This document shows, in pieces, positions 1 to 64,000 of a DNA stretch of 64,000 bases. Source of the DNA: Siphonodentalium dalli (Eukaryota > Mollusca > Scaphopoda > Gadilida > Siphonodentaliidae); the NCBI GenBank assembly GCA_032622095.1, contig CP136064.1:260131863-260195862 (forward strand). The letters run 5' to 3'. Below the pieces are notes generated by a model. The model ran no database searches, was not told the origin of the DNA, and saw only the letters and a program-made list of their open reading frames with translations. The position numbers and the translations under genes were made by a program. Position 1 is the stretch's first letter; every line of letters begins with the position of its first letter.

Positions 1-1083
1 CAAATATGGGTCTTTGAACACAACACACAAATCACTTCAGCCAATCAGCTTGCACTGTTCTATTTAGTCCCGGTCAGAATTCTGAGTCCCGGTCAGAATT
101 CTGACCGGAGATTCACAAAATGGCGATAGTCCGTACCGGTCTATAATAACGACGTCCAAAGCAGAGCGATGGCAATGCTTATTGTCCGGGGACCAGTCAA
201 GGGTCGTGTAGAGGTAAGAGGCGGGCGGGCGTACGTACTTGTGACGTCACGCATAATTTACAATATACCGTGTAGGTGAAATTTTTAGCGAACCAACTTT
301 TTCGTGAAAAAATCACGTGACTTCCGGCAGTGGTTTCCAAAATTGCGGAATCAGCAATGAAACGAATTTACTACTTCACAACTTCCGATATGTGGCAATG
401 GACAACTGAACTATTTATTTATTTATAAAATGTAAGTTGTTATGAATATGACCTGCAAAGGTTCATATTAGATCAGTTTCATTTGTTAGCTAAATGAAGG
501 CAGTTACGGCGTCATGCCGTCAAAACGTCATTTGTCTCCGCGGGTCAGAATCCAGACATGGCTGAAGGTGTCATGTCGTCTTCGCTTAATCGTATAGCGA
601 CGTACATTGTAGTCTATGGCATTCACTATATACATTACAATATACAGGGCCTGGAACCTACGCCATAAAAAAAAAATTCACCGAAAAATGGCGGCTGCTC
701 GGTGCGACTCGAAGTGAGTATTTATCGTTTTTGCGAACTATGTACATAAACCACCAAAAAAATCATTGCTTATGAGCTGTAAAACATTGTTTGCTAGCTC
801 ACAGTCATCTATACCGAGATATATATGTAACGTTGTAAAGATTATCGCGTTCAGGTGGTTTCCGTCACCAATTTTCGAGGCATGTTTCAGAGTTTTGATT
901 TTGAAATGGTAACGCCTACATTGGCTTTTAAAACTGGAATTGTGACATAAATGGTAACGCCTACATATAGTCAACATTTGATCCAACATCGGCAATTTGG
1001 CTGAATTCTTTCTTTCACTTGCCGAATACCACAATTAGTTTTAGGACTAGTGAGTAGTGTATGCCTTCACAGTTAATGGAACT
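1..1083. other. No gene recognised
   Basis: AT-rich sequence with no convincing open frame or splice-bounded exon. The only structure noted is the 20-bp palindrome listed separately. Confidence 0.5.
89..108. repeat. 20-bp perfect palindrome
   Basis: CCGGTCAGAATTCTGACCGG is its own reverse complement. Its first 15 bases are repeated directly upstream from about 70, so the locus has a short tandem duplication whose second copy completes the palindrome. Confidence 0.8.
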
Positions 1084-1710
1084 TATGGAAGCGCAAGAGT
1101 ATAATTCTTCCCTTGCTAAGATCCCCCGAATATTGCCGAGGCGAATCGGTATACATCGGCTTAAAGGTAGACTGCTTCACTCGCGGAAGGCTAATTAATA
1201 CGTTTTTCACGGAATTACTATCACAAGACATAAATGAATAAAACAATAAGTAATTATATGACCTTTATATATCAATATTAGTATAGGGAATAAGAAAAAT
1301 GTCATTCTGGTTGATGCATCATATATAATTATAGGCTGAAATAAACCAACGTTTGATAAATGAATAAATCGCAATATCGCCACTGCTTGAGTTGAACCAG
1401 GAAGGAGCTTTAAGTTGTATTATTAAATTTTTGTTTCAAATTCAAATGTTTCTGAAATTAATAAAAGAAAAAACTTTTAATTAAAAGAAATTAATTAAAA
1501 TCACAAGCTCACACAAAGTCGCACTCTCGTGTACAGTAGTTACACTACATCGTCACACTGAAACATTTCACACAGTTTTTATGAACCCTACTCTAAAATA
1601 GTTTTTGAATGTCGTGTTGTTAGTCAGTAAATTCTTAATTAGCACCGATTGATGGTCGGGAATCATCGGGGGATCTTAGCGATGGAAGAATTCTATTATT
1701 GCTATGGAAG
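1084..1710. mobile_element. Putative MITE with ~65-bp imperfect inverted repeats
   Basis: The left arm (1084-1150) and right arm (1643-1710) are imperfect reverse complements. They share the block GCTAAGATCCCCCGA and an adjacent ATTCTTCC. The ~490 bp between them is AT-rich and non-coding. I could not identify a target-site duplication, so superfamily and exact ends are open. A miniature inverted-repeat element is the simplest reading. Confidence 0.45.
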
Positions 1711-1806
1711 CATTAAATTCCACATGTGTTTAATTATTATTGAAATGTGTTTTGCCGGCAACCATTCATACTCGCTCGTTGATATTTAAAACTAATTAAG
1801 GGGTAT

Positions 1807-2027
1807 AATTACCCTGGCCTGCCTTTAAGACCCTATAAATAGGAACACAAAGAGAAGGGACAAGGCACCATTTTGGCATCAAAATAATTTATTTTGCTGG
1901 ATAATGTTCACAATGAATTGGCACTTATGAACAAATAAATAATCTTACCACTCGCCTGTCATACCTCATTCATACACATACCATACACACCATACATTCC
2001 TGGAATACGCCTCAGTGATGTTTCACC
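1807..2027 (-). repeat. Repeat A, copy 1 (221 bp)
   Basis: Near-identical direct duplicate of 2502-2722. Read on the minus strand it carries an AATAAA signal (1888-1893), like the other copy, which looks like the 3' UTR of a minus-strand gene. The sequence upstream of it (minus sense) is not homologous to that next to copy 2. Confidence 0.85.
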
Positions 2028-2228
2028 CCCAACTCAATCAATATAAACATATTAACATTATTCATTACATATTCCAATCAATATGACCATTATCCAGTAC
2101 AATATTGAAGTACGGTAATTACTTATGATTATAACACATGGCTAACAGTTGCTTACTATTTCCATTAACTAATAGTCAAAAGTCGATAGGAATTTTACAG
2201 TACGATTTCTTGGGTTGGTGGGTGTGAG

Positions 2229-2501
2229 ATCGAAAAGTCGAGAAGTTGGCTCCCAGCCTCCCACATGGTCGGGAATCGATTGCCATATGACAGTGGCTGA
2301 CTATAACTAAGGTAGAGTGAATGGCCACATGTTAAACGTACTCAGGTTAAAAGAACTCAAAATGTCAGCAGCCGTGTACAGTGAAAGGTCACGACCTCTG
2401 AGTACATTTAACCTGTCACCTTTGGTTAAATATACTCAGAGTTTAAATGAACTCAAAGGTAATCGGCAATGTAATTAAATATTTTGAACCCAAAATAGTA
2501 C
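2229..2501. repeat. Repeat B, copy 1 (273 bp)
   Basis: Direct duplicate of 3254-3526 with only scattered substitutions. It abuts repeat A copy 2 directly. It contains short inverted motifs built on GAGTACATTTAA and its complement. Confidence 0.85.
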
Positions 2502-2722
2502 AATTACCCTGGCCTGCCTTTAAGACCCTATAAATAGGAACACAAAGAGAAGGGACAAGGCACCATTTTGGCATCAAAATAATTTATTTTGCTGGATAAT
2601 GTTCACAATGAATTGGCACTTATGAACAAATAAATAATCTTACCACTCTCCTGTCATACCTCATTCATACACATACCATACACACCATACATTCCTGGAA
2701 TACGCCTCAGTGATGTTTCACC
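2502..2722 (-). repeat. Repeat A, copy 2 (221 bp), probable 3' UTR
   Basis: Second copy of repeat A. On the minus strand it lies just downstream of a candidate terminal coding exon (2811-2845). It has a polyadenylation signal AATAAA at 2583-2588, so it may be the real 3' UTR, copy 1 being a tandem duplicate. Confidence 0.6.
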
Positions 2723-2810
2723 ACCAAGCCATCGACCGCCAGATATTCATACTGAGTCTTGGGGTGAAGAGGGAGGAGCCAAAGGCCAGTGGAGTCATCT
2801 GGACCACCGG

Positions 2811-2845
2811 TCACTTTGGCCAGAAGTTGTGGGTAACACTATCTC
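2811..2845 (-). CDS. Candidate terminal exon of the CTLD gene
   Basis: On the minus strand a good acceptor (pyrimidine tract CCTTCCTTTTTCAG) precedes this short stretch. Entering with two bases, it reads ten residues (D-S-V-T-H-N-F-W-P-K) and a TGA at 2811-2813. An AATAAA follows at 2583-2588. The two-base entry matches the one-base exit of the lectin exon at 26512-26720. A lectin domain ending a few residues after the final Cys is typical of small secreted CTLD proteins. Membership rests only on strand, splice signals and phase, and the join crosses ~24 kb. An independent small exon, or the frame with zero-base entry (16 codons), cannot be excluded. Confidence 0.35.
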
Positions 2846-3253
2846 CTGAAAAAGGAAGGTAAGAAATGGGAGAGACATCAGTATCAAATTCTAAACAAAA
2901 ATAACATCACTAAGGCGAGTCCACTTAAACAATAATTTACAATGTCAGTAAAGCATATATATGTGAGAACTACAACATAATTGAACCAATGCATTATATG
3001 TAGGGTGTTCTCTCATTTGTATTGACTTTATTTCACGCGCTCACATATGTATCTAACTTACTAACTAACTAATATACTACCATATGATCAACAGTAATTT
3101 AAATGCAATAATAGAAAACATGGCTGGATGTAATATGTATTATCTATCACAAATTAATAAACATATGAGACAATTCATGATACATATTTAACAACTTGTA
3201 TGAACAGATTTAGTTAGCACTCTAGATCCTCCCCAGTTGAGGTGCAAACCTCC

Positions 3254-3526
3254 ATCGAAAAGTCGAGAAGTTGGCTCCCAGCCTCCCGCATGGTCGGGAA
3301 TCGATTGCCATATGACAGTGGCTGACTATAACTAAGGTAGAGTGAATGGTCACAGGTTAAACGTACTCAGGTTAAAAGAACTCAAAATGTCAGCAGCCGT
3401 GTACAGCGAAAGGTCACGACCTCTGAGCACATTTAACCTGTCACCTTTGGTTAAATATACTCAGAGTTTAAATGAACTCAAAGGTAATCGGCCATGTAAT
3501 TAAATATTTTGAAGCCAAAATAGTAC
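3254..3526. repeat. Repeat B, copy 2 (273 bp)
   Basis: Direct duplicate of 2229-2501. The order B(copy 2)-A(copy 2)-B(copy 1)-A(copy 1), read on the minus strand, points to a tandem segmental duplication. The B-to-A spacers (about 530 bp versus 200 bp) have since lost similarity. Confidence 0.85.
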
Positions 3527-3650
3527 ACTGTACGCCATTTTCAATAAACTCTATAATATCTATAATCTAATATTATATAAACAAATAAGTAATTTGTGTC
3601 GAAGATGTATTCTATAACGATCAGGTTAATAGGTTATCCTAAAATCAAAG

Positions 3651-4088
3651 TTAAAGCTAATCAATCCGATTCGATGTCCCCCATATCATCAGATTCCAAC
3701 AACAAATATTTTTTGAAATGTCCGCTTCAGTTATCAGAATCGGTTAAATAACCAAAACTAATGCTAGCCACAGTCAAATATAGCATAAAGTTGGCCTAAA
3801 CTTGTTATTTATCAACATTTTGTCGGTTTGTCAAATATCTGACAAAAAAACTACTTTATTTTCGAGGTAACCATCTTCATCCGCAAATTTGGTCCGAGGC
3901 AGTCTTCTCGTCGACTTTTACTGGGCCACTAAATATTCCAGGTGGTGAAAAATAATAGATTTTAATAATCGATATCTGACCATTCTGAGCTTTGATTGGT
4001 GGGTTCCTCGACTCGAATAAAATATTATTTACCGCCGAAGCCAAATAAATAGTAGTTGAGTGGTGCATAATCGGATTGAGTGCTTTAA
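3651..4088. mobile_element. TTAA-flanked MITE, family T (diverged copy)
   Basis: The ends read TTAAAG...CAATCCG and CGGATTG...CTTTAA, a diverged version of the terminal repeat TTAAAGGTACTCAATCCG seen intact at 36526-37010 and 44135-46019. Internal landmarks of the family (CAGATTCCAACAACAA, TCCTCGACTCGAAT, AATAATAGATTT) are present. No coding capacity. The target site is TTAA or TA. Confidence 0.7.
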
Positions 4089-4723
4089 TATTTGATACAT
4101 ATTTAATTTATGACTGGAGCCATAAAATAAGTTACGAATTAGTGATCATCAACTTAAACAACTAGGCGTACATAGCCTGAGAGCGGGGTGTCCAAATAAA
4201 TACTCTCTACGTTCAAATTTTGAATACACTCGAGTCAAGGGCATGTCCATATATGTTACACACATAACGGTCTTTCCGTTGCAATATAGTGGGATTTCCG
4301 ACATATGCTGGATATGCGTTAAAATGACATTTGAAGAGGGAATTTTTTGCGAGAAAATTATTTTCTGAAGTGATCAAAGGCCGTTTTTATCTATTAAACA
4401 GAGTGTTCCGCTCAAATGGAGCCCGCTTACGGTCGGCAAATGTGTATGTACAATATATGATTACGTTTATAGATGAGTTGCAACCGTGTGTCCGTCTCAA
4501 ACCTGGATTTTGTGGTGTTGTTGTGATATTTCTGTCACATTTACGTTCTAAAAATAGCATTTTTCGTCTTTTCGAAAACAACTTCCGATTTAATGTTTGT
4601 ACGGTTTATACCAGGCCATGCGCACGGGTGTATATATCAAACAATATGTGATCCTCCGTAGGATAGGGTATCATATAATGTGTGATCCTCGTCTCAGGAG
4701 TCACTCGTGGCTCAATGAAGGCA
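4089..4723. other. No gene recognised
   Basis: A 106-codon open stretch at 4331-4651 has no recognisable domain and low-complexity AT-driven composition. No support for a gene. Confidence 0.4.
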
Positions 4724-4803
4724 GGATCATATATCAAAATGAGAGGATATGGTGATCCCATGAAAAGGGGATCACCATATCCTCTCATTTTGATATGTGA
4801 TCC
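4724..4803. repeat. Hairpin with 36-bp arms
   Basis: Arms 4724-4759 and 4768-4803 are reverse complements with one mismatch, around an 8-nt spacer. Each arm ends in GGATC-type motifs. Similar GATCCTCCGTAGGAT motifs occur at 4650-4665 and 5210-5225, so the hairpin may be part of a degraded element. Confidence 0.85.
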
Positions 4804-4828
4804 TAAAATAAGAAAATATTTTTATTAA

Positions 4829-4895
4829 CTAAATAACGGAGATATTTGAAGAAGTGTTTTTGACGAAATAACGGAAATATTTGAAGAAGTGTTTT
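4829..4895 (+). repeat. Two-copy ~31-bp direct repeat
   Basis: The stretch ATATTTGAAGAAGTGTTTT with flanking AATAACGG/A occurs twice in tandem. Confidence 0.7.
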
Positions 4896-5006
4896 AAAGA
4901 GCGTACCCCAAACCTCCAACAAGCCCACCCACCCTATAGAAGAATTTGACTTATATTTCACCAGAGTTGATTTATTGTGGTGTTGTAATTTATTACATAC
5001 AAATCG

Positions 5007-5132
5007 CCGTTAGTGTAAACATATTTTTATTTCCAAATCCAAACATAATACACATAATACACAAATGACATAAATATACAACATATAAGAGATAATGTAT
5101 GGAAATGAGGATCAGACAACAAGCCCGTTATT
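5007..5132 (-). mobile_element. LINE 3'-UTR fragment, 5' truncated
   Basis: Near-identical, in reverse orientation, to the last ~125 bp of the LINE at 15287-15412, sharing GGCTTGTTGTCTGATCCTC and the terminal TTTACACTAAC. Similarity stops abruptly at CGGGCTTG, as expected for a severely 5'-truncated retrotransposon insertion. It defines the 3' end of the LINE family. Confidence 0.85.
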
Positions 5133-7194
5133 TAGTAAAGGGACATTCTTTATAGAGTTATTACCCTTCATATAAAATCACTAAAAAGATCGCATATCAA
5201 AACCTATGTTATCCTCCGTAGGATCAGATATCGTTTATAGTCTACACTCGTGCGCATTAGGTGTTTATACACTGTGTTTAAGTGTCCATAGTAGATTACG
5301 CATAGACCTGCATGTTTGTAAATATATCCTGTATGTATGTATGTTTGACCGCACGGCGTTTGGAGTTAGTGGGGGACAAAACAGTAATAAATCGCGGAAA
5401 ATACCAAAATAAAGCGACTAAAATCAAAGGATATCATCTCTGACAGACTTCTGTGTTTAATTTGAATAATAAAATGGATAAAGTTCGAGAATTTACTCAG
5501 ATTATTACCGATTTTTGCATTATTTATCCCGGAGGAGAGAACTGTAGCGTATCAATTCTTGTATCATGAGAAAAGTAGCGTGCGAAAATCGGAAACGTAG
5601 CATGCATGTATTGTTTACAAAGCACGTTTTTGTCATGTAACGAATATAAGCGAACATTTTATAACTTCATAAACCTAAAGATGCAGGGCAAACTATATTT
5701 CGTTACTAAACGTCCAGGTGTAACTTTTTCACAGAAGGGGCGCACTTTTTAGTGGCATTTTCCAAATGAGCACCAAAAATCGAGCTGATAAATGACTATT
5801 ACGTCAAAATTGAGAAACATTTCTGTATTAATGTGAGGTACACACCATTGTTAAAATAGTCCGATCACATATTCCAATTGTTTCTTTGAGAAATAGTTTA
5901 TGAAAGCTAAAAAACTTACCATTTTGCGGTGTAGCATTTTTCGGAACTGCGGCGATTTTCGCGTAGCAGATGAGCCCCCGTGATCAAATTACAATAAATT
6001 ACAGCGACTATTAATTAAAGGGATATGCAGGGGGGGGGGCGTAAAAAAGTTGCGAGACGTGGGGGTGTTTTTTTTACATTGCCATTTTTTTACACCCACC
6101 CACCATTTCTTGCATTTTTTTTTCATAAAATTTTAGACACCCACCCCCCAAAACCCCAAAACTTTATATTGGTCCCCTCTGTAACGACCAACCGCTCTAT
6201 ATTGGTCCCTTCTTTGAAAGACCAAATTAAATGTTACTTCCTCAGCTGACTTCCTGTTACAAACATGTGCAAAATTGAACTCTAAGCAATCGAACAAAGG
6301 TAGAATATGATGTGATTATATTGGTAAATTTATAACCCAGCCTATTCATCTGTGTGAGTAGATGAAAAATATATTGAATCCCCTGGAATGACAACAAAAT
6401 ATAACTAGGGCCAGTGTTAGGGCCTGTAATAGAATAAACAATTACACAAAATTAAATTTAACTGTTTTTCAGACATCAACCAGCATCAACTAGTAGGCCT
6501 AGAGCCTATAGTAATACAAAAAAGGAAAATGTGCATATGAACCAGTGTACGAATTAGCTTTTATGTATGCCTGCATGACCACCGACCCGACATCGCATTA
6601 CGACTTAGGATTGGCTAGGCCTAAAATAATGTTTAACCCTTTGAGTTTGAACGCGGATGGTCAATTTAGTGCGAAATCCATATACACGGATGTGCACTTT
6701 AGCGACGTGACCGTGGAGAAGAGGTCACAGTAAGCGTAACGTCATTGTGTTGGTGTAGGGAAGATAACTCCAATTTATAGTGACGTCACGATGACGGGAA
6801 GATAAATATTTTTACGCGGAGTCGACCGATGGGGAAAATTGATAAAATACCAATTTAAAAGGCCTTACGAGGGATAATTATATGTGCAGTTGGATTCGTG
6901 TGTCAATATAAATCGCTCTCAATGTGTCATCTAAGTGTACAACTGATTTCTTGATGCTGTATTCTCGACTTTGTGTTTTCTTTGTTTCAAGAAGAACGGC
7001 CATTTTGATTTCCATAGAGACAACACCCAAACAAAGACAATCCGGTGAGACCATTCTAATTTCGACTATATATTACAATACGTGGATCTCGACTGTTGAC
7101 ATTCCTCGCAAAACTATTTAACCGATTACGCATTTAGCGCGTGCATACAATTCGCTTTATTGACAATTGTTCGTAAATCTGTACTCTACTCAAT
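5133..7194. other. No host gene; probable LINE 5' leader at the right end
   Basis: It holds a G run (6030-6039), short pyrimidine tracts and small open frames without recognisable domains. The last few hundred bases before 7195 probably include the LINE 5' UTR, but I see no feature fixing its start. Confidence 0.4.
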
Positions 7195-8316
7195 ATGAGT
7201 GAGTTGCAATTACAGGGACTCGACGAAGCAACTATCGCCCCCTTAGACAGCTCCACACCGAACGAAGCAGAACAACCTGACTCAGTGGGCGCGAGTAACT
7301 ACGAACACGACAGTTCTGTTCCAATAACATTCATTCCTGATATTCGACAAAAGCCAGCCGACTTAAAGCGGAACCGACAATCTCCGTTCTCACCCTCCGA
7401 ATCTAATGACAACAAAAAGCCCAGAACTGTCTATCAGGACTCCCTGGTTGACGAAAGCCTAAACCATTCAAACTCATCAGAAATGGAAAATGACAATTAT
7501 GCGCCAGACATATACTTTGAATCAAGCCTAATAAAGGCTCTCGGGAGTGATCGTGTCCAGAGTTCCTTTAGTTTAATGATGGAAGGCATGCTCGAGCGCG
7601 TTATCACAAAAATAGCGCGGTCAGAAGTCGCAAAAATAACTAAAGATGCCTTCGTGCCCAGAGACAAGTATGAAAGCGACATAGCTGACATTAGGCATGA
7701 ATTATCCGAACTCAAACTTGAACTGAAAGCGGAGAGGGAAGCGCGTCAATACGACATTCGCGGAGTGAAGGTCGAACTCGACGACCTACAACAATATGGC
7801 CGCAGAACGAATCTTAGAATATCAGGTGTTCCAGAAAAATCAGGCGAAAACACTGATAACATTGTCCTTGACGTTGCAAACGAGTTAGGTATACCGCTCG
7901 GTAATTATGATATTTACCGAAGTCACAGGGTTGGCCCGAAACAAGGAAAACCCAATTCTGATTCAACTGAACCAAAAACTGTAGGGATAAACAATGCTCC
8001 AAAACCCAACCAACCACGCCAAATAATCTTCAGGCTTCCCTCCTATAAAATCAGGCGAGAACTATATGGGAGACGCACTGATAGTAAAAATCTGAAGTTA
8101 CCCTATCTCAACCAAAGGGTTTTCATAAATGAGGATCTCACTAGAACCCGCGCCGCAATCTACAAAAGGGCACGGCAGCTCCGTAAAGACGAGCTGATCC
8201 ATGACACGTGGACTATTGATGGAGCCATTCTCATCAGACTTAAAGAAAACGAGAAGCCCATCAGAATAACTACGCCACATGCAATGGACGAACTTGACAA
8301 TAAACTACGTGGCTAG
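7195..8316 (+). CDS. LINE ORF1 protein (coiled coil plus RRM-like, L1-ORF1p type)
   Basis: A 373-residue protein expected to be the nucleic-acid-binding chaperone of the retrotransposon particle. Residues 1-110 are polar and probably disordered. Residues ~155-200 are rich in heptad-spaced Leu/Ile with charged residues (for example IRHELSELKLELKAERE), consistent with a coiled coil. They lead into DDLQQYGRRTNLRISGVPE, the signature entry to the RRM-like domain of L1-type ORF1p. The C-terminal part has RQIIFRLPSYKIRREL and VFINEDLTRTRAAIYKRARQL, matching the C-terminal domain of that family. The start is the first Met of the frame. No frameshift or stop is seen. Pairing with ORF2 is inferred from order and orientation, though the spacer is unusually long. 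Confidence 0.85.
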   Translation: MSELQLQGLDEATIAPLDSSTPNEAEQPDSVGASNYEHDSSVPITFIPDIRQKPADLKRNRQSPFSPSESNDNKKPRTVYQDSLVDESLNHSNSSEMENDNYAPDIYFESSLIKALGSDRVQSSFSLMMEGMLERVITKIARSEVAKITKDAFVPRDKYESDIADIRHELSELKLELKAEREARQYDIRGVKVELDDLQQYGRRTNLRISGVPEKSGENTDNIVLDVANELGIPLGNYDIYRSHRVGPKQGKPNSDSTEPKTVGINNAPKPNQPRQIIFRLPSYKIRRELYGRRTDSKNLKLPYLNQRVFINEDLTRTRAAIYKRARQLRKDELIHDTWTIDGAILIRLKENEKPIRITTPHAMDELDNKLRG

Positions 8317-11189
8317 ATGATGTATTCATCTAGTATACAGGACCGTCAGATCAATGCAACTTACGATCTGAATGTACATAGTGACAACGTCAATGGGGAA
8401 GGGTTCAGGTGTCCGTTTTGAATGGACTCACCGCAAATCTGCTTTTCAAAATACAGAATATAATCAGCATTTATTATGAGCGATGGTTTAATATGTGTAC
8501 AATGCACCGGCTCTCAATGTTTTCTACTTTAGCCAATAGATCCGCCAAGCAAACCCAACTATATATACGCCGAATGCAAGCATTTTCAAAATTGTTCCAT
8601 ACTAAGCTATTGCTCGGTTATTCTTTTAAGTGCACATCCATCCGTAACTGGAACATCTGACACACCCCCAGACTTAAAACAATCTATTACGTATTATAAT
8701 TATATATTAATATGTGTATATAATCCTATACATGGCGGGACGTAGGCAAACACGAAATTCGCACATATAAACTCACCTATCACCGACTCTTGTGTATATA
8801 TGCCGAAATCTCATGAAATAATCTTTGTGTACTTCATATTACTTCCTCTAAATTCGATAAACGGACATCTCTTTTTAATAATATGTCCAGTTTTCCGACT
8901 TGACGCATATATGGAAAACAGGCTTGTCAACTCTCCATATATAAACAATATCACACACACGGACATCCATGGTCTCATGAAGTAATCCAATCTTGCACAA
9001 ATGTCCAGACAATCTACAATATGACCTCTGTATGGTGAAATCTTATGGAATAATCCAATTTTGCACAAATACCCAGACAAACGAGTGTATCGCGGATGTT
9101 AGCTGACTTGTGCATGCACATGAGACGACTGCATAATGATTAGTCACGTTCATAATTACACCCATGAATGTGCTCAATCCACTAGTATGTATGCACAAGT
9201 CTACTACATCTGTTTGTTCAGCATACATACAACAATTCTCATACCACGAAGCACAATTTGCCATCACCATTATGAAATGAAACCGACCAGCACGCAACCA
9301 GTAGATTGGACGTATAATCACGACTTTTTCAGGTCAAACTCACACGAGACAATCATTTCCATGTCAAGCGGTCAGTCCGACTGGGTAATTATGTTAAACC
9401 AACAACGGCGTTGGTAGACCGAGGTTATGTGACGCGAATTCATGCCCATATGCGATAACATTTGGCATTCACTGAAGGGCGTATATATGCGCGCACTTTC
9501 ATACAGGTATATATACTCAACCAGCATCTATGCATATATTGTCTTATTATTTGAGTGTGCATTCGTTTTGTTTATCCTGGTCATATCGGTATGGTAGCCA
9601 TTGTATACATATATTATTCATCGACAGTATTTATACCCCCATAACATGATATGTATGGCACATACTTATACCATCACACCGTCCGTCTGTCCGTTCCGTA
9701 CTGGCTATGAACTGTTTAATTCCATTTGAGATATCTCAACACTTTCTGACCGTTTCATAGCAAACATAACCGCGTGTTGGTTTACATAGAATCCGATATT
9801 TATACATGCATGCGCATGCTCCACTTTTCTTAAATGTCCATCTAGATAATCATGTATATACCTTGTGTACAATGGTAAACAAACGGAATATACCTTAAAT
9901 CCGCACCCATTCACCAATTGAAGCGATCACACATTACTCATGTACCGGTATATAATCGTGCTTGTGTTTATCCAAACCGTACACATTGGCAGGTTGGGGC
10001 GGCAACACACATATCGCGGTATTAAGGATTGCCTTATAACCGACCGGTATGGTCGCCCTGATCTCTGATAACAAAAGGGAGCACACACGGATCGTGTACC
10101 GGTATATAGAGGCATATAATGTGTGTTCATCATCAAATTGCATGTGCACATGCATTGCTATGAAGGACTGGCATGTCACCACAAATTCAGACTCGTCTTC
10201 TCCAATGGGTAGCATCTATAATTTTCGAAACGCCGTTTCTCAGATATTTCAAATCACGCTGCTCACCTCTTGTGAAAACATAATCGTGCGTATCAAAAAC
10301 TACATTTAGTTATCTGGGAACACACACGTATATGTATGTAGGTATGTGTTTTGTGCATGCGTATGTGCATATATAGGTATGTGTGTGTTTATGTAATTAT
10401 ATGTAAGTGTAGTGGTGTGTCTTCCTGTTAGTCTTATGAATCGATCGCACTTAAATCTAACTGTGTGTCCACATAATTGCAGCGCTAAGACTCTGGTCAC
10501 TAGCATGAATGATTCAAACTGCCCAGGCACCGTAGTTAAAAATAGTTAATTATGTATTATATAATAATTAAATTATTATTATGCTTATATTTATAATTGT
10601 ATCCCTTGCTGAGTTTTGTAAATAATTTGTAGCATATGTATATGATACGCTCTCTCAAGTATGCAGGCAATCCTATTGCATTCCATAATTCCACACACCC
10701 ATCTACTCCTGACTTACCTCGTCGATCCACGTTCCCCTTAAAACCGTTCACGACATGAATATCTCTATCCCTCACTTTAGAAACATAACTCCTATAGTCA
10801 TTTCGGCTGCATATACATTTTCGTGATGAAGAGCTCCGAGCTCAAAACACACCCTAAGATTATCAAACTTAAGATGAACCCCTGTTTGGTCGACTCAAAA
10901 AACCCATCGGCCTGCACAACCACGATTGGTATACATTCTATTGCCACTCACTATTGCTATCTCATACTCTCATTCACTATACTCAACTGCCCTTCTGTTC
11001 TACTCTGTTCTCTTTCTCCTACCTACTCACACCTACCTGGCAAACAGACTGGGTTGAAAACAAATTTAAAACACACAACTGATATGTATACATTTACATG
11101 TATTACCAGAGTATGCTCTATTAATATGTTTGTTACTTTGCACCGAGGATGCCCAAAACAGAACTGCTCTCAGGATTTTGATATGACTT
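8317..11189 (+). other. Long ORF1-ORF2 spacer without recognised gene
   Basis: Nearly 2.9 kb separates the two LINE frames. It is AT-rich with GT-rich stretches (10306-10420) and only small open frames. One of these, a 126-codon frame at 10823-11203, overlaps the ORF2 start by 14 nt but has no domain I recognise. I found no terminal repeats or target duplication marking a nested insertion. Confidence 0.5.
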
Positions 11190-14100
11190 TTGATAATGGG
11201 TGACATAATGTTACATAGGGCAAGAATCGGTGCATTTCACAATCTTGCTGTCAGGCTGTCCGGGAGGGGGCGTCTCTGTGTGAAACAATCAAAAACATGC
11301 TTGTTTTATATCATGTTACGCTTACGTGGACTGGATCTTATAACTGCCTTAACATTGACACTGTTGGTTTTCATTTTCTTCCCGATGGAACAATTCTGCG
11401 CTCTCAAACATATCTTGGCAGGCAAGAAACTATCTAATTCTCCAAATTCCGATGATAAAAAGTTGAACACTAAATTTGCGATGTCACACACAACTGTATT
11501 CCTCTTCACATGTGTGACATTTCTAACAGTATTAGCGGTATCTTTAGCAAAGGCTCTTTTGATCCTGGCAGGAGACGTGGAGACTAACCCAGGCCCCTCA
11601 ACCGAACAACACAATCACTCGGTACTTGTACTGAATACACAGAGTATCAGAAATAAAGTAGATATACTTACAGCCGAAACATCAAGTGGGGAATACGACA
11701 TATGTCTATTAACCGAATCATGGCTCGATCATTCTATCCCGGATTCAGAAATCCATCTTCCTGGCTACCATGATCCTGCCCGCAAAGACAGGATAGATGG
11801 CAGAACAGGAGGGGGTGTGTGTATTTACGTTCGTGACACTATACCATTCAAAATATGCGATGAACTTGACAGTGACGAAGTAGAAAATATCTGGATAGAG
11901 GTTACAATTAACACAAAACGTTGTCTTGTAGGATGTTTTTATCGCCCTCACAACTCCCCCGCAAGCCTGTGGACAAAAATTAATGATAACATTTCTCTTG
12001 CGCGCGATAGCGACCTGGATGTCATAATAGGTGGAGATTTCAATGAAAACTATGTACGCAACGGTAATGGTAAAATAAACGGCATATGTAGCGAACGAGG
12101 TCTGACCCAACTGGTCACTGATAAAACGCATTTTACTGAAAATTCCTCATCCATTCTCGACTTGCTCATGACTAGCAACCCTGACCTTGTTGATTCCCCT
12201 TGTGTTCTTGGCAACATATTCGACAACACAATTAGGTATCACTGTCCGGTCGTTGCTCAGATAAAACTTTTGAAAAATAAATCGGCTACAACTCTCACTA
12301 GACGTATCTGGAATTATAATCTGGCTGACTTCGATACCATGAACGAAGACTTCTTGAGCTGGAACTATGATGATAATATACCATTTGAACTTTCAGCTCA
12401 TGCAGATAACTTGACTGCAACAATTCAAAAGGTATGCAGTGACAATATCCCCAATAAGATAGTTCTTATCCGGAAAGGTAGTCCCCAATGGCTTACGTGT
12501 AATGTACGGAAACTGATGAGGCAACGAAATCGATTACATAAGATAGCTAAACGGAAAAACACACCACAAACATGGGCAAACTTCAGATCTAAACGTAATG
12601 AAACTACATCGGCTATTAGAAAAAGCAAACGTGATTATGACACCAAGAATGAGAACACATTGAATAGCCCATCACATGACCAGTCTTCCTGGTGGAAAAC
12701 CCTCCAAAAAATAGTATTTGCTACCAGTGATAGATCAATACCCCCCTTGAACACCAACGGCGACTTCCTGATCTCACCAACTGAAAAAGCAAATGCTTTC
12801 AATTCGTATTTTTGTAAAATTTCCTCAGTTGATGACATCGGGAAACGCCTACCAGTCCTTGAACCGGATAACTCCATATCCACATTAAGCGATATAAAAA
12901 TCACAGCCCCTGACATTTACAAAGCGTTAAAAAGTCTTAAAATATCTAAGTCAAGTGGGCCCGACGGAATAAGTCCGAGAGTTTTGAAAAGTTGTGCCTC
13001 CTCGCTCTGTGAACCTCTTGAATTCTATTTTAGAACATTTACCGAAAACAATTACTACCCACACCAGTGGAAGCGTTCACATGTTACACCTATATTTAAG
13101 AGTGGTGATCCCGGTCTTATATCAAATTACCGACCAATTTCTCTACTAAGCTGCGTCTCAAAGGTCTATGAAAAATGTATTTATAAATATCTATGGGAAT
13201 TTCTTGATGAAAACAAACTCCTATCATTTTATCAAGCTGGTTTCATGCGCAACGATTCAACAGTTTTTCAACTTACCGAAATATATGACAATATATGTCG
13301 ATCATTAGACGACGGAAAAGAGGTCCGGTGTATATTCTGTGACATAAGTAAAGCATTCGATAAAGTCTGGCACCGTGGCCTCTTGAACAAACTGACAAAA
13401 ATTGGTATAAGAGGAAACTTGTATAACTTGATGAAATCGTATCTAGAATGTAGACAACAACAGGTTGTCATAGACGGCACACGTTCGGAACTACAAGATG
13501 TAACAGCAGGTGTGCCGCAAGGCTCGGTATTAGGCCCACTTCTGTTTTTAATTTATATTAATGATATAACCGAAAATATACGGTGCAACATTCGTCTATT
13601 TGCTGATGACACTTCTCTATTTCTTACTATCGAAGACCCCACCATGGCCGCAAAACTAATCAACGATGACCTCGAAACTCTCATGTGTTGGGCATCAGAA
13701 TGGCTTGTAAAATTCAATCCCCTGAAAACGGAATCTCTCTTAATCTCCAGGAAAGAAACACCAGTATATCATCCACATTTGACCATGGGAACCGCGACAA
13801 TTGTTGAGGTTGACAGCCATAAACATCTGGGACTTACTTTCGACAAAATGGGCTCTTGGGGTATCCACATCAGATCTATGCTTGACAAAGCATGGAGTCG
13901 AGTAAATCTAGTACGTAAACACAGATACAAGCTAAGCAGAGTAACGCTTGAAAAAATACATTATACATTTATCCGACCAATACTGGAATATGCCTCCCCT
14001 GTTTGGGATAACTGCCCTGATTATCTTAGTGATGACATTGAAAAGGTTCAGTATGAAATGGCCCGAATAGTAACAGGTGCAACCATCAGTACGAGTAACG

Positions 14101-14753
14101 CGTGCCTTTTGTCAGAGACTGGCTGGGAACTCCTCTCTTCACGCCGTAGAAAACACAAGCTATGCCAATTTTTTAAAATGATACGAGGAACTGCTCCATC
14201 AATTTTAAGAAATTATGTACGACCAATTCAGGCAAATAATTCCAGATATAACTTAAGATTTGAACATATAAGACTACCCTCGAATATTAATTATGACTAT
14301 TATATGGATTCTTTCTTACCATCTGCAATTACCGAATGGAACAAACTGTCAGAAACTACAAAGAGCAGCAGTACAATCGAAGACTTCAAAAAGGAACTGA
14401 ACAGTGACAATATACGTCCACCTGCCTATTTTTATCATAGTAAATGTCGTAAATCTCATATCCTCCATACCCGGTTAAGATTGAACTGCAGCCACCTAAG
14501 TGGTGACCTGACAGATAACCATGTAAAAATTTCCCCCTTCTGTCTATGTGGGGAATTTGAGACAACTTACCACTATCTCTTTGAATGTACATTTTATCAA
14601 GAGCCCAGAAGAGAACTATATGACTCCCTACCAAATGTTGCCTTATCTGAGAATACACTAATGCGGGGGTCAAGAGAGCTTAGTCTTCGCGAAAACAAAC
14701 AAATATTTAATGCAGTACAGACATATATTATGAGAACAAAAAGATTTCCATGA
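11190..14753 (+). CDS. LINE ORF2: 2A-like leader, APE endonuclease, reverse transcriptase
   Basis: 1187 residues. The N-terminal ~127 residues carry two hydrophobic segments (~45-65 and ~101-122), followed by the 2A-like motif GDVETNPGP (128-136). The endonuclease spans ~145-355: NTQS with N149, TESW with E176, GGDFN with D283 and N285, and YHCPV with H351. The reverse transcriptase follows: NYRPISLL (~646), FCDISKAFD with D718, GVPQGSVLGP (~774), FADD with D806/D807, and FIRPILEYASPVW. The C-terminus has CLCG...TYHYLFEC, a zinc-knuckle-like motif seen in related LINEs. The protein nicks target DNA and reverse-transcribes the element RNA there. All catalytic residues are present and the frame is open. 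The true start could be Met1 or Met98 (ATG at 11481). Confidence 0.93.
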   Translation: MIMGDIMLHRARIGAFHNLAVRLSGRGRLCVKQSKTCLFYIMLRLRGLDLITALTLTLLVFIFFPMEQFCALKHILAGKKLSNSPNSDDKKLNTKFAMSHTTVFLFTCVTFLTVLAVSLAKALLILAGDVETNPGPSTEQHNHSVLVLNTQSIRNKVDILTAETSSGEYDICLLTESWLDHSIPDSEIHLPGYHDPARKDRIDGRTGGGVCIYVRDTIPFKICDELDSDEVENIWIEVTINTKRCLVGCFYRPHNSPASLWTKINDNISLARDSDLDVIIGGDFNENYVRNGNGKINGICSERGLTQLVTDKTHFTENSSSILDLLMTSNPDLVDSPCVLGNIFDNTIRYHCPVVAQIKLLKNKSATTLTRRIWNYNLADFDTMNEDFLSWNYDDNIPFELSAHADNLTATIQKVCSDNIPNKIVLIRKGSPQWLTCNVRKLMRQRNRLHKIAKRKNTPQTWANFRSKRNETTSAIRKSKRDYDTKNENTLNSPSHDQSSWWKTLQKIVFATSDRSIPPLNTNGDFLISPTEKANAFNSYFCKISSVDDIGKRLPVLEPDNSISTLSDIKITAPDIYKALKSLKISKSSGPDGISPRVLKSCASSLCEPLEFYFRTFTENNYYPHQWKRSHVTPIFKSGDPGLISNYRPISLLSCVSKVYEKCIYKYLWEFLDENKLLSFYQAGFMRNDSTVFQLTEIYDNICRSLDDGKEVRCIFCDISKAFDKVWHRGLLNKLTKIGIRGNLYNLMKSYLECRQQQVVIDGTRSELQDVTAGVPQGSVLGPLLFLIYINDITENIRCNIRLFADDTSLFLTIEDPTMAAKLINDDLETLMCWASEWLVKFNPLKTESLLISRKETPVYHPHLTMGTATIVEVDSHKHLGLTFDKMGSWGIHIRSMLDKAWSRVNLVRKHRYKLSRVTLEKIHYTFIRPILEYASPVWDNCPDYLSDDIEKVQYEMARIVTGATISTSNACLLSETGWELLSSRRRKHKLCQFFKMIRGTAPSILRNYVRPIQANNSRYNLRFEHIRLPSNINYDYYMDSFLPSAITEWNKLSETTKSSSTIEDFKKELNSDNIRPPAYFYHSKCRKSHILHTRLRLNCSHLSGDLTDNHVKISPFCLCGEFETTYHYLFECTFYQEPRRELYDSLPNVALSENTLMRGSRELSLRENKQIFNAVQTYIMRTKRFP
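11571..11597 (+). other. 2A-like ribosome-skipping motif in ORF2
   Basis: The codons read GDVETNPGP and match the 2A consensus D-(V/I)-E-x-N-P-G-P. In known 2A peptides the final Gly-Pro bond is not formed, so the upstream leader would be released and ORF2 proper would begin with Pro136. The hydrophobic run just before it resembles signal-like 2A leaders reported in some non-LTR elements. Activity here is inferred from motif identity. Confidence 0.85.
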
Positions 14754-15412
14754 TCTGTATGGGTAACAAATTGCTTTGGATTCCGGCCGCGTTATGCGGC
14801 AGCACGATGTTCTCCATTATGTATGTAGTACTAAATGTCTTCCGATAACGATTATTTTGTAAGTTACTTTACTTGTCACTATCCTGTATATACGTGAAAT
14901 GATTCTACATGAAGAATGCAGCGATATTCACAGTGAACCCCATTGAAATAGGAATTGGCCATTGCGATTGACCCCCTCCCATGGAGCCTGACGCATGCAT
15001 ATTACTACGAGTATAATTTTCATCACGCAGCAACTAAATTATTGAAAACTCTGTCCCCTCTACTTTCTCACTCTCCCTCTCATTCTCTCTTCTCTCTCTC
15101 TCTCTCTCTCTCTCTGCCTCCTGCTATCCCTAACACTATCTTCCCGCTGTGTCCATCCCAACTTAAACTTAGTTACTTCTCCTTTAAAAAATATTATTTC
15201 TATTATTTCCCGTCTGATCGATACCCCTCCCTCACTTATTGGGGAAGGGGCATGTCGCCAAAGAGGAGAAGACTTCATATAAGCCCTCGGGCTTGTTGTC
15301 TGATCCTCATTTCCATACATTATCTCTTATATGTTGTATATTTATGTCATTTGTGTATTATGTGTATTATGTTTGGATTTGGAAATAAAAATATGTTTAC
15401 ACTAACTCCAAT
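14754..15412 (+). other. LINE 3' UTR
   Basis: Non-coding tail after ORF2. It includes a (TC)n run near 15087-15115 and a conserved terminal block (15287-15412) shared with the reverse copies at 5007-5132 and, more diverged, ~61991-62100. It contains AATAAA-type signals (GGAAATAAAAATATG) close to the end. Confidence 0.75.
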
Positions 15413-16817
15413 TTGGTCTTCTGTTTACAGTATACCGGCTGTACTCTTGATTTACTATTATATGTCTACCTGTGTCTACTATATATTATTAACTATACAT
15501 TATTCTGATACATTATTTCATACATTACACTCATGCATCAGCTAACTGTATGAGTAAAGAGACTGTCATGAAGTATAAGAATTATTGTAATATTCTGTCA
15601 TGAGTTGTTAGCTGATATTGTCAGGCTGCATTAAGTCACCCTACCCTAGAGCTATCTGAAGTATTTTTTTTATTGAACTACACCATGAACTAGACAAGTT
15701 TCAATATAAAAACTGCCAAGCAAGCTGAAACAGACACAATAAAAAAAATTTGCGCGCAAACAAAATCAATATCAATGAAAATTTTGGGACCCACCCCCAC
15801 AATATTCACTATTTTTCCATTTGATATCAACTTATGGGGGTAATTATAACAATATTGAATGTATTAGTGCTTCTCATATTGCAACAAGCCACAACATATA
15901 AACAAATATGTTTAAAACAGTTGAAAATATGTCAATGAGAAAAAAATGCAAAAAAGTGGTCAAAAACTGTTTCCGGCCTCGGGTACCCACCCACCCCCCT
16001 TACCTCACGTCTCGTAAAAAAAATTCGGCCCCCCCCCCCCCCCTGGGATATGCCGGATTTTGTCCACTGAAGGTCTCGCCTAATATTGATCTCACTTCGC
16101 CTCACATGACACCATATCCGACCACTAAGCGTCCCGTTACTTATAATATAGTTCCACGACTATTTGCAAGAACCTTCGCATTGCCCGTCTTCTTACTGTT
16201 ATGTCGGGGTCGTTCCATAATATGCCTTGCATATTGTCATATTATTTTATATAGTTTATTTCATGCTCGGTTTATCTGGCTATACATTTTGTGGCAAAGA
16301 ATTACAATACCGTATGAAACTTCGTGGAATCTTCGGATGGTGATAAAGTTATTTGGATCAGTCACGCAGTTTGTGTACACATTTCGATTTGTGTACTACA
16401 AGTAGATAACATGTAGTTCAAAATGAACGTAATACTGCATAAACTTCGTCAACTTGAACCAGATAATATGCTGGTGACGTGAGTACAACACTTTTCCATT
16501 TTTTATTCAATCTCGCACATATCTTATTTTAAGTCTACAGTTGTCTACGATGAGCAGTGTCCCCACCCAATAAGGTATGCGCACAATATTACAGTTAGAA
16601 TAATTTGGTATAGTTATACAGAAATTATCAAAAAATGACACTAGTTTAATACTAATAGGGCTGACTATATATATACCAGTGACATTATTAGCCCATAAGT
16701 GGACATGGGCAGACATTTGGCCCATGTTTGACCACCCCCTCATTTGTTTTGTGTATGTCATTTGTTTCTTTTTTGCACATTCGCTCACAATATTATGGGA
16801 TCACGTTTTATTTGTAA
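15413..16817. other. No gene recognised
   Basis: It contains a 15-base C run near 16030-16045. Its flank (CACGTCTCG plus homopolymer) resembles, inverted, the G-rich stretch near 6026-6065, so a diverged repeat is possible. The open frames here have no recognisable domain. Confidence 0.4.
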
Positions 16818-17811
16818 CTGGGAGATTGCCCGTCAAAAATGACGGGTAAATAAATGTCCTTTGTTACTTTCTGGTGTTCGCGTGCATGATCAAATTATTA
16901 TTTATATTAGAAATGGAATGGCTAATAGTATTCTTCTCTTGCCACGGCGGCGTGGGAACACTTTATTTCACAAAGAAATGTATCCCCCCCCCCCCCCCCC
17001 CCCCCGCTTCAACGTGTATGCACGAATGGGCGTAGCTAGTTTGCTCTAAGGCGGATTCGTCAGCTGATAGCAACGGCATAATTGATACGGCGAGCCCAGT
17101 AGATGGGTGGAAATCTAATACGAATGGACGCTTCACACACACCAACACCTATAAGCTTCAGACTCTTGATGACGAACATTATGAATAATTAATTTTCATT
17201 TCCCTTATACACTGCACGGGAAGTTCGTGTGCGACATATGGACATACTATGCAAGTATTGTCTAAGTGGATTAATGCCAATAGTTTAGTACGAAAGGTTC
17301 TGGTCCTCTGGACGCCTACCAATTCTTCAGTTCGAGGGTATTCGGGTCACAACATTAATATTTAAATAGCACCCATTTCCAACGATGATTGAACGTTCGA
17401 TCTATTCATCTATGTACAACCCATGGACTTCCACGACAAAATCAACACCCTTACTTATTCACACTCAACCTGATGACTAATTAATTTTGCGCCCTTTTCC
17501 AATGTTATGGCAGAACGCATGGAAGTTTCGTCTGTACAATAGCAAAGCAAGTGTGGGTTTGTGTGCGACGTCATATGACGTCATTTCGACAAACGTCATA
17601 AGAAATAGTGTCTACTTGAATGTAGATACGGCGTTTTGGGTTTCGATCTCGTATTTTCTTTGACAATCGGCGTGAAAGTTGGTGAGTCATCTTCTACGAC
17701 ACAATGATGTAGGCAGTGGCTACGTTGGACGCGTGGTTGAAAAGTTATAAACGCGCCAAAAGCGTGACTGAGTTATACACGCACACAGACGACGGGTTTT
17801 ATAAATATAGA
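16818..17811 (-). mobile_element. Helitron family R, copy a
   Basis: Read on the minus strand it starts TCTATATTTATAAAACCCG at 17811 and ends in a hairpin CCCGTC...GACGGG followed by CAATCTCCCAG near 16818. That is the Helitron layout (5' TC, subterminal hairpin, CTRR-like end), although CTRR has decayed to CCAG. It abuts copy b head to tail. It has a 23-base C run at 16984-17006 and no Rep/helicase coding, so it is non-autonomous. Confidence 0.7.
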
Positions 17812-18244
17812 CTAGGGGATTGCACGTCAAAATGACGGGTATATAAATGTTCTTCGTTACTTTCTGGCCTCCGCGGTCATGAACACAATATCATTTCTAT
17901 ATTAGTAATGCTTCTCTTTCACCGGAGGCGCGTGGGAACACTTTATTGAACTGAAACTGTATCTTGTACCCCCACCCTACCCCATATATATGCATGCACA
18001 TTTGGAACGCAACAAAATCAACATATTACTTTATTACTGTATTTACTAACCGAAACAGACTCCATTTGGGGGCGTTTATTCATCGGTGGAGGTGCATGCG
18101 GCCCCTTTGTGTGCCATGAGCCTATGATGGCTAGGCCCTAGGGAACACTATATTTCACTGACAAACTGTATTTTCTACCACCACGCACATATATGCATGC
18201 ACATATGGAAAGCAACAAAATAAACTTATATTAATTTATTACTA

Positions 18245-18822
18245 TCTCATATATATTGTGAAGACCTCTGTTTGTCTGTCTGTCTGTCTGTATGTCTGTA
18301 TGTCTGTCTGTATGTCATTTATACAAATCTACGATTCTCGACCGATCGGGACGAAACTTGGTACGTGTGTGTAGTTTGACCAGGCGGTGGACGTTGTCGT
18401 ATTGGCGAGTCCGTGCGACGCCCGCTTCGCGCATGCGCAGACGAGATCTCGGAAACGGGTGGAGCTATCGACTTGAAATTTGGTATGTGAATGTATCTTG
18501 CCCCGGATACGAATTTTATCGGGTCGCCGAGCCCATGCGACGCCAGCTTCGCGCATGCGCAGACGAGATATCGGAAACGGGTGGAGCTATCGACTTGAAA
18601 TTTGGTATGTGAATGTATCTTGCCCCGGATACGAATTTTATCGGGTCGCCGAGCCCGTGCGACGCCAGCTTCGCGCATGCGCAGACGAGATCTCGGAAAC
18701 GGGTGGAGCTATCGACTTGAAATTTGGTTTTTGAATAGCCCGGACAACGTCGGGCTGGGCAGAGCTATCGACTTGAAATTTGGTTTTTGAATAGCCCGGA
18801 CAACGTCGGGCTCATCGGATAG
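18245..18822 (+). mobile_element. Helitron unit H1
   Basis: First unit. Three core repeats, then a duplicated 3' hairpin (18736-18756 and 18792-18812). The end CTRR is mutated to ATAG, after which H2 starts at once. Confidence 0.8.
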
Positions 18823-19620
18823 TCTCATATATATTTTGAAGATCTCTGTCTGTTTGTCTGTTAGTCTGTCTGTCATTTATACAAATCTACGATTCTCGAC
18901 CGATCGGGACGAAACTTGGTACGTGTGTGTAGTTTGACCAGGCGGTCGACGTTGTCGTATTGGCGAGCCCGTGCGGTGCCCGATTCGCGCATGCGCAGAC
19001 CAGATCTCGGAAACGGGTGGAGCTATCGACTTGAAATTTGGTACGTGTGTGTAGTTTGACCAGGCGGTCGTCGTTGTCGTATTGGCGAGCCCGTGCTACG
19101 CCCGTGCAGCGCATGCGCAGACGAGATCTCGGAAACGGGTGGAGCTATCGACTTGAAATTTGGTGTGTGAATGTATCTTGCCCCGGATACAAAATTTATC
19201 GGGTCGCCGAGCCCGTGCGGTGCAAGCTTCGCGCATGCGCAGACCAGATCTCGGAAACGGGTGGAGCTATCGACTTGAAATTTGCTATGTGAATGTATCT
19301 TGCCCCGGATACGAATTTTATCGGGTCGCCGAGCCCGTGCGACGCCAGCTTCGCGCATGCACAGACGAGATCTCGGAAACGGGTGGAGCTATCGACTTGA
19401 AATTTGCTATGTGAATGTATCTTGCCCCGGATACGAATTTTATCGGGTCGCCGAGCCCATGCGACGCCAGCTTCGCGCATGCGCAGACCATGTCTCGGAA
19501 ACGGGTGCGGCTACCGGGTACCATTTTTTCTTATTGAAACGCGTGGAGCTAAACATTTAAAAAATATATTTAAAAATGTCATGTTTCGGACAAGCCGCCG
19601 GTGGCGGGCTAACCTGCTAG
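18823..19620 (+). mobile_element. Helitron unit H2, chimeric 3' end
   Basis: Typical family-H 5' end and five core repeats. At ~19500 it switches to a different 3' end: ATGTCATGTTTCGGACAAG, a hairpin AGCCGCC...GGCGGGCT, AACCTG and CTAG. That end matches the next unit, H', rather than other H units. Confidence 0.8.
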
Positions 19621-20739
19621 TCTATACTATATATTTTGAGACTTCGTATATATGTATGTATGTACTTCATAGAATCCAAAACGCGTGTACAGATTGAGCT
19701 CAAACTTCCTATGTAAGTGTCAAATCCCACCGACACGACCGTGGTCGCAGTTTAGAGAAGCTCAGAGCACCCGTTCTCCAATCTCAAATCACCGCAAAGG
19801 CACGGCGTGGGTTAATCAAGTGATTATTTAATGAGCGTTTGTTTTTGACGCATCTCTATAAAGAGCGTCTGTTTGCCATTCAACGTTATTTGCATCTGCA
19901 GTGAGATATACGGAACATACATTAAATTTAAAAAACATTTGTTTCTGACCAACCCTGCGAGCACGGATGGCGCGCTTTGTTTTTACAGTATATAGTTATA
20001 TACCGAAATCATCCCAGATAATCACGAATATAGCATCAGATTTCTCCCCAGATATACCGTTATAAAGCTACTGGAATCTGCCAATCTACGGGAAATTCCG
20101 TGGGAATGCCGATTGAGCTCAAACTTGCTACCCACGGGAAGTGTCATATATATGAGTGTGTCTTTTATAGACTCGAACCGATTGAGCTCAAACTTGCTAA
20201 ATAAGAAAATAGCCCCCAAGCCGTAAATATCAACAACAACGATATTACTAAATACACGTTTTTGGCAATGTGAGAGTTTTCGGGGAGCCGTGATGCCAAC
20301 AACAACGACCCGAAGCCCTGAATGCCAACAACAGATTCAATGCAGTGTTATCTATTATGCAGAGAGATTTCACGACATTACGACGGGTACGGCAGACTCA
20401 AAATATTATGCAGACAGATTTCCCGACGGGAAGCGTTTGTTTTAAATTCAATGCAATGTTATCGTAGAGAGATTTCACGAAACAAAGAATGCGTTGTCTG
20501 TCGTTCCTAGGAAGGGGGGATTTCTACGGGTAAATTTTTCCGCCAGAAACCAAAAAATTAATTAAAACAATTTACAATTTAATTAAAACAATTTAAAATT
20601 AAAAAAAATTAACAATACAAAAACAATTCAGAAACAAAATATATTAAATTTTAAAAACATTAAATTCATATTCAAAAATGTCATGTTTCTGAAACAAAGC
20701 CATGGGACGAATGCCGCCAGTGGCCGGCTAACCTGCTAG
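19621..20739 (+). mobile_element. Helitron unit H' (different family)
   Basis: Begins TCTATACTATATATTTTGAG and ends ...GCCGCCAGTGGCCGGCTAAC, CTG, CTAG. It lacks the 122-bp core and instead has repeats of GATTGAGCTCAAACTTGCTA. It lies head to tail between H2 and H3. Confidence 0.75.
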
Positions 20740-21119
20740 TCTCATATATATTTTGAAGACCTCTGTCTGTATGTTTGTTTGTCTGTCTGTCATTAATACA
20801 AATCTACGATTCTCGACCGATCGGGACGAAACTTGGTACGTGTGTGTAGTTTGACCAGGCGGTCGTCGTTGTCGTATTGGCGAGCCCGGGCGACGCCCGT
20901 GCAGCGCATGCGCAGACGAGATCTCGGAAACGGGTGGAGCTATCGACTTGAAATTTTCTATGTGAATGTATCTTGCCCCGGACACGAATTTTATCGGGTC
21001 GCCGAGCCCGTGCGATGCAAGCTTCGCGCATGCGCAGACCAGATCTCGGAAACGGGTGGAGCTATCGACTTGAAATTTGGTTTTTGAATAGCCCGGACAA
21101 CGTCGGGCTCATCGGCTAG
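20740..21119 (+). mobile_element. Helitron unit H3
   Basis: 380 bp with two core-type segments and a canonical hairpin plus CTAG end. Confidence 0.85.
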
Positions 21120-21843
21120 TCTCATATATTTTGAAGACCTCTGTCTGTTTGTCTGTCTGTCTGTCCTTAATACAAATCTACGATTCTCGACCGATCGGGA
21201 CGAAACTTGGTACGTGTGTGTAGTTTGACCAGGCGTGGGCGTTGTCGTATTGGCGAGCCCGTGCGACGCCCGTGCAGCGCATGCGCAGACGAGATCTCGG
21301 AAACGGGTGGAACTATCGACTTGAAATTTGGTATGTGAATGTATCTTGCCCCGAGTACGAATTTTATCGGGTAGCCGAGCCCGTGCGACGCCAGCTTCGC
21401 GCATGCGCAGACGAGATCTCGTAAACGGGTGGAGCTATCGAGTTGAAATTTGCTATGTGAATGTATCTTGCCCCGGATACGAATTTTATCGGGTCGCCGA
21501 GCCCGTGCGATGCCAGCTTCGCGCATGCGCAGACGAGATCTCGGAAACGGGTGGAGCTATCGACTTCTCGGAAACGGGTGGAGCTATCGACTCGAAATTT
21601 GGTATGTGAATGTATCTTGCCCCGAGTACGAATTTTATCGGGTCGCCGAGCCCGTGCGACGCCAACTTCGCGCATGCGCAGACGAGATCTCGATCTTGCC
21701 CCGGATACGAATTTTATCTGGTCGCCGAGCCCGTGCGACGCCAGCTTCGCGCATGCGCAGACCAGATATCGGAAACGGGTGGAATTATCGACTTGGAAAT
21801 TTGTTTTTTTAATAGCCCGGACAACGTCGGGCTCATCGGCTAG
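21120..21843 (+). mobile_element. Helitron unit H4
   Basis: 724 bp with five core-type segments, two with internal rearrangements (a local 29-bp duplication near 21565 and a deletion near 21690). Canonical 3' end. Confidence 0.85.
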
Positions 21844-22361
21844 TCTCATATATATTTTGAAGACCTCTGTCTGTATGTATGTTTGTTTGTTTGTTTGTCT
21901 GTCTGTCTGTCATTTATACAAATCTACGATTCTCGACCGATCGGGACGAAACTTGGTACGTGTGTGTAGTTTGACCAGGCGGTGAACGTTGTCGTATTGG
22001 CGAGCCCGTGCGGCGCCCGCTTCGCGCATGCGCAGACGAGATCTAGGAAACGGGTGGAGCTATCGACTTGAAATTTGCTATGTGAATGTATCTTGCCCCG
22101 GATACGAATTTTATTGGGTCGCCGAGCCCGTGCGATACCAGCTTCGCGCATGCGCAGACGAGATCTCGGAAACGGGTGGAGCTATCGACTTGAAATTTGC
22201 TATGTGAATGTATCTTGCCCCGGATACGAATTTTATCGGGTCGCCGAGCCCGTGCGACGCCAGCTTCGCGCATGCGCAGACCAGATCTCGGACACGGGTA
22301 GAGCTATCGACTTGAAATTTTGTTTTTGAATAGCCCGGACAACGTCGGGCTCATCGGCTAG
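21844..22361 (+). mobile_element. Helitron unit H5
   Basis: 518 bp with three core-type segments and a canonical hairpin plus CTAG end. Confidence 0.85.
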
Positions 22362-22700
22362 TCTCATATATATTTTGAAGACCTCTGTCTGTATGTATGT
22401 ATGTCTGTATGTCATTGATACAAATCTACGATTCTCGACCGATCGGGACGAAACTTGGTACGTGTCTGTAGTTTGACCAGGCGGTGGACGTTGTCGTATT
22501 GGCGAGCCCGTGCGACGCCAGCTTCGCGCATGCGCAGACGAGATCTCGATCTTGCCCCGGATACGAATTTTATCTGGTCGCCGAGCCCGTGCGACGCCAG
22601 CTTCGCGCATGCGCAGACCAGATATCGGAAACGGGTGGAATTATCGACTTGGAAATTTGTTTTTTTTAATAGCCCGGACAACGTCGGGCTCATCGGCTAG
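22362..22700 (+). mobile_element. Helitron unit H6
   Basis: 339 bp, the shortest unit. It shares with H4 the same deletion junction (GAGATCTCGATCTTGCC) and the variant 3' region, so H4 and H6 are related by copying within the array. Confidence 0.85.
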
Positions 22701-23201
22701 TCTCATATATATTTTGAAGACCTCTGTCTGTATGTATGTATGTCTGTATGTCATTGATACAAATCTACGATTCTCGACCGATCGGGACGAAACTTGGTAC
22801 GTGTCTGTAGTTTGACCAGGCGGTGGACGTTGTCGTATTGGCGAGCCCGTGCGGCGCCCCCTTCGCGCATGCGCAGACGAGATCTCGGAAACGGGTGGAG
22901 CTATCGACTTGAAATTTGGTATGTGAATGTATCTTGCCCCGGATACGAATTTTATCGGGTCGCCGAGCACGTGCGACGCCAGCTTCGCGCATGCGCAGAC
23001 GAGATCTCGGAAACGGGTGGAGCTATCGACTTGAAATTTGGTATGTGAATGTATCTTGCCCCGAATATGAATTTTATCGGGTCGCCGAGCCCGTGCGACG
23101 ACAGCTTCGCGCATGCGCAGACCAGATCTCGGAAACGGGTAGAGCTATCGACTTGAAATTTGGATTTGAATAGCCCGGACAACGTCGGCCTCATCGGCTA
23201 G
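22701..23201 (+). mobile_element. Helitron unit H7
   Basis: 501 bp with three core-type segments. The hairpin has one mismatch (GTCGGCC). Its 5' segment is nearly identical to that of H6. Confidence 0.85.
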
Positions 23202-23829
23202 TCTCATATATATTTTGAAGACCTCTGTTTGTCTGTATGTTTGTCTGTATGTCTGTGTCATTTATACAAACTACGATTCTCGACCGATCGGGACGAAACT
23301 TGGTACGTGTGTGTAGTTTGACCAGTCGGTCGTCGTCGTCGTATTGGCGAGCAAGTGCGGCGCCCACTTCGCGCATGCGCAGACGAGATCTCGGAAACGG
23401 GTGGAGCTATCGACTTGAAATTTGCTATGTGAATGTATCTTGCCCCGTTACGAATTTTATCGGGTCGCCGAGCCCGTGCGACGCCAGCTTCGCACATGCG
23501 CAGACGAGATCTCGGAAACGATTGGAGCTATCGACTTGAAATTTGGTATGTGAATGTATCTTGCCCCGGATATGAATTTTATCGGGTCACCGAGCCCGTG
23601 CGACGCCAGCTTCGCGCATGCGCAGACGAGATATCGGAAACGGGTGGAGCTATCGACTTGAAATTTGCTATGTGAATGTATCTTGCCCCGGATACGATTT
23701 TTATCGGGTCGCCGAGCCCGTGCGACGCAAGCTTCGCACATGCGCAGACCAGATCTCGGAAACGGGTGGAGCTATCGACTTGAAATTTGGTTTTTGAATA
23801 GCCCGGACAACGTCGGGCTCATCGGCTGG
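23202..23829 (+). mobile_element. Helitron unit H8
   Basis: 628 bp with four core-type segments. It ends CTGG, which still fits CTRR, next to host T at 23830. Confidence 0.85.
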
Positions 23830-24363
23830 TATATATATGTATATATTACAGTAACTGAAACAGGGCCTTTATTCAGCGACGGAATGGCTCCTCTGTGCGC
23901 GAATAGAAAGCGCACATGCATTATGATCTTGAACAGGCTCCTTTCGGGAGCTTTTATTCAGCAGCGTGTATATAGGACCACAGGCCCCTGCACTGCGGCC
24001 CATTTGCGCACTTCGCGCCCATTTTCATATTGTATAAACATTATTTTATACATATCAATTTGCCGTCTTCCGTATATATATATGTACTCCTTCGATTCCA
24101 CACTCAATGCACTTTCATAACAGACACAATCTATTACTTATATTCACTGTTCAAAGTGGAATATTAAAAGACCATTTAACATCCATTTCCAACGATGGTA
24201 TAGCACGTTCGAGTTTCGACTCTACGCCCCATGCATGCACTTCCACGACAAAAGCAACATGCTTTACTTATATTCACACTCAACCTGATCTGACAAATTA
24301 ATTCATAGCGCCCATTTTCAACAACGTTTTGGTAGAGCGCATGGAAATTTCGCCAATACTATA

Positions 24364-24688
24364 GCTGAAGGGGTCACTCTCACCAAAAAAAGTGTTGAAG
24401 GGTACACAGTGTTTGAAAATGTGCTGAAGGGTACATGGGGTTTGTGATCGGCACGAACACCATTACTTAAATTGTGTTTATGAAAGTCTGGCGCCCATTA
24501 GTAGTTTGTTTTCAGTACATTTTGATATTCATTGAAACGTAATCAATTATTCTCTAACAGAAATCATGGCAGATACGAAGACTGAATGTCCTTTAGAATG
24601 ACATTTCAAACCCTGTGTACCCTTCAGCACATTTTGAAAATCCTGTGTACCCTTCAGCACTTTTTTTGGTGAGAGTGACCCCTTCAGC
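24364..24688. mobile_element. 325-bp MITE with 9-bp TSD (Mutator-like candidate)
   Basis: Imperfect terminal inverted repeats of ~85 bp start GCTGAAGGGGTCACTCTCAC and end with its complement. The 9-bp AATACTATA flanks both sides (24355-24363 and 24689-24697). Homologous sequence at 26225-26245 and 17530-17545 shows the uninterrupted site. Long TIRs and a 9-bp duplication suggest a Mutator-type MITE; superfamily is inference. Confidence 0.88.
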
Positions 24689-25031
24689 AATACTATAGCA
24701 ACGCAAGTGTGGGTTTGTGTACGACGCTTCGACAACCGTCATAGGAAATAGTGTCTACTTGAGTGCAAACACGTGGCGTTTGGGGACCATGCTCGATCTC
24801 ATGTTCTCTCTGACCAATCGGCGTGAAAGATGGTGAGTCATCTTCTACGACACAATATTGCCCGTGTTCCAAATTTGGGCTATACATTGGACGCATGGTT
24901 GAAAAGTTATAAACGCGCCAAAAGCGTGACCCAGTTATACACACACAGATACACACACACACACTCACCCTCACGGGATCACACAGATACACACACACAG
25001 ACGACGGGTTATATATATATATATATATAGA

Positions 25032-26503
25032 CCAGGGGATTGCCCGTCAAAATGACGGGTATATAAATGTTCTTCGTTACATTCTAGTATCCGCGGTCAT
25101 GGGCACATTGTCATTGCTATATCAGCAATGGGTTGGTCAGGCTTCTCTTTCACCGGAGGCGCGTGGGAACAACACTTTTTTGAACTAAAACTGTATTCTG
25201 TACCCCCATCTACCCCACATATATATGCATGAACATTTGGAATGCAACACAATCAACATATATTACTTTATTACTGTATTTTCTATCTGAAACAGACTCC
25301 ATTTGGGAGCGTTTATTCAGCGGGGGGGGGGGGGTCTGCGACCCCTTTACAGTAAGCTATGAGCCTAGTTCGGGAGCACTGAAAAACTGTATTTTCTACC
25401 ACCATCCACATATATGCATGCACATATGGAATGCAACATAATCAACTTATATTATACTAGCCGATGAGCCCGACGTTGTCCGGGCTATTCAAAAACCAAA
25501 TTTCAAGTCGATAGCTCCACCCGTTTCCGAGATCTGGTCTGCGCATGCGCGAAGCTGGCGTCGCACGGACTCTGCGACCCGATAAAATTCGTATCCGGGG
25601 CAAGATACAATCACATACCAAATTTCAAGTCGATAGCTCCACCCGTTTCCGAGATCTCGTCTACGTATGCGCGAAGCTGGCGTCGCACGGGCTAGGCGAC
25701 CCGATAAAATTCGTATCCGGGGCAAGATACATTCACATACCAAATTTCAAGTCGATAGCTCCACCCGTTTCCGAGATCTCGTCTGCGCATGCGCTGCACG
25801 GGCGTCGCACGGGCTCGCCAATACGACATCGACGACCGCCTGGTCAAACTACACACACGTACCAAGTTTCGTCCCGATCGGTCGAGAATCGTAGATTTGT
25901 ATTAATGACAGACAGACAAACAGACAGACAGACAGAGGTCTTCAAAATATATATGAGATTACTTTATTACTATGATATATAACTGAAACAGAGCCTTTAT
26001 TCAGCGACGGAGTGGCTTGCAGCCCCCATGTGCGCTTCGCGCATATTACAGTTTATATTCACACGGAAGTGGCACATTAAAAGACCATTTAGCACCCATT
26101 TCCAACGATGGTATAGAACGTTCGAGTCTCGACCCTTCACACTCAACCTGATCTGACAATTAATTTATAGCGCCCATTTTCAACAACGCTTTTGGTAGAG
26201 CACATGGAAATTTCGTCAATGCAATAGCAACGCAAGTGTGGGTTTGTGTACGACGTCACAATCATGACGTCATTTCGACAAACGTCATAGGAAATAGTGT
26301 CTACTTGAGTGCAAATGTGGCGTTTGGGGACCATGCTCGATCTCATGTTCTCTGACCAATCGGCATGAAAGTTCGTGAGTCATCTTCTACGGCAGAATAT
26401 TGGCCTTGTTCGAAATTTGGGCTCCATTGGACACATGGTTGAAAAGTTATAAACGCGCCAAAAGCGTGACCGAGTTATACACACAGAGACACACACACGT
26501 TGA
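25032..26503 (-). mobile_element. Helitron family R, copy c
   Basis: The 3' end on the minus strand is the hairpin CCCGTC...GACGGG, CAATCCC and CTGG (at 25032-25035), abutting the TC of copy b. It aligns with copies a and b through AAGTGTGGGTTTGTGTACGACG and AACGCGCCAAAAGCGTGAC. Its 5' end has diverged. A TC at 26503-26502 preceded by A is the best candidate, eight bases inside an intron that starts at 26511. It carries solitary Helitron H9. Confidence 0.6.
25457..25958 (-). mobile_element. Solitary Helitron H9 (family H, inverted)
   Basis: A single full unit in reverse orientation, with TCTCATAT at 25958-25951, three core-type segments, hairpin and CTAG at 25457. In element sense the host bases are A before TC and T after CTAG. 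It sits in family R copy c about 20 bp from the equivalent position occupied by the array in copy b, but in opposite orientation, so the two insertions are independent. Confidence 0.88.
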
Positions 26504-26511
26504 TCACTCAC

Positions 26512-26720
26512 CCTGCTTTTCGCAAATGTACCCTCTCGGCCTAGAACAGTTCTCCATTGCCCAGTTGCCTTAAATATATTGCACCACACAATCGAATCCC
26601 TCCTGCAGGGTTGGTTCAGCGACATCCCAGAAACTTGTATGTGCAGCTTGGCCGTTGACCCAATTGAAACCAATAGCTCCTTTCATCAATGATATCCAAA
26701 CATTCTTTTGACCTGTCTCG
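26512..26720 (-). pseudogene. CTLD exon, C-terminal half, with in-frame stop
   Basis: On the minus strand an acceptor with a strong pyrimidine tract (TTTCTTTCCACTTAATAAG) leads into a one-base entry. The translation has NVWISL, FNWVNGQ, FWDVAEP, FDCVVQYI, then TAA (26570-26572), GNWAMENC and GYICEKQ. This is the long-loop and C-terminal half of a C-type lectin domain: W-x-N-G, an EP-type ligand motif, the conserved Cys pair and the terminal ICEK. The donor GTGAGT is at 26511-26506. Entry phase matches the exit of the exon at 48942-49080. The stop is the only lesion, so the gene may be a recent pseudogene or allele, or the base may be an assembly error. Secreted carbohydrate-binding or immune lectins are the usual role of this family. 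Confidence 0.8.
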
Positions 26721-26759
26721 CTTATTAAGTGGAAAGAAACTTGTTGTTATATAAAATAT

Positions 26760-27218
26760 GTGACCCGCCATATCAAATCCAGTTGTAAGTCGGGATTTGT
26801 TTTACCCTGTGCAAATGCATTCTCTTGTATATGCGAGTCGACCATAGGTCGCCTCGCATATATAAGATAATGCATTGGCCTAACAATTTTTTATCATGTT
26901 TTTTAAATAAATGTTTCTTACAATTTTTAGGACATAAAATAAACAAACATCCATTACCCTGCAGGGAGCTCCACGCATATACGGAAGCACATAGAAGAGT
27001 GTCGTCTGCTCATGTTTGTCTGGGGCTCTGTATGGGTGAAATTATAGAATTGTTAAAGAATACAAGAACAAATTATTAAAATTGTAAAAAATTGTTAGGC
27101 CAATGCATTCTCTTATATATGCGAGGCGACCTATGGTCGACTCGCATATATAAGAGAATGCATTGGCACAGGGTAAAAAAAATCCCGACTTCAGACTGGA
27201 TTTGATATGGCGGGTCAC
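26760..27218. mobile_element. Hairpin MITE, family G, copy 1
   Basis: 459 bp. Terminal inverted repeats start GTGACCCGCCATATCAAATC; 4-bp direct ATAT flanks (26756-26759 and 27219-27222). It contains two 67-bp hairpins (26812-26878 and 27100-27166) facing each other, each preceded or followed by CCCTGTG/CACAGGG. AT-rich centre with a CCCTGCAGGGAGC motif. No coding capacity. Confidence 0.88.
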
Positions 27219-27240
27219 ATATGCAGATGTACAAGCTCAA

Positions 27241-27496
27241 TGCAGAGTTGAGTCCCCTACGCCAGACTAACCACTGCCCGCACCTACACGTAATGTGAAT
27301 GAATGCAGAGTTCTGTCCCCTACGCCAGACTAACCACTGCCCGCACCTACACGTAATGTGAATGAATGCAGAGTTGAGTCCCCTACGCCGGACTAACCAC
27401 TGCCCGCACCTACACGTAATGTGAATGAATGCAGAGTTCTGTCCCCTACGCCGGACTAACGACTGCCCGCACCTACACGTAATGTGAAGGAATGTC
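27241..27496 (+). repeat. Minisatellite, 63-bp unit x4
   Basis: Four near-identical units containing CCCCTACGCC, GACTAAC and CACCTACACGTAATGTGAA. Because 63 is divisible by three, it stays open in translation, but there is no sign of a gene. Confidence 0.9.
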
Positions 27497-27713
27497 ACAT
27501 TTATTTGAGACTTTTGTAGATTACAATTCATTCTGCATTATTATGAGAAACTGAACTGTCCATATTGATTTACCTGTGATTTACCTGTGATCTTCGGTCG
27601 AAGAAAGCCTACCGGCTTGTATTGACCTCTTCTTTAGTTCTTAACACATTTTTAACTATCTGTTGTGTCTGGCGACTTGATTATATGTACAGTGCGTATT
27701 AAAAACATTAAAA

Positions 27714-28305
27714 TTTTGGTTTCTCGTTGTTGAATTTAAAATAGAATTTGTTGGCTCTTCCTCTCCAGGTGTCGTTTAGTATAGATTTAAAAGCATTCAC
27801 ATCTTCTGCTCCGATGCATAATTCTGTCAGGTTGTTCCAGTTGTTTGTACTGCGTGGAATGAAGCTATTTGCTGTGCTATTGTTTTTATGAATTTCTTTC
27901 TAATTTTTTTCTTTATGACCTCTTGTTCTGTTTGAGAGTGATTTCTTTAATGACCGGAGAACTGCTTTGTCCTTCTGGTTGATGATCTTGTACATTTGGA
28001 TCATATAACACCTCTCTCGTCGGTAGTACAGTGTTGGTAAGCCGAGCATTTTATTTCTTTCTTCATTGTCCAAATTTCTTAGCTTATTTGTTGTTGATAA
28101 TTTAGTTGCTCTTCTTTGGACATTTTCGATGGCAATCTGATGTTTTCTTAGGTGTGGGTTCCAAACGGACGACGCATATTCTACGATTGGTCTGATGAGC
28201 GATTTGAATAGGATTTTCAGCATTTCCTCGTCTATATGGTTAAAAGTTCTCCGAATCATTCCAATTCTCTGGTTTGCTTTGTTGACTGAAGATGATATAT
28301 GTTGA
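27714..28305 (-). pseudogene. LINE reverse transcriptase, C-terminal piece
   Basis: It encodes KSLIRPIVEYASSVWNPH, the RT thumb-region motif, then a frameshift near 27905. Past it the frame resumes with FIPRSTNNWNNLTE, a conserved C-terminal motif of such LINEs, ending about 27720. Confidence 0.85.
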
Positions 28306-28697
28306 CCCTTTACCCAACAGAAGGGCCCTGTGCCAATGCATTCTCTTATATATGCGAGTCGACCATAGGTCGCCTCGCATATATAAGAGAATGCATTGGC
28401 TTAACACATTAAAAATTATAAAATTGTTAAAGAATGTAAGAAAAAATGGTATAAAAGTGTTTTAAAAATATTTTTTTAGGCCAATGCATTCTCTTATATA
28501 TGCGAGGCGACCTATGGTCGACTCGCATATATAAGAGAATGCATTGGCACAGGGCATAACTGTAACCATCACAATGTGGTCAATGAACCGGTTCCAATGA
28601 TATCCATATATGTATGGTTTTATTGAGATAGACCGAAGATATTTTAGGCTGTTGAAGCTTTATTTGGGCGTTTTTGGCCGGTTTGTTGGGTAAAGGG
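28306..28697. mobile_element. Hairpin MITE, piggyBac-like, copy 1
   Basis: 392 bp with inverted ends CCCTTTACCCAACA...TGTTGGGTAAAGGG, flanked by TTGA on the left and TTAA on the right. TTAA targets and CCC termini are hallmarks of piggyBac. It carries two 67-bp hairpins (28333-28399 and 28481-28547), the same hairpins as in family G. It interrupts the LINE frame. Confidence 0.88.
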
Positions 28698-28701
28698 TTA
28701 A

Positions 28702-29015
28702 TCATAGGTTAGCCCTGTGTCAAAGACAACCCCAATGTCTTTCTCAGTATCTGTGGATTGAATTTCTATATTGTTGTTGGAGTCACTGATTGAGTATGCA
28801 AACTTTGGGTTGTCTTTGCCGATGTGTAAGACCTTGCATTTAGCTGCATTGAATCTCAGTAGCCATCTTTCTGACCAGTCGAATAGTTTGTTTAGATCTG
28901 GTTGGAGTTGCAAATGGTCTTGCTCGTCCGTTATTTCTGTATAGATTTTTGTATCATCTGCGAACAGTTTGCAGCGAGAAGTTATTTCAGTTGTGATATT
29001 ATTTATGTATACAAG
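28702..29015 (-). pseudogene. LINE reverse transcriptase, FADD-box piece
   Basis: It encodes YINNI, LFADDTKIY (the catalytic Asp pair), WLLRFNAAKCKVLHIG and GVVFDTGLTYD. It is cut on both sides by inserted elements. Confidence 0.88.
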
Positions 29016-30206
29016 TGTAACAATTATACCTTGTGTCAATTGTATTGTAAATGAGTGAAGGCTCTTTAAACGTGGGTTATCGCATTAAATCGGAAAGGTA
29101 ATAGTCTCTTTAATATTTTTTGCATGGTATCGTTAAATTGTGTGACCTTAATTTACGAACACGAGAGCACCAACGGACAATTTACCAATTATGGCTAATT
29201 CTCGGGTGAATGCGCACTCGGTCAGAACGAAGTCTTTGTGTAAAGCATGGCGTTCACTCAGTGAGTGACCTCGTGGAAATCGAGTGAATGGAAATAATCG
29301 TGATTGGTCAATGGTGAATTTGGCCGGCCTTTATAATGTGGTGAAAATGTATAGGATTTTTAGACTGATTCGTATTTCCAACGACGCTGGTATGTATTGC
29401 TAATTTCTCCACAGTAGGGGGGTGGGGGGTAGATGAGAATATTTTTTTATTGGTATTGATGTGGCCATGATTCAACCGAGTTAATTTACCAAGCTGATAT
29501 TTTTTTTGTCTGAATATATTCTGATTTGAAATAATTCCCTGATATTCATATCCGTCACAAACACTATAATATTACACTATATTCATTGTGTACACTAGCC
29601 ACCGATGCATATCTGGCAAAAACTTTAGATTGGACGTTGTTATTATAAATTTCTAACACGTGTCAAGTATATATTCGGTCCGAGCGTATGGGGAACGGAA
29701 TATCGTCGCGACACTTGGCAGCAGAATGACTGTATTCTTGGACTCGCTTAATGTGCGGCATCAAATTGCCAATTCATGTCACTTGCGCATACCGCCAAAC
29801 AAATGTTGAAACCATGTAGATAAATTTGTTCATTCGAGAATTTAGACACCTCGCATAATTCCTCAAAAACATTGTCTGTTAAGAACCATATGTAAATGTA
29901 GTATTAATGTACTGTACTCATCGGCGTTGTCTGACAACTATACTCTCTGGACAAGCACCACTATTCTCTCTTAAGGCCATTATTATTGCATGCCCGCATT
30001 CTTTAGTTTGTTATTTTATTTAGTTTATACAATTCTGATGGAATAGACCAACTACGATGAGTACAGAGATGTGGAAAATTTAATTTAATGGACGGGTCGG
30101 CTTTGTCACCCCTTTCCGACATTTGGTGTTAAAGAGCAATATATCACTCAAACGGAAGGATGCGATGAGTCTATATGTCAAATAATGTGGATGATGGTTT
30201 ATAATA

Positions 30207-30960
30207 TTCTCAAATAGAATTACCTCCCATTTATGTTTACATTATCGTTGGGAAATTTCGCGCCACGCCGAAATAACCTATGCCGGAAGTAACGAAAATC
30301 GTGTGTGATGCGAACCACGTACATTTGTAAAAATGTCATTTCTGTTCTGGTATGGTATTTGGGTAAATACGGCCCCAAAAATTTAGCCAAGATAAAAGCG
30401 AGCAGTTGTGGAATTATGATAAATTTTATGTCAAATAAACTTGTATGATGTTTCTAATTTTTCTCAAATACAATTACCCCCCATTTCTGTTTACATTATC
30501 GTTGGGGAAATTTCGCGCCACGCCGAAATAACATATACCGGAAGTAACGAAAATCGTGTGTGATGCGAACCACGTACATTTGTAAAAATGTCATTTCTGT
30601 TCTGGTATGGTATTTGGGTAAATACGGCCCCAAAAATTTAGCCAAGATAAAAGCGAGCAGTTGTGGAATTATGATAAATTTTATGTCAAATAAACTTGTA
30701 TGATGTTTCTAATTTTTCTCAAATACAATTACCCCCCATTTCTGTTTACATTATCGTTGGGAAATTTCGCGCCACGCCGAAATAACATATACCGGAAGTA
30801 ACTAAAATCGTGTGTGATGCGAACCACGTACATTTGTAAAAATGTCATTTCTGTTCTGGTATGGTATTTGGGTAAATACGGCCCCAAAAATTTAGCCAAG
30901 ATAAAAGCGAGCAGTTGTGGAATTATGATAAATTATATGTCAAATAACTTGTATTATGTT
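30207..30960 (+). repeat. Tandem repeat, ~255-bp unit x3
   Basis: Three copies, 254 and 255 bp apart, nearly identical, with landmarks TTTACATTATCGTTGGG, CCGGAAGTAAC and ACGGCCCCAAAAATTTAGCC. A partial fourth copy follows to ~31055. Confidence 0.92.
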
Positions 30961-31624
30961 TCTAATGTTAATGGCGAGCAGGTGGAATTATGATAAAATT
31001 TATGTCAAGTGGACTTGTATGATGTTTCTTATTAGCTCAATTAGATATCACGCTCTGTTTTTTCCATGTAAAGGACATGTGCAATCGTTGAAAGGTGCAT
31101 CGTTTTTTCCCCTCGGGTGGGTAAGTTCCTACAACTTCGTAAGCTTTGGTAATCCCTTTACTCTCGAATCTGTCAGTACATGACCAACTCCTGGGAATTT
31201 TGTTTGCTGATTTATTCCCGATGGGTTCACCATAGATTTATGGGTCTAAATGTTTCTTTGTAAACGTAATCCGACGTTTGTTTGTCACAATTGTGAAACC
31301 ATATTTTCGAGGCTTATTACCTTGCGGAGACAACGCTCTTTATTGTTGTTGTTTTTCCAAACAGTAAATAATTCATGTTCAAATGCGTCTGTGTACGTAT
31401 TCTTGCTCTGTGTTTCATACACGACACATTATACTGAAGAGTCTGACTAACTCAAATAAACACGACGCTCTGAATTATACCATGGTCCATTAATGCTGGT
31501 ATATAACTGGTTATCTGCGAGTGTTGTCCTCTTGCTTTGACCGGTGTTTATAGAGTTTTCACTGCCTTACATCCTTTTTGGGTTTCAAACACAATCACTG
31601 GTCATATGAAAGTCATATGTCGGT

Positions 31625-32070
31625 GATTTGATTAAGGGGTAATTGATATAATGAAAATAATTTGCTTTTGAGTATGCATTGGATTTGATTAAGGTGGTAG
31701 TTATTATAATACAATATTTTGCTTATGGTTATACATTGGATTTGATTAAGGGGTAATTGATATAATGAAAATAATTTGCTTTTGAGTATGCATTAGATTT
31801 GGTTAAGGTGGTAGTTATTATAATATAATATTTTGCTTATGGTTATACATTGGATTTGATTAAGGGGGTAATTGATATAATGAAAATAAGTTGCTTATGA
31901 TTATGCAATGGATTTGATTAAGGTGGTAGTTATTATAATATAATATTTTGCTTATGGTTATACATTGGATTTGATTAAGGGGGTAATTGATATAATGAAA
32001 ATAATTTGCTTATGATTATGCAATGGATTTGATTAAGGTGGTAGTTATTATAATACAATATTTTACTATG
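31625..32070 (+). repeat. Tandem repeat, ~114-bp unit x4
   Basis: Units 114-115 bp apart, each built of two related ~57-bp halves (GGATTTGATTAAGGGGTAAT and GGATTTGATTAAGGTGGTAG). A higher-order repeat. Confidence 0.9.
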
Positions 32071-33080
32071 CTCGTATATTAGCACTGTTTAAAAGGGGGA
32101 TAGTCTTTAGGGATATGTTGGTAGTTATGCTTTATTATTATTAAGGGGGTGGACTTTGATAAATGGATTTGTTATTATTGGGGTGGGTAGATGAAAAGTT
32201 TTATTTTTTTGTTATGCCGTGACCTATTTTGACGCCCAGAGGTGAATCAGTTATGTCCCTTTATATAAATAAACTTAATGAGTTGCTCCCATGATTCTCA
32301 TGGGGTCGGCTGAGTTTGGATTTCCGGGAGACCGCCGAGATGGGATTTCTTAGGGATCCTTACTCAGTTAGCCCCTTTATACCACTGGATAACACTTCAG
32401 TATAATTTAATATTTATTGAATGATTTCATTTATGAATATTTAGACTCCACCTCACTATATTGTCACGGCATATCAAAATAGAAATAATCATCAAATATA
32501 TATAGACAATAAATCGCATCAATTTTTAGTTCTGTTTGTGTTATCTCCCTTTGTCATCAGCCTGGGTATATCCTTGTTAGGTTCCATCAGTTGTAGTCGT
32601 CTCTACCTTGCCATGTGAGCAAGACCCTTTGCGTTAGCTGCTCGTTTCTGTTAATAGATTGAACCTACATTTCTAAATCCGCTATTTATATTTATAAAAT
32701 AATCTTAACTTATTCCGAGTGGGGTCATAGTACAAGTTTCGACTTGGTCTTGTGACACTACTGGGAATAGGTAACAATTTGACTGCATTTTTTTGTTTTA
32801 TCTTAAGTTAAGGTATAAGTTGATCTATATTAAATGACACATAGTTCCCTTTTTTTATTTTCATTCTTGCACAAGTATAATTAGTCTTGACTACATTTAG
32901 TTCACCACACAACAAGTTTTGGGCTTATAACTGACTCCAAGTTATTCACAATTATGGAGTTCCATCGCTTAGCGCGTCAATGGTAACAATGAACCCCATT
33001 CCATTCTTGATTAACGGTCCTCCCATTAAAAGAGAAATAAAACTGTAGTTTCTATATGCCCCTCGAGTACAATTCGCTAC

Positions 33081-33665
33081 ACAAGGAAGAGTGCTGGCCC
33101 CAACACTGAGCCCTGGGGGATCCCGCTGGTAACCTCTGCCACTGATATTGTTCCGTTGACTCCGACTGCTTGCCTCCGGTTTGTCAGAAAGTTCTGTAGC
33201 CATTGATGGATGTTGCCCCTGATTTTATATGTGTGTAATTTTTCCATAAGTCGCTTATGTGGGACGGTGTCAAAGGCTTTTCTGAAGTCGAGGTAAATTA
33301 CATCAATGTTATGTCCTTCGTCTGTGGATCTGGTGAAGTCATCCTGTACCTCCAATAGTTGTGTGACGCATGATCGCTTTGCCTGGAAACCATGTTGGTG
33401 TTCTGAGAGTATGTTGTTAGTCTCTATGTATTCCATGAGTTTATCCCTGATGATTTTTTCCATTAATTTGCAGATTATGCTTGTGAGGCTGACGGGTCTG
33501 TAATTTTCAACTTTCTTCTTATTCCCCTTCTTGAATATTGGACATACTGTTGCTGCTCTCCAGTCTGCTGGGACGTCCCCCGTGGCCAGGGATCTTGTAA
33601 ATAGATATGTTAGGGCAGGACAGATACTACTTGCCGCTTCTTTTCCATATTCATTTGAAAATTGT
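33081..33665 (-). pseudogene. LINE reverse transcriptase, N-terminal piece
   Basis: It encodes DWRAATVCPIFKKG, NYRPVSLTSIICK, HGFQAKRSC, IYLDFRKAFDTVPH (first catalytic Asp) and SGIPQGSVLGPALFLV. No stop within it. It starts abruptly near 33665, consistent with 5' truncation. Confidence 0.88.
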
Positions 33666-35382
33666 CTAGATCAAGCCAGAATGAATTGTAACTGACAAAA
33701 CACTTCAATAAAAATGTTAGATTTAATAAAGCGAATACACATTCCAGCAGCATTCAGACATAGCGTATCGAGGGGACTGAACTCTGTTTTACAGTTTGGC
33801 AGATGTATTCAACGATCGTCGAAACAAATATTGAGATACAAGCACAAAACACATCTGACTGAAATTGTCTTCTCAGCTGTTTTATGTGGATCAGAACAAA
33901 TGCAAAAAAACAAACAAAAATCAATAAAAACAAAACAAAGAAGCAAAGCCATATGTCCGCGTCGTTTCTCGAGATATTAGTTAATTATTATTAATATTAA
34001 TTATAATATTAACATAATTTCTCGAGATATTTGTGTGAACGTTTTGTCGAGATATTACGGTTTGGATTATGAGTGCCAAAAGTTCGTTCATTCGACACTG
34101 CGCCTTGATATATTATATGTCGTGATTATAGAAGATATCAGCCACCGGATACATTTCGAAAATTCGGATAGACGAATCGGTATATCATATTAAATATTTA
34201 AAATACGGTCACCATAGTGGACGCCATCATGGCTGGGGTCAAGACATTGTCCTCATTTTCTTCTCTCTTTTTTACATCTGATGAGAAAGCGGGCTGTTTT
34301 GCCACATCTGCCGTATAACAATGTGTTCCTTTGTTGTGTGTTTCAGTTTTAGACACTATAATAACTAAAGTTGTGATCGGCGGAAACTAAAAACAAATTG
34401 GTAAATTCAAATTCAAAACTGAGTTCAGTTTCACTCTGGACTAATTCATGATTCAGAGCCAAAATACGAACTTAGTCTGTATAATAAGCAAATTCTAGTC
34501 GACAACTGAACAGCAATATAACTTTGCCAACAGCGATCTGTCCGGAACAAAATTCAAAGGGACGTTCGAAATCGATTCATGCGAAATAAGGGTCTGAAAA
34601 ATAGCTTAACCAACAAGTACATGAAGAAATAGATGGCCGTTGTCCTTATGTTCATTATTGAAGGGTATCAACGGTGCAGTTTGTCATTATCCATGCCCGC
34701 TAATCCACTGAGCGCGTTGCCGAAAAGTTATGCCGATTCATACGATTGATTATTCCACCATGGATTATGCAGTCTGAATCGTTAATCTTCCTTCATGTGA
34801 CGTCAAAATGAGAATTCGCTTGTCAAAACACTAGTGTTATGTAAACGTTACTGTTACAGTGGAATTAAATATCAAAATCCAGTTAGTCCAATAACATATA
34901 TATATACCAAAGGTTGATAAAAACATGACGGTAAGCATTGAAAAAGGTCAAAGCATTGAAATATATTCTGAAATTCAATATTCAGACTAAAATATTTTAA
35001 CTTTAATACACAATTAGCTATGTCTGTTGACAAAACTATCAATAACATAGATTATCCTATTTCTCCATGTTGTTCTTAGTTGAAATATTTTACAGATTTT
35101 TGCACATTTACCCACTATCTCTTAGAAGATCTGCAATTTGCCGTGATTGAGGCTGGTATACATAACAAGATAGAGTTCTCCTTCGTTGTTCACTCTTGTT
35201 TGCTCCGAATGTTTTCGCGCGGATTTCAAGGGGTGAAGACCTTTCGGGCTAATTTGACCCAGGACTAGACCCCCCCCCCCCCCAAACCACCACTTTGTGT
35301 GCTGATTTCTGTTCTAAAAATAGTACCTAAAACTGTCCCGTGCACATTCGTCATAAGAAATTCTAAATAAAATTGATATTAA
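33666..35382. other. No gene recognised
   Basis: AT-rich, with a C run at 35270-35284. Short open frames only; nothing recognised. Confidence 0.45.
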
Positions 35383-35836
35383 CCCTTTACCCAACAAAGC
35401 GGCCAAAAACGCCCAAATAAAGCTTCAACAGCCTAAAATATCTTCGGTATGTCTCAATAACACCATACAAATATGGATATCATTGGAACCGGTTCATTGA
35501 CAACATTGTGATGGTTACGGTTATGCCCTGTGCCAATGCATTCTCTTATATATGCGAGTCGACCATAGGTCGCCTCGCATATATAAGAGAATGCATTGGC
35601 CTAAATAAATTCTTTTTTAACACTTTTTACCATTTTTCTTACATTCTTTAACAATTTTATAATTTTTTTTTACATTTTTTAACATTTTTATAATATTTTT
35701 CTACATTCTTTGACAATTTTATCATTTTTAATATGTGTTAAGCCAATGCATTATCTTATATATGCGAGGCGACCTATGGTCGACTCGCATATATAAGAGA
35801 ATGCATTGGCACAGGTCCGTTCTGTTGGGTAAAGGG
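35383..35836. mobile_element. Hairpin MITE, piggyBac-like, copy 2
   Basis: 454 bp with perfect TTAA on both sides (35379-35382 and 35837-35840) and ends CCCTTTACCCAACA/TGTTGGGTAAAGGG. Inverted relative to copies 1 and 3. Hairpins at 35533-35599 and 35743-35809. Confidence 0.92.
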
Positions 35837-35840
35837 TTAA

Positions 35841-36525
35841 TTGATAGAAGCTGTTGCGGACAAGTGCAATTAGTTATTACCCTGGGATCTACATAACGCT
35901 TACTGGGAGGCGATATACCATTACCAACACCGTTAATAAGAGTTGAAACTAACATTGTTATAATGTTTAAATCGATGCTCAGAGAAGATGAAGACCGGCT
36001 ACTTCTATTATAATGACCCCATCGAACACAGTCTTTCTATGTCAGAGAGGTGTGGTTCCTAATTAACGCACAAGGTGAACTTCATTAAAGACATGAATGC
36101 TCACGCAATTTGAAATTCCCGAAATAGAAATCGAAATGAAATTGCGGGCGATTCGATTTACACCACGAAGAACGAAAACGCCTAAATATCGACATGGCAA
36201 CCATGTTACATATCAGTCGAGGGCGTTTCAACAGTGGCAAATTTAATGCATGACACAACATCGATTGCATGGAAACTTCAGAACAGAACAGAATGGTTTG
36301 AGTTTAGTGTTCAATTAATTATCTACACATTTCCCACCAATGAATATGATTCCTTCTGTATTCTCTACTGTATTACAGGGGCTGCGGGGCCGGGGGCACA
36401 TGGGGCACGTGCCCCCCCCCCCCCACGTTTTCCCCAATTATGGTACATAATCTTCCAATACTAAATACATTGGAGAAAATAAAAAAAATTCCCCAAGAAA
36501 ACATTCCATTAGTAGACAAATGTGT
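35841..36525. other. No gene recognised
   Basis: It includes a GC-rich patch at 36379-36425 with GGGGCACGTGCCCC and a C run. Nothing coding recognised. Confidence 0.45.
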
Positions 36526-37010
36526 TTAAAGGTACTCAATCCGATAAAACTCCTCAATTACTATTTCAATGGCTTCGGGGGTCAAAAATATTTGATTCGA
36601 GTTGAGGAAGTCACCCATCAAAGCTCAGATTTGTTAGATATCGATTTTAGAAATCTATTATTTTTCATTATCGGGAATTCTTTCTGGCCCAGAAGACAGG
36701 CAAAATTTCGTTATTATTACCACTTGATTATAGAGTTATCCATCCTTGTCTGTTTGAATAGAGTTTTGGCGTAAAATCTCGAGCAGGTTACCAAATTGAC
36801 GGCAGTTATTAGTACTCATCTCGAGCAATTAACAAATTTCAAAAATCAATATCTAATAACTCTGAGCTTTGTTTGATGGGTTCCTCGACTCGAATCAAAT
36901 ATTTTTTACCCCCAAAGCCAAAGACATAGTAATATAGGACCCTCTGATCGGATTGTTGTTGTTGGAATCTGTTGAGATGGGGACCCTCTTTACGGATTGA
37001 GTACCTTTAA
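36526..37010. mobile_element. TTAA-flanked MITE, family T (best-preserved copy)
   Basis: The ends are TTAAAGGTACTCAATCCG and its exact complement. Imperfect inverted similarity extends >100 bp inward (GATTCGAGTTGAGG versus CCTCGACTCGAATC). The target is TTAA (element AGGTACTC...) or TA (element AAGGTACTC...); the data do not separate these. No coding capacity. Confidence 0.88.
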
Positions 37011-37305
37011 TCTGATCAGTTATGCCACTATGGCTATGGCTAGCAAGATAGATAGTTAATCCCTTGGTCAGTATTAACACTGTGTCTGAGTAATTTCCCT
37101 CTGGGAATTTAACTACAGACTTTGAGTTCATTGTAGAGCTCAGGTCTTCTGGGGGCACCATCATAGCCATGTCTTGGACGCAGCAACTTGTCTAATTAAA
37201 ATCACATTCATCATACCAATCAAAGGATTAAATTTGAGTGTCTTCAATAAAAGTGCAAACCTGGGGCTTGGCATATGTACAATTTCATGCCAAGGTGGTC
37301 AAACT

Positions 37306-37513
37306 CTAGTCCAAGTCTTCTCGTACTAAAATCAGCTAAGATATTGGTATGGCGAGATGCTGGATTTTAAAATCCAGCATCTCGCCATACCAATATCTTA
37401 GCTGGTTTTAGTACGACATCTCGCCATACCAATATCTTAGCTGGTTTTAGTACGACATCTCGCCATACCAATATCTTTTATAGCTGGTTTTAGTACGAGA
37501 AGACTTGGACTAG
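37306..37513. repeat. Foldback with a tripled 39-bp arm segment
   Basis: The left arm (37306-37368) pairs with a right arm starting at 37369 without spacer (TGGATTTT|AAAATCCA). In the right arm the block ACATCTCGCCATACCAATAT... through GTACG (39 bp, third copy 43 bp) appears three times. The outermost AGAAGACTTGGACTAG then pairs with the start of the left arm. Confidence 0.9.
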
Positions 37514-39149
37514 TCAAACTCCTGATATGATATCATACTATATCAGTTGATGCTGAGTATTCATTGGAATAACTTGACTATGATTTTTTATCAACTCAGC
37601 TAATTCGTTATTACCGATAAATAAGAAGAGTTAGAATAATTATTTTCTACACGAAGTTTACTGTGTACATGCAAGTGTCTGTGTACATATATATTATAGT
37701 GTTATTTAATATTCAAAGTTACTTGTGATTATTGTTTCTTCGATATCAACGGTTGTCGTATGTGGAGTGAATTGGATTATACAGTATAGTTTATACTAAT
37801 TTCATCATAACATTTATGACAAAGGATGCAGGTTTTAGAAGATGTATCAACGTCATATGTCATCTTTCACAAATTGGCTGCAAAAATAAGTGAGTAGCAG
37901 ATCGAGTAGCATCATTTAAACTCTTTCTTATTTTCTACCTCCATAATGGTAGCCACGAATAACATCATACTAAACAATCTTTGCGCTGGCGCACGTTGGA
38001 ACAGTTTTCAATTCATACATGTAGTATATATTTTTTTAATGGTGCCCCCTCCCCACTTTTTTGTAGCTTCTGCCGCCCCTGCTGTCTGACGTAAACAAAC
38101 TACAGAAACACTTACCGATATTCATATGCAGGAGAAGCGAATTGGAAATAGTAAAATAATTAAAATATCTTGGGGTGTATTTTCTTTTATAATCGGGGGG
38201 GGGGGGGGGGGGGTCGTAACAAAATTTGGAGACAGAGGGTTGAAAAAAATAATGTCCGCTACCCGACCACCCACCCCACCGTCTGTGCATTTTTTTTTAA
38301 TTTCCAGGGCAACTTTTTGGGGAATAAAGCCACCCCCCCCCCCCCCCAATTAGTAAATAAAGCAGAATAATATGAAGAAATTTTTTTTATCAACCTGGTT
38401 TTTTCTAGCAATTACTATTACGTATATTAATACAACCCATAACAGTGGAATAGTAGTACTATGATCGGAAGCAAAATCATAAAAAAAAACAGTTCCCATA
38501 GTTATCTGCTTCCAATCTTTTTGCCAACATTTAAATACTTCAGAGTGTATTTAAATATATGCATATGGATTTCATCTTAGGCCTGTAACATTCACCTCAA
38601 TTCAAATGGTGCATGTGCACATAGTGTTCAAGTTTGTTGGCAAATGCACTCCATGTGGCATCCTAATGGACTGAGCAGTATGTCAGTGATTATTTGATTG
38701 TTATATTAATATATTGTATCTCACGTGACTTTGTTATTGAAATCAAGCTTTCCGATTGGTTGGCTACTCGACTCTATTAGTCGTAGTTGTATACTACGCC
38801 TTCAAGTCTCTCCCATCGTGCACTATGCATATGTAGTTTTGACTACTAAAAATAGTAACGAACACTACATCAAACTTTGTTCTGAAACTACTTGTTATTT
38901 CGCCGCTGATCCAAATTAAAGCTTCAGTAAGGCGAACATCAATTGTCTGAACTTAGTAAAAGTTGAAAATAGTAGTTTCCTACTGCTAATTAATTAAAAA
39001 CAAACAAACAAACAAACCTGAACAAAGATGAATTTAAAAATGTTTTTTTTTTTTTTTTTACATTATTTATTTTTATTTTTTTTTTAAATGGTGTTTGCCC
39101 CTTTGGTTTGCCTTTAATTTCTGCATTTGTTCGATACAATATAATAATT
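37514..39149. other. No gene recognised; homopolymer G/C runs
   Basis: It contains an 18-base G run at 38195-38212 and a C run at 38333-38347. Open frames over these runs are composition artefacts. A stretch at 38710-38760 resembles 39290-39345 (CGTGACTTT...GATTGG). Confidence 0.45.
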
Positions 39150-39280
39150 AGAGCATGACTTGTCGTGAAATACGCCGATATAGTGCATAGTGCGGTTGTG
39201 TAGTTCACTCCGCTTCGCGTCGTGAACTACACAACCTCACTATGCACTATATCGGCGTATTTCACTCCAAGCCATGCTCT
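39150..39280. repeat. Foldback element F1
   Basis: 44-bp arms (39165-39208 and 39222-39265) with one mismatch around a 13-nt loop TCCGCTTCGCGTC. Outer imperfectly paired ends are AGAGCATGACTTGTC and TCCAAGCCATGCTCT. It shares end and loop patterns with F2. Confidence 0.9.
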
Positions 39281-39930
39281 ATTTATTAAATATTATATCT
39301 CGCGTGACTTTCTCGCATTCTGATTGGCTGCACACTGCTATACTATTTTACGATAGTACCCCAGTAGGATTCCTACAAGCCTACTATTCTTTTCTATTTA
39401 TAGAAACAAACTCATTTCACGAAATCGGTTTGCCACCTGAAGCTACGGCCAATCTTAAACTAAGATACCGTGTACGATAGTTGTTGCAATAGGATTAGAT
39501 TTATTGGTGAATTGTAATGATCTTACAAATATCCGATCATGGATAGCCAATGTATTTGATAGTTTGTCCGTTTGGTTGGCAAGCGGCCAGTCCTAATTTT
39601 GTAATGCATTGCAGCGGAAGAAATAACTTCCGCTCATTTCAGTTTTAATCGAAGTTAAGCCAGTTAACTTCTACAATTTCGCCAAAATATCTTTGCTAAT
39701 GACGTATTTATAGCAATAAATGCATGAACCATGAAGAGGTGTTGTTAGATGTAACTAATAACATAGCTATGCCCCCCCCCCCCCACCCTGCCATCGTCAA
39801 CAGAGATTGCCGTAAATTGTAAAATCTGAGACCGATTTCCAAAATTCACGGTAAATAAAAATGTGACAAAATCAGACACAGATATTGTGTGAGAATTGGC
39901 ACCAATGTTCGATAAAATATAATAAATAAT
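39281..39930. other. No gene recognised
   Basis: Intervening sequence between two foldbacks, with a C run at 39773-39784. Nothing coding recognised. Confidence 0.45.
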
Positions 39931-40045
39931 GAATGTCTTGTCGTTGACACTGCCAAAATAGTGGTCCTCGATGATGAATAGTCCACTCGCCTGCGGCTCG
40001 TGGACTATTCCTCCTCGAGGACCACTATTTTGTCATAGTCAACTC
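39931..40045. repeat. Foldback element F2
   Basis: Arms of ~55 bp around a 13-nt loop TCGCCTGCGGCTC (39987-39999). Outer ends GAATGTCTTGTCGTTGAC and GTCAACTCCAAGCCATTC match those of F1 in the same asymmetric way. Confidence 0.9.
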
Positions 40046-42298
40046 CAAGCCATTCAGTATCTATATAATAATTTGCTACTGCTGACATGCGGATGTCACA
40101 TTGTGTTATTCAAAATGGGTTGTTTTATATATGGAGCCATGTATAGGACTACTGGTACATACCTAATGACTTTCAACAGGTCTAAACATAGTTATAAGTT
40201 CATCAACATAAGACAAAGACATGTGCGATATATTGAAAGTGTAATGCACTACCCGTACATATACATGTATGTGCATGGACTGTGACCACACACAAAAGTG
40301 CATGGTAATCGACATGGTGACGTGACATCTTCGAATGCGGGTTTTTGTACAGCGCATATAGGTCATGCTTGGGGCCCTGAGTCCTCCCTGAAAGATGTCA
40401 ACTATTGAAGGTAAAGTGAGAAACAAATGCTAATAATTACCCATGTTTGCATTAATAGCACCCATATAGCACGAATAAGCATCAAATATAGCCATTAGTG
40501 TGTAAAACAAGATGGCTGTCAATGTCACGTGACATCTGTGATGGCGGTATGCGTGGCTCTGAACTTGCGATGCCTTTGTCTAATCATATATGGAGTTCCA
40601 ACAAATTATTCCAAGCATACTTGAGATACAATATTCATACCGTATTTGGTCTACTTGGAATATATACGCCTGCCGTGCTGAGTGGCAGCGAAAGAGATAA
40701 AACAAAATAAGCCAACTCAATATAGTTACACTGACTGTGATTATGTGGCTAACATAATAGGGTGCATTATTTTGCTCTTGGTATTTCAGCTGATAGCCAT
40801 ACCTTAAAGACATATTATGTACTTGTTCGGGTGCGTGAAACTGATACGTTAGTATTCAAGTGCTATGCCAACTGAAGGATTGTAGCATTCTACTAACATC
40901 ACTGAAAATCTCAAGCAAATCGACGGTACCACTCCACAGAAAACATCGCTAAATTGTAAATATTTACTACTCGAATCGGGACGCAACTATCGGCGATAAA
41001 CTAACGAAATCGATTTCGCCATCTAGTCACTGCATTTAATTAATATATAAGAATGATGGTGTGTGTTGTCATTTTAGATATAATATTTGTTAAAATAACT
41101 GCTTTGAACAAGATTATTCTCCATTTCTATTTTATCACCCTACCGGAGTGTTTCACATCACTTTAAAGTAAACATCGTGTGTGTCAATACCCGCTTCTGT
41201 TGCCCAGTGCATGGGTGTGGGTTTCAAGTCAAGTGTCAATCTGTTAGAGACTTTAAAGATACGGGCGGCGTTGGCGGTGGGTATACATTTAAAATATTCA
41301 CCTCCGTCAAAAACCGCCATAAACAGAAAGAATAGTAAAATATAGACATACCTTGTTCTTATACCAATCAGAAATATGGCATAAACAGTATGTTATTGTC
41401 AATTATTTTTCCTTTGTTACGTAAACAAAAGCAAAACACGTTACGTTGCCTGGCTTTTGTTTAGATCCGAATATGGTAAACATTGTAGTCTATATACCTC
41501 TAGATATTTACTATGATAGTGGTACGATTTCTCTGATATAACGAAGATTTTTTTTAGATTTATTGTAAAAATAGCGCAATATATATAATGGAGGTGATTA
41601 TATAATATAGGTTTGCGTTTTGTGGAAATAGGCGACAGAAAAGTGTTTATCAATGCTGAGCCCCTCACCAAACCCCATCCCTGACTCCAACGGTCCCAGT
41701 TTGGAAAATTTAGACTACACCATCAGACTTCAGCTATATCACAGAGATACATATACATGTTAATTTTATAGCGTACAGACAGACCTACATTCGCAAATAT
41801 GGGTACAGATTAAACCAAAAAAAAGGGCGAATGAGCCATGTAAAAATATAAATCAATGCTTGCTAGGTCGCTGTGATTCCCGTGATTCCCGTCCCCATAC
41901 AAATATGACTGTTGAGAAGGTGTTTGTGCTAATTGATCGCCAAAATCTCCTTAAATCGAATCTTCGATATCCGTTTTTTTAAGTATCCGAGATGAGTTAT
42001 TGGAATAGTTCAGCATCCTAATAGCTTGCTGAAATCGTTTGAAGATATAGAAAAAAACGCTGAAATTTCGAGTAAATTATGACGTATGTTCCCACTCCTG
42101 GCACCGCTCTGCCAACTTAGGACCAAAAACTTAGACTCATGGGGATGGCTATATCTAATTGTTGTAACAATTGGCGGTAAACTGTTTATCAATTCTGGTG
42201 CTCTCCCTGACCCCAACCGCTGAGTCTGGTGGCGCCACTCTCGAAACTGACCGTGGACACCATTAGATTCCTCATGTCATGGAGATTTATATATCTTA
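40046..42298. other. No gene; one half of a dispersed repeat
   Basis: The only recognisable structure is the ~240-bp repeat at 41250-41490 also found at 60488-60726. Diverged repeat sequence (GACTCCAACGG, CCATCCCTGA) near 41655-41690 belongs to the array at 42590-43200. Confidence 0.45.
41250..41490 (+). repeat. Dispersed repeat D, copy 1
   Basis: About 80% similar to 60488-60726, with blocks AATATTCACCTCC, AAAACCGCCATAAACAGAA and AAACAGTATGTTATTGT. No ends or coding seen. Confidence 0.8.
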
Positions 42299-42590
42299 TT
42301 AAAGTTACTCAATCCGATCAGAGGGTCCCCATATCACCAATATACAGCAACAACATTTCTTCTATCAGAATCGATTAATTGCTACAAAATAATGCTAACC
42401 ACTGTCAACTATGGTATAAAATTTCTCAAAACGTGTTATTTATCAAAATTCTGTTCAACAAAATATAGCCGTATTATCACTTGAGTATTCACGAAGTTTG
42501 GCCGTATTACCTCTTGTTTTTATAGTTATCCATCTTCATCCGCAATTTTGACCGAGACCATCGGTGTCAATTTTTTATCAATGTTGCTAT
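42299..42590. mobile_element. Family T MITE, 3'-truncated copy
   Basis: It begins TTAAAGTTACTCAATCCG and shares GATCAGAGGGTCCCCATATC with other copies. The right terminus is missing where the ~150-bp tandem array begins. Confidence 0.65.
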
Positions 42591-43200
42591 CCTCCCCTCC
42601 CTAATATATACCTCACCACAACGACGTCGCCTTTGCGTCATAGCAACATAAAGATGATGATATATAAGTTTGGTGAAAATTAATCAGCAACATTTTTATT
42701 CTCCCATTTTGGTGCCTCTCCCACTCCCCATCCCTAACTCGAATAGGGTAATTTTGTCTTCTTCAGATTCCTCGTATCAAGGAGATCACTGTATATATTA
42801 CTTTGGTGGAAATATGCGACTAAATCATCGTATTAATGTTAGTACCCCTCCCGCCCCCCACCCCTTGCACGAACGGCACCAATTTGGAGTCTTTAAACGA
42901 CGCGATTAGATTCGTCGTATCATGCAGAATAATTAGTATATTAATTTGGTGGAAATCGGTGACTAAAAACATTCTTATACACTTTAGTGCCTCTCCCCTT
43001 TCCCATCCCTGACACGAACGGTGTCACTTTTGGCACCTTTAAACCACAATATTAGCCTCCTCATATCATGGAGATTGGAGATGATTATTATATAAGTTTG
43101 GTGGAAATAAGAAACAAAAAATATATCATTGATGTGTTGCTCCTTCCACCTTTTTTGTCCCTGGACATTAGAATTTTTTACCTTCACCGTTATCTTCCAC
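42590..43200 (+). repeat. Diverged tandem repeat, ~150-bp unit x4
   Basis: Successive segments repeat the order: TTTGGTGGAAAT, GTGCCTCTCCC, CCATCCCTGAC-ACGAACGG, TCATATCATGGAGAT. Divergence between units is high, so the array is old. Confidence 0.7.
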
Positions 43201-43601
43201 GTAAAAAAAACATGCCATTTTTGTACCCCTTTGTGGCCGTCTAGATACAGTAGATGGTCCACCGTTAATTTCTGTAGCGGGCGTACAGACAGACATATGG
43301 CAAATAAAGATATATTAAAATAGATATATGTATTCTGCGTACTTAACAATTACTTAAGTATCCCGCGAAGCACGGCGCCTATTCATCACTAGTGAGATAT
43401 AAGGAAATATGTAATGGCTTCTTAATGATATCATAGGGATTTCATGTGATATCAGGAAATATGGAATTACTTTTAAAATTATATGTTAGCGGTTTCGTGT
43501 GATAGATCAATATACGTTCTTTTGCTCAATTTATGGCCAAAAACTTCGATGTGGGTTCATGGGTAATAACATAAACTGTATAAAAGCCTGTAAAACTGTC
43601 G

Positions 43602-44070
43602 TTAAAGATGCATAATCAGAGTAAGCGCCCCTCAATTACTATTGATTTGGATTCGGGGTAAAAAATATTTGATTCAATTCGAGAAACCCACATATCATAT
43701 AGCTCAGAGTTATTAGATATCGATTTTTGAAATCTATTATTTTTCACCATCGAGACTTAATAGTGGCCCAGTAAAAAGTGGACGAGCCGACAGTCTCGGA
43801 CCAAATTGCGGATGAAGATGGATAACTCTGAACTCAAGAGGCCTTGTGTTGATAATAAGGCCAAATTGCGTCAAACAATATGTTGATAAATAACACGTTT
43901 CGGGAAATTTTATACTATAGTTGACAGTGGTTAGCATTTATTTTGGGCAAATAATCGATTCTGATAACTAAAGCGGCATTTCTTAAACAAATTGTTGTTG
44001 TTGTTGTTGTTGTTGTTGTCGTTGGAATCTGATCATATGGGGACCATCGAATCGGAATGAGTACCTTTAA
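43602..44070. mobile_element. TTAA-flanked MITE, family T
   Basis: The right end GAGTACCTTTAA is intact and the left end (TTAAAGATGCATAATC) is diverged. It contains AAAATATTTGATTC, AATCTATTATTTTTCACC and a (TTG)10 run at ~43991-44020. Confidence 0.75.
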
Positions 44071-44134
44071 CATGTACATATAAACATAGATCTACTTTGT
44101 TCTTATTCTTATTATTACATAATAACTCTCCAAT

Positions 44135-46019
44135 TAAAGGTACTCAATCCGTAAAGAGGGTCCCCATCTCAACAGATTCCAACAACAACAATCCGATCAG
44201 AGGGTCCCATATTACTATTTCTTTGGCTTTGGGGGTAAAAAATATTTGATTCGAGTCGAGGAACCCATCAAACAAAGCTCAGAGTTATTAGATATTGATT
44301 TTTGAAATTTGTTATGTTCTCGAGATGAGTACTAATAACTGCCGTAATCTCAGGGGTGGCGCCAGGATTTCCCCGACGGAGGGGCTATGATCCCCGACAG
44401 GGGGGCTAGACCGGTGACCGAAGGTCATCGGCGGCTGCCGAAGGCAGCCCCGGGGAGAGCGCGAGAGGGGTGTCCCCTCTCTCACGGGGGGTTTGGGGGA
44501 CCTCCCCCACGAAAATTTTGAAAATACATAGCCTGAGATCGATTCTGGAGTGTTCTGGTGTCAACATACACACTGTTCTAGGGGATCATAATTGTCACTT
44601 TTACTTGAGTATTTGGAGAAAAAAAATCAGCATATACAATAGTAATGACAATATGGAATTGATCGTTTTATAGAGCCCATATACAGAATGAGCAGGTGAT
44701 GCCACAGTGTCCTGGGCCTGTGCACAAACAAGGTACCCCGCCTTGCTCACCGGAAGCTTATATTATGCTAATGATGAACAGACAGTCTGCCGTAGGAGCA
44801 GTTTTAGCCAGTCAAAAATAAAAATAGTGTAAATAAAATTGTAGAGAATCCTGAATATCATGAATTGATTACACGATGGTATACACTTACAAAGCCCAAA
44901 ATTTACAACTATAAATTCAACAACAGTCGTAGTCAGGTTATATTGTTTACATAAACATCGGAGGTGCCCTTGCTGATGTTGTTAGCGGGAGTTATCGGAA
45001 TCCACCGAGATCGCATCGGGCGCATACATTCCTATATTTTACATATTTCCGCGTTATCATATGCGTATTTTACATATTAAATATAGTAGACACAAATTAT
45101 GGCATCCAGGTGAGACATAAAAATCTCTCGCGGAAAACAGACGCAAACGGACGGACGGGCGGACTGACTAAACGGCAGACAATGAATGTCGGCCACAAAA
45201 CGTTATCCTACATTATATATTAAATATATGTATTAGCGTCTTTTATGCGTGCAATGAGTTGGACGTCATTGTCAAATAATATTTGGTCTTCTTGTTTGAC
45301 ACCCATTACAGGGCTGTTTTTTCGGCGACGCATAGGGAACGGGAAAGGGAAGATTCGACAGTGTGAGTCTGTGTGGAATTTGTAATACATGTAACACGAC
45401 ACACACGAGGATGGTGACGGCATCTATGACACCCTAACCCTATAGTTCCATGCACGAATTTAATAAGTATACGATATGACTCACGGTAGTCTCACGAGTG
45501 ACTCGTGTCGAGTCTGTCGGACTAAAAATAGAACTCTGGTAATGTGATTCATTAACTCTGCACGCCCACGTCGATTTGTTAATCACCAGTGCACGTGTTT
45601 CGAGTCGCGGATTTTCCAATGTTTATCGTCTTTGCATAATTTTATCTCCCCGACGAATTTGGCAGATATCCCCGACGGGGGGGCTGACCATCCCCGACGG
45701 GGGGGCTGTAGCCCCCCCCCCCCCCCCTGACCCCCCCTTGGCGCCACCCCTGCGTAATCTGCTCTGGATGTGTATTCCAAATCTATTCAAACAGACAAGG
45801 ATGGATAACTCTAAAATCAAGTGGTAATTTTAACGCAATTTTGACTGAGTTCTGGGCAGATAGTATTCCCGATAATGAAAAATAATAGATTTCTAAACTC
45901 GATATCTAACAAAGCTGAGCTTTGATGGGTGACTTCCTCGACTCGAATCAAATATTTTTGACCCCCGAAGCCATTGAAATGGTAATTGAGAGGAGTTTTA
46001 TCGGATTGAGTACCTTTAA
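44135..46019. mobile_element. Family T MITE hosting an hAT-type element
   Basis: TTAAAGGTACTCAATCCG at 44135 pairs with its complement ending at 46019. Removing 44351-45752 leaves a ~480-bp element, like the copy at 36526-37010 in inverse orientation. Confidence 0.88.
44351..45752. mobile_element. Non-autonomous hAT-type element (1402 bp)
   Basis: Ends CAGGGGTGGCGCCA and TGGCGCCACCCCTG, flanked by the 8-bp duplication CGTAATCT (44343-44350 and 45753-45760). 8-bp target sites and CAG...CTG termini are typical of hAT elements. Just inside are repeats of CCCCGAC(A/G)GGGGGGCT and GC-rich hairpins (GGCTGCCGAAGGCAGCC, GAGAGGGGTGTCCCCTCTC). No transposase is encoded. Confidence 0.92.
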
Positions 46020-46166
46020 CGTGATTTCGCACATTGAAATCATTGTTATGTAAACTTTACTGTCACAGTGACAATGCCGATCAAAGTCCAATTAAAACAA
46101 TAAAATATCAAAGTTTAATAAAACCTTTATGGCAAACATTAGAAAATGTCAAAGAATTGAACAAAT

Positions 46167-46621
46167 GTGACCCGCCATATCAAATCCAGTCGGAAGTCGG
46201 GATGTTTTTACCCTGTGCCAATGCATTCTCTTATATATGCGAGTCGACCATAGGTCGCCTCGCATATATAAGAGAATGCATTGGCCTAACAATTTTTTAT
46301 CATTTTTTTAAAATAAATGTTTCTGACAATTTTTAGGACATAAAATAAAAAACATCCATTACCTGCAGGGAGCCCCACACATATATAGAAGCATATAGAA
46401 GAGTGTTGTCTGCTCATGTTTGTCTGGGGCTCTGTATGGGTGAAATTATAAAATTGTTAAAGAATACAAGAAAAAATTATTAAAATTGTAAAAAATTGTT
46501 AGGCCAATGCATTCTCTTATATATGCGAGGCGACCTATGGTCGACTCGCATATATAAGAGAATGCATTGGCACAGGGTAAAAAAATCCCGACTTCCGACT
46601 GGATTTGATATGGCGGGTCAC
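46167..46621. mobile_element. Hairpin MITE, family G, copy 2
   Basis: 455 bp; ends GTGACCCGCCATATCAAATC and complement. AAAT flanks both sides (46163-46166 and 46622-46625). Hairpins at 46218-46284 and 46504-46570. Confidence 0.9.
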
Positions 46622-46835
46622 AAATATTCTGAAAAATATATCTTTTTTACGACGCGATTAGGGCTGCTTGTTGACAAATCACTGTACTAGTTTGTTATGC
46701 GAAATTTTGTTATCATGGAGAGCTATCAATAATTGGTGATGTTTTTACAGAAGTATATAATTTTTTACACATTTACCCACTGCGAGTGCCTGTCACTTTT
46801 AACTTTTGATACAATCTGAGACAATTGGTATATAT

Positions 46836-47501
46836 AGAGGATCTCACATGAGTTTCTATTTTATACGGAATTTATCAACCGAGTTCACTAAATTCGAGTT
46901 GAGCCGAGGTTTACCGAGGCTCAAATAGAATTTAGAGGACGAGGTTGATAAATTACGTATAAAATAGGACGAGTGTGAGATACCTTTTATCACATGATCA
47001 AATAAACCCGAAGCAACGCGAAATATTCATCGAAAACAACAATCATAAACTACAGCGATCGCAAGTTATTTGAAGAACGCCGTGACGTCATCGCACGCGC
47101 TGATATTAAACGTGTCTATTACCGATAATTTTGAAACTACTTTTATGGCCAAATTATGTGATAAATACTTTTATCACATAATTTGGCCATAAAAGCAGTT
47201 TCATAATTATCGGTAATAGACACGTTTAATATCAGCGCGTGCGATGACGTCACGGCGTTCTTCAAATAACTTGCGATCGCTGTAGTTTATGATTGTTGTT
47301 TTCGATGAATATTTCGCGTTGCTTCGGGTTTATTTGATCATGTGATAAAAGGTATCTCACACTCGTCCTATTTTATACGTAATTTATCAACCTCGTCCTC
47401 TACATTCTATTTGAGCCTCGGTAAACCTCGGCTCAAATCGAATTTAGTGAACTCGGTTGATAAATTCCGTATAAAATAGAAACTCATGTGAGATCCTCTA
47501 T
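46836..47501. repeat. Palindrome with ~332-bp arms
   Basis: Arms ~46836-47165 and 47170-47501 are nearly perfect reverse complements around a 4-nt centre. Each arm contains a smaller inverted repeat: CTATTTTATACG...GAGCC-TCGGTAAACCTCG-GCTC...CGTATAAAATAG. The structure is thus a palindrome of palindromes. Confidence 0.92.
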
Positions 47502-48176
47502 TTATCACATGATTAGCACTATTTTCCGATGTAATATTCGAGCGTAATAGACACGTGTAATATCGTCGCGTGCAATGACGTCACGCTGCTCTTTGGGACA
47601 ATGATCGCTGGCTGCAGTTAATTGTTGTTTTCGATAATTTTTTTAGCGATTATATGATCATGTGATAAAAAGTATCTCAAACTCATTCTATTTTATACGT
47701 AATTTATCAACCTCGTCCACTAAATTCTATTTGAGCCTCGGTAAACCTCGGCTCAAATCGAATTTAGTGAACTTGGTTGATAAATTCCGTATAAAATATT
47801 AACTCGTTTGAGATCCTCTATTTATCACATATAATTTGCCCATAAAAGCAGTTTCATAATTATCGGTAAGACACACGTTTAATATCAGAGCGTGCGATGA
47901 CGTCACGCCGTTCTTTAAATGACTTGCGATCGCTGCAGTTTATAATCGTTGTTTTCGATGAAAACTTCGCTTTGCTTCGCGTTTATTTGATCTTGTCATA
48001 ACAGGTATCTCACATTCGTCCTATTTTATACGTAATTTATCAACCTCGTCCACTAAATTCTATTTGAGCCTCGGTAAACCTCGGCTCGATCCTCGGTAAA
48101 CCTCGGCTCAAATCGAATTTAGTGAACTCGGATGATAAATTCCGTATAAAATAGAAACTCATGTGAGATCCTCTAT
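47502..48176 (+). repeat. Two further direct copies of the palindrome arm
   Basis: 47502-47823 (~322 bp, diverged) and 47824-48176 (~353 bp, with a 22-bp internal duplication of the GATCCTCGGTAAACCTCGGC segment) repeat the right arm head to tail. Counting the palindrome, there are one inverted and three direct units. Confidence 0.88.
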
Positions 48177-48275
48177 GTATAGCTCAGATTTATTACACAC
48201 TGAACTCAAGAGAGGCCAATCCACCCCTTTGTGTGGCAACGCATACCCCACTCGGGGGAGCTATTGCTGTTGCTT

Positions 48276-48597
48276 AATAGGTCATTGTCGCATGGTTTCG
48301 AGCAAAAAGACACCGACTGCTATTAATATTGGTCCAATTATCAAGGATACGGAACTGCGCTGCCAGTCAGGATCAAAACCCATTTAAATTTCGTTAATAT
48401 TTCACTCCGATCACAAACAAATAATTATCATAATTATATATATTAATAGCAGACGACTAAATAAAATTCCCGTTGTTTGGTGAGACTTTGAGATCCTGGG
48501 TGTCATTTTGCTTGTTTATGACACCCTGGGTGTCTTTTTGCCCGTTTGAGAGATCCTGGGTGTCTTTTTGCTCGAAACCATGCGACAATGACCTATT
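48276..48597. repeat. 39-bp inverted repeat with 244-bp spacer
   Basis: 48276-48314 (AATAGGTCATTGTCGCATGG...) and 48559-48597 are exact or near-exact complements. The spacer ends in three ~33-bp tandem copies of CCTGGGTGTCTTTTTGC-type sequence (48490-48575). No target duplication found. Confidence 0.8.
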
Positions 48598-48941
48598 CAG
48601 CATTACTGTTCCCCTCTTGGGTGGCAACTTGTCGCTTTTGGAAAGAGTACTATCAAGACCACTCAAAGGTGCCAAGATATTTAACCGTTTTTTTTTAATT
48701 CTCTCGCATTTAAGTGGTGGATTTCTCAATTTATTAGGAGTTGTGTCTAAGTAATGTTAACCCACTGTGGTTGGTTTCACAACTAACTTGTGGCTCCGAA
48801 CACCCTTGGTGGGCAACATTAACTCATTTGAGTGTTCATTTGACAACTATAATCCTCTAGTTATGTCCATAATATAGCAGGTTTGCATGTCATGACATGC
48901 ATGGTGTTAGAAATAATGAGTGAATATTTGACATTACTTAC

Positions 48942-49080
48942 TCTCCTAAAATCTTCTCTAGAAAGTCTTTGAAGAAATCTCTCTCATGTTCGTCCTCTAT
49001 GACAACCAAGGTGAGACCGATGTTCTCACAACACTTCTCTGCTTCATCTCTCGGCGCTCCCATCGTGAAATAAATATACT
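48942..49080 (-). CDS. CTLD exon, N-terminal half
   Basis: On the minus strand, between an acceptor (GTTCAG at 49086-49081) and a consensus donor (GTAAGT from 48941), a 139-nt exon enters with two bases and leaves with two. It reads YIYFTMGAPRDEAEKCC, then ENIGLTLVVIEDEHERDFF and KDFLEKILG. The pattern F...EA...C...G..L..I.d..E.dF...L is the start of a C-type lectin domain (strand 1, helix 1, helix 2). The two-base exit fits the one-base entry of the exon at 26512-26720, which carries the rest of the domain. The preceding exon (signal peptide, first Cys) was not found. A start at the internal ATG (49063-49065) is possible but would remove part of the fold. Introns of tens of kb are explained by the transposons. 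Confidence 0.7.
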
Positions 49081-50161
49081 CTGAACACGAGATTTATCCT
49101 TTCTTTACCACATACTCATTGATGAGTATACTCCCCTTAGGAACTATTTACACTCCAATACCACATCGTTAGCATCGTTGAACACTTATCCGGAAGTCTC
49201 TCTGGCGATGTTGGATTGCCATGCGCATGCGCTGCGGGTTGTTGGTCGGTCAGGAAATTTGTTATAAATAATTTTCGGAGAATGTAATTGTTTAACCAGA
49301 ATAAATCATGAAATCATGGGATTATTAGACCGCATAATGTTTTCAGACAAATTCACATGTCCAAAATCTGAATTTTATTAAATATAGAAAGTCGACACTA
49401 GTACCGCCCTCATATTGTGAAACTCCACAGTTTCCACAGACAGGGGGCATAGACTCATTGAAAGTTATCGGAAATATGAACCCAAACCATTATAAATAAT
49501 ATATTTGTGAAATGAGTCCACAATAGGATTTCAGAATTTTATACGTAATGCCCATATTATTTGGTGTACCCAGAGTTATGGCCCTTGATTTTGTGACCGA
49601 AAATGTGATTTTTATGCAAAATATTGCATTTTCATACCTAAGGGGCACAACAACCAGATTTTGTCGATAATGATCACCTATCTGTTGGTTCAAAAGCCTC
49701 TGGCTTCCAACATCGAAATTTAAAACTTTCGACGTTTGCTTTTTCCAGAAAATTCAATTTTTAATGCAGATGGCAAATTTTGGATGCTAAAACTTGATAC
49801 AGTATACTTGCTTCCCTCTGTGGAACTTGAACACAGAAAGTTGGCTGGTTGAAATCGCGTCATGTGACATCGAGCGCGAATCACAACTTGTTTCCATGAT
49901 TGAGTTGTTAAATACTATTCCAAAATGTATAGTTTATAATCAAATGGGAAAGTCCATTTAAAGGCTCTCTTAATTTTCGAACCCCCAGATTACTTTATAT
50001 AAAATATATGCCGTATTATATACCATTTGAAAGAGGAAGCTCAAAAACATTGTATTATCAACTTATCCGGTGTAATAAACTGTGAACATGTTGTCTTTGC
50101 TGAATTACCGACGTGTTATTGTGCTTAAGTTTCATCTGGTTTTATTGTGCAAAACGTATTA
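49081..50161. other. No gene recognised
   Basis: I looked here for the missing upstream exon of the lectin gene on the minus strand and found none. A GCGCATGCGC palindrome occurs near 49222-49233. Confidence 0.4.
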
Positions 50162-50221
50162 TTTCAATGGAGGGGAATAACTCAATATTTTAAAGATAGA
50201 GTTATTCCCCTTCCATTGAAA
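50162..50221. repeat. Hairpin with 22-bp arms
   Basis: TTTCAATGGAGGGGAATAAC-TC pairs with GAGTTATTCCCC-TTCCATTGAAA around ~15 nt, with one bulge. Confidence 0.85.
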
Positions 50222-50859
50222 ATATAATTTAGTTTGAATTCTGTTGCATTCTGGGAGCCATAACGGGGGGATCTTTTTATGATTTTTCTAATTCTCTATG
50301 GGCATCTTCTGCGACACAGACGTTTCAAATGGTGATGAATTATAGTATTTTATTCATATGTTATGGCATAGATTGTTATTAAAACCGTATATCAACGCAC
50401 TATAAAAAAAATCGGTGAATAGAAAATTAGGTGGGACTTTAAAACACTTTTTAGTGAAATGTATGCAACACCAGCAGTCAGATGCTCGTAGCCCGTTTAT
50501 ATATAACCATGGGTATATGTCAGATATAACCGTACAAAAAAAACGCCGTTCTTTTCACCGTGTATTTATCCATGGTGTGCGTGCCTGTGGTTGTCCGTAA
50601 CATGGTGCCCGGTGTTATTGCTTTGAAAGGTAATCATGTTCGACTGGTGTTGTCAGATTGGTAATATGAGATTAGCGGTTTCTATGTCTTGTCTGGTCAC
50701 ATTTACTGTTTGAACTTTGTCTGAAATAGACGCACTTTTTATACTAGAATTTGCGCAACAGGAGCGCAGGGAAATCGCACGTCGAGTTGGTTTAAGGGTT
50801 TTTAGAAAAAGTATTTATATGATATAGACAGAGACGTGGCGACAGGGGTGGGCGGTTGG

Positions 50860-51550
50860 GATGTCTTGCCCCCCAACTTTGGTCAAAATGTTCAACAGTT
50901 GGAAATTTCATACCTGCCAAAACATTAGTTGGAAATTTCACACCAACATTAAGTTGAAAATGTTCTTGTAGTTTGATTTTCAAACAAATTATTTGCATAT
51001 TTTCCTATTTTTGGTAAATATTTTGGACTGAAATGGTCATCAGTCGGAAATTTCCAACCTTAGGAGGGTGACAGGTTGGAAATTTCCAACACTTGGGACA
51101 GTTTGTGTCCTGGTCCCTCCCCCGTGGCCAGTCAAAAAAATGCTAGTTAATTTAAGAAAACAATATTGTCATGCATTTGGTAAATATTGTCATTGGAATT
51201 GTCATCAGTTGAAATTTTCCAACCTAAGTGGGGGTGTCAGGTTTGAAATGTCCAACTCTAGGAAGGTTTGAGGCTAGTCTAGATGCTAGGATTTTGAGAT
51301 TTTCTTGTTCAGATTAAAAAAAATTTGCCGACTATCGTTGTCATTGTCCATTCCCCCGTGGCCAATACAAAACTGCAAAACAATATTTTACTTCATTTGG
51401 TCAAACTTGTGGACTGAAATAGTCATCAGTTGGAGAGTTTTTCAACCTGAGGGGGAGTATGAGGTTTGAAATTTCCAACACCAGGAAAGGTTCAATTGAG
51501 GTCAGTCTAGATGCATGCTAGGATTTAATATTTTCTTTTATAGTTTTAAA
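50860..51550 (+). repeat. Diverged tandem repeats around TTGGAAATTTCCAAC
   Basis: At least three units 160-220 bp apart repeat GTCATCAGTTGGAAATTTCC, an AACCT-AGG-GGG-TGTCAGG segment and a CCCCCGTGGCCAGT segment. A related copy lies near 52270-52560. Confidence 0.7.
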
Positions 51551-52011
51551 AATTTTCTCACACCGGGCCGAAGAACCATGGTCAACCCGGTGTGTCCCCG
51601 CCTCTTGCCCGTAGCCGTGGGAATTTGTCTGGAGTTAGACCATTAGATGTTATGATTTATGCAATTGTTCAGGTTAAACTATCTGAATTTTCAAACCTGG
51701 AATATAGGTTTTTTTAAAATATATATAGGATATTAGGCGTGAGCACTGATGTAAGGGGGGTGGTGCAAATGGAATTTGTGTTTGGGGTGATTCTGATTCA
51801 AGGGGGTGCAGTTGGAATTTCCCATGGTGGACACCCCCTAACGGAAACCATATAGCCACGTCCCTGGATATAGAGAGGCAAACAGAACGATGCCATATAT
51901 ATACAATATGCGGTTGTCTTTAGTGCACTTTTGTGGTTACGAGAGCTCATTTCCCCCTGATTTCTGTTCAATATGTGGTCTTCTTCTTTAAAAGTTTTAT
52001 ATGATTTCAAA

Positions 52012-52153
52012 CAGGGGTGGCACCAGGATATCCCCGTCAGGGGCGGGCTTTAGCTGGCGGGTTGACAATTACATAACTCACCGACGGGGGTGGCTATGAC
52101 TCCCCGACAGGGATAGGATGTAGCCCCTGACCCCCCCCCCCCCCGTGCCACCC
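52012..52153. mobile_element. Short CAGGGGTGGCACCA element, hAT-like relic
   Basis: The left end matches the hAT-type element at 44351 (CAGGGGTGGCACCAGGAT) and the right end reads GTGCCACCC. Internal CCCCGACAGGG motifs and a 15-base C run. No flanking duplication was recognisable, so it is probably degraded. Confidence 0.55.
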
Positions 52154-52842
52154 AACATAACTTAGTATCGATTATTTAGAATAGGGTGTCAAGTAGGGAC
52201 TTGCCGACAGGGGTGGTTATGCAGGGGTCTTACCCCCAATTGTAGTCATACCTAATACCCCTAGCAAAATTAATTGGAAAATTCACACCAAAGTTAGGTT
52301 GAAATTGTTCTCGTAGTTTGATTTTCCAACACTTTCTTAGTGACGAATTCGTTGTTTTTAAACCAACATTTGCATATTTCCCTTTCATTTGCAAAATTAT
52401 GGACTCAAATGGCCATCAGTTGGCAATTTTGAAACCTATGGGTGAGTGTCAGGTTAATAATTTCCCAGAATTGGAAAACTTGAGGCCGGTCTATGCTATA
52501 GGATTGTCAAATGTTCATGTTCATATTTCAAAAATGTTTTCACATCGGGCCTACCATCGGCCGACCCGTGTGTTCTGTGTCCTTGCCAGTAGTTACTCGC
52601 TAATTAATTTAAGAAAAAATAGATCGGGGTGTAAATTTGTGTGGGGTTATACCACTAGATGTTAAGATGTTTTAATCTCATACTGGGCCGAACCATCTTT
52701 TTCACCCCCCCCCCCCCCCGCACGACAAGTGGCCACAGTATCAGTATCATTTATTTCGAAACAAGTCATCCGACTTTTTGTTCCGATTTGAAACATGGAT
52801 ATAAATTATAACGTGATCATAAACACAATATGTTAAAATCAC
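52154..52842. other. Diverged repeat, no gene
   Basis: It holds another diverged unit of the TTGGAAATTTCC repeat (near 52270-52560), a C run at 52706-52719 and an AT-rich stretch that may be the 3' UTR of the LINE remnant next to it. Confidence 0.5.
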
Positions 52843-52997
52843 TCATCGTACTCATATTTCTGGCTATAGAGATATGAGTCAAACAGTTCTTTGAACTGCG
52901 TCAGGTTGACGGATGAAACAATCATCTCTGGTAAATTGTTCCATGGTATAACAACTCTCTGTTTCATTTTGAATAGTCTACCATCTGGTAGTCTGTG
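52843..52997 (-). pseudogene. LINE C-terminal remnant
   Basis: The minus strand reads HRLPDGRLFKMKQRVVIPWN, NLPEMIVSSVNLTQFKELFD and a TGA stop at 52843-52845. The W-N-x-L-P motif followed by F-K-x-x-L-D is the usual C-terminus of CR1-like RT proteins. No RT core is present upstream. Confidence 0.75.
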
Positions 52998-53566
52998 AGG
53001 GAACATTTGGGAAAAATCAAGGGGGTGTAAATTGATTTACGCAAACTTATGAGTTTGGTGTGGTTCAATGGGGTGGGGTGCAGTTGGAAATTCCAAGGTG
53101 GAGACCACCCCAACGAAAACTCTCTAACCAAGTCTCGAGTGCCAAATATCCCACACTCAACCAGGGGTGCCTCTCGCAACTTTAGTTTCTGCCCTCGGCA
53201 TAGGCTTATTTGTTTCTTATCCGATAATACACTTCACCGGCGGCAATGTATTAACCATACTCTGAAATAAAACGCTTCCGTGACGATCACACGATAAAGT
53301 CGTGCTGCAGGTAAGACGATAATTGTGTTGTAGAAATGATACGGAAGACCGATTGTCAAAAAATTCAACATCAAAATACACAGGGCAAGACTTATCGATC
53401 CAAACTGTGGAGTGTGTTTTCGTTGTGTATTTTCGCATATACCCATGGTTATATATATAAACGGGCTACGAGCATCTGACTGCAGGTGTTTCTCTTGTGT
53501 GTGTGTTTTTTTTTGTGTGTGCTCATATTAGTAATTGAATCGTGCCTTGATAAGGAGTTTCATATA

Positions 53567-53570
<4 letters not shown>

Positions 53571-53605
<35 letters not shown>

Positions 53606-53606
53606 G
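53571..53606 (+). repeat. (TTG)n microsatellite
   Basis: About twelve TTG units in a row. Confidence 0.95.
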
Positions 53607-53619
53607 GAAGTGCTGTCGG

Positions 53620-53961
53620 GAAGAGACAACAGTAACCCGCTTACTTAAGTTCAGAACGAGAAACCATCATCTGCCAGTATAGAATCCGGATCATGGACCA
53701 ACAAGGACTACTCGATCAGATAGAAAATGTTCACTATGTAACGAGGAACTCGGGGATGAGTATCATATCATCCTTAAATGCAAGAAACTACTCGATCTAA
53801 GACAGAAACATATCAAACCCTACTACAGAGTTAGGCCCAACACATACAAATTGAATGCGCTTTTCACCTGCAGAAATAGACAAACTCTGACTAATCTAAG
53901 CATATTCATCCGCGACGCCCTACGTTTAATGGAAGCTCCTGTGGCAAACAACACCGCCTGA
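53620..53961 (+). pseudogene. LINE C-terminal zinc-knuckle remnant
   Basis: The plus strand reads ESGSWTNKDYSIR, then a frameshift near 53730, then RKCSLCNEELGDEYHIILKC, a C-x2-C...H-x4-C motif typical of the C-terminus of LINE endonuclease-RT proteins. It continues YYRVRPNTYKLNAL to a stop at about 53961. This family differs from the LINE at 7195-15412. Confidence 0.75.
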
Positions 53962-56900
53962 ATATATATGAACAAACTAGTAACCGCAGTAACTAAGTAA
54001 CATGCCCCATGCACCCCTCACCCGTTCAATAAGACTGCAATATAACGCGCGCGAGTTAATGACACCCCATCCTTTCCGAAATAAACAGATTGACTTGTGC
54101 ATATGCTCCATATTACCCCGATCCAGGTCTGACCCCTTACTTTTACCAATTATATATTATTTATACAATGGACCCCCCCCCCCCCCCCCACATATATATA
54201 TATATACGTCAATTATAACACGCGATACTGTTTTACACCCCTACCTCCCCATGATTACATGTATACACCGTACCTACACCCATCCACGAATGTGCCCTAT
54301 TGGTATACATGTTATATGAAATGTTCAATTGGTCTATTCACATGTATATATATATTCTCACTCTATTCAGCGCATCCGCACACAATCCCGTCCAAATACA
54401 GATACGATAGGCGAGAATCGCATGCGTTTTGATATGTCGATGCCGTCTGGAGAGTTTGGCGGGACCAGCATCCCGTCTCGATTTGCTCAGTCTACCCTTG
54501 ATGCTATAAAGTGGTAGCCGCGGGCGCTTATATATAGAGTTGTTTTTATGAGCCATCAGGCCCCCGCGGCAGCGGTCGCTAGCGCGACCTGACTGCCTCG
54601 ATATCAATTTGAAAAAGGGGTGACGTTGCTTAACAGGTTAACAAGCAGGAGAACAGCGAGGGGTGTGAAATACCTCATCGCGTCGAATGTCCACTGGAAT
54701 GAGATTGTAACCCGCTCTCAAGTCGGACTTTTAACACGCAATATGCTCGATTTACGATCGATGGAGCAACAGAGTGAATATATTTCTAAGTATATGGAGA
54801 TTGATCAACATGAACTCAATTCGAGACGACCTGATCGAATTTATAATGCAGGACAGCATGCGGTCTCAATGAAATTGTTTTTACAAAACGTCACTTTTAT
54901 ATTTTATTATCTGTTTGGTGAAAATTAAGGCTGGAAAGAACGTATTACCGTTTTATGAAAACTAAAAAAAAGATCACATATCACTTGGACGAATCACTGC
55001 TGACCGCTATACATGTTGATGGATTTGTTCGTCTGTAAGTCGGCACACGTAACGGATAATCCACCTTCGGTGATATTTTATGACTAGATAATTCTCGTTC
55101 CATAATTAAAAATTCACTTGCCAAAATTTTAGAACTTTTTTTGGCGTATGAAGTCTACGCAATATGTTTTAATTTTGATTTTAAACAAATTGTGGAGAAA
55201 TGATATATGTCGGTGGAATTTTCTCAACATTGAATATGAGTTAATATGTGAGTGCATCATAGTTATTAGATGAGATGTGTTCTATGGAGATATAAAAACT
55301 CGCAAAGGCTACCACAGAACAAAATATTGGCAGCAGTTGTAAATTTGTTATACACAATCATTGTTTCTGTCAAAACTGTGGCAAATGTAAGAGATCGCGG
55401 AGAAATTACAGTTTTCTTATATGGAGTTACTCGTTCACTGGTAAAGTCCAAGAAGGATTAGTGACAAACTTGTACTCGCGCGGCTCGGAATATACTGCAT
55501 GTGTTTGACCTAAGTTCAGAACGATTTCTCAATCGTATTCATTGCGTTATTGCTTGGACTTGAAAGAAGTTCCGATCCGTATAATGCCCTGGGAAGAACA
55601 ATAATTGTCTGGAAAAATGTTTACATAAGGTAACTGGAAAGCGATTTCCGGCATGCGATTGCAAAACATGTGTTCCTCATTGTCTGTGAAATTTCAGAAG
55701 CGCGATTGGAGTTCTGGTTGAATTTACTTAATTAACTAATGCCAAGATGTCGACACTCGGATGTTTCTTTGATTTGGTCAATCCCGACCAACCATGTTCT
55801 GTGTCGAGCATGAGGTGCACGATAAATTATCAAATTGATGTGAGCAAAATGGCTGTCTCGAATCGCCTTCATTTATAGTTTTACAGTACCGTATAACAAA
55901 GGAGAAAACACAACATGATACCCAATTACACCTTTTACATGTAGTTGGAGCGACTTCGGCATCGATTTACATGTACACTTGTATTGTGGCCTGAAAGGCT
56001 ATTGTGTACCATGACTTGGTGATATTCAGAATCAAATCGTACCGTCTTACGAAGCCGTAAAACAATATTAGAAATATTTTTATTTTGGCCAATTTTGGAG
56101 AAATCGGATCAAATAGTTATTTCTTGTACTGTAGATGTTCTGGAATAATGTCAACACTATCTGATTTCGGTCTGCGTGTGAACCGGACAAGATGTTAATC
56201 TACAAAAAGCGACCAATGTTGATATTTTCGAGTTGTTGATTCGACTGTTCCATGCACTGTGTTCCAATCCAGCACGGTCCAAGCCAATGTTGATAGTGTT
56301 ACACTTGCCATTGTCAGTGTTGTGGCTGTTTATTAAGTTACACAGGAGTATAAACGCACCAGAATAATTCTCAAGAGACTGGTACATGAAAATAGCATGC
56401 AACAACAACGTAGAACGTTTAGTCGGAATAAGTTGGTCACAACTTGGTGTGTCGATATTCTCTTCTTCGGAATTAATTGTCGCGAAATGACGTGTGAACA
56501 CAAATCAGTGCATCATATATTGTGTAGTGAATCTAATTACCAAAGATCATTCCAGTTAATCAAATACAACTAAAGTTATCACCGGAAGCGAACAATGAGC
56601 TAGCGGACGAACAGACCAAATCATAATTCGCCCATTTTAAAATATTAAAAGAGCGTGTTAATTCTGAAGAATCACGCCCACGAAATCGAATTATCCACAA
56701 ATCGAATTACTGATATTTGGATACGCATGCATTTATCGATATTACTTTATATACATAAAGCGAAGGCCCCATGTACAAAGATTATGTTGCAACAGGAGGG
56801 TTTTTGGAAAAAAACTGAGACACATATGATGAACTTTTTACCTTTGGCCATTTTTTAGACCTACCCACCCCTCAATCCTAATTGTTTTTTCCGTTTTAGC

Positions 56901-57322
56901 AAGTTTTTTTTCCGACCATTTTTCGGTATCGAAATTGTTTTCGTTAGTTTATCGCCGATAGATGAGTCCCGAATCGAGTAGTAAATATTTACAATTTAGC
57001 GTATAGTTCAGACAATGTTTTCTATGGAGTAGTATGGTCGATTTGCTTCAGTTTTCCGCAATGTTAGTAGAATGCTACATTGCTCCAGTTGGCATAGCGC
57101 CTGGACACTAACTGATCAGTTTCACGCACCCGAACAAGTACGTATTAATTTAATATGTCTTTAATAATGTATTTCACGGTATATGTGAAGGTCCAAGCTC
57201 TACATGTATATTGTAGGTTGCATGTTGCAGGCAACTTTTGGCGATTTCGCTCTGCGTCCATACAACACTACTCACCCCGGGTAATCAATTCAATATTTAT
57301 CGCGAAATCGGCTCACGAAATA
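53962..57322. other. No gene recognised
   Basis: It includes a C run at 54172-54189 followed by (TA)n. Two longer open frames, 54620-54928 (plus, 102 codons) and 56157-56501 (minus, 114 codons), have no domain I recognise and no splice context that I would trust. Confidence 0.4.
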
Positions 57323-57514
57323 GGTGTAATATCTATTATATATACGGGTGTAATATCTATTATATATACGGGTGTAATATCTATTATATATACGGGTGTA
57401 ATATCTATTATATATACGGGTGTAATATCTATTATATATACGGGTGTAATATCTATTATATATACGGGTGTAATATCTATTATATATACGGGTGTAATAT
57501 CTATTATATATACG
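57323..57514 (+). repeat. Minisatellite, 24-bp unit x8
   Basis: Eight perfect copies of a unit GGTGTAATATCTATTATATA-TACG. Because 24 is a multiple of three, several frames stay open across it; these are artefacts. Confidence 0.97.
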
Positions 57515-57701
57515 GGTGTAGTCAAAGTAGATGTTCATGGCATGATATACGATTTGGGCCAGGGTGTCGAGTCCAAATTTACAGATGCACCCACTCGTTC
57601 TGGTGCCAGTAAATTCCAACTTGTGGAAATACCATGAGACCTCAACCTTGGAAAGTAAAAGTCCAATTTGCGAAAAAAGTACTATTCACTAATTATACGT
57701 A

Positions 57702-57734
57702 GTAGTAATAATAATAATAATAATAATAATAATC
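57702..57734 (+). repeat. (TAA)n microsatellite
   Basis: About eleven TAA units. Confidence 0.95.
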
Positions 57735-57766
57735 GATCCATTTGCATGTATTACATTTATCACCCA

Positions 57767-58012
57767 TACAGAGCCCCAGACAACCATGAGCAGACGACAC
57801 TCTTCTATATGCTTCTATATATGTGTGGGGCTCCCTGCAGGGTAATGGATGTTTTTTATTTTATGTCCTAAAAATTGTAAGAAACATTTATTTAAAATAA
57901 ATGATAAAAACTTGTTAGGCCAATGCATTCTCTTATATATGCGAGGCGACCTATGGTCGACTCGCATATATAAGAGAATGCATTGGCACAGGGTAAAAAA
58001 AAATCCCGACTT
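57767..58012. mobile_element. Hairpin MITE, family G, truncated copy 3
   Basis: It matches the interior of 46167-46621 (reverse orientation of its left half), with one hairpin at 57920-57986. The GTGACCCGCC termini are missing on both sides. Confidence 0.8.
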
Positions 58013-58838
58013 CTAAAGTTGGACATTCAAACTAGAAAACTGGGAATTCCGGAACTTTTATTTTGAAATTACTGAATTTACATTAAATCTTAAATTTAAA
58101 TGGCAATCAGAAATGTAATTTCTTATGTTAGTTTGAAATTGTTGGGGTGACACACCCCTGTCGCTGCGTCCAGTCCAGGCACCTCAGGGTTCACTAGGGG
58201 AAAATCGGGGAAAGCTGGTTTATTTTTAAGGATTAATAACCAGATGGTTATGGACAACAAGGCAAAAGTCCTCCAGAACCCGAGTTGAGCTTTTTGAGAT
58301 ATCATAATTTTTCGGAATGGTTCAAATTCTTAAGAATTTCCATCAGGCGATATTCGAATGCCAACTTATTTGTAGTCTAATTCACGGACTCAATCTTCAC
58401 ACGTATCCGTCTATCTTGGAGCAGGTGTCGCTAGATATGCGCAATCGATTCTAGAGCTTACCACCAATCGATATTCCGTAATTGTATGACATTTGTTACC
58501 GAAGAGAGCATAGATATCGCATGATGATTCAAAATTTACCAAGATATTCAGACGACAATGAGTTGAACCATTATACTAGAACAGAGGTTAACTCAGAAAA
58601 TGAAACTGAAAAAAGATATATCGAAGCATCACCATTCGTAAGATTTCATAGCCGAAACTTAACACTACCACCTATAAAACGCTTCGAGTGCACATGTCTG
58701 AAAGGCAAAAAGAGCACATAATTGTCCAGGCGTTTGTCGTGACAATTGTGCAAATGGTGATAAAACCATGAAACTTGGCATATGTGGACATACATGCATC
58801 CTTTACAAGTTTATAATGTACGTACATGCATGAGCATG
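58013..58838. other. No gene recognised
   Basis: Open frame 58482-58721 (79 codons) has no recognisable domain; nothing else noted. Confidence 0.4.
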
Positions 58839-59140
58839 GTTGATTGACTGATTGGGGTTTAATGTCGCTTTCAGCAACTAAGGCATATCACGACATTGCC
58901 AGTTTTAGCGTTGTAGGAAATCCGCACACTTACGGCTAATCTAACAGTGGTTCCAATGGCTGATAAACTCGTCGACCATGCTGTGCGGCAAACTACCGGC
59001 CATCGGGGAGTAACTGACAACTCCACCAGATAACGATTACGAGCTACAAAGTCCACGATGAAACATGTGGATTTGAACCCTTACCGACAGCGCTGAATGG
59101 CTTGGAGTTGTACCCCTAACCGATTGAGCCACCGATGTCC
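58839..59140 (-). mobile_element. tRNA-derived SINE
   Basis: The minus strand starts GGACATCGGTGGCTCAATCG, containing an A box TGGCTCAATCGG (59131-59120) and a B box GGTTCAAATCC (59079-59069), the internal RNA polymerase III promoter. The body ends AGCGACATTAAACCCCAATC followed by AGTCAATCAACC, a tail resembling SINEs of molluscs. At ~300 bp it is near full length. Confidence 0.88.
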
Positions 59141-59498
59141 TTATTTGCACTACATGTGGGGTTCACATGGGTCAATGGCTTATGAGTGGCTGGGATTATA
59201 TATAGCCATGGTATTCATGTAGCATGTATATACATGGGATGGGTTCATGTCTTACATATAAATGCCTATATATAGTGTTTTCACGCGGCCTATCTATAGG
59301 GACCTCCATCATATAGGGCGCTGGTCGAATGTGCGTACGCTAAATGGTATGTATATAGCGAAGTGGGTACATGCATATGAAGGTCCATGTTGTTCCATGA
59401 CTTACCCGTATATGGGCCTGGAATCCCAATAGAATCAGCGTGGAATGATTGAAATCGCACGTTCTTCTGGGTGTTCTTTCTCTCAAATTCGATTTTAA
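59141..59498. other. No gene recognised
   Basis: AT-rich interval between the SINE and the MITE; nothing recognised. Confidence 0.45.
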
Positions 59499-59891
59499 CC
59501 CTTTACCCAACAGAACGGCCCTGTGCCAATGCATTCTCTTATATATGCGAGTCGACCATAGGTCGCCTCGCATATATAAGAGAATGCATTGGCTTAACAC
59601 ATTAAAAATTATAAAATTGTTAAAGAATGTAAGAAAAAATGGTAAAAAGTGTTAAAAAAAAGATTTTTTTTAGGCCAATGCATTCTCTTATATATGCGAG
59701 GCGACCTATGGTCGACTCGCATATATAAGAGAATGCATTGGCACAGGGCATAACTGTAACCATCACAATGCGGTCAATGAGCCGGTTCCAATGCTATCCA
59801 TATCCGTATGGTTTTATTGAGACAGACCCAAGATAATTTAGGCTGTTGCAGCTTTATTTGGCCGTTTTTGGCCGGTTTGTTGGGTAAAGGG
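59499..59891. mobile_element. Hairpin MITE, piggyBac-like, copy 3
   Basis: 393 bp with exact TTAA on both sides (59495-59498 and 59892-59895), ends CCCTTTACCCAACA and complement, hairpins at 59526-59592 and 59675-59741. Its right TTAA ends one base before the THAP start codon. Confidence 0.93.
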
Positions 59892-59896
59892 TTAAA

Positions 59897-60104
59897 ATGC
59901 CTTTTACCTGTTGTTCTGTGTCACATTGTGGAGGACGGGGTGTACATATATTTCCGAGCAATGACAACACGAGATCAGCTTGGATTCATGCCATTAGACG
60001 ATCTAATAATGACGATAAATTCAAGAAATTTCAGCCGGTGAAATCAAGCGTTGTCTGTAAGAAACATTTCCTGGAATCGGACTACAAACAGATCACCCGA
60101 TACG
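59897..60104 (+). CDS. THAP-domain protein, exon 1
   Basis: Codes for the first 69 residues and one base of the next codon. The C2-CH zinc site is visible: Cys6 and Cys11 (C-SVSH-C), then Cys53-x2-His56 in VCKKHF. Between them lie VHIFP, a Trp at about 29 (SAWIHAI) and FKKFQP, all at THAP positions. THAP domains bind DNA sequence-specifically and occur in transcription regulators and P-element-like transposases. Exon 1 ends at the donor GGTAAGT (from 60105). The ATG lies one base after the TTAA target site of a MITE, so the native promoter and 5' UTR have been displaced or replaced. Confidence 0.88.
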
Positions 60105-61587
60105 GTAAGTTTATATAATATTGACATTGTATACATTTTATATAGAGGATATATACGTTTTTGTTTGAATATACCGGTACCAGAGATATATCTCATGCAT
60201 GCATGTGTGGCTCACCGTGACTGGACATAAATACCAGCCGAATCTGGCTGATTTTGCTATATTTTCCGAAAATTCCACAGTTTTGTCCAGCCACGAATGA
60301 CATGTTTCTTGTATCACAATAAATTTAAAATAATTATTCGAGTATGTGCCGTACTACATGTAAGTTGCGATAATTGTGTGGCATTATTTTCTATTTGATT
60401 AATTAATATGTTGTAAATTATTCCAGTATATTAAGCTGTTAGAATAAGTAGTAGAAAAACATCAGTTCAAAGGCGACAACGTTGTGTTAAATTAAAGACA
60501 CGGGTGGTGTTGGTGGTTGGTATGCTGTTAAAATATTCACCTCCTTCAAAAACCGCCATAAACAGAAGGGATAGTAAGATATAGACAGACTGTGTTCTTA
60601 TGCCAATCAGAAATATTGCATAAACAGTATGTTATTGTATATTCTCCCCCCTTTGTTATGTAAACAAAGGCAAAAAAAAGTTCCTTTTCCTGGCTTATGT
60701 TTAGATCCGGATATGGTAAACATAAAGAGCGTTATCTGTTACTACGTTCCTGATATGGAAATAATAAAGAGCGTTTATCATTATTGTGTGATTAACCAAT
60801 ATAATTGCGATGTGTTATGTAAACAGAAGCACAACTTCGGTAACACAATCTTAAGCAGTCTCATGTTTGCGTAGACCATCGTACGTCTTGACAATACTAT
60901 TTACGCGCTGATTATGTTTGGCATATGAGCAAAACTATATATATTTTAATATTCCTTCTGTTGGTGGCGATTTGAACAAATATGAATATTTCTACAACGA
61001 ACGCCGCCCGTGCATTTAAATACGTTAGTTGAGTGAAATGAACCCGCGTCCATTGGCTTTGCCATGTGCATGTTGCGGGTGTGTTGTTTTGAGAAATCAT
61101 ATGTACACGAAGTGACGATTTATGCACAACATCGTCCGATTTTTATGACATAAACTGTATCGTGTTACAGTTATACATGCATGCTGCTATCTCTTAAGTC
61201 TCCAAAATAAATAGAGGCTGCACAAGGGTGCAATACAATTATGTAATGACAGGGACGGGACGTCCTGGTATATACAGATGTGATTCCTGTCAATTCTCGA
61301 GTTATAAAAAAATAAATATGTCGGTGAGACAGAATGCCACTTCTTTACCAGTCATTGGTCAGTTGTCCCGCGATTATTTGATACAATATATCATTGTCAT
61401 CATGAATTATAAACTGAGTTAAGTGATCTATAGTTTCTGTGAGGTGTTTTATTTGTTATTGACCTCGTTCTCGTTAAATATTATATATATACATAGTCAA
61501 CATTCGCGAAACTGTGAATTTGTTGACATATGTGATTAAAGTTAGAATCAGGCATTGTTTTTATCTAGAACACTATTTTTCCTTCAG
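60105..61587 (+). other. THAP gene intron
   Basis: A 1483-bp intron with GTAAGT donor and TTTTTCCTTCAG acceptor. It contains copy 2 of dispersed repeat D (60488-60726). Confidence 0.75.
60488..60726 (+). repeat. Dispersed repeat D, copy 2
   Basis: Direct-orientation relative of 41250-41490, lying inside the THAP intron. A short repeat of AATAAAGAGCGTT follows at 60720-60780. Confidence 0.8.
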
Positions 61588-61769
61588 GGACAAAGCCAGC
61601 AGGTGATTATTTAAAGAAAACGGCGGTACCGAGTCGATTTCCGTGGGTGGATCCACCATCGCCGGCACAAATTAAAAGAGACATCCGTTTCAAAAAAAGA
61701 AAAAGCCGCTTCGGAAAGATGCGACGACAGGCGAAAGATGTTAAAACTGGACCATTCCATGTTTGCTGA
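61588..61769 (+). CDS. THAP-domain protein, exon 2
   Basis: It enters with two bases completing the Gly codon begun in exon 1 and reads GTKPAGDYLKKTAVPSRFPW. The A-V-P-S-x-F segment is the conserved C-terminal signature of the THAP domain. A basic tail (RFKKRKSRFGKMRRQAK) that could be a nuclear-localisation signal follows, with a TGA at 61767-61769. The predicted product is 129 residues, small for the family, so either this is a minimal THAP protein or a further splice donor was missed. The LINE insertion starting at about 61991 supplies an AATAAA at 62037-62042 downstream. Confidence 0.8.
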
Positions 61770-61980
61770 GAGAGATGTCGAGTTTATATGTGACAGACTT
61801 CGCCATTTCCGTGTGACACGAACTTCGAATGAAATACAGCTCACTCTTGTCGTCGAACATTGTCTTGATATATTTCAAGTATCTTTCTTTATACATAATG
61901 GCAGCCTTGTCATCCATAGACTTGTCGAAATCACTCAAGTAGGTTGTCACATACTCTCGCAAAACTATGGGCAGTTTGGA
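61741..61980 (-). CDS. Unrecognised antisense open frame
   Basis: A 73-codon frame (extendable to ~80 before the LINE boundary) with protein-like composition (LREYVTTYLSDFDKSMDDK, YLKYIKTMFDDKSELYF) and a stop at 61741. It overlaps the 3' end of THAP exon 2 on the other strand. It could be a host exon cut by the LINE insertion, or chance. No domain recognised. Confidence 0.22.
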   Translation of the reverse strand, partial: SKLPIVLREYVTTYLSDFDKSMDDKAAIMYKERYLKYIKTMFDDKSELYFIRSSCHTEMAKSVTYKLDISLSKHGMVQF

Positions 61981-61990
61981 TGCGCTATTG

Positions 61991-63957
61991 GTTTAAACAA
62001 TATTTTATTTGAACTAAACAGAACATAATTACAAACAATAAATACATAACATATAATCTTAAAGTGTTCAAACGAGGATTGGGCAACAAGCTTGGGGGCT
62101 TTTGTTAAGTCCTATCCTCAGTAAATAAATGTTACCCCAATAGATACCATTGGGGCATAGCAGACGGGTTTGGTTCTGTATGGTCCGAATAATAAAGTTT
62201 ATAGATGAAGGGATAGGAAAGAGAAAGGAAAGGGAGTGCAGGTAGTAGTTGAAAAGGGGGTAGATAAACTTACCATTAACATCAGGATAAGATATGTCAC
62301 GGAAAAATAAGAGAGGATTTTATCATGTTAAATTGATCACCATTTATTGTCACAAGCCAATGAAGAATCTAAATTCAAAACAAATTTGATCACGCTACGA
62401 CCCAATTGGAGATAATTTGAAAACAGCGGGTTATCAGAATTATTTCCATTCCATTAATGAGCTGTTTAGTTAATGTATTTAATAAGTATTTAATAAGTGA
62501 CGAAGTGTGTATGTGCCATAACTAATTATTCAATTATTGAGGGCGAGGTGGTAGGGCTAAAACACGCGCAGTGACTATAATTTAAGACTTTTACATATAG
62601 TTTATTAGTAACACGCGTGTTTCGGCTTTAACCATCTTACCCGTTAGTCAGAAACGCCCAGTACATATAATGAACTTCTGTACAACATCGAAAATTTTAA
62701 TGTTAAAATCATCAGCGAGTTCAAGCGACCCATACAGAAGTACATCAGGTGATATTCTAATCGGTGGCAGATCAGCAAACATTTCAGTTCTTGCTTGAGT
62801 ATATAATGGACATTTCAAGAGAAAATGATATGCAGATTCAATTTTCAAAGCCACCACAAGGACACATCGGGGACCCTTTAATGTGATTTGTGACAAGGTC
62901 TTTGTTCAGGTTACTGCATCCCAATCTGATTATAGTATGATAAACTTGAGCTTTACGAGAATAACTATGGTAATAAAATTTAGCAATCTTTGAACGACCA
63001 CTGTTAATGTTTCGTTTAAATTCTGCTAACGTTTCTGAGGACCTTACTCAGTCCGATAAGCTGTTCCAAGCACGTGTGGCAGATGGTAGAAATGTATACA
63101 TATAGTAATTATTATTACTATCAGGTGGGTGGATGCTGGGATGTCTAAAATTGTAGCCAGTTGAGGAAGAATCAGGTGGAATCATATTAGATATATAGGA
63201 TGGAGCTTTGTGTTTTGTCATATTGTATAACTGAATTAATTTCTTCTTATGCCTGCGTTGTGCAAGCGGTTCCCAACCTGTTTCAAGTAATAATTTCCTA
63301 TCGCTAGCACTTCTAGTTGCCCCAGTGACTATTCTTGCCATTTCATACTGGATATCCTCAATTCTATCACCCGTACACTTGGGGATATTATCCCATACAG
63401 GTGATGCATGCTCTAGGATAGGGCGAATAAATGAAAAATATATTGTTTCAAGAGACTTGCTGCTTAATCTAAATTTATGTCTTTTTACAAGGTTAACTCT
63501 CTCCCATGCCTTATAAATTATGCTACAGACGTGACTTTCCCATGACCCAGAACTATCGAAAGTGACACCAAGATGTTTGTGACTACTTACTTAAGTTATT
63601 TTAGATCCATTCATGAAGAGGGGCGGATGGTCTATGTTTGTTGCTTTCCTTGATATTACTATAACTTCGGTCTTTAGGGGGTTAAACTTTACTAACCACT
63701 TTTGTGACCATTCAAAAATAGTACTATTATCTTTGTTGATTATTTCAGCTGCGAGAGTTGGGTTTTCAACACATTGGTATATCGATGTGTCATCTGCAAA
63801 AAGACGGATGTTACACACTATTTTGTCCGTTATGTCATTTATGTAAAAAAGAAATAATAGAGGTCCGAGGATATACCCCTGGGGCACGCCCGCAGATATG
63901 CATTTCCAATCTGAACTAACATTATCTATAAATACTAGGTGTGTGAAGTTGGTTTGA
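61991..63957 (-). mobile_element. Second LINE copy, related to the 7.2-15.4 kb LINE, 5' truncated
   Basis: The minus strand carries RT and C-terminal sequence similar to ORF2 at 11190-14753, followed by a 3' UTR whose tail (GCTTGTTGCCCAATCCTC...TTTAAAC) parallels 15287-15412. The 5' break is near 63957, just before the GVPQG box, close to the window end. Confidence 0.82.
62646..63957 (-). pseudogene. Degraded LINE reverse transcriptase
   Basis: It reads SAGVPQGYILGPLLFLFYIN, LFADDTSIYQ, WLVKFNPLKTEVIVIS, HKHLGVTFD, FIRPILEHASPVWDN and MARIVTGATRSAS in one frame. There is a nonsense TAA near 63590 and another after AWNSLSD near 63046. Frameshifts follow before the zinc-knuckle region AYHFLLKCPLY. 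The same motifs in the same order occur in ORF2 at 11190-14753, with lower identity than expected for a recent copy. Confidence 0.85.
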
Positions 63958-64000
63958 CATTGGACGTTGGACGTTCAACAAAAACGATCTAAACACCGCA

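Follow-up and report, generated by a model that had tools for sequence, protein, structure and literature searches.

Tandem Helitrons in the scaphopod Siphonodentalium dalli: a nine-unit array probably built by serial insertion in front of resident elements

Nine Helitron units lie end to end in the genome of Siphonodentalium dalli, within the 64,000-nucleotide stretch of contig CP136064.1 analyzed here (the window), and the evidence from this array and from the rest of the genome suggests that it was probably built mainly by serial insertion of new elements immediately 5′ of Helitrons already resident. Whether tandem Helitrons arise by termination bypass or by consecutive insertion has been argued mostly on a handful of examples; with the thousands of junctions present in the S. 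dalli genome, the question becomes answerable by counting. Tandem Helitrons and both hypotheses for their origin have already been published, whereas the scale observed here and the evidence for accretion look new. Should new copies as a rule enter ahead of resident ends, this would explain how a rolling-circle transposase chooses its targets and how harm to the host is limited, and it would open a path from transposons to satellite DNA, a later stage of which is seen at C1:188.85 Mb.

Architecture of the array

The array extends from 18245 to 23829 of the window and is bordered by a host A at 18244 and a host T at 23830 (Table 1). An initial annotation had described nine complete units joined CTRR to TC between A and T; the nine units, their eight junctions (all exact G|TC) and the flanking bases stand, but the CTRR 3′ end is found in only eight of the nine, the exception being H1. 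The two families that it mentioned, here called A and B, are both present, with the correction that only H3 is a family B unit throughout and H2 is an A/B chimera. The deletion junction that it had assigned to H4 and H6, at which 43 nt of a 122-nt module are absent, is indeed shared by two units, which are H5 and H7 in the present numbering; the two designations match if the family-B unit is left unnumbered. Copying inside the array, which had also been proposed, is supported by H7, whose first part is 99.4% identical to H8 and whose remainder is 99.4% identical to H5, with one mismatch in each. Units of the array span 339-1,119 nt.

Table 1. Features of the Helitron array and its surroundings (positions in the window)
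Feature	Position	Strand	Description
Left host flank	17458..18244	+	Degenerate repeat akin to 24691-25454, partly to 26136-26490
H1	18245..18822	+	Family A; 3 module cores and duplicated 3′ hairpin tail; terminus ATAG
H2	18823..19620	+	Chimera: 5′ end and five module cores of family A, 3′ end of family B
H3	19621..20739	+	Family B unit
H4	20740..21119	+	Family A; 2 module cores
H5	21120..21843	+	Family A; carries 43-nt deletion junction common to H7
H6	21844..22361	+	Family A; 3 module cores
H7	22362..22700	+	Mosaic: nt 1-157 H8-like, rest resembles 3′ end of H5
H8	22701..23201	+	Family A; 3 module cores
H9	23202..23829	+	Family A; 4 module cores; terminus CTGG, then host T
S	25457..25958	-	Solo family-A copy, A|TC...CTAG|T; orientation opposite to array

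The solo copy S sits in an adjoining copy of the array's host repeat, approximately 10 bp off the homologous position, and its termini match those of the array units. These related host repeats place both insertions inside a repeat, but the alignment around the AT-rich site is not tight enough to define the empty site to the base.

Helitron features and the coding partner

All nine units and S begin with TC, and S shares the CTRR 3′ end. The 3′ hairpin of family A has a 6-bp stem and stops 10 nt before the end (folding z -2.4 and -2.1), and the hairpins of family B did not fold better than shuffled sequences (z -0.3 and +0.25). Both the array and S are flanked by A and T, consistent with insertion at an A|T site free of target duplication, as is typical of Helitrons. 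An autonomous Rep/helicase partner with the same termini, which the initial annotation had suggested looking for, was found at C1:13739545-13748219 (minus strand). This element has a family-A 5′ end, an open frame of 1,614 aa in which the domains Helitron_like_N (2.8e-56) and PIF1 (2.4e-68) are recognized, and a 3′ end composed of the family-A hairpin with one substitution plus CATCGGCTAG; 150 Rep matches were scored in the genome.

Judged by their sequences, the units of the window are canonical Helitrons with intact ends joined CTAG|TC, for which rolling-circle activity is predicted. Like canonical (Helitron1-type) Helitrons, they have the 5′ TC, the 3′ CTAG, a hairpin that stops 10 nt short of the 3′ terminus, the A|T site and a coding partner whose domains are Helitron_like_N and the PIF1 helicase; what sets them apart is the G|TC junction at which over half of the genome's exact family-A 5′ ends lie. 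Exact patterns of the family had no match in viral_contigs or genome_contigs, nor did the array yield one in blastn against phages or in Rfam and tRNA searches, and no cross-species relative was found in these comparisons.

Junctions across the genome

Exact family-A 5′ ends (n=16,426) were counted in the window's own 2.23-Gb genome. The preceding base was G in 8,620 cases, A in 7,593, and C or T in only 213, so that over half of these ends look array-internal; a control pattern had 0 exact copies, compared with the 8,620 of the junction-type end, an excess beyond chance. In the loci extracted from the genome, 69 of 74 distinct G|TC ends were CTAG|TC. The other multi-unit arrays whose existence had been raised by the initial annotation are abundant.

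Junctions between different families are polar. With patterns of matched strictness, a family A unit precedes a B or C unit at 3,857 places and follows one at 1,165 (1,081 with a stricter pattern), both counts being inflated by local amplification: a cluster at C1:13.75-13.79 Mb accounts for 18 of the first 100 A-B matches listed, and the array at C1:188.85 Mb for 16 of the first 100 B-A matches listed under the stricter pattern. The A units involved vary in length, lying between 350 and 935 nt at 31 of 36 measurable places, which rules out that the polarity stems from one travelling A-C composite. These 36 come from 47 of 65 A-B places listed in the first 30 Mb of C1, the 18-place cluster at 13.75-13.79 Mb being omitted; at the other 11 of the 47, no exact 5′ end of family A occurs within 3.5 kb. 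As an argument for insertion in front of residents, the polarity rests on family A being the younger, with which the greater divergence of family C is consistent (88.9% identity at the 5′ end and 93.2% at the 3′ end among 8 units, compared with 94.9% and 96.6% among 68 family A units), although the diversity of C could have other causes.

Relatedness of units

Units of the window array are 93.5-97.6% identical to one another, and family A copies from different arrays have a median identity of 95.2% (562 pairs), compared with 95.8% for adjacent A units (41 pairs outside LC1, a locus of two blocks with 2.7 kb of other DNA between them that was set aside in neighbour counts). The solo copy S is 97.4% identical to H4, above the best partner of H4 in the array (96.8%), and the nearest sampled relative of H4 lies in locus L031 on the same chromosome (99.2%). 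Neighbour tests scored the seven units of the window array other than H2 and H3, all taken as family A; the closest sampled relative was outside the array for five of them, tied for H5 and inside for H7, in a comparison that favours outside matches since the outside sample is far larger. The unit set excludes six loci that duplicate others (L001, L003, L012, L015, L019 and L027). The samples L035-L046, chosen among the first clustering G|TC places, and L002-L030, chosen by likeness to H4, are array-enriched because of how these loci were picked.

Origin of the array

Serial insertion would proceed as follows. The movers may be non-autonomous canonical Helitrons, mobilized in trans by the Rep/helicase transposase of same-ended elements, and they would repeatedly insert directly in front of a resident Helitron, on the 5′ side of its TC. 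The nick in front of the resident TC would be the transposase's normal first cut; the CTAG 3′ end of the newcomer could then be joined to the resident TC and its own TC to the base upstream, so that the CTAG|TC joining that normally closes a circle would be made between two elements rather than inside one. After such a process, the array would begin behind a host A and stop before a host T, with G|TC at every internal boundary. Dimer insertion or local duplication might produce near-identical neighbours secondarily, and recombination in place between units would account for H7 and possibly for the chimera H2. The initial annotation had offered repeated insertion at CTAG|T as one of two origins, and insertion at a Helitron end is indeed the better supported of the two, although in our reading on the opposite side from that proposed: the evidence points to the front of the resident TC.

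If the host A|TC were the sole usable site, younger units would be expected at the 5′ end, but no gradient of divergence from consensus was observed along arrays (the downstream unit was the older in 36 pairs and the younger in 40, with 7 ties; p 0.68). We take this to mean that any resident TC can be inserted in front of, which is a post hoc rescue of the model. In addition, random A|T insertion is calculated to strike an existing end approximately 4e-5 to 2e-4 of the time, and strong targeting must therefore be assumed. A broader proposal, which we put forward tentatively and which may well prove wrong, is that the 5′ end of a resident Helitron is the transposase's preferred landing site (end-directed self-targeting): any nickable TC, whether behind a host A or behind the CTAG of another element, would serve, the circle-type CTAG|TC junction would form between elements, and the genome would fill with self-extending chains that spare other DNA.

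An alternative is that read-through of the 3′ terminator in rolling-circle replication, or replication of a circle, produced a concatemer that was inserted in one step and whose units diverged later, as has been proposed for bat and silkworm arrays according to PMC4067079. Neighbours made in this way would be near-identical at the time of formation and closer to each other than to outside copies. It would yield exact CTAG|TC junctions, and it is favoured by near-identical neighbours, which serial insertion leaves unexplained: L031 has the unit order X X Y Y with 501/502 identical positions between the X units and 971/973 between the Y units, and neighbours in L037 and L044 are 99.5% and 99.8% alike. 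Four of 42 neighbour pairs, among them the X/X pair of L031, reach at least 99% identity (4/60 once 18 pairs of LC1, none at 99%, are added), compared with 0/562 different-array pairs (Fisher 2e-5, for pairs that share units and are non-independent). However, the other 38 of the 42 fall below 99%, neighbours have a median identity close to the value for unrelated copies, and the window array mixes A, B and an A/B chimera and has in H4 a unit nearer to S than to any array member. An origin of this kind is unlikely, and for the window array a single rolling-circle concatemer is rejected on the identities of its units and on the S-H4 match; failed termination, the other origin in the initial annotation, explains little of this array.

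Alternatively, ready-made blocks of several units might move as one element, from the first TC to a later CTAG, so that arrays are copied whole. End bypass is a known behaviour of Helitrons and predicts such moves, and both the chimera H2 and A+C composite units at C1:188.85 Mb fit a start in one element and an end in another. Yet the 40 places scored out of 5,732 candidates included no second H8-H9 pair above 95%; when 67 neighbour pairs were compared between loci (2,138 comparisons), none reappeared in the same order at 98%; and the A units ahead of B or C differ in length. This origin appears quite unlikely as the main one, and rare block moves could escape so small a sample in a genome with over 16,000 5′ ends.

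Expansion of a short seed in satellite fashion, by unequal crossing-over, gene conversion or replication slippage, is suggested by the clean H8/H5 mosaic of H7 and by two other places in the genome: a satellite-like run of ~1.19-kb units at C1:188.85 Mb, with higher-order repetition up to 100% identity, and two blocks at C1:31.74-31.76 Mb that share a right flank, lie 13,175 bp apart and have matching unit lengths. As the origin of the window array it is very unlikely, given that most units differ like copies from separate arrays and that a seed could not supply family B or the subfamilies common to distant loci; a simple satellite is ruled out, there being no constant-length monomer. Finally, collapse or mis-joining of repeats during assembly is barely credible despite the difficulty of assembling such sequences, considering the 8,620 exact junction-type ends across the genome, the host-like A and T flanks outside, and differences of several percent between units of one array, which make assembly easier.

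Comparison with published tandem Helitrons

Two published observations fit serial insertion in front of a resident. The Helraiser transposase is described as forming precise CTAG|TC circle junctions and as making a plus-strand cut exactly there (PMC5876387). In maize, Du et al. (2008) reported two different Helitrons end to end with a G/T junction, favoured consecutive insertion, and discuss an A|T site formed by a host A and the TC of an older element (PMC2267711). The S. dalli array likewise joins different Helitrons in head-to-tail order through a G/T junction, but it has nine units rather than the two elements of that report, together with thousands of junctions across the genome whose polarity could be measured. 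Tandem arrays in bat, silkworm and plant centromeres, as cited in PMC4067079, PMC5148889 and PMC5876387, have the same head-to-tail order; they are ascribed there to termination bypass or circles, whereas most neighbours here are not sister copies.

Two groups of rolling-circle elements resemble the individual units. DINE-1/HINE elements and Helentrons, as presented in PMC4067079, are also short and non-autonomous with a microsatellite and central tandem repeats, but have T-rich insertion boundaries, in contrast to the units observed here, which end in CTAG and sit between A and T rather than between two Ts. Satellite-like repeats within oyster Helentrons (PMC7492417) parallel the 122-nt modules as tandem repeats inside rolling-circle elements, with the difference that in S. 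dalli whole elements are arrayed and the modules are nested inside them.

Structure and surroundings of the array

The array in the window is a true array of canonical Helitrons. As the initial annotation had claimed, nine units (H1 to H9, 5′ to 3′) lie head to tail in the assembly between A and T: the first TC stands behind a host A (18244), the last end precedes a host T (23830), and all eight unit junctions, recounted within the window, are exactly G|TC (the end of one unit joined to the TC of the next). Two families, A and B, are present as stated, but CTRR ends are not universal because H1 terminates in ATAG. H3 belongs to family B, H2 is a family-A front fused to a family-B end, and H1 and H4–H9 are family-A units. 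The latter type has TCTCATATATATTTTGAAGACCTCTGT as its 5′ end; a CTGT-type microsatellite and a leader come next, then modules that vary in number (most are 122 nt long, one short form 79 nt), and behind them a 3′ hairpin with CATCGGCTAG after it. This hairpin is more stable than its shuffles (z −2.4 and −2.1), and family-B 3′ hairpins fold no better than theirs.

The host DNA at approximately 17.4–26.5 kb of the window is itself a degenerate repeat. The array and S, a solo family-A copy, occupy adjoining host repeats in opposite orientation, at homologous positions about ten bases apart; since the AT-rich site aligns loosely between these repeats, no base-exact empty site is claimed. S is bordered by A|TC and CTAG|T, which fixes the ends independently. 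Elsewhere in the window, a 1,188-aa open frame carries near its N-terminus GDVETNPGP, which we take to be a 2A-like motif.

Locations of the array, the coding Helitron and other features in the assembly
Feature	Location	Strand	Description
Window	C4:260131863-260195862		64,000 nt
Array	window 18245-23829		H1–H9
H1 3′ hairpin tail	window 18701-18822		doubled in tandem
S	window 25457-25958	minus	solo family-A copy
Open frame	window 11187-14753	plus	1,188 aa; endonuclease and reverse transcriptase domains
Tandem repeat	window 57323-57520		24-nt unit, 8.2 copies, 100% identity
69-nt repeat	window 26.8-59.8 kb	both	>10 copies, about 88–99% alike
Coding Helitron	C1:13739545-13748219	minus	family-A 5′ end, leader, modules, 1,614-aa frame, family-A 3′ end
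Cluster beside coding Helitron	C1:13.75-13.79 Mb		dense family-A heads and A–C junctions
Duplicated block (L032–L034)	C1:31736574-31758309		two blocks, together holding 25 exact family-A 5′ ends, with a common right flank 13,175 bp apart; unit lengths recurring in order (3338/3339, 371, 805/806)
Satellite-like run (L047–L049)	C1:188849000-188872999		composite A+C units of ~1.19 kb, higher-order repetition; many copies 98–100% identical, one type about 87%
C|TC locus	C5:214365136-214377964	minus	recurrent family-A 5′ ends at C|TC; probably a single locally amplified block

Genome-wide distribution of junctions

Across the assembly (2.23 Gb in nine contigs), searches with the exact 23-mer for the family-A 5′ end matched at 8,620 places with G as the preceding base, at 7,593 with A and at 213 with C or T; reversed control patterns gave 0 matches. 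By these counts, 52% of family-A 5′ ends look array-internal, 46% follow A and 1.3% do neither. The search for other multi-unit arrays that the initial annotation had proposed revealed them at nearly every locus inspected around clustered junctions. Among the fetched loci, which were chosen for arrays, CTAG|TC accounts for 69 of the 74 distinct G|TC ends; the base after an exact family-A 3′ end is T in 120 cases out of 121, and TC follows in 109 of them.

If insertion were random among A|T sites, and with the AT dinucleotide share measured in the window (~10%), about 4e-5 to 2e-4 of events should fall on a resident end. The junction-end share of 0.52 includes copies made by duplication and is thus not a per-insertion rate, but it exceeds this range so far that either insertion must be directed or local copying must be extensive; for most pairs, the identities between neighbours speak for directed insertion.

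Origin of the array

The array is best explained by repeated insertion before resident ends and later local recombination: successive insertions in front of resident Helitron ends would build it, and recombination would then reshape its units. Mixed junctions are polar, A preceding B or C at 3,857 sites genome-wide versus 1,165 (pattern of matched strictness) or 1,081 (stricter pattern) in reverse. Over C1 up to 63.1 Mb, the places listed give a ratio of 100 to 20, or 82 to 20 minus one cluster. Together with the varied lengths of A units before B/C and the greater divergence of family C than of family A, this is as expected if younger A elements insert just 5′ of the ends of older elements. 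That order has exceptions, as H3 (B) precedes H4–H9 (A) in the window. No divergence gradient was found along arrays within family A (36 versus 40 pairs, p 0.68), which insertion before any resident TC, beyond that behind host A, would fit. Precise in vitro cleavage at CTAG|TC by the Helraiser transposase, described together with Helitron circles and precise junctions in PMC5876387, is consistent with such insertion.

The initial annotation had offered two origins for the nine units, failed rolling-circle termination or repeated insertion at a CTAG|T site; bypass is given as the cause of tandem arrays in bat and silkworm (PMC4067079). In a sample of 104 family-A units, with one array locus (LC1) held apart from neighbour pairs, median identity was 95.8% for neighbours (n=41, without LC1), 95.6% for same-array non-neighbours (n=37) and 95.2% between arrays (n=562); pairs within the window array range from 93.5 to 97.6%. 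For H1, H4, H6, H8 and H9, five of the seven units scored, the best sampled relative lies outside this array, a count weak alone because the outside pool is much larger; H4 reaches 99.2% with a unit of array locus L031, H5 ties and H7 has its best relative inside. These level identities and outside relatives argue against one recent concatemer. Moreover, H8+H9 as a joint query returned itself at 100% and nothing else above 95% among 40 scored places, and no ordered unit pair recurred at 98% in 2,138 comparisons.

Dimer insertion or local duplication nevertheless contributes, since at least 99% identity is reached by 4 of 42 neighbour pairs (4 of 60 with 18 LC1 neighbours added) and by none of the 562 between-array pairs. 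In L031, the units are arranged X X Y Y (501/502 positions identical for X/X, 971/973 for Y/Y), and neighbours at two further loci, L037 and L044, are 99.5% and 99.8% identical with unequal lengths. Copying within the window array, also proposed initially, is borne out by H7, a mosaic whose parts match its neighbour H8 and H5 with a single mismatch each; recombination or template switching within the array is therefore secure. A satellite-like end stage is seen at C1:188.85 Mb.

Published descriptions include neighbouring maize Helitrons with a G/T junction, both origin models being considered (PMC2267711), and, for bat and maize, dissimilar Helitrons lying side by side (PMC4067079). For a fungus, three copies in tandem are described along with models of self-insertion (PMC5148889); wheat has active Helitrons that form circles and prefer AT (PMC13286980), and a review notes insertion close to other Helitrons (PMC12477314). 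We found no report, in the open-licence literature, of a genome with most copies of one family array-internal; the primary studies on bat, maize and centromeres lie outside that scope.

A coding partner

A profile search with PF14214 (Rep family) gave 457 candidates, of which 150 were scored, and among the open frames listed more than 20 reach at least 1,600 aa. The autonomous Rep/helicase partner with the same termini, which the initial annotation had suggested seeking, was found on C1. Its 3′ end, with one hairpin substitution, runs directly into the TC of another element; its 5′ end sits at A|T, with a family-B 3′ end 11 nt upstream. A loose 3′ pattern also has three CTAA matches inside the element, none followed by T. 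The frame, scanned in two pieces, contains Helitron_like_N, STPR and PIF1 domains.
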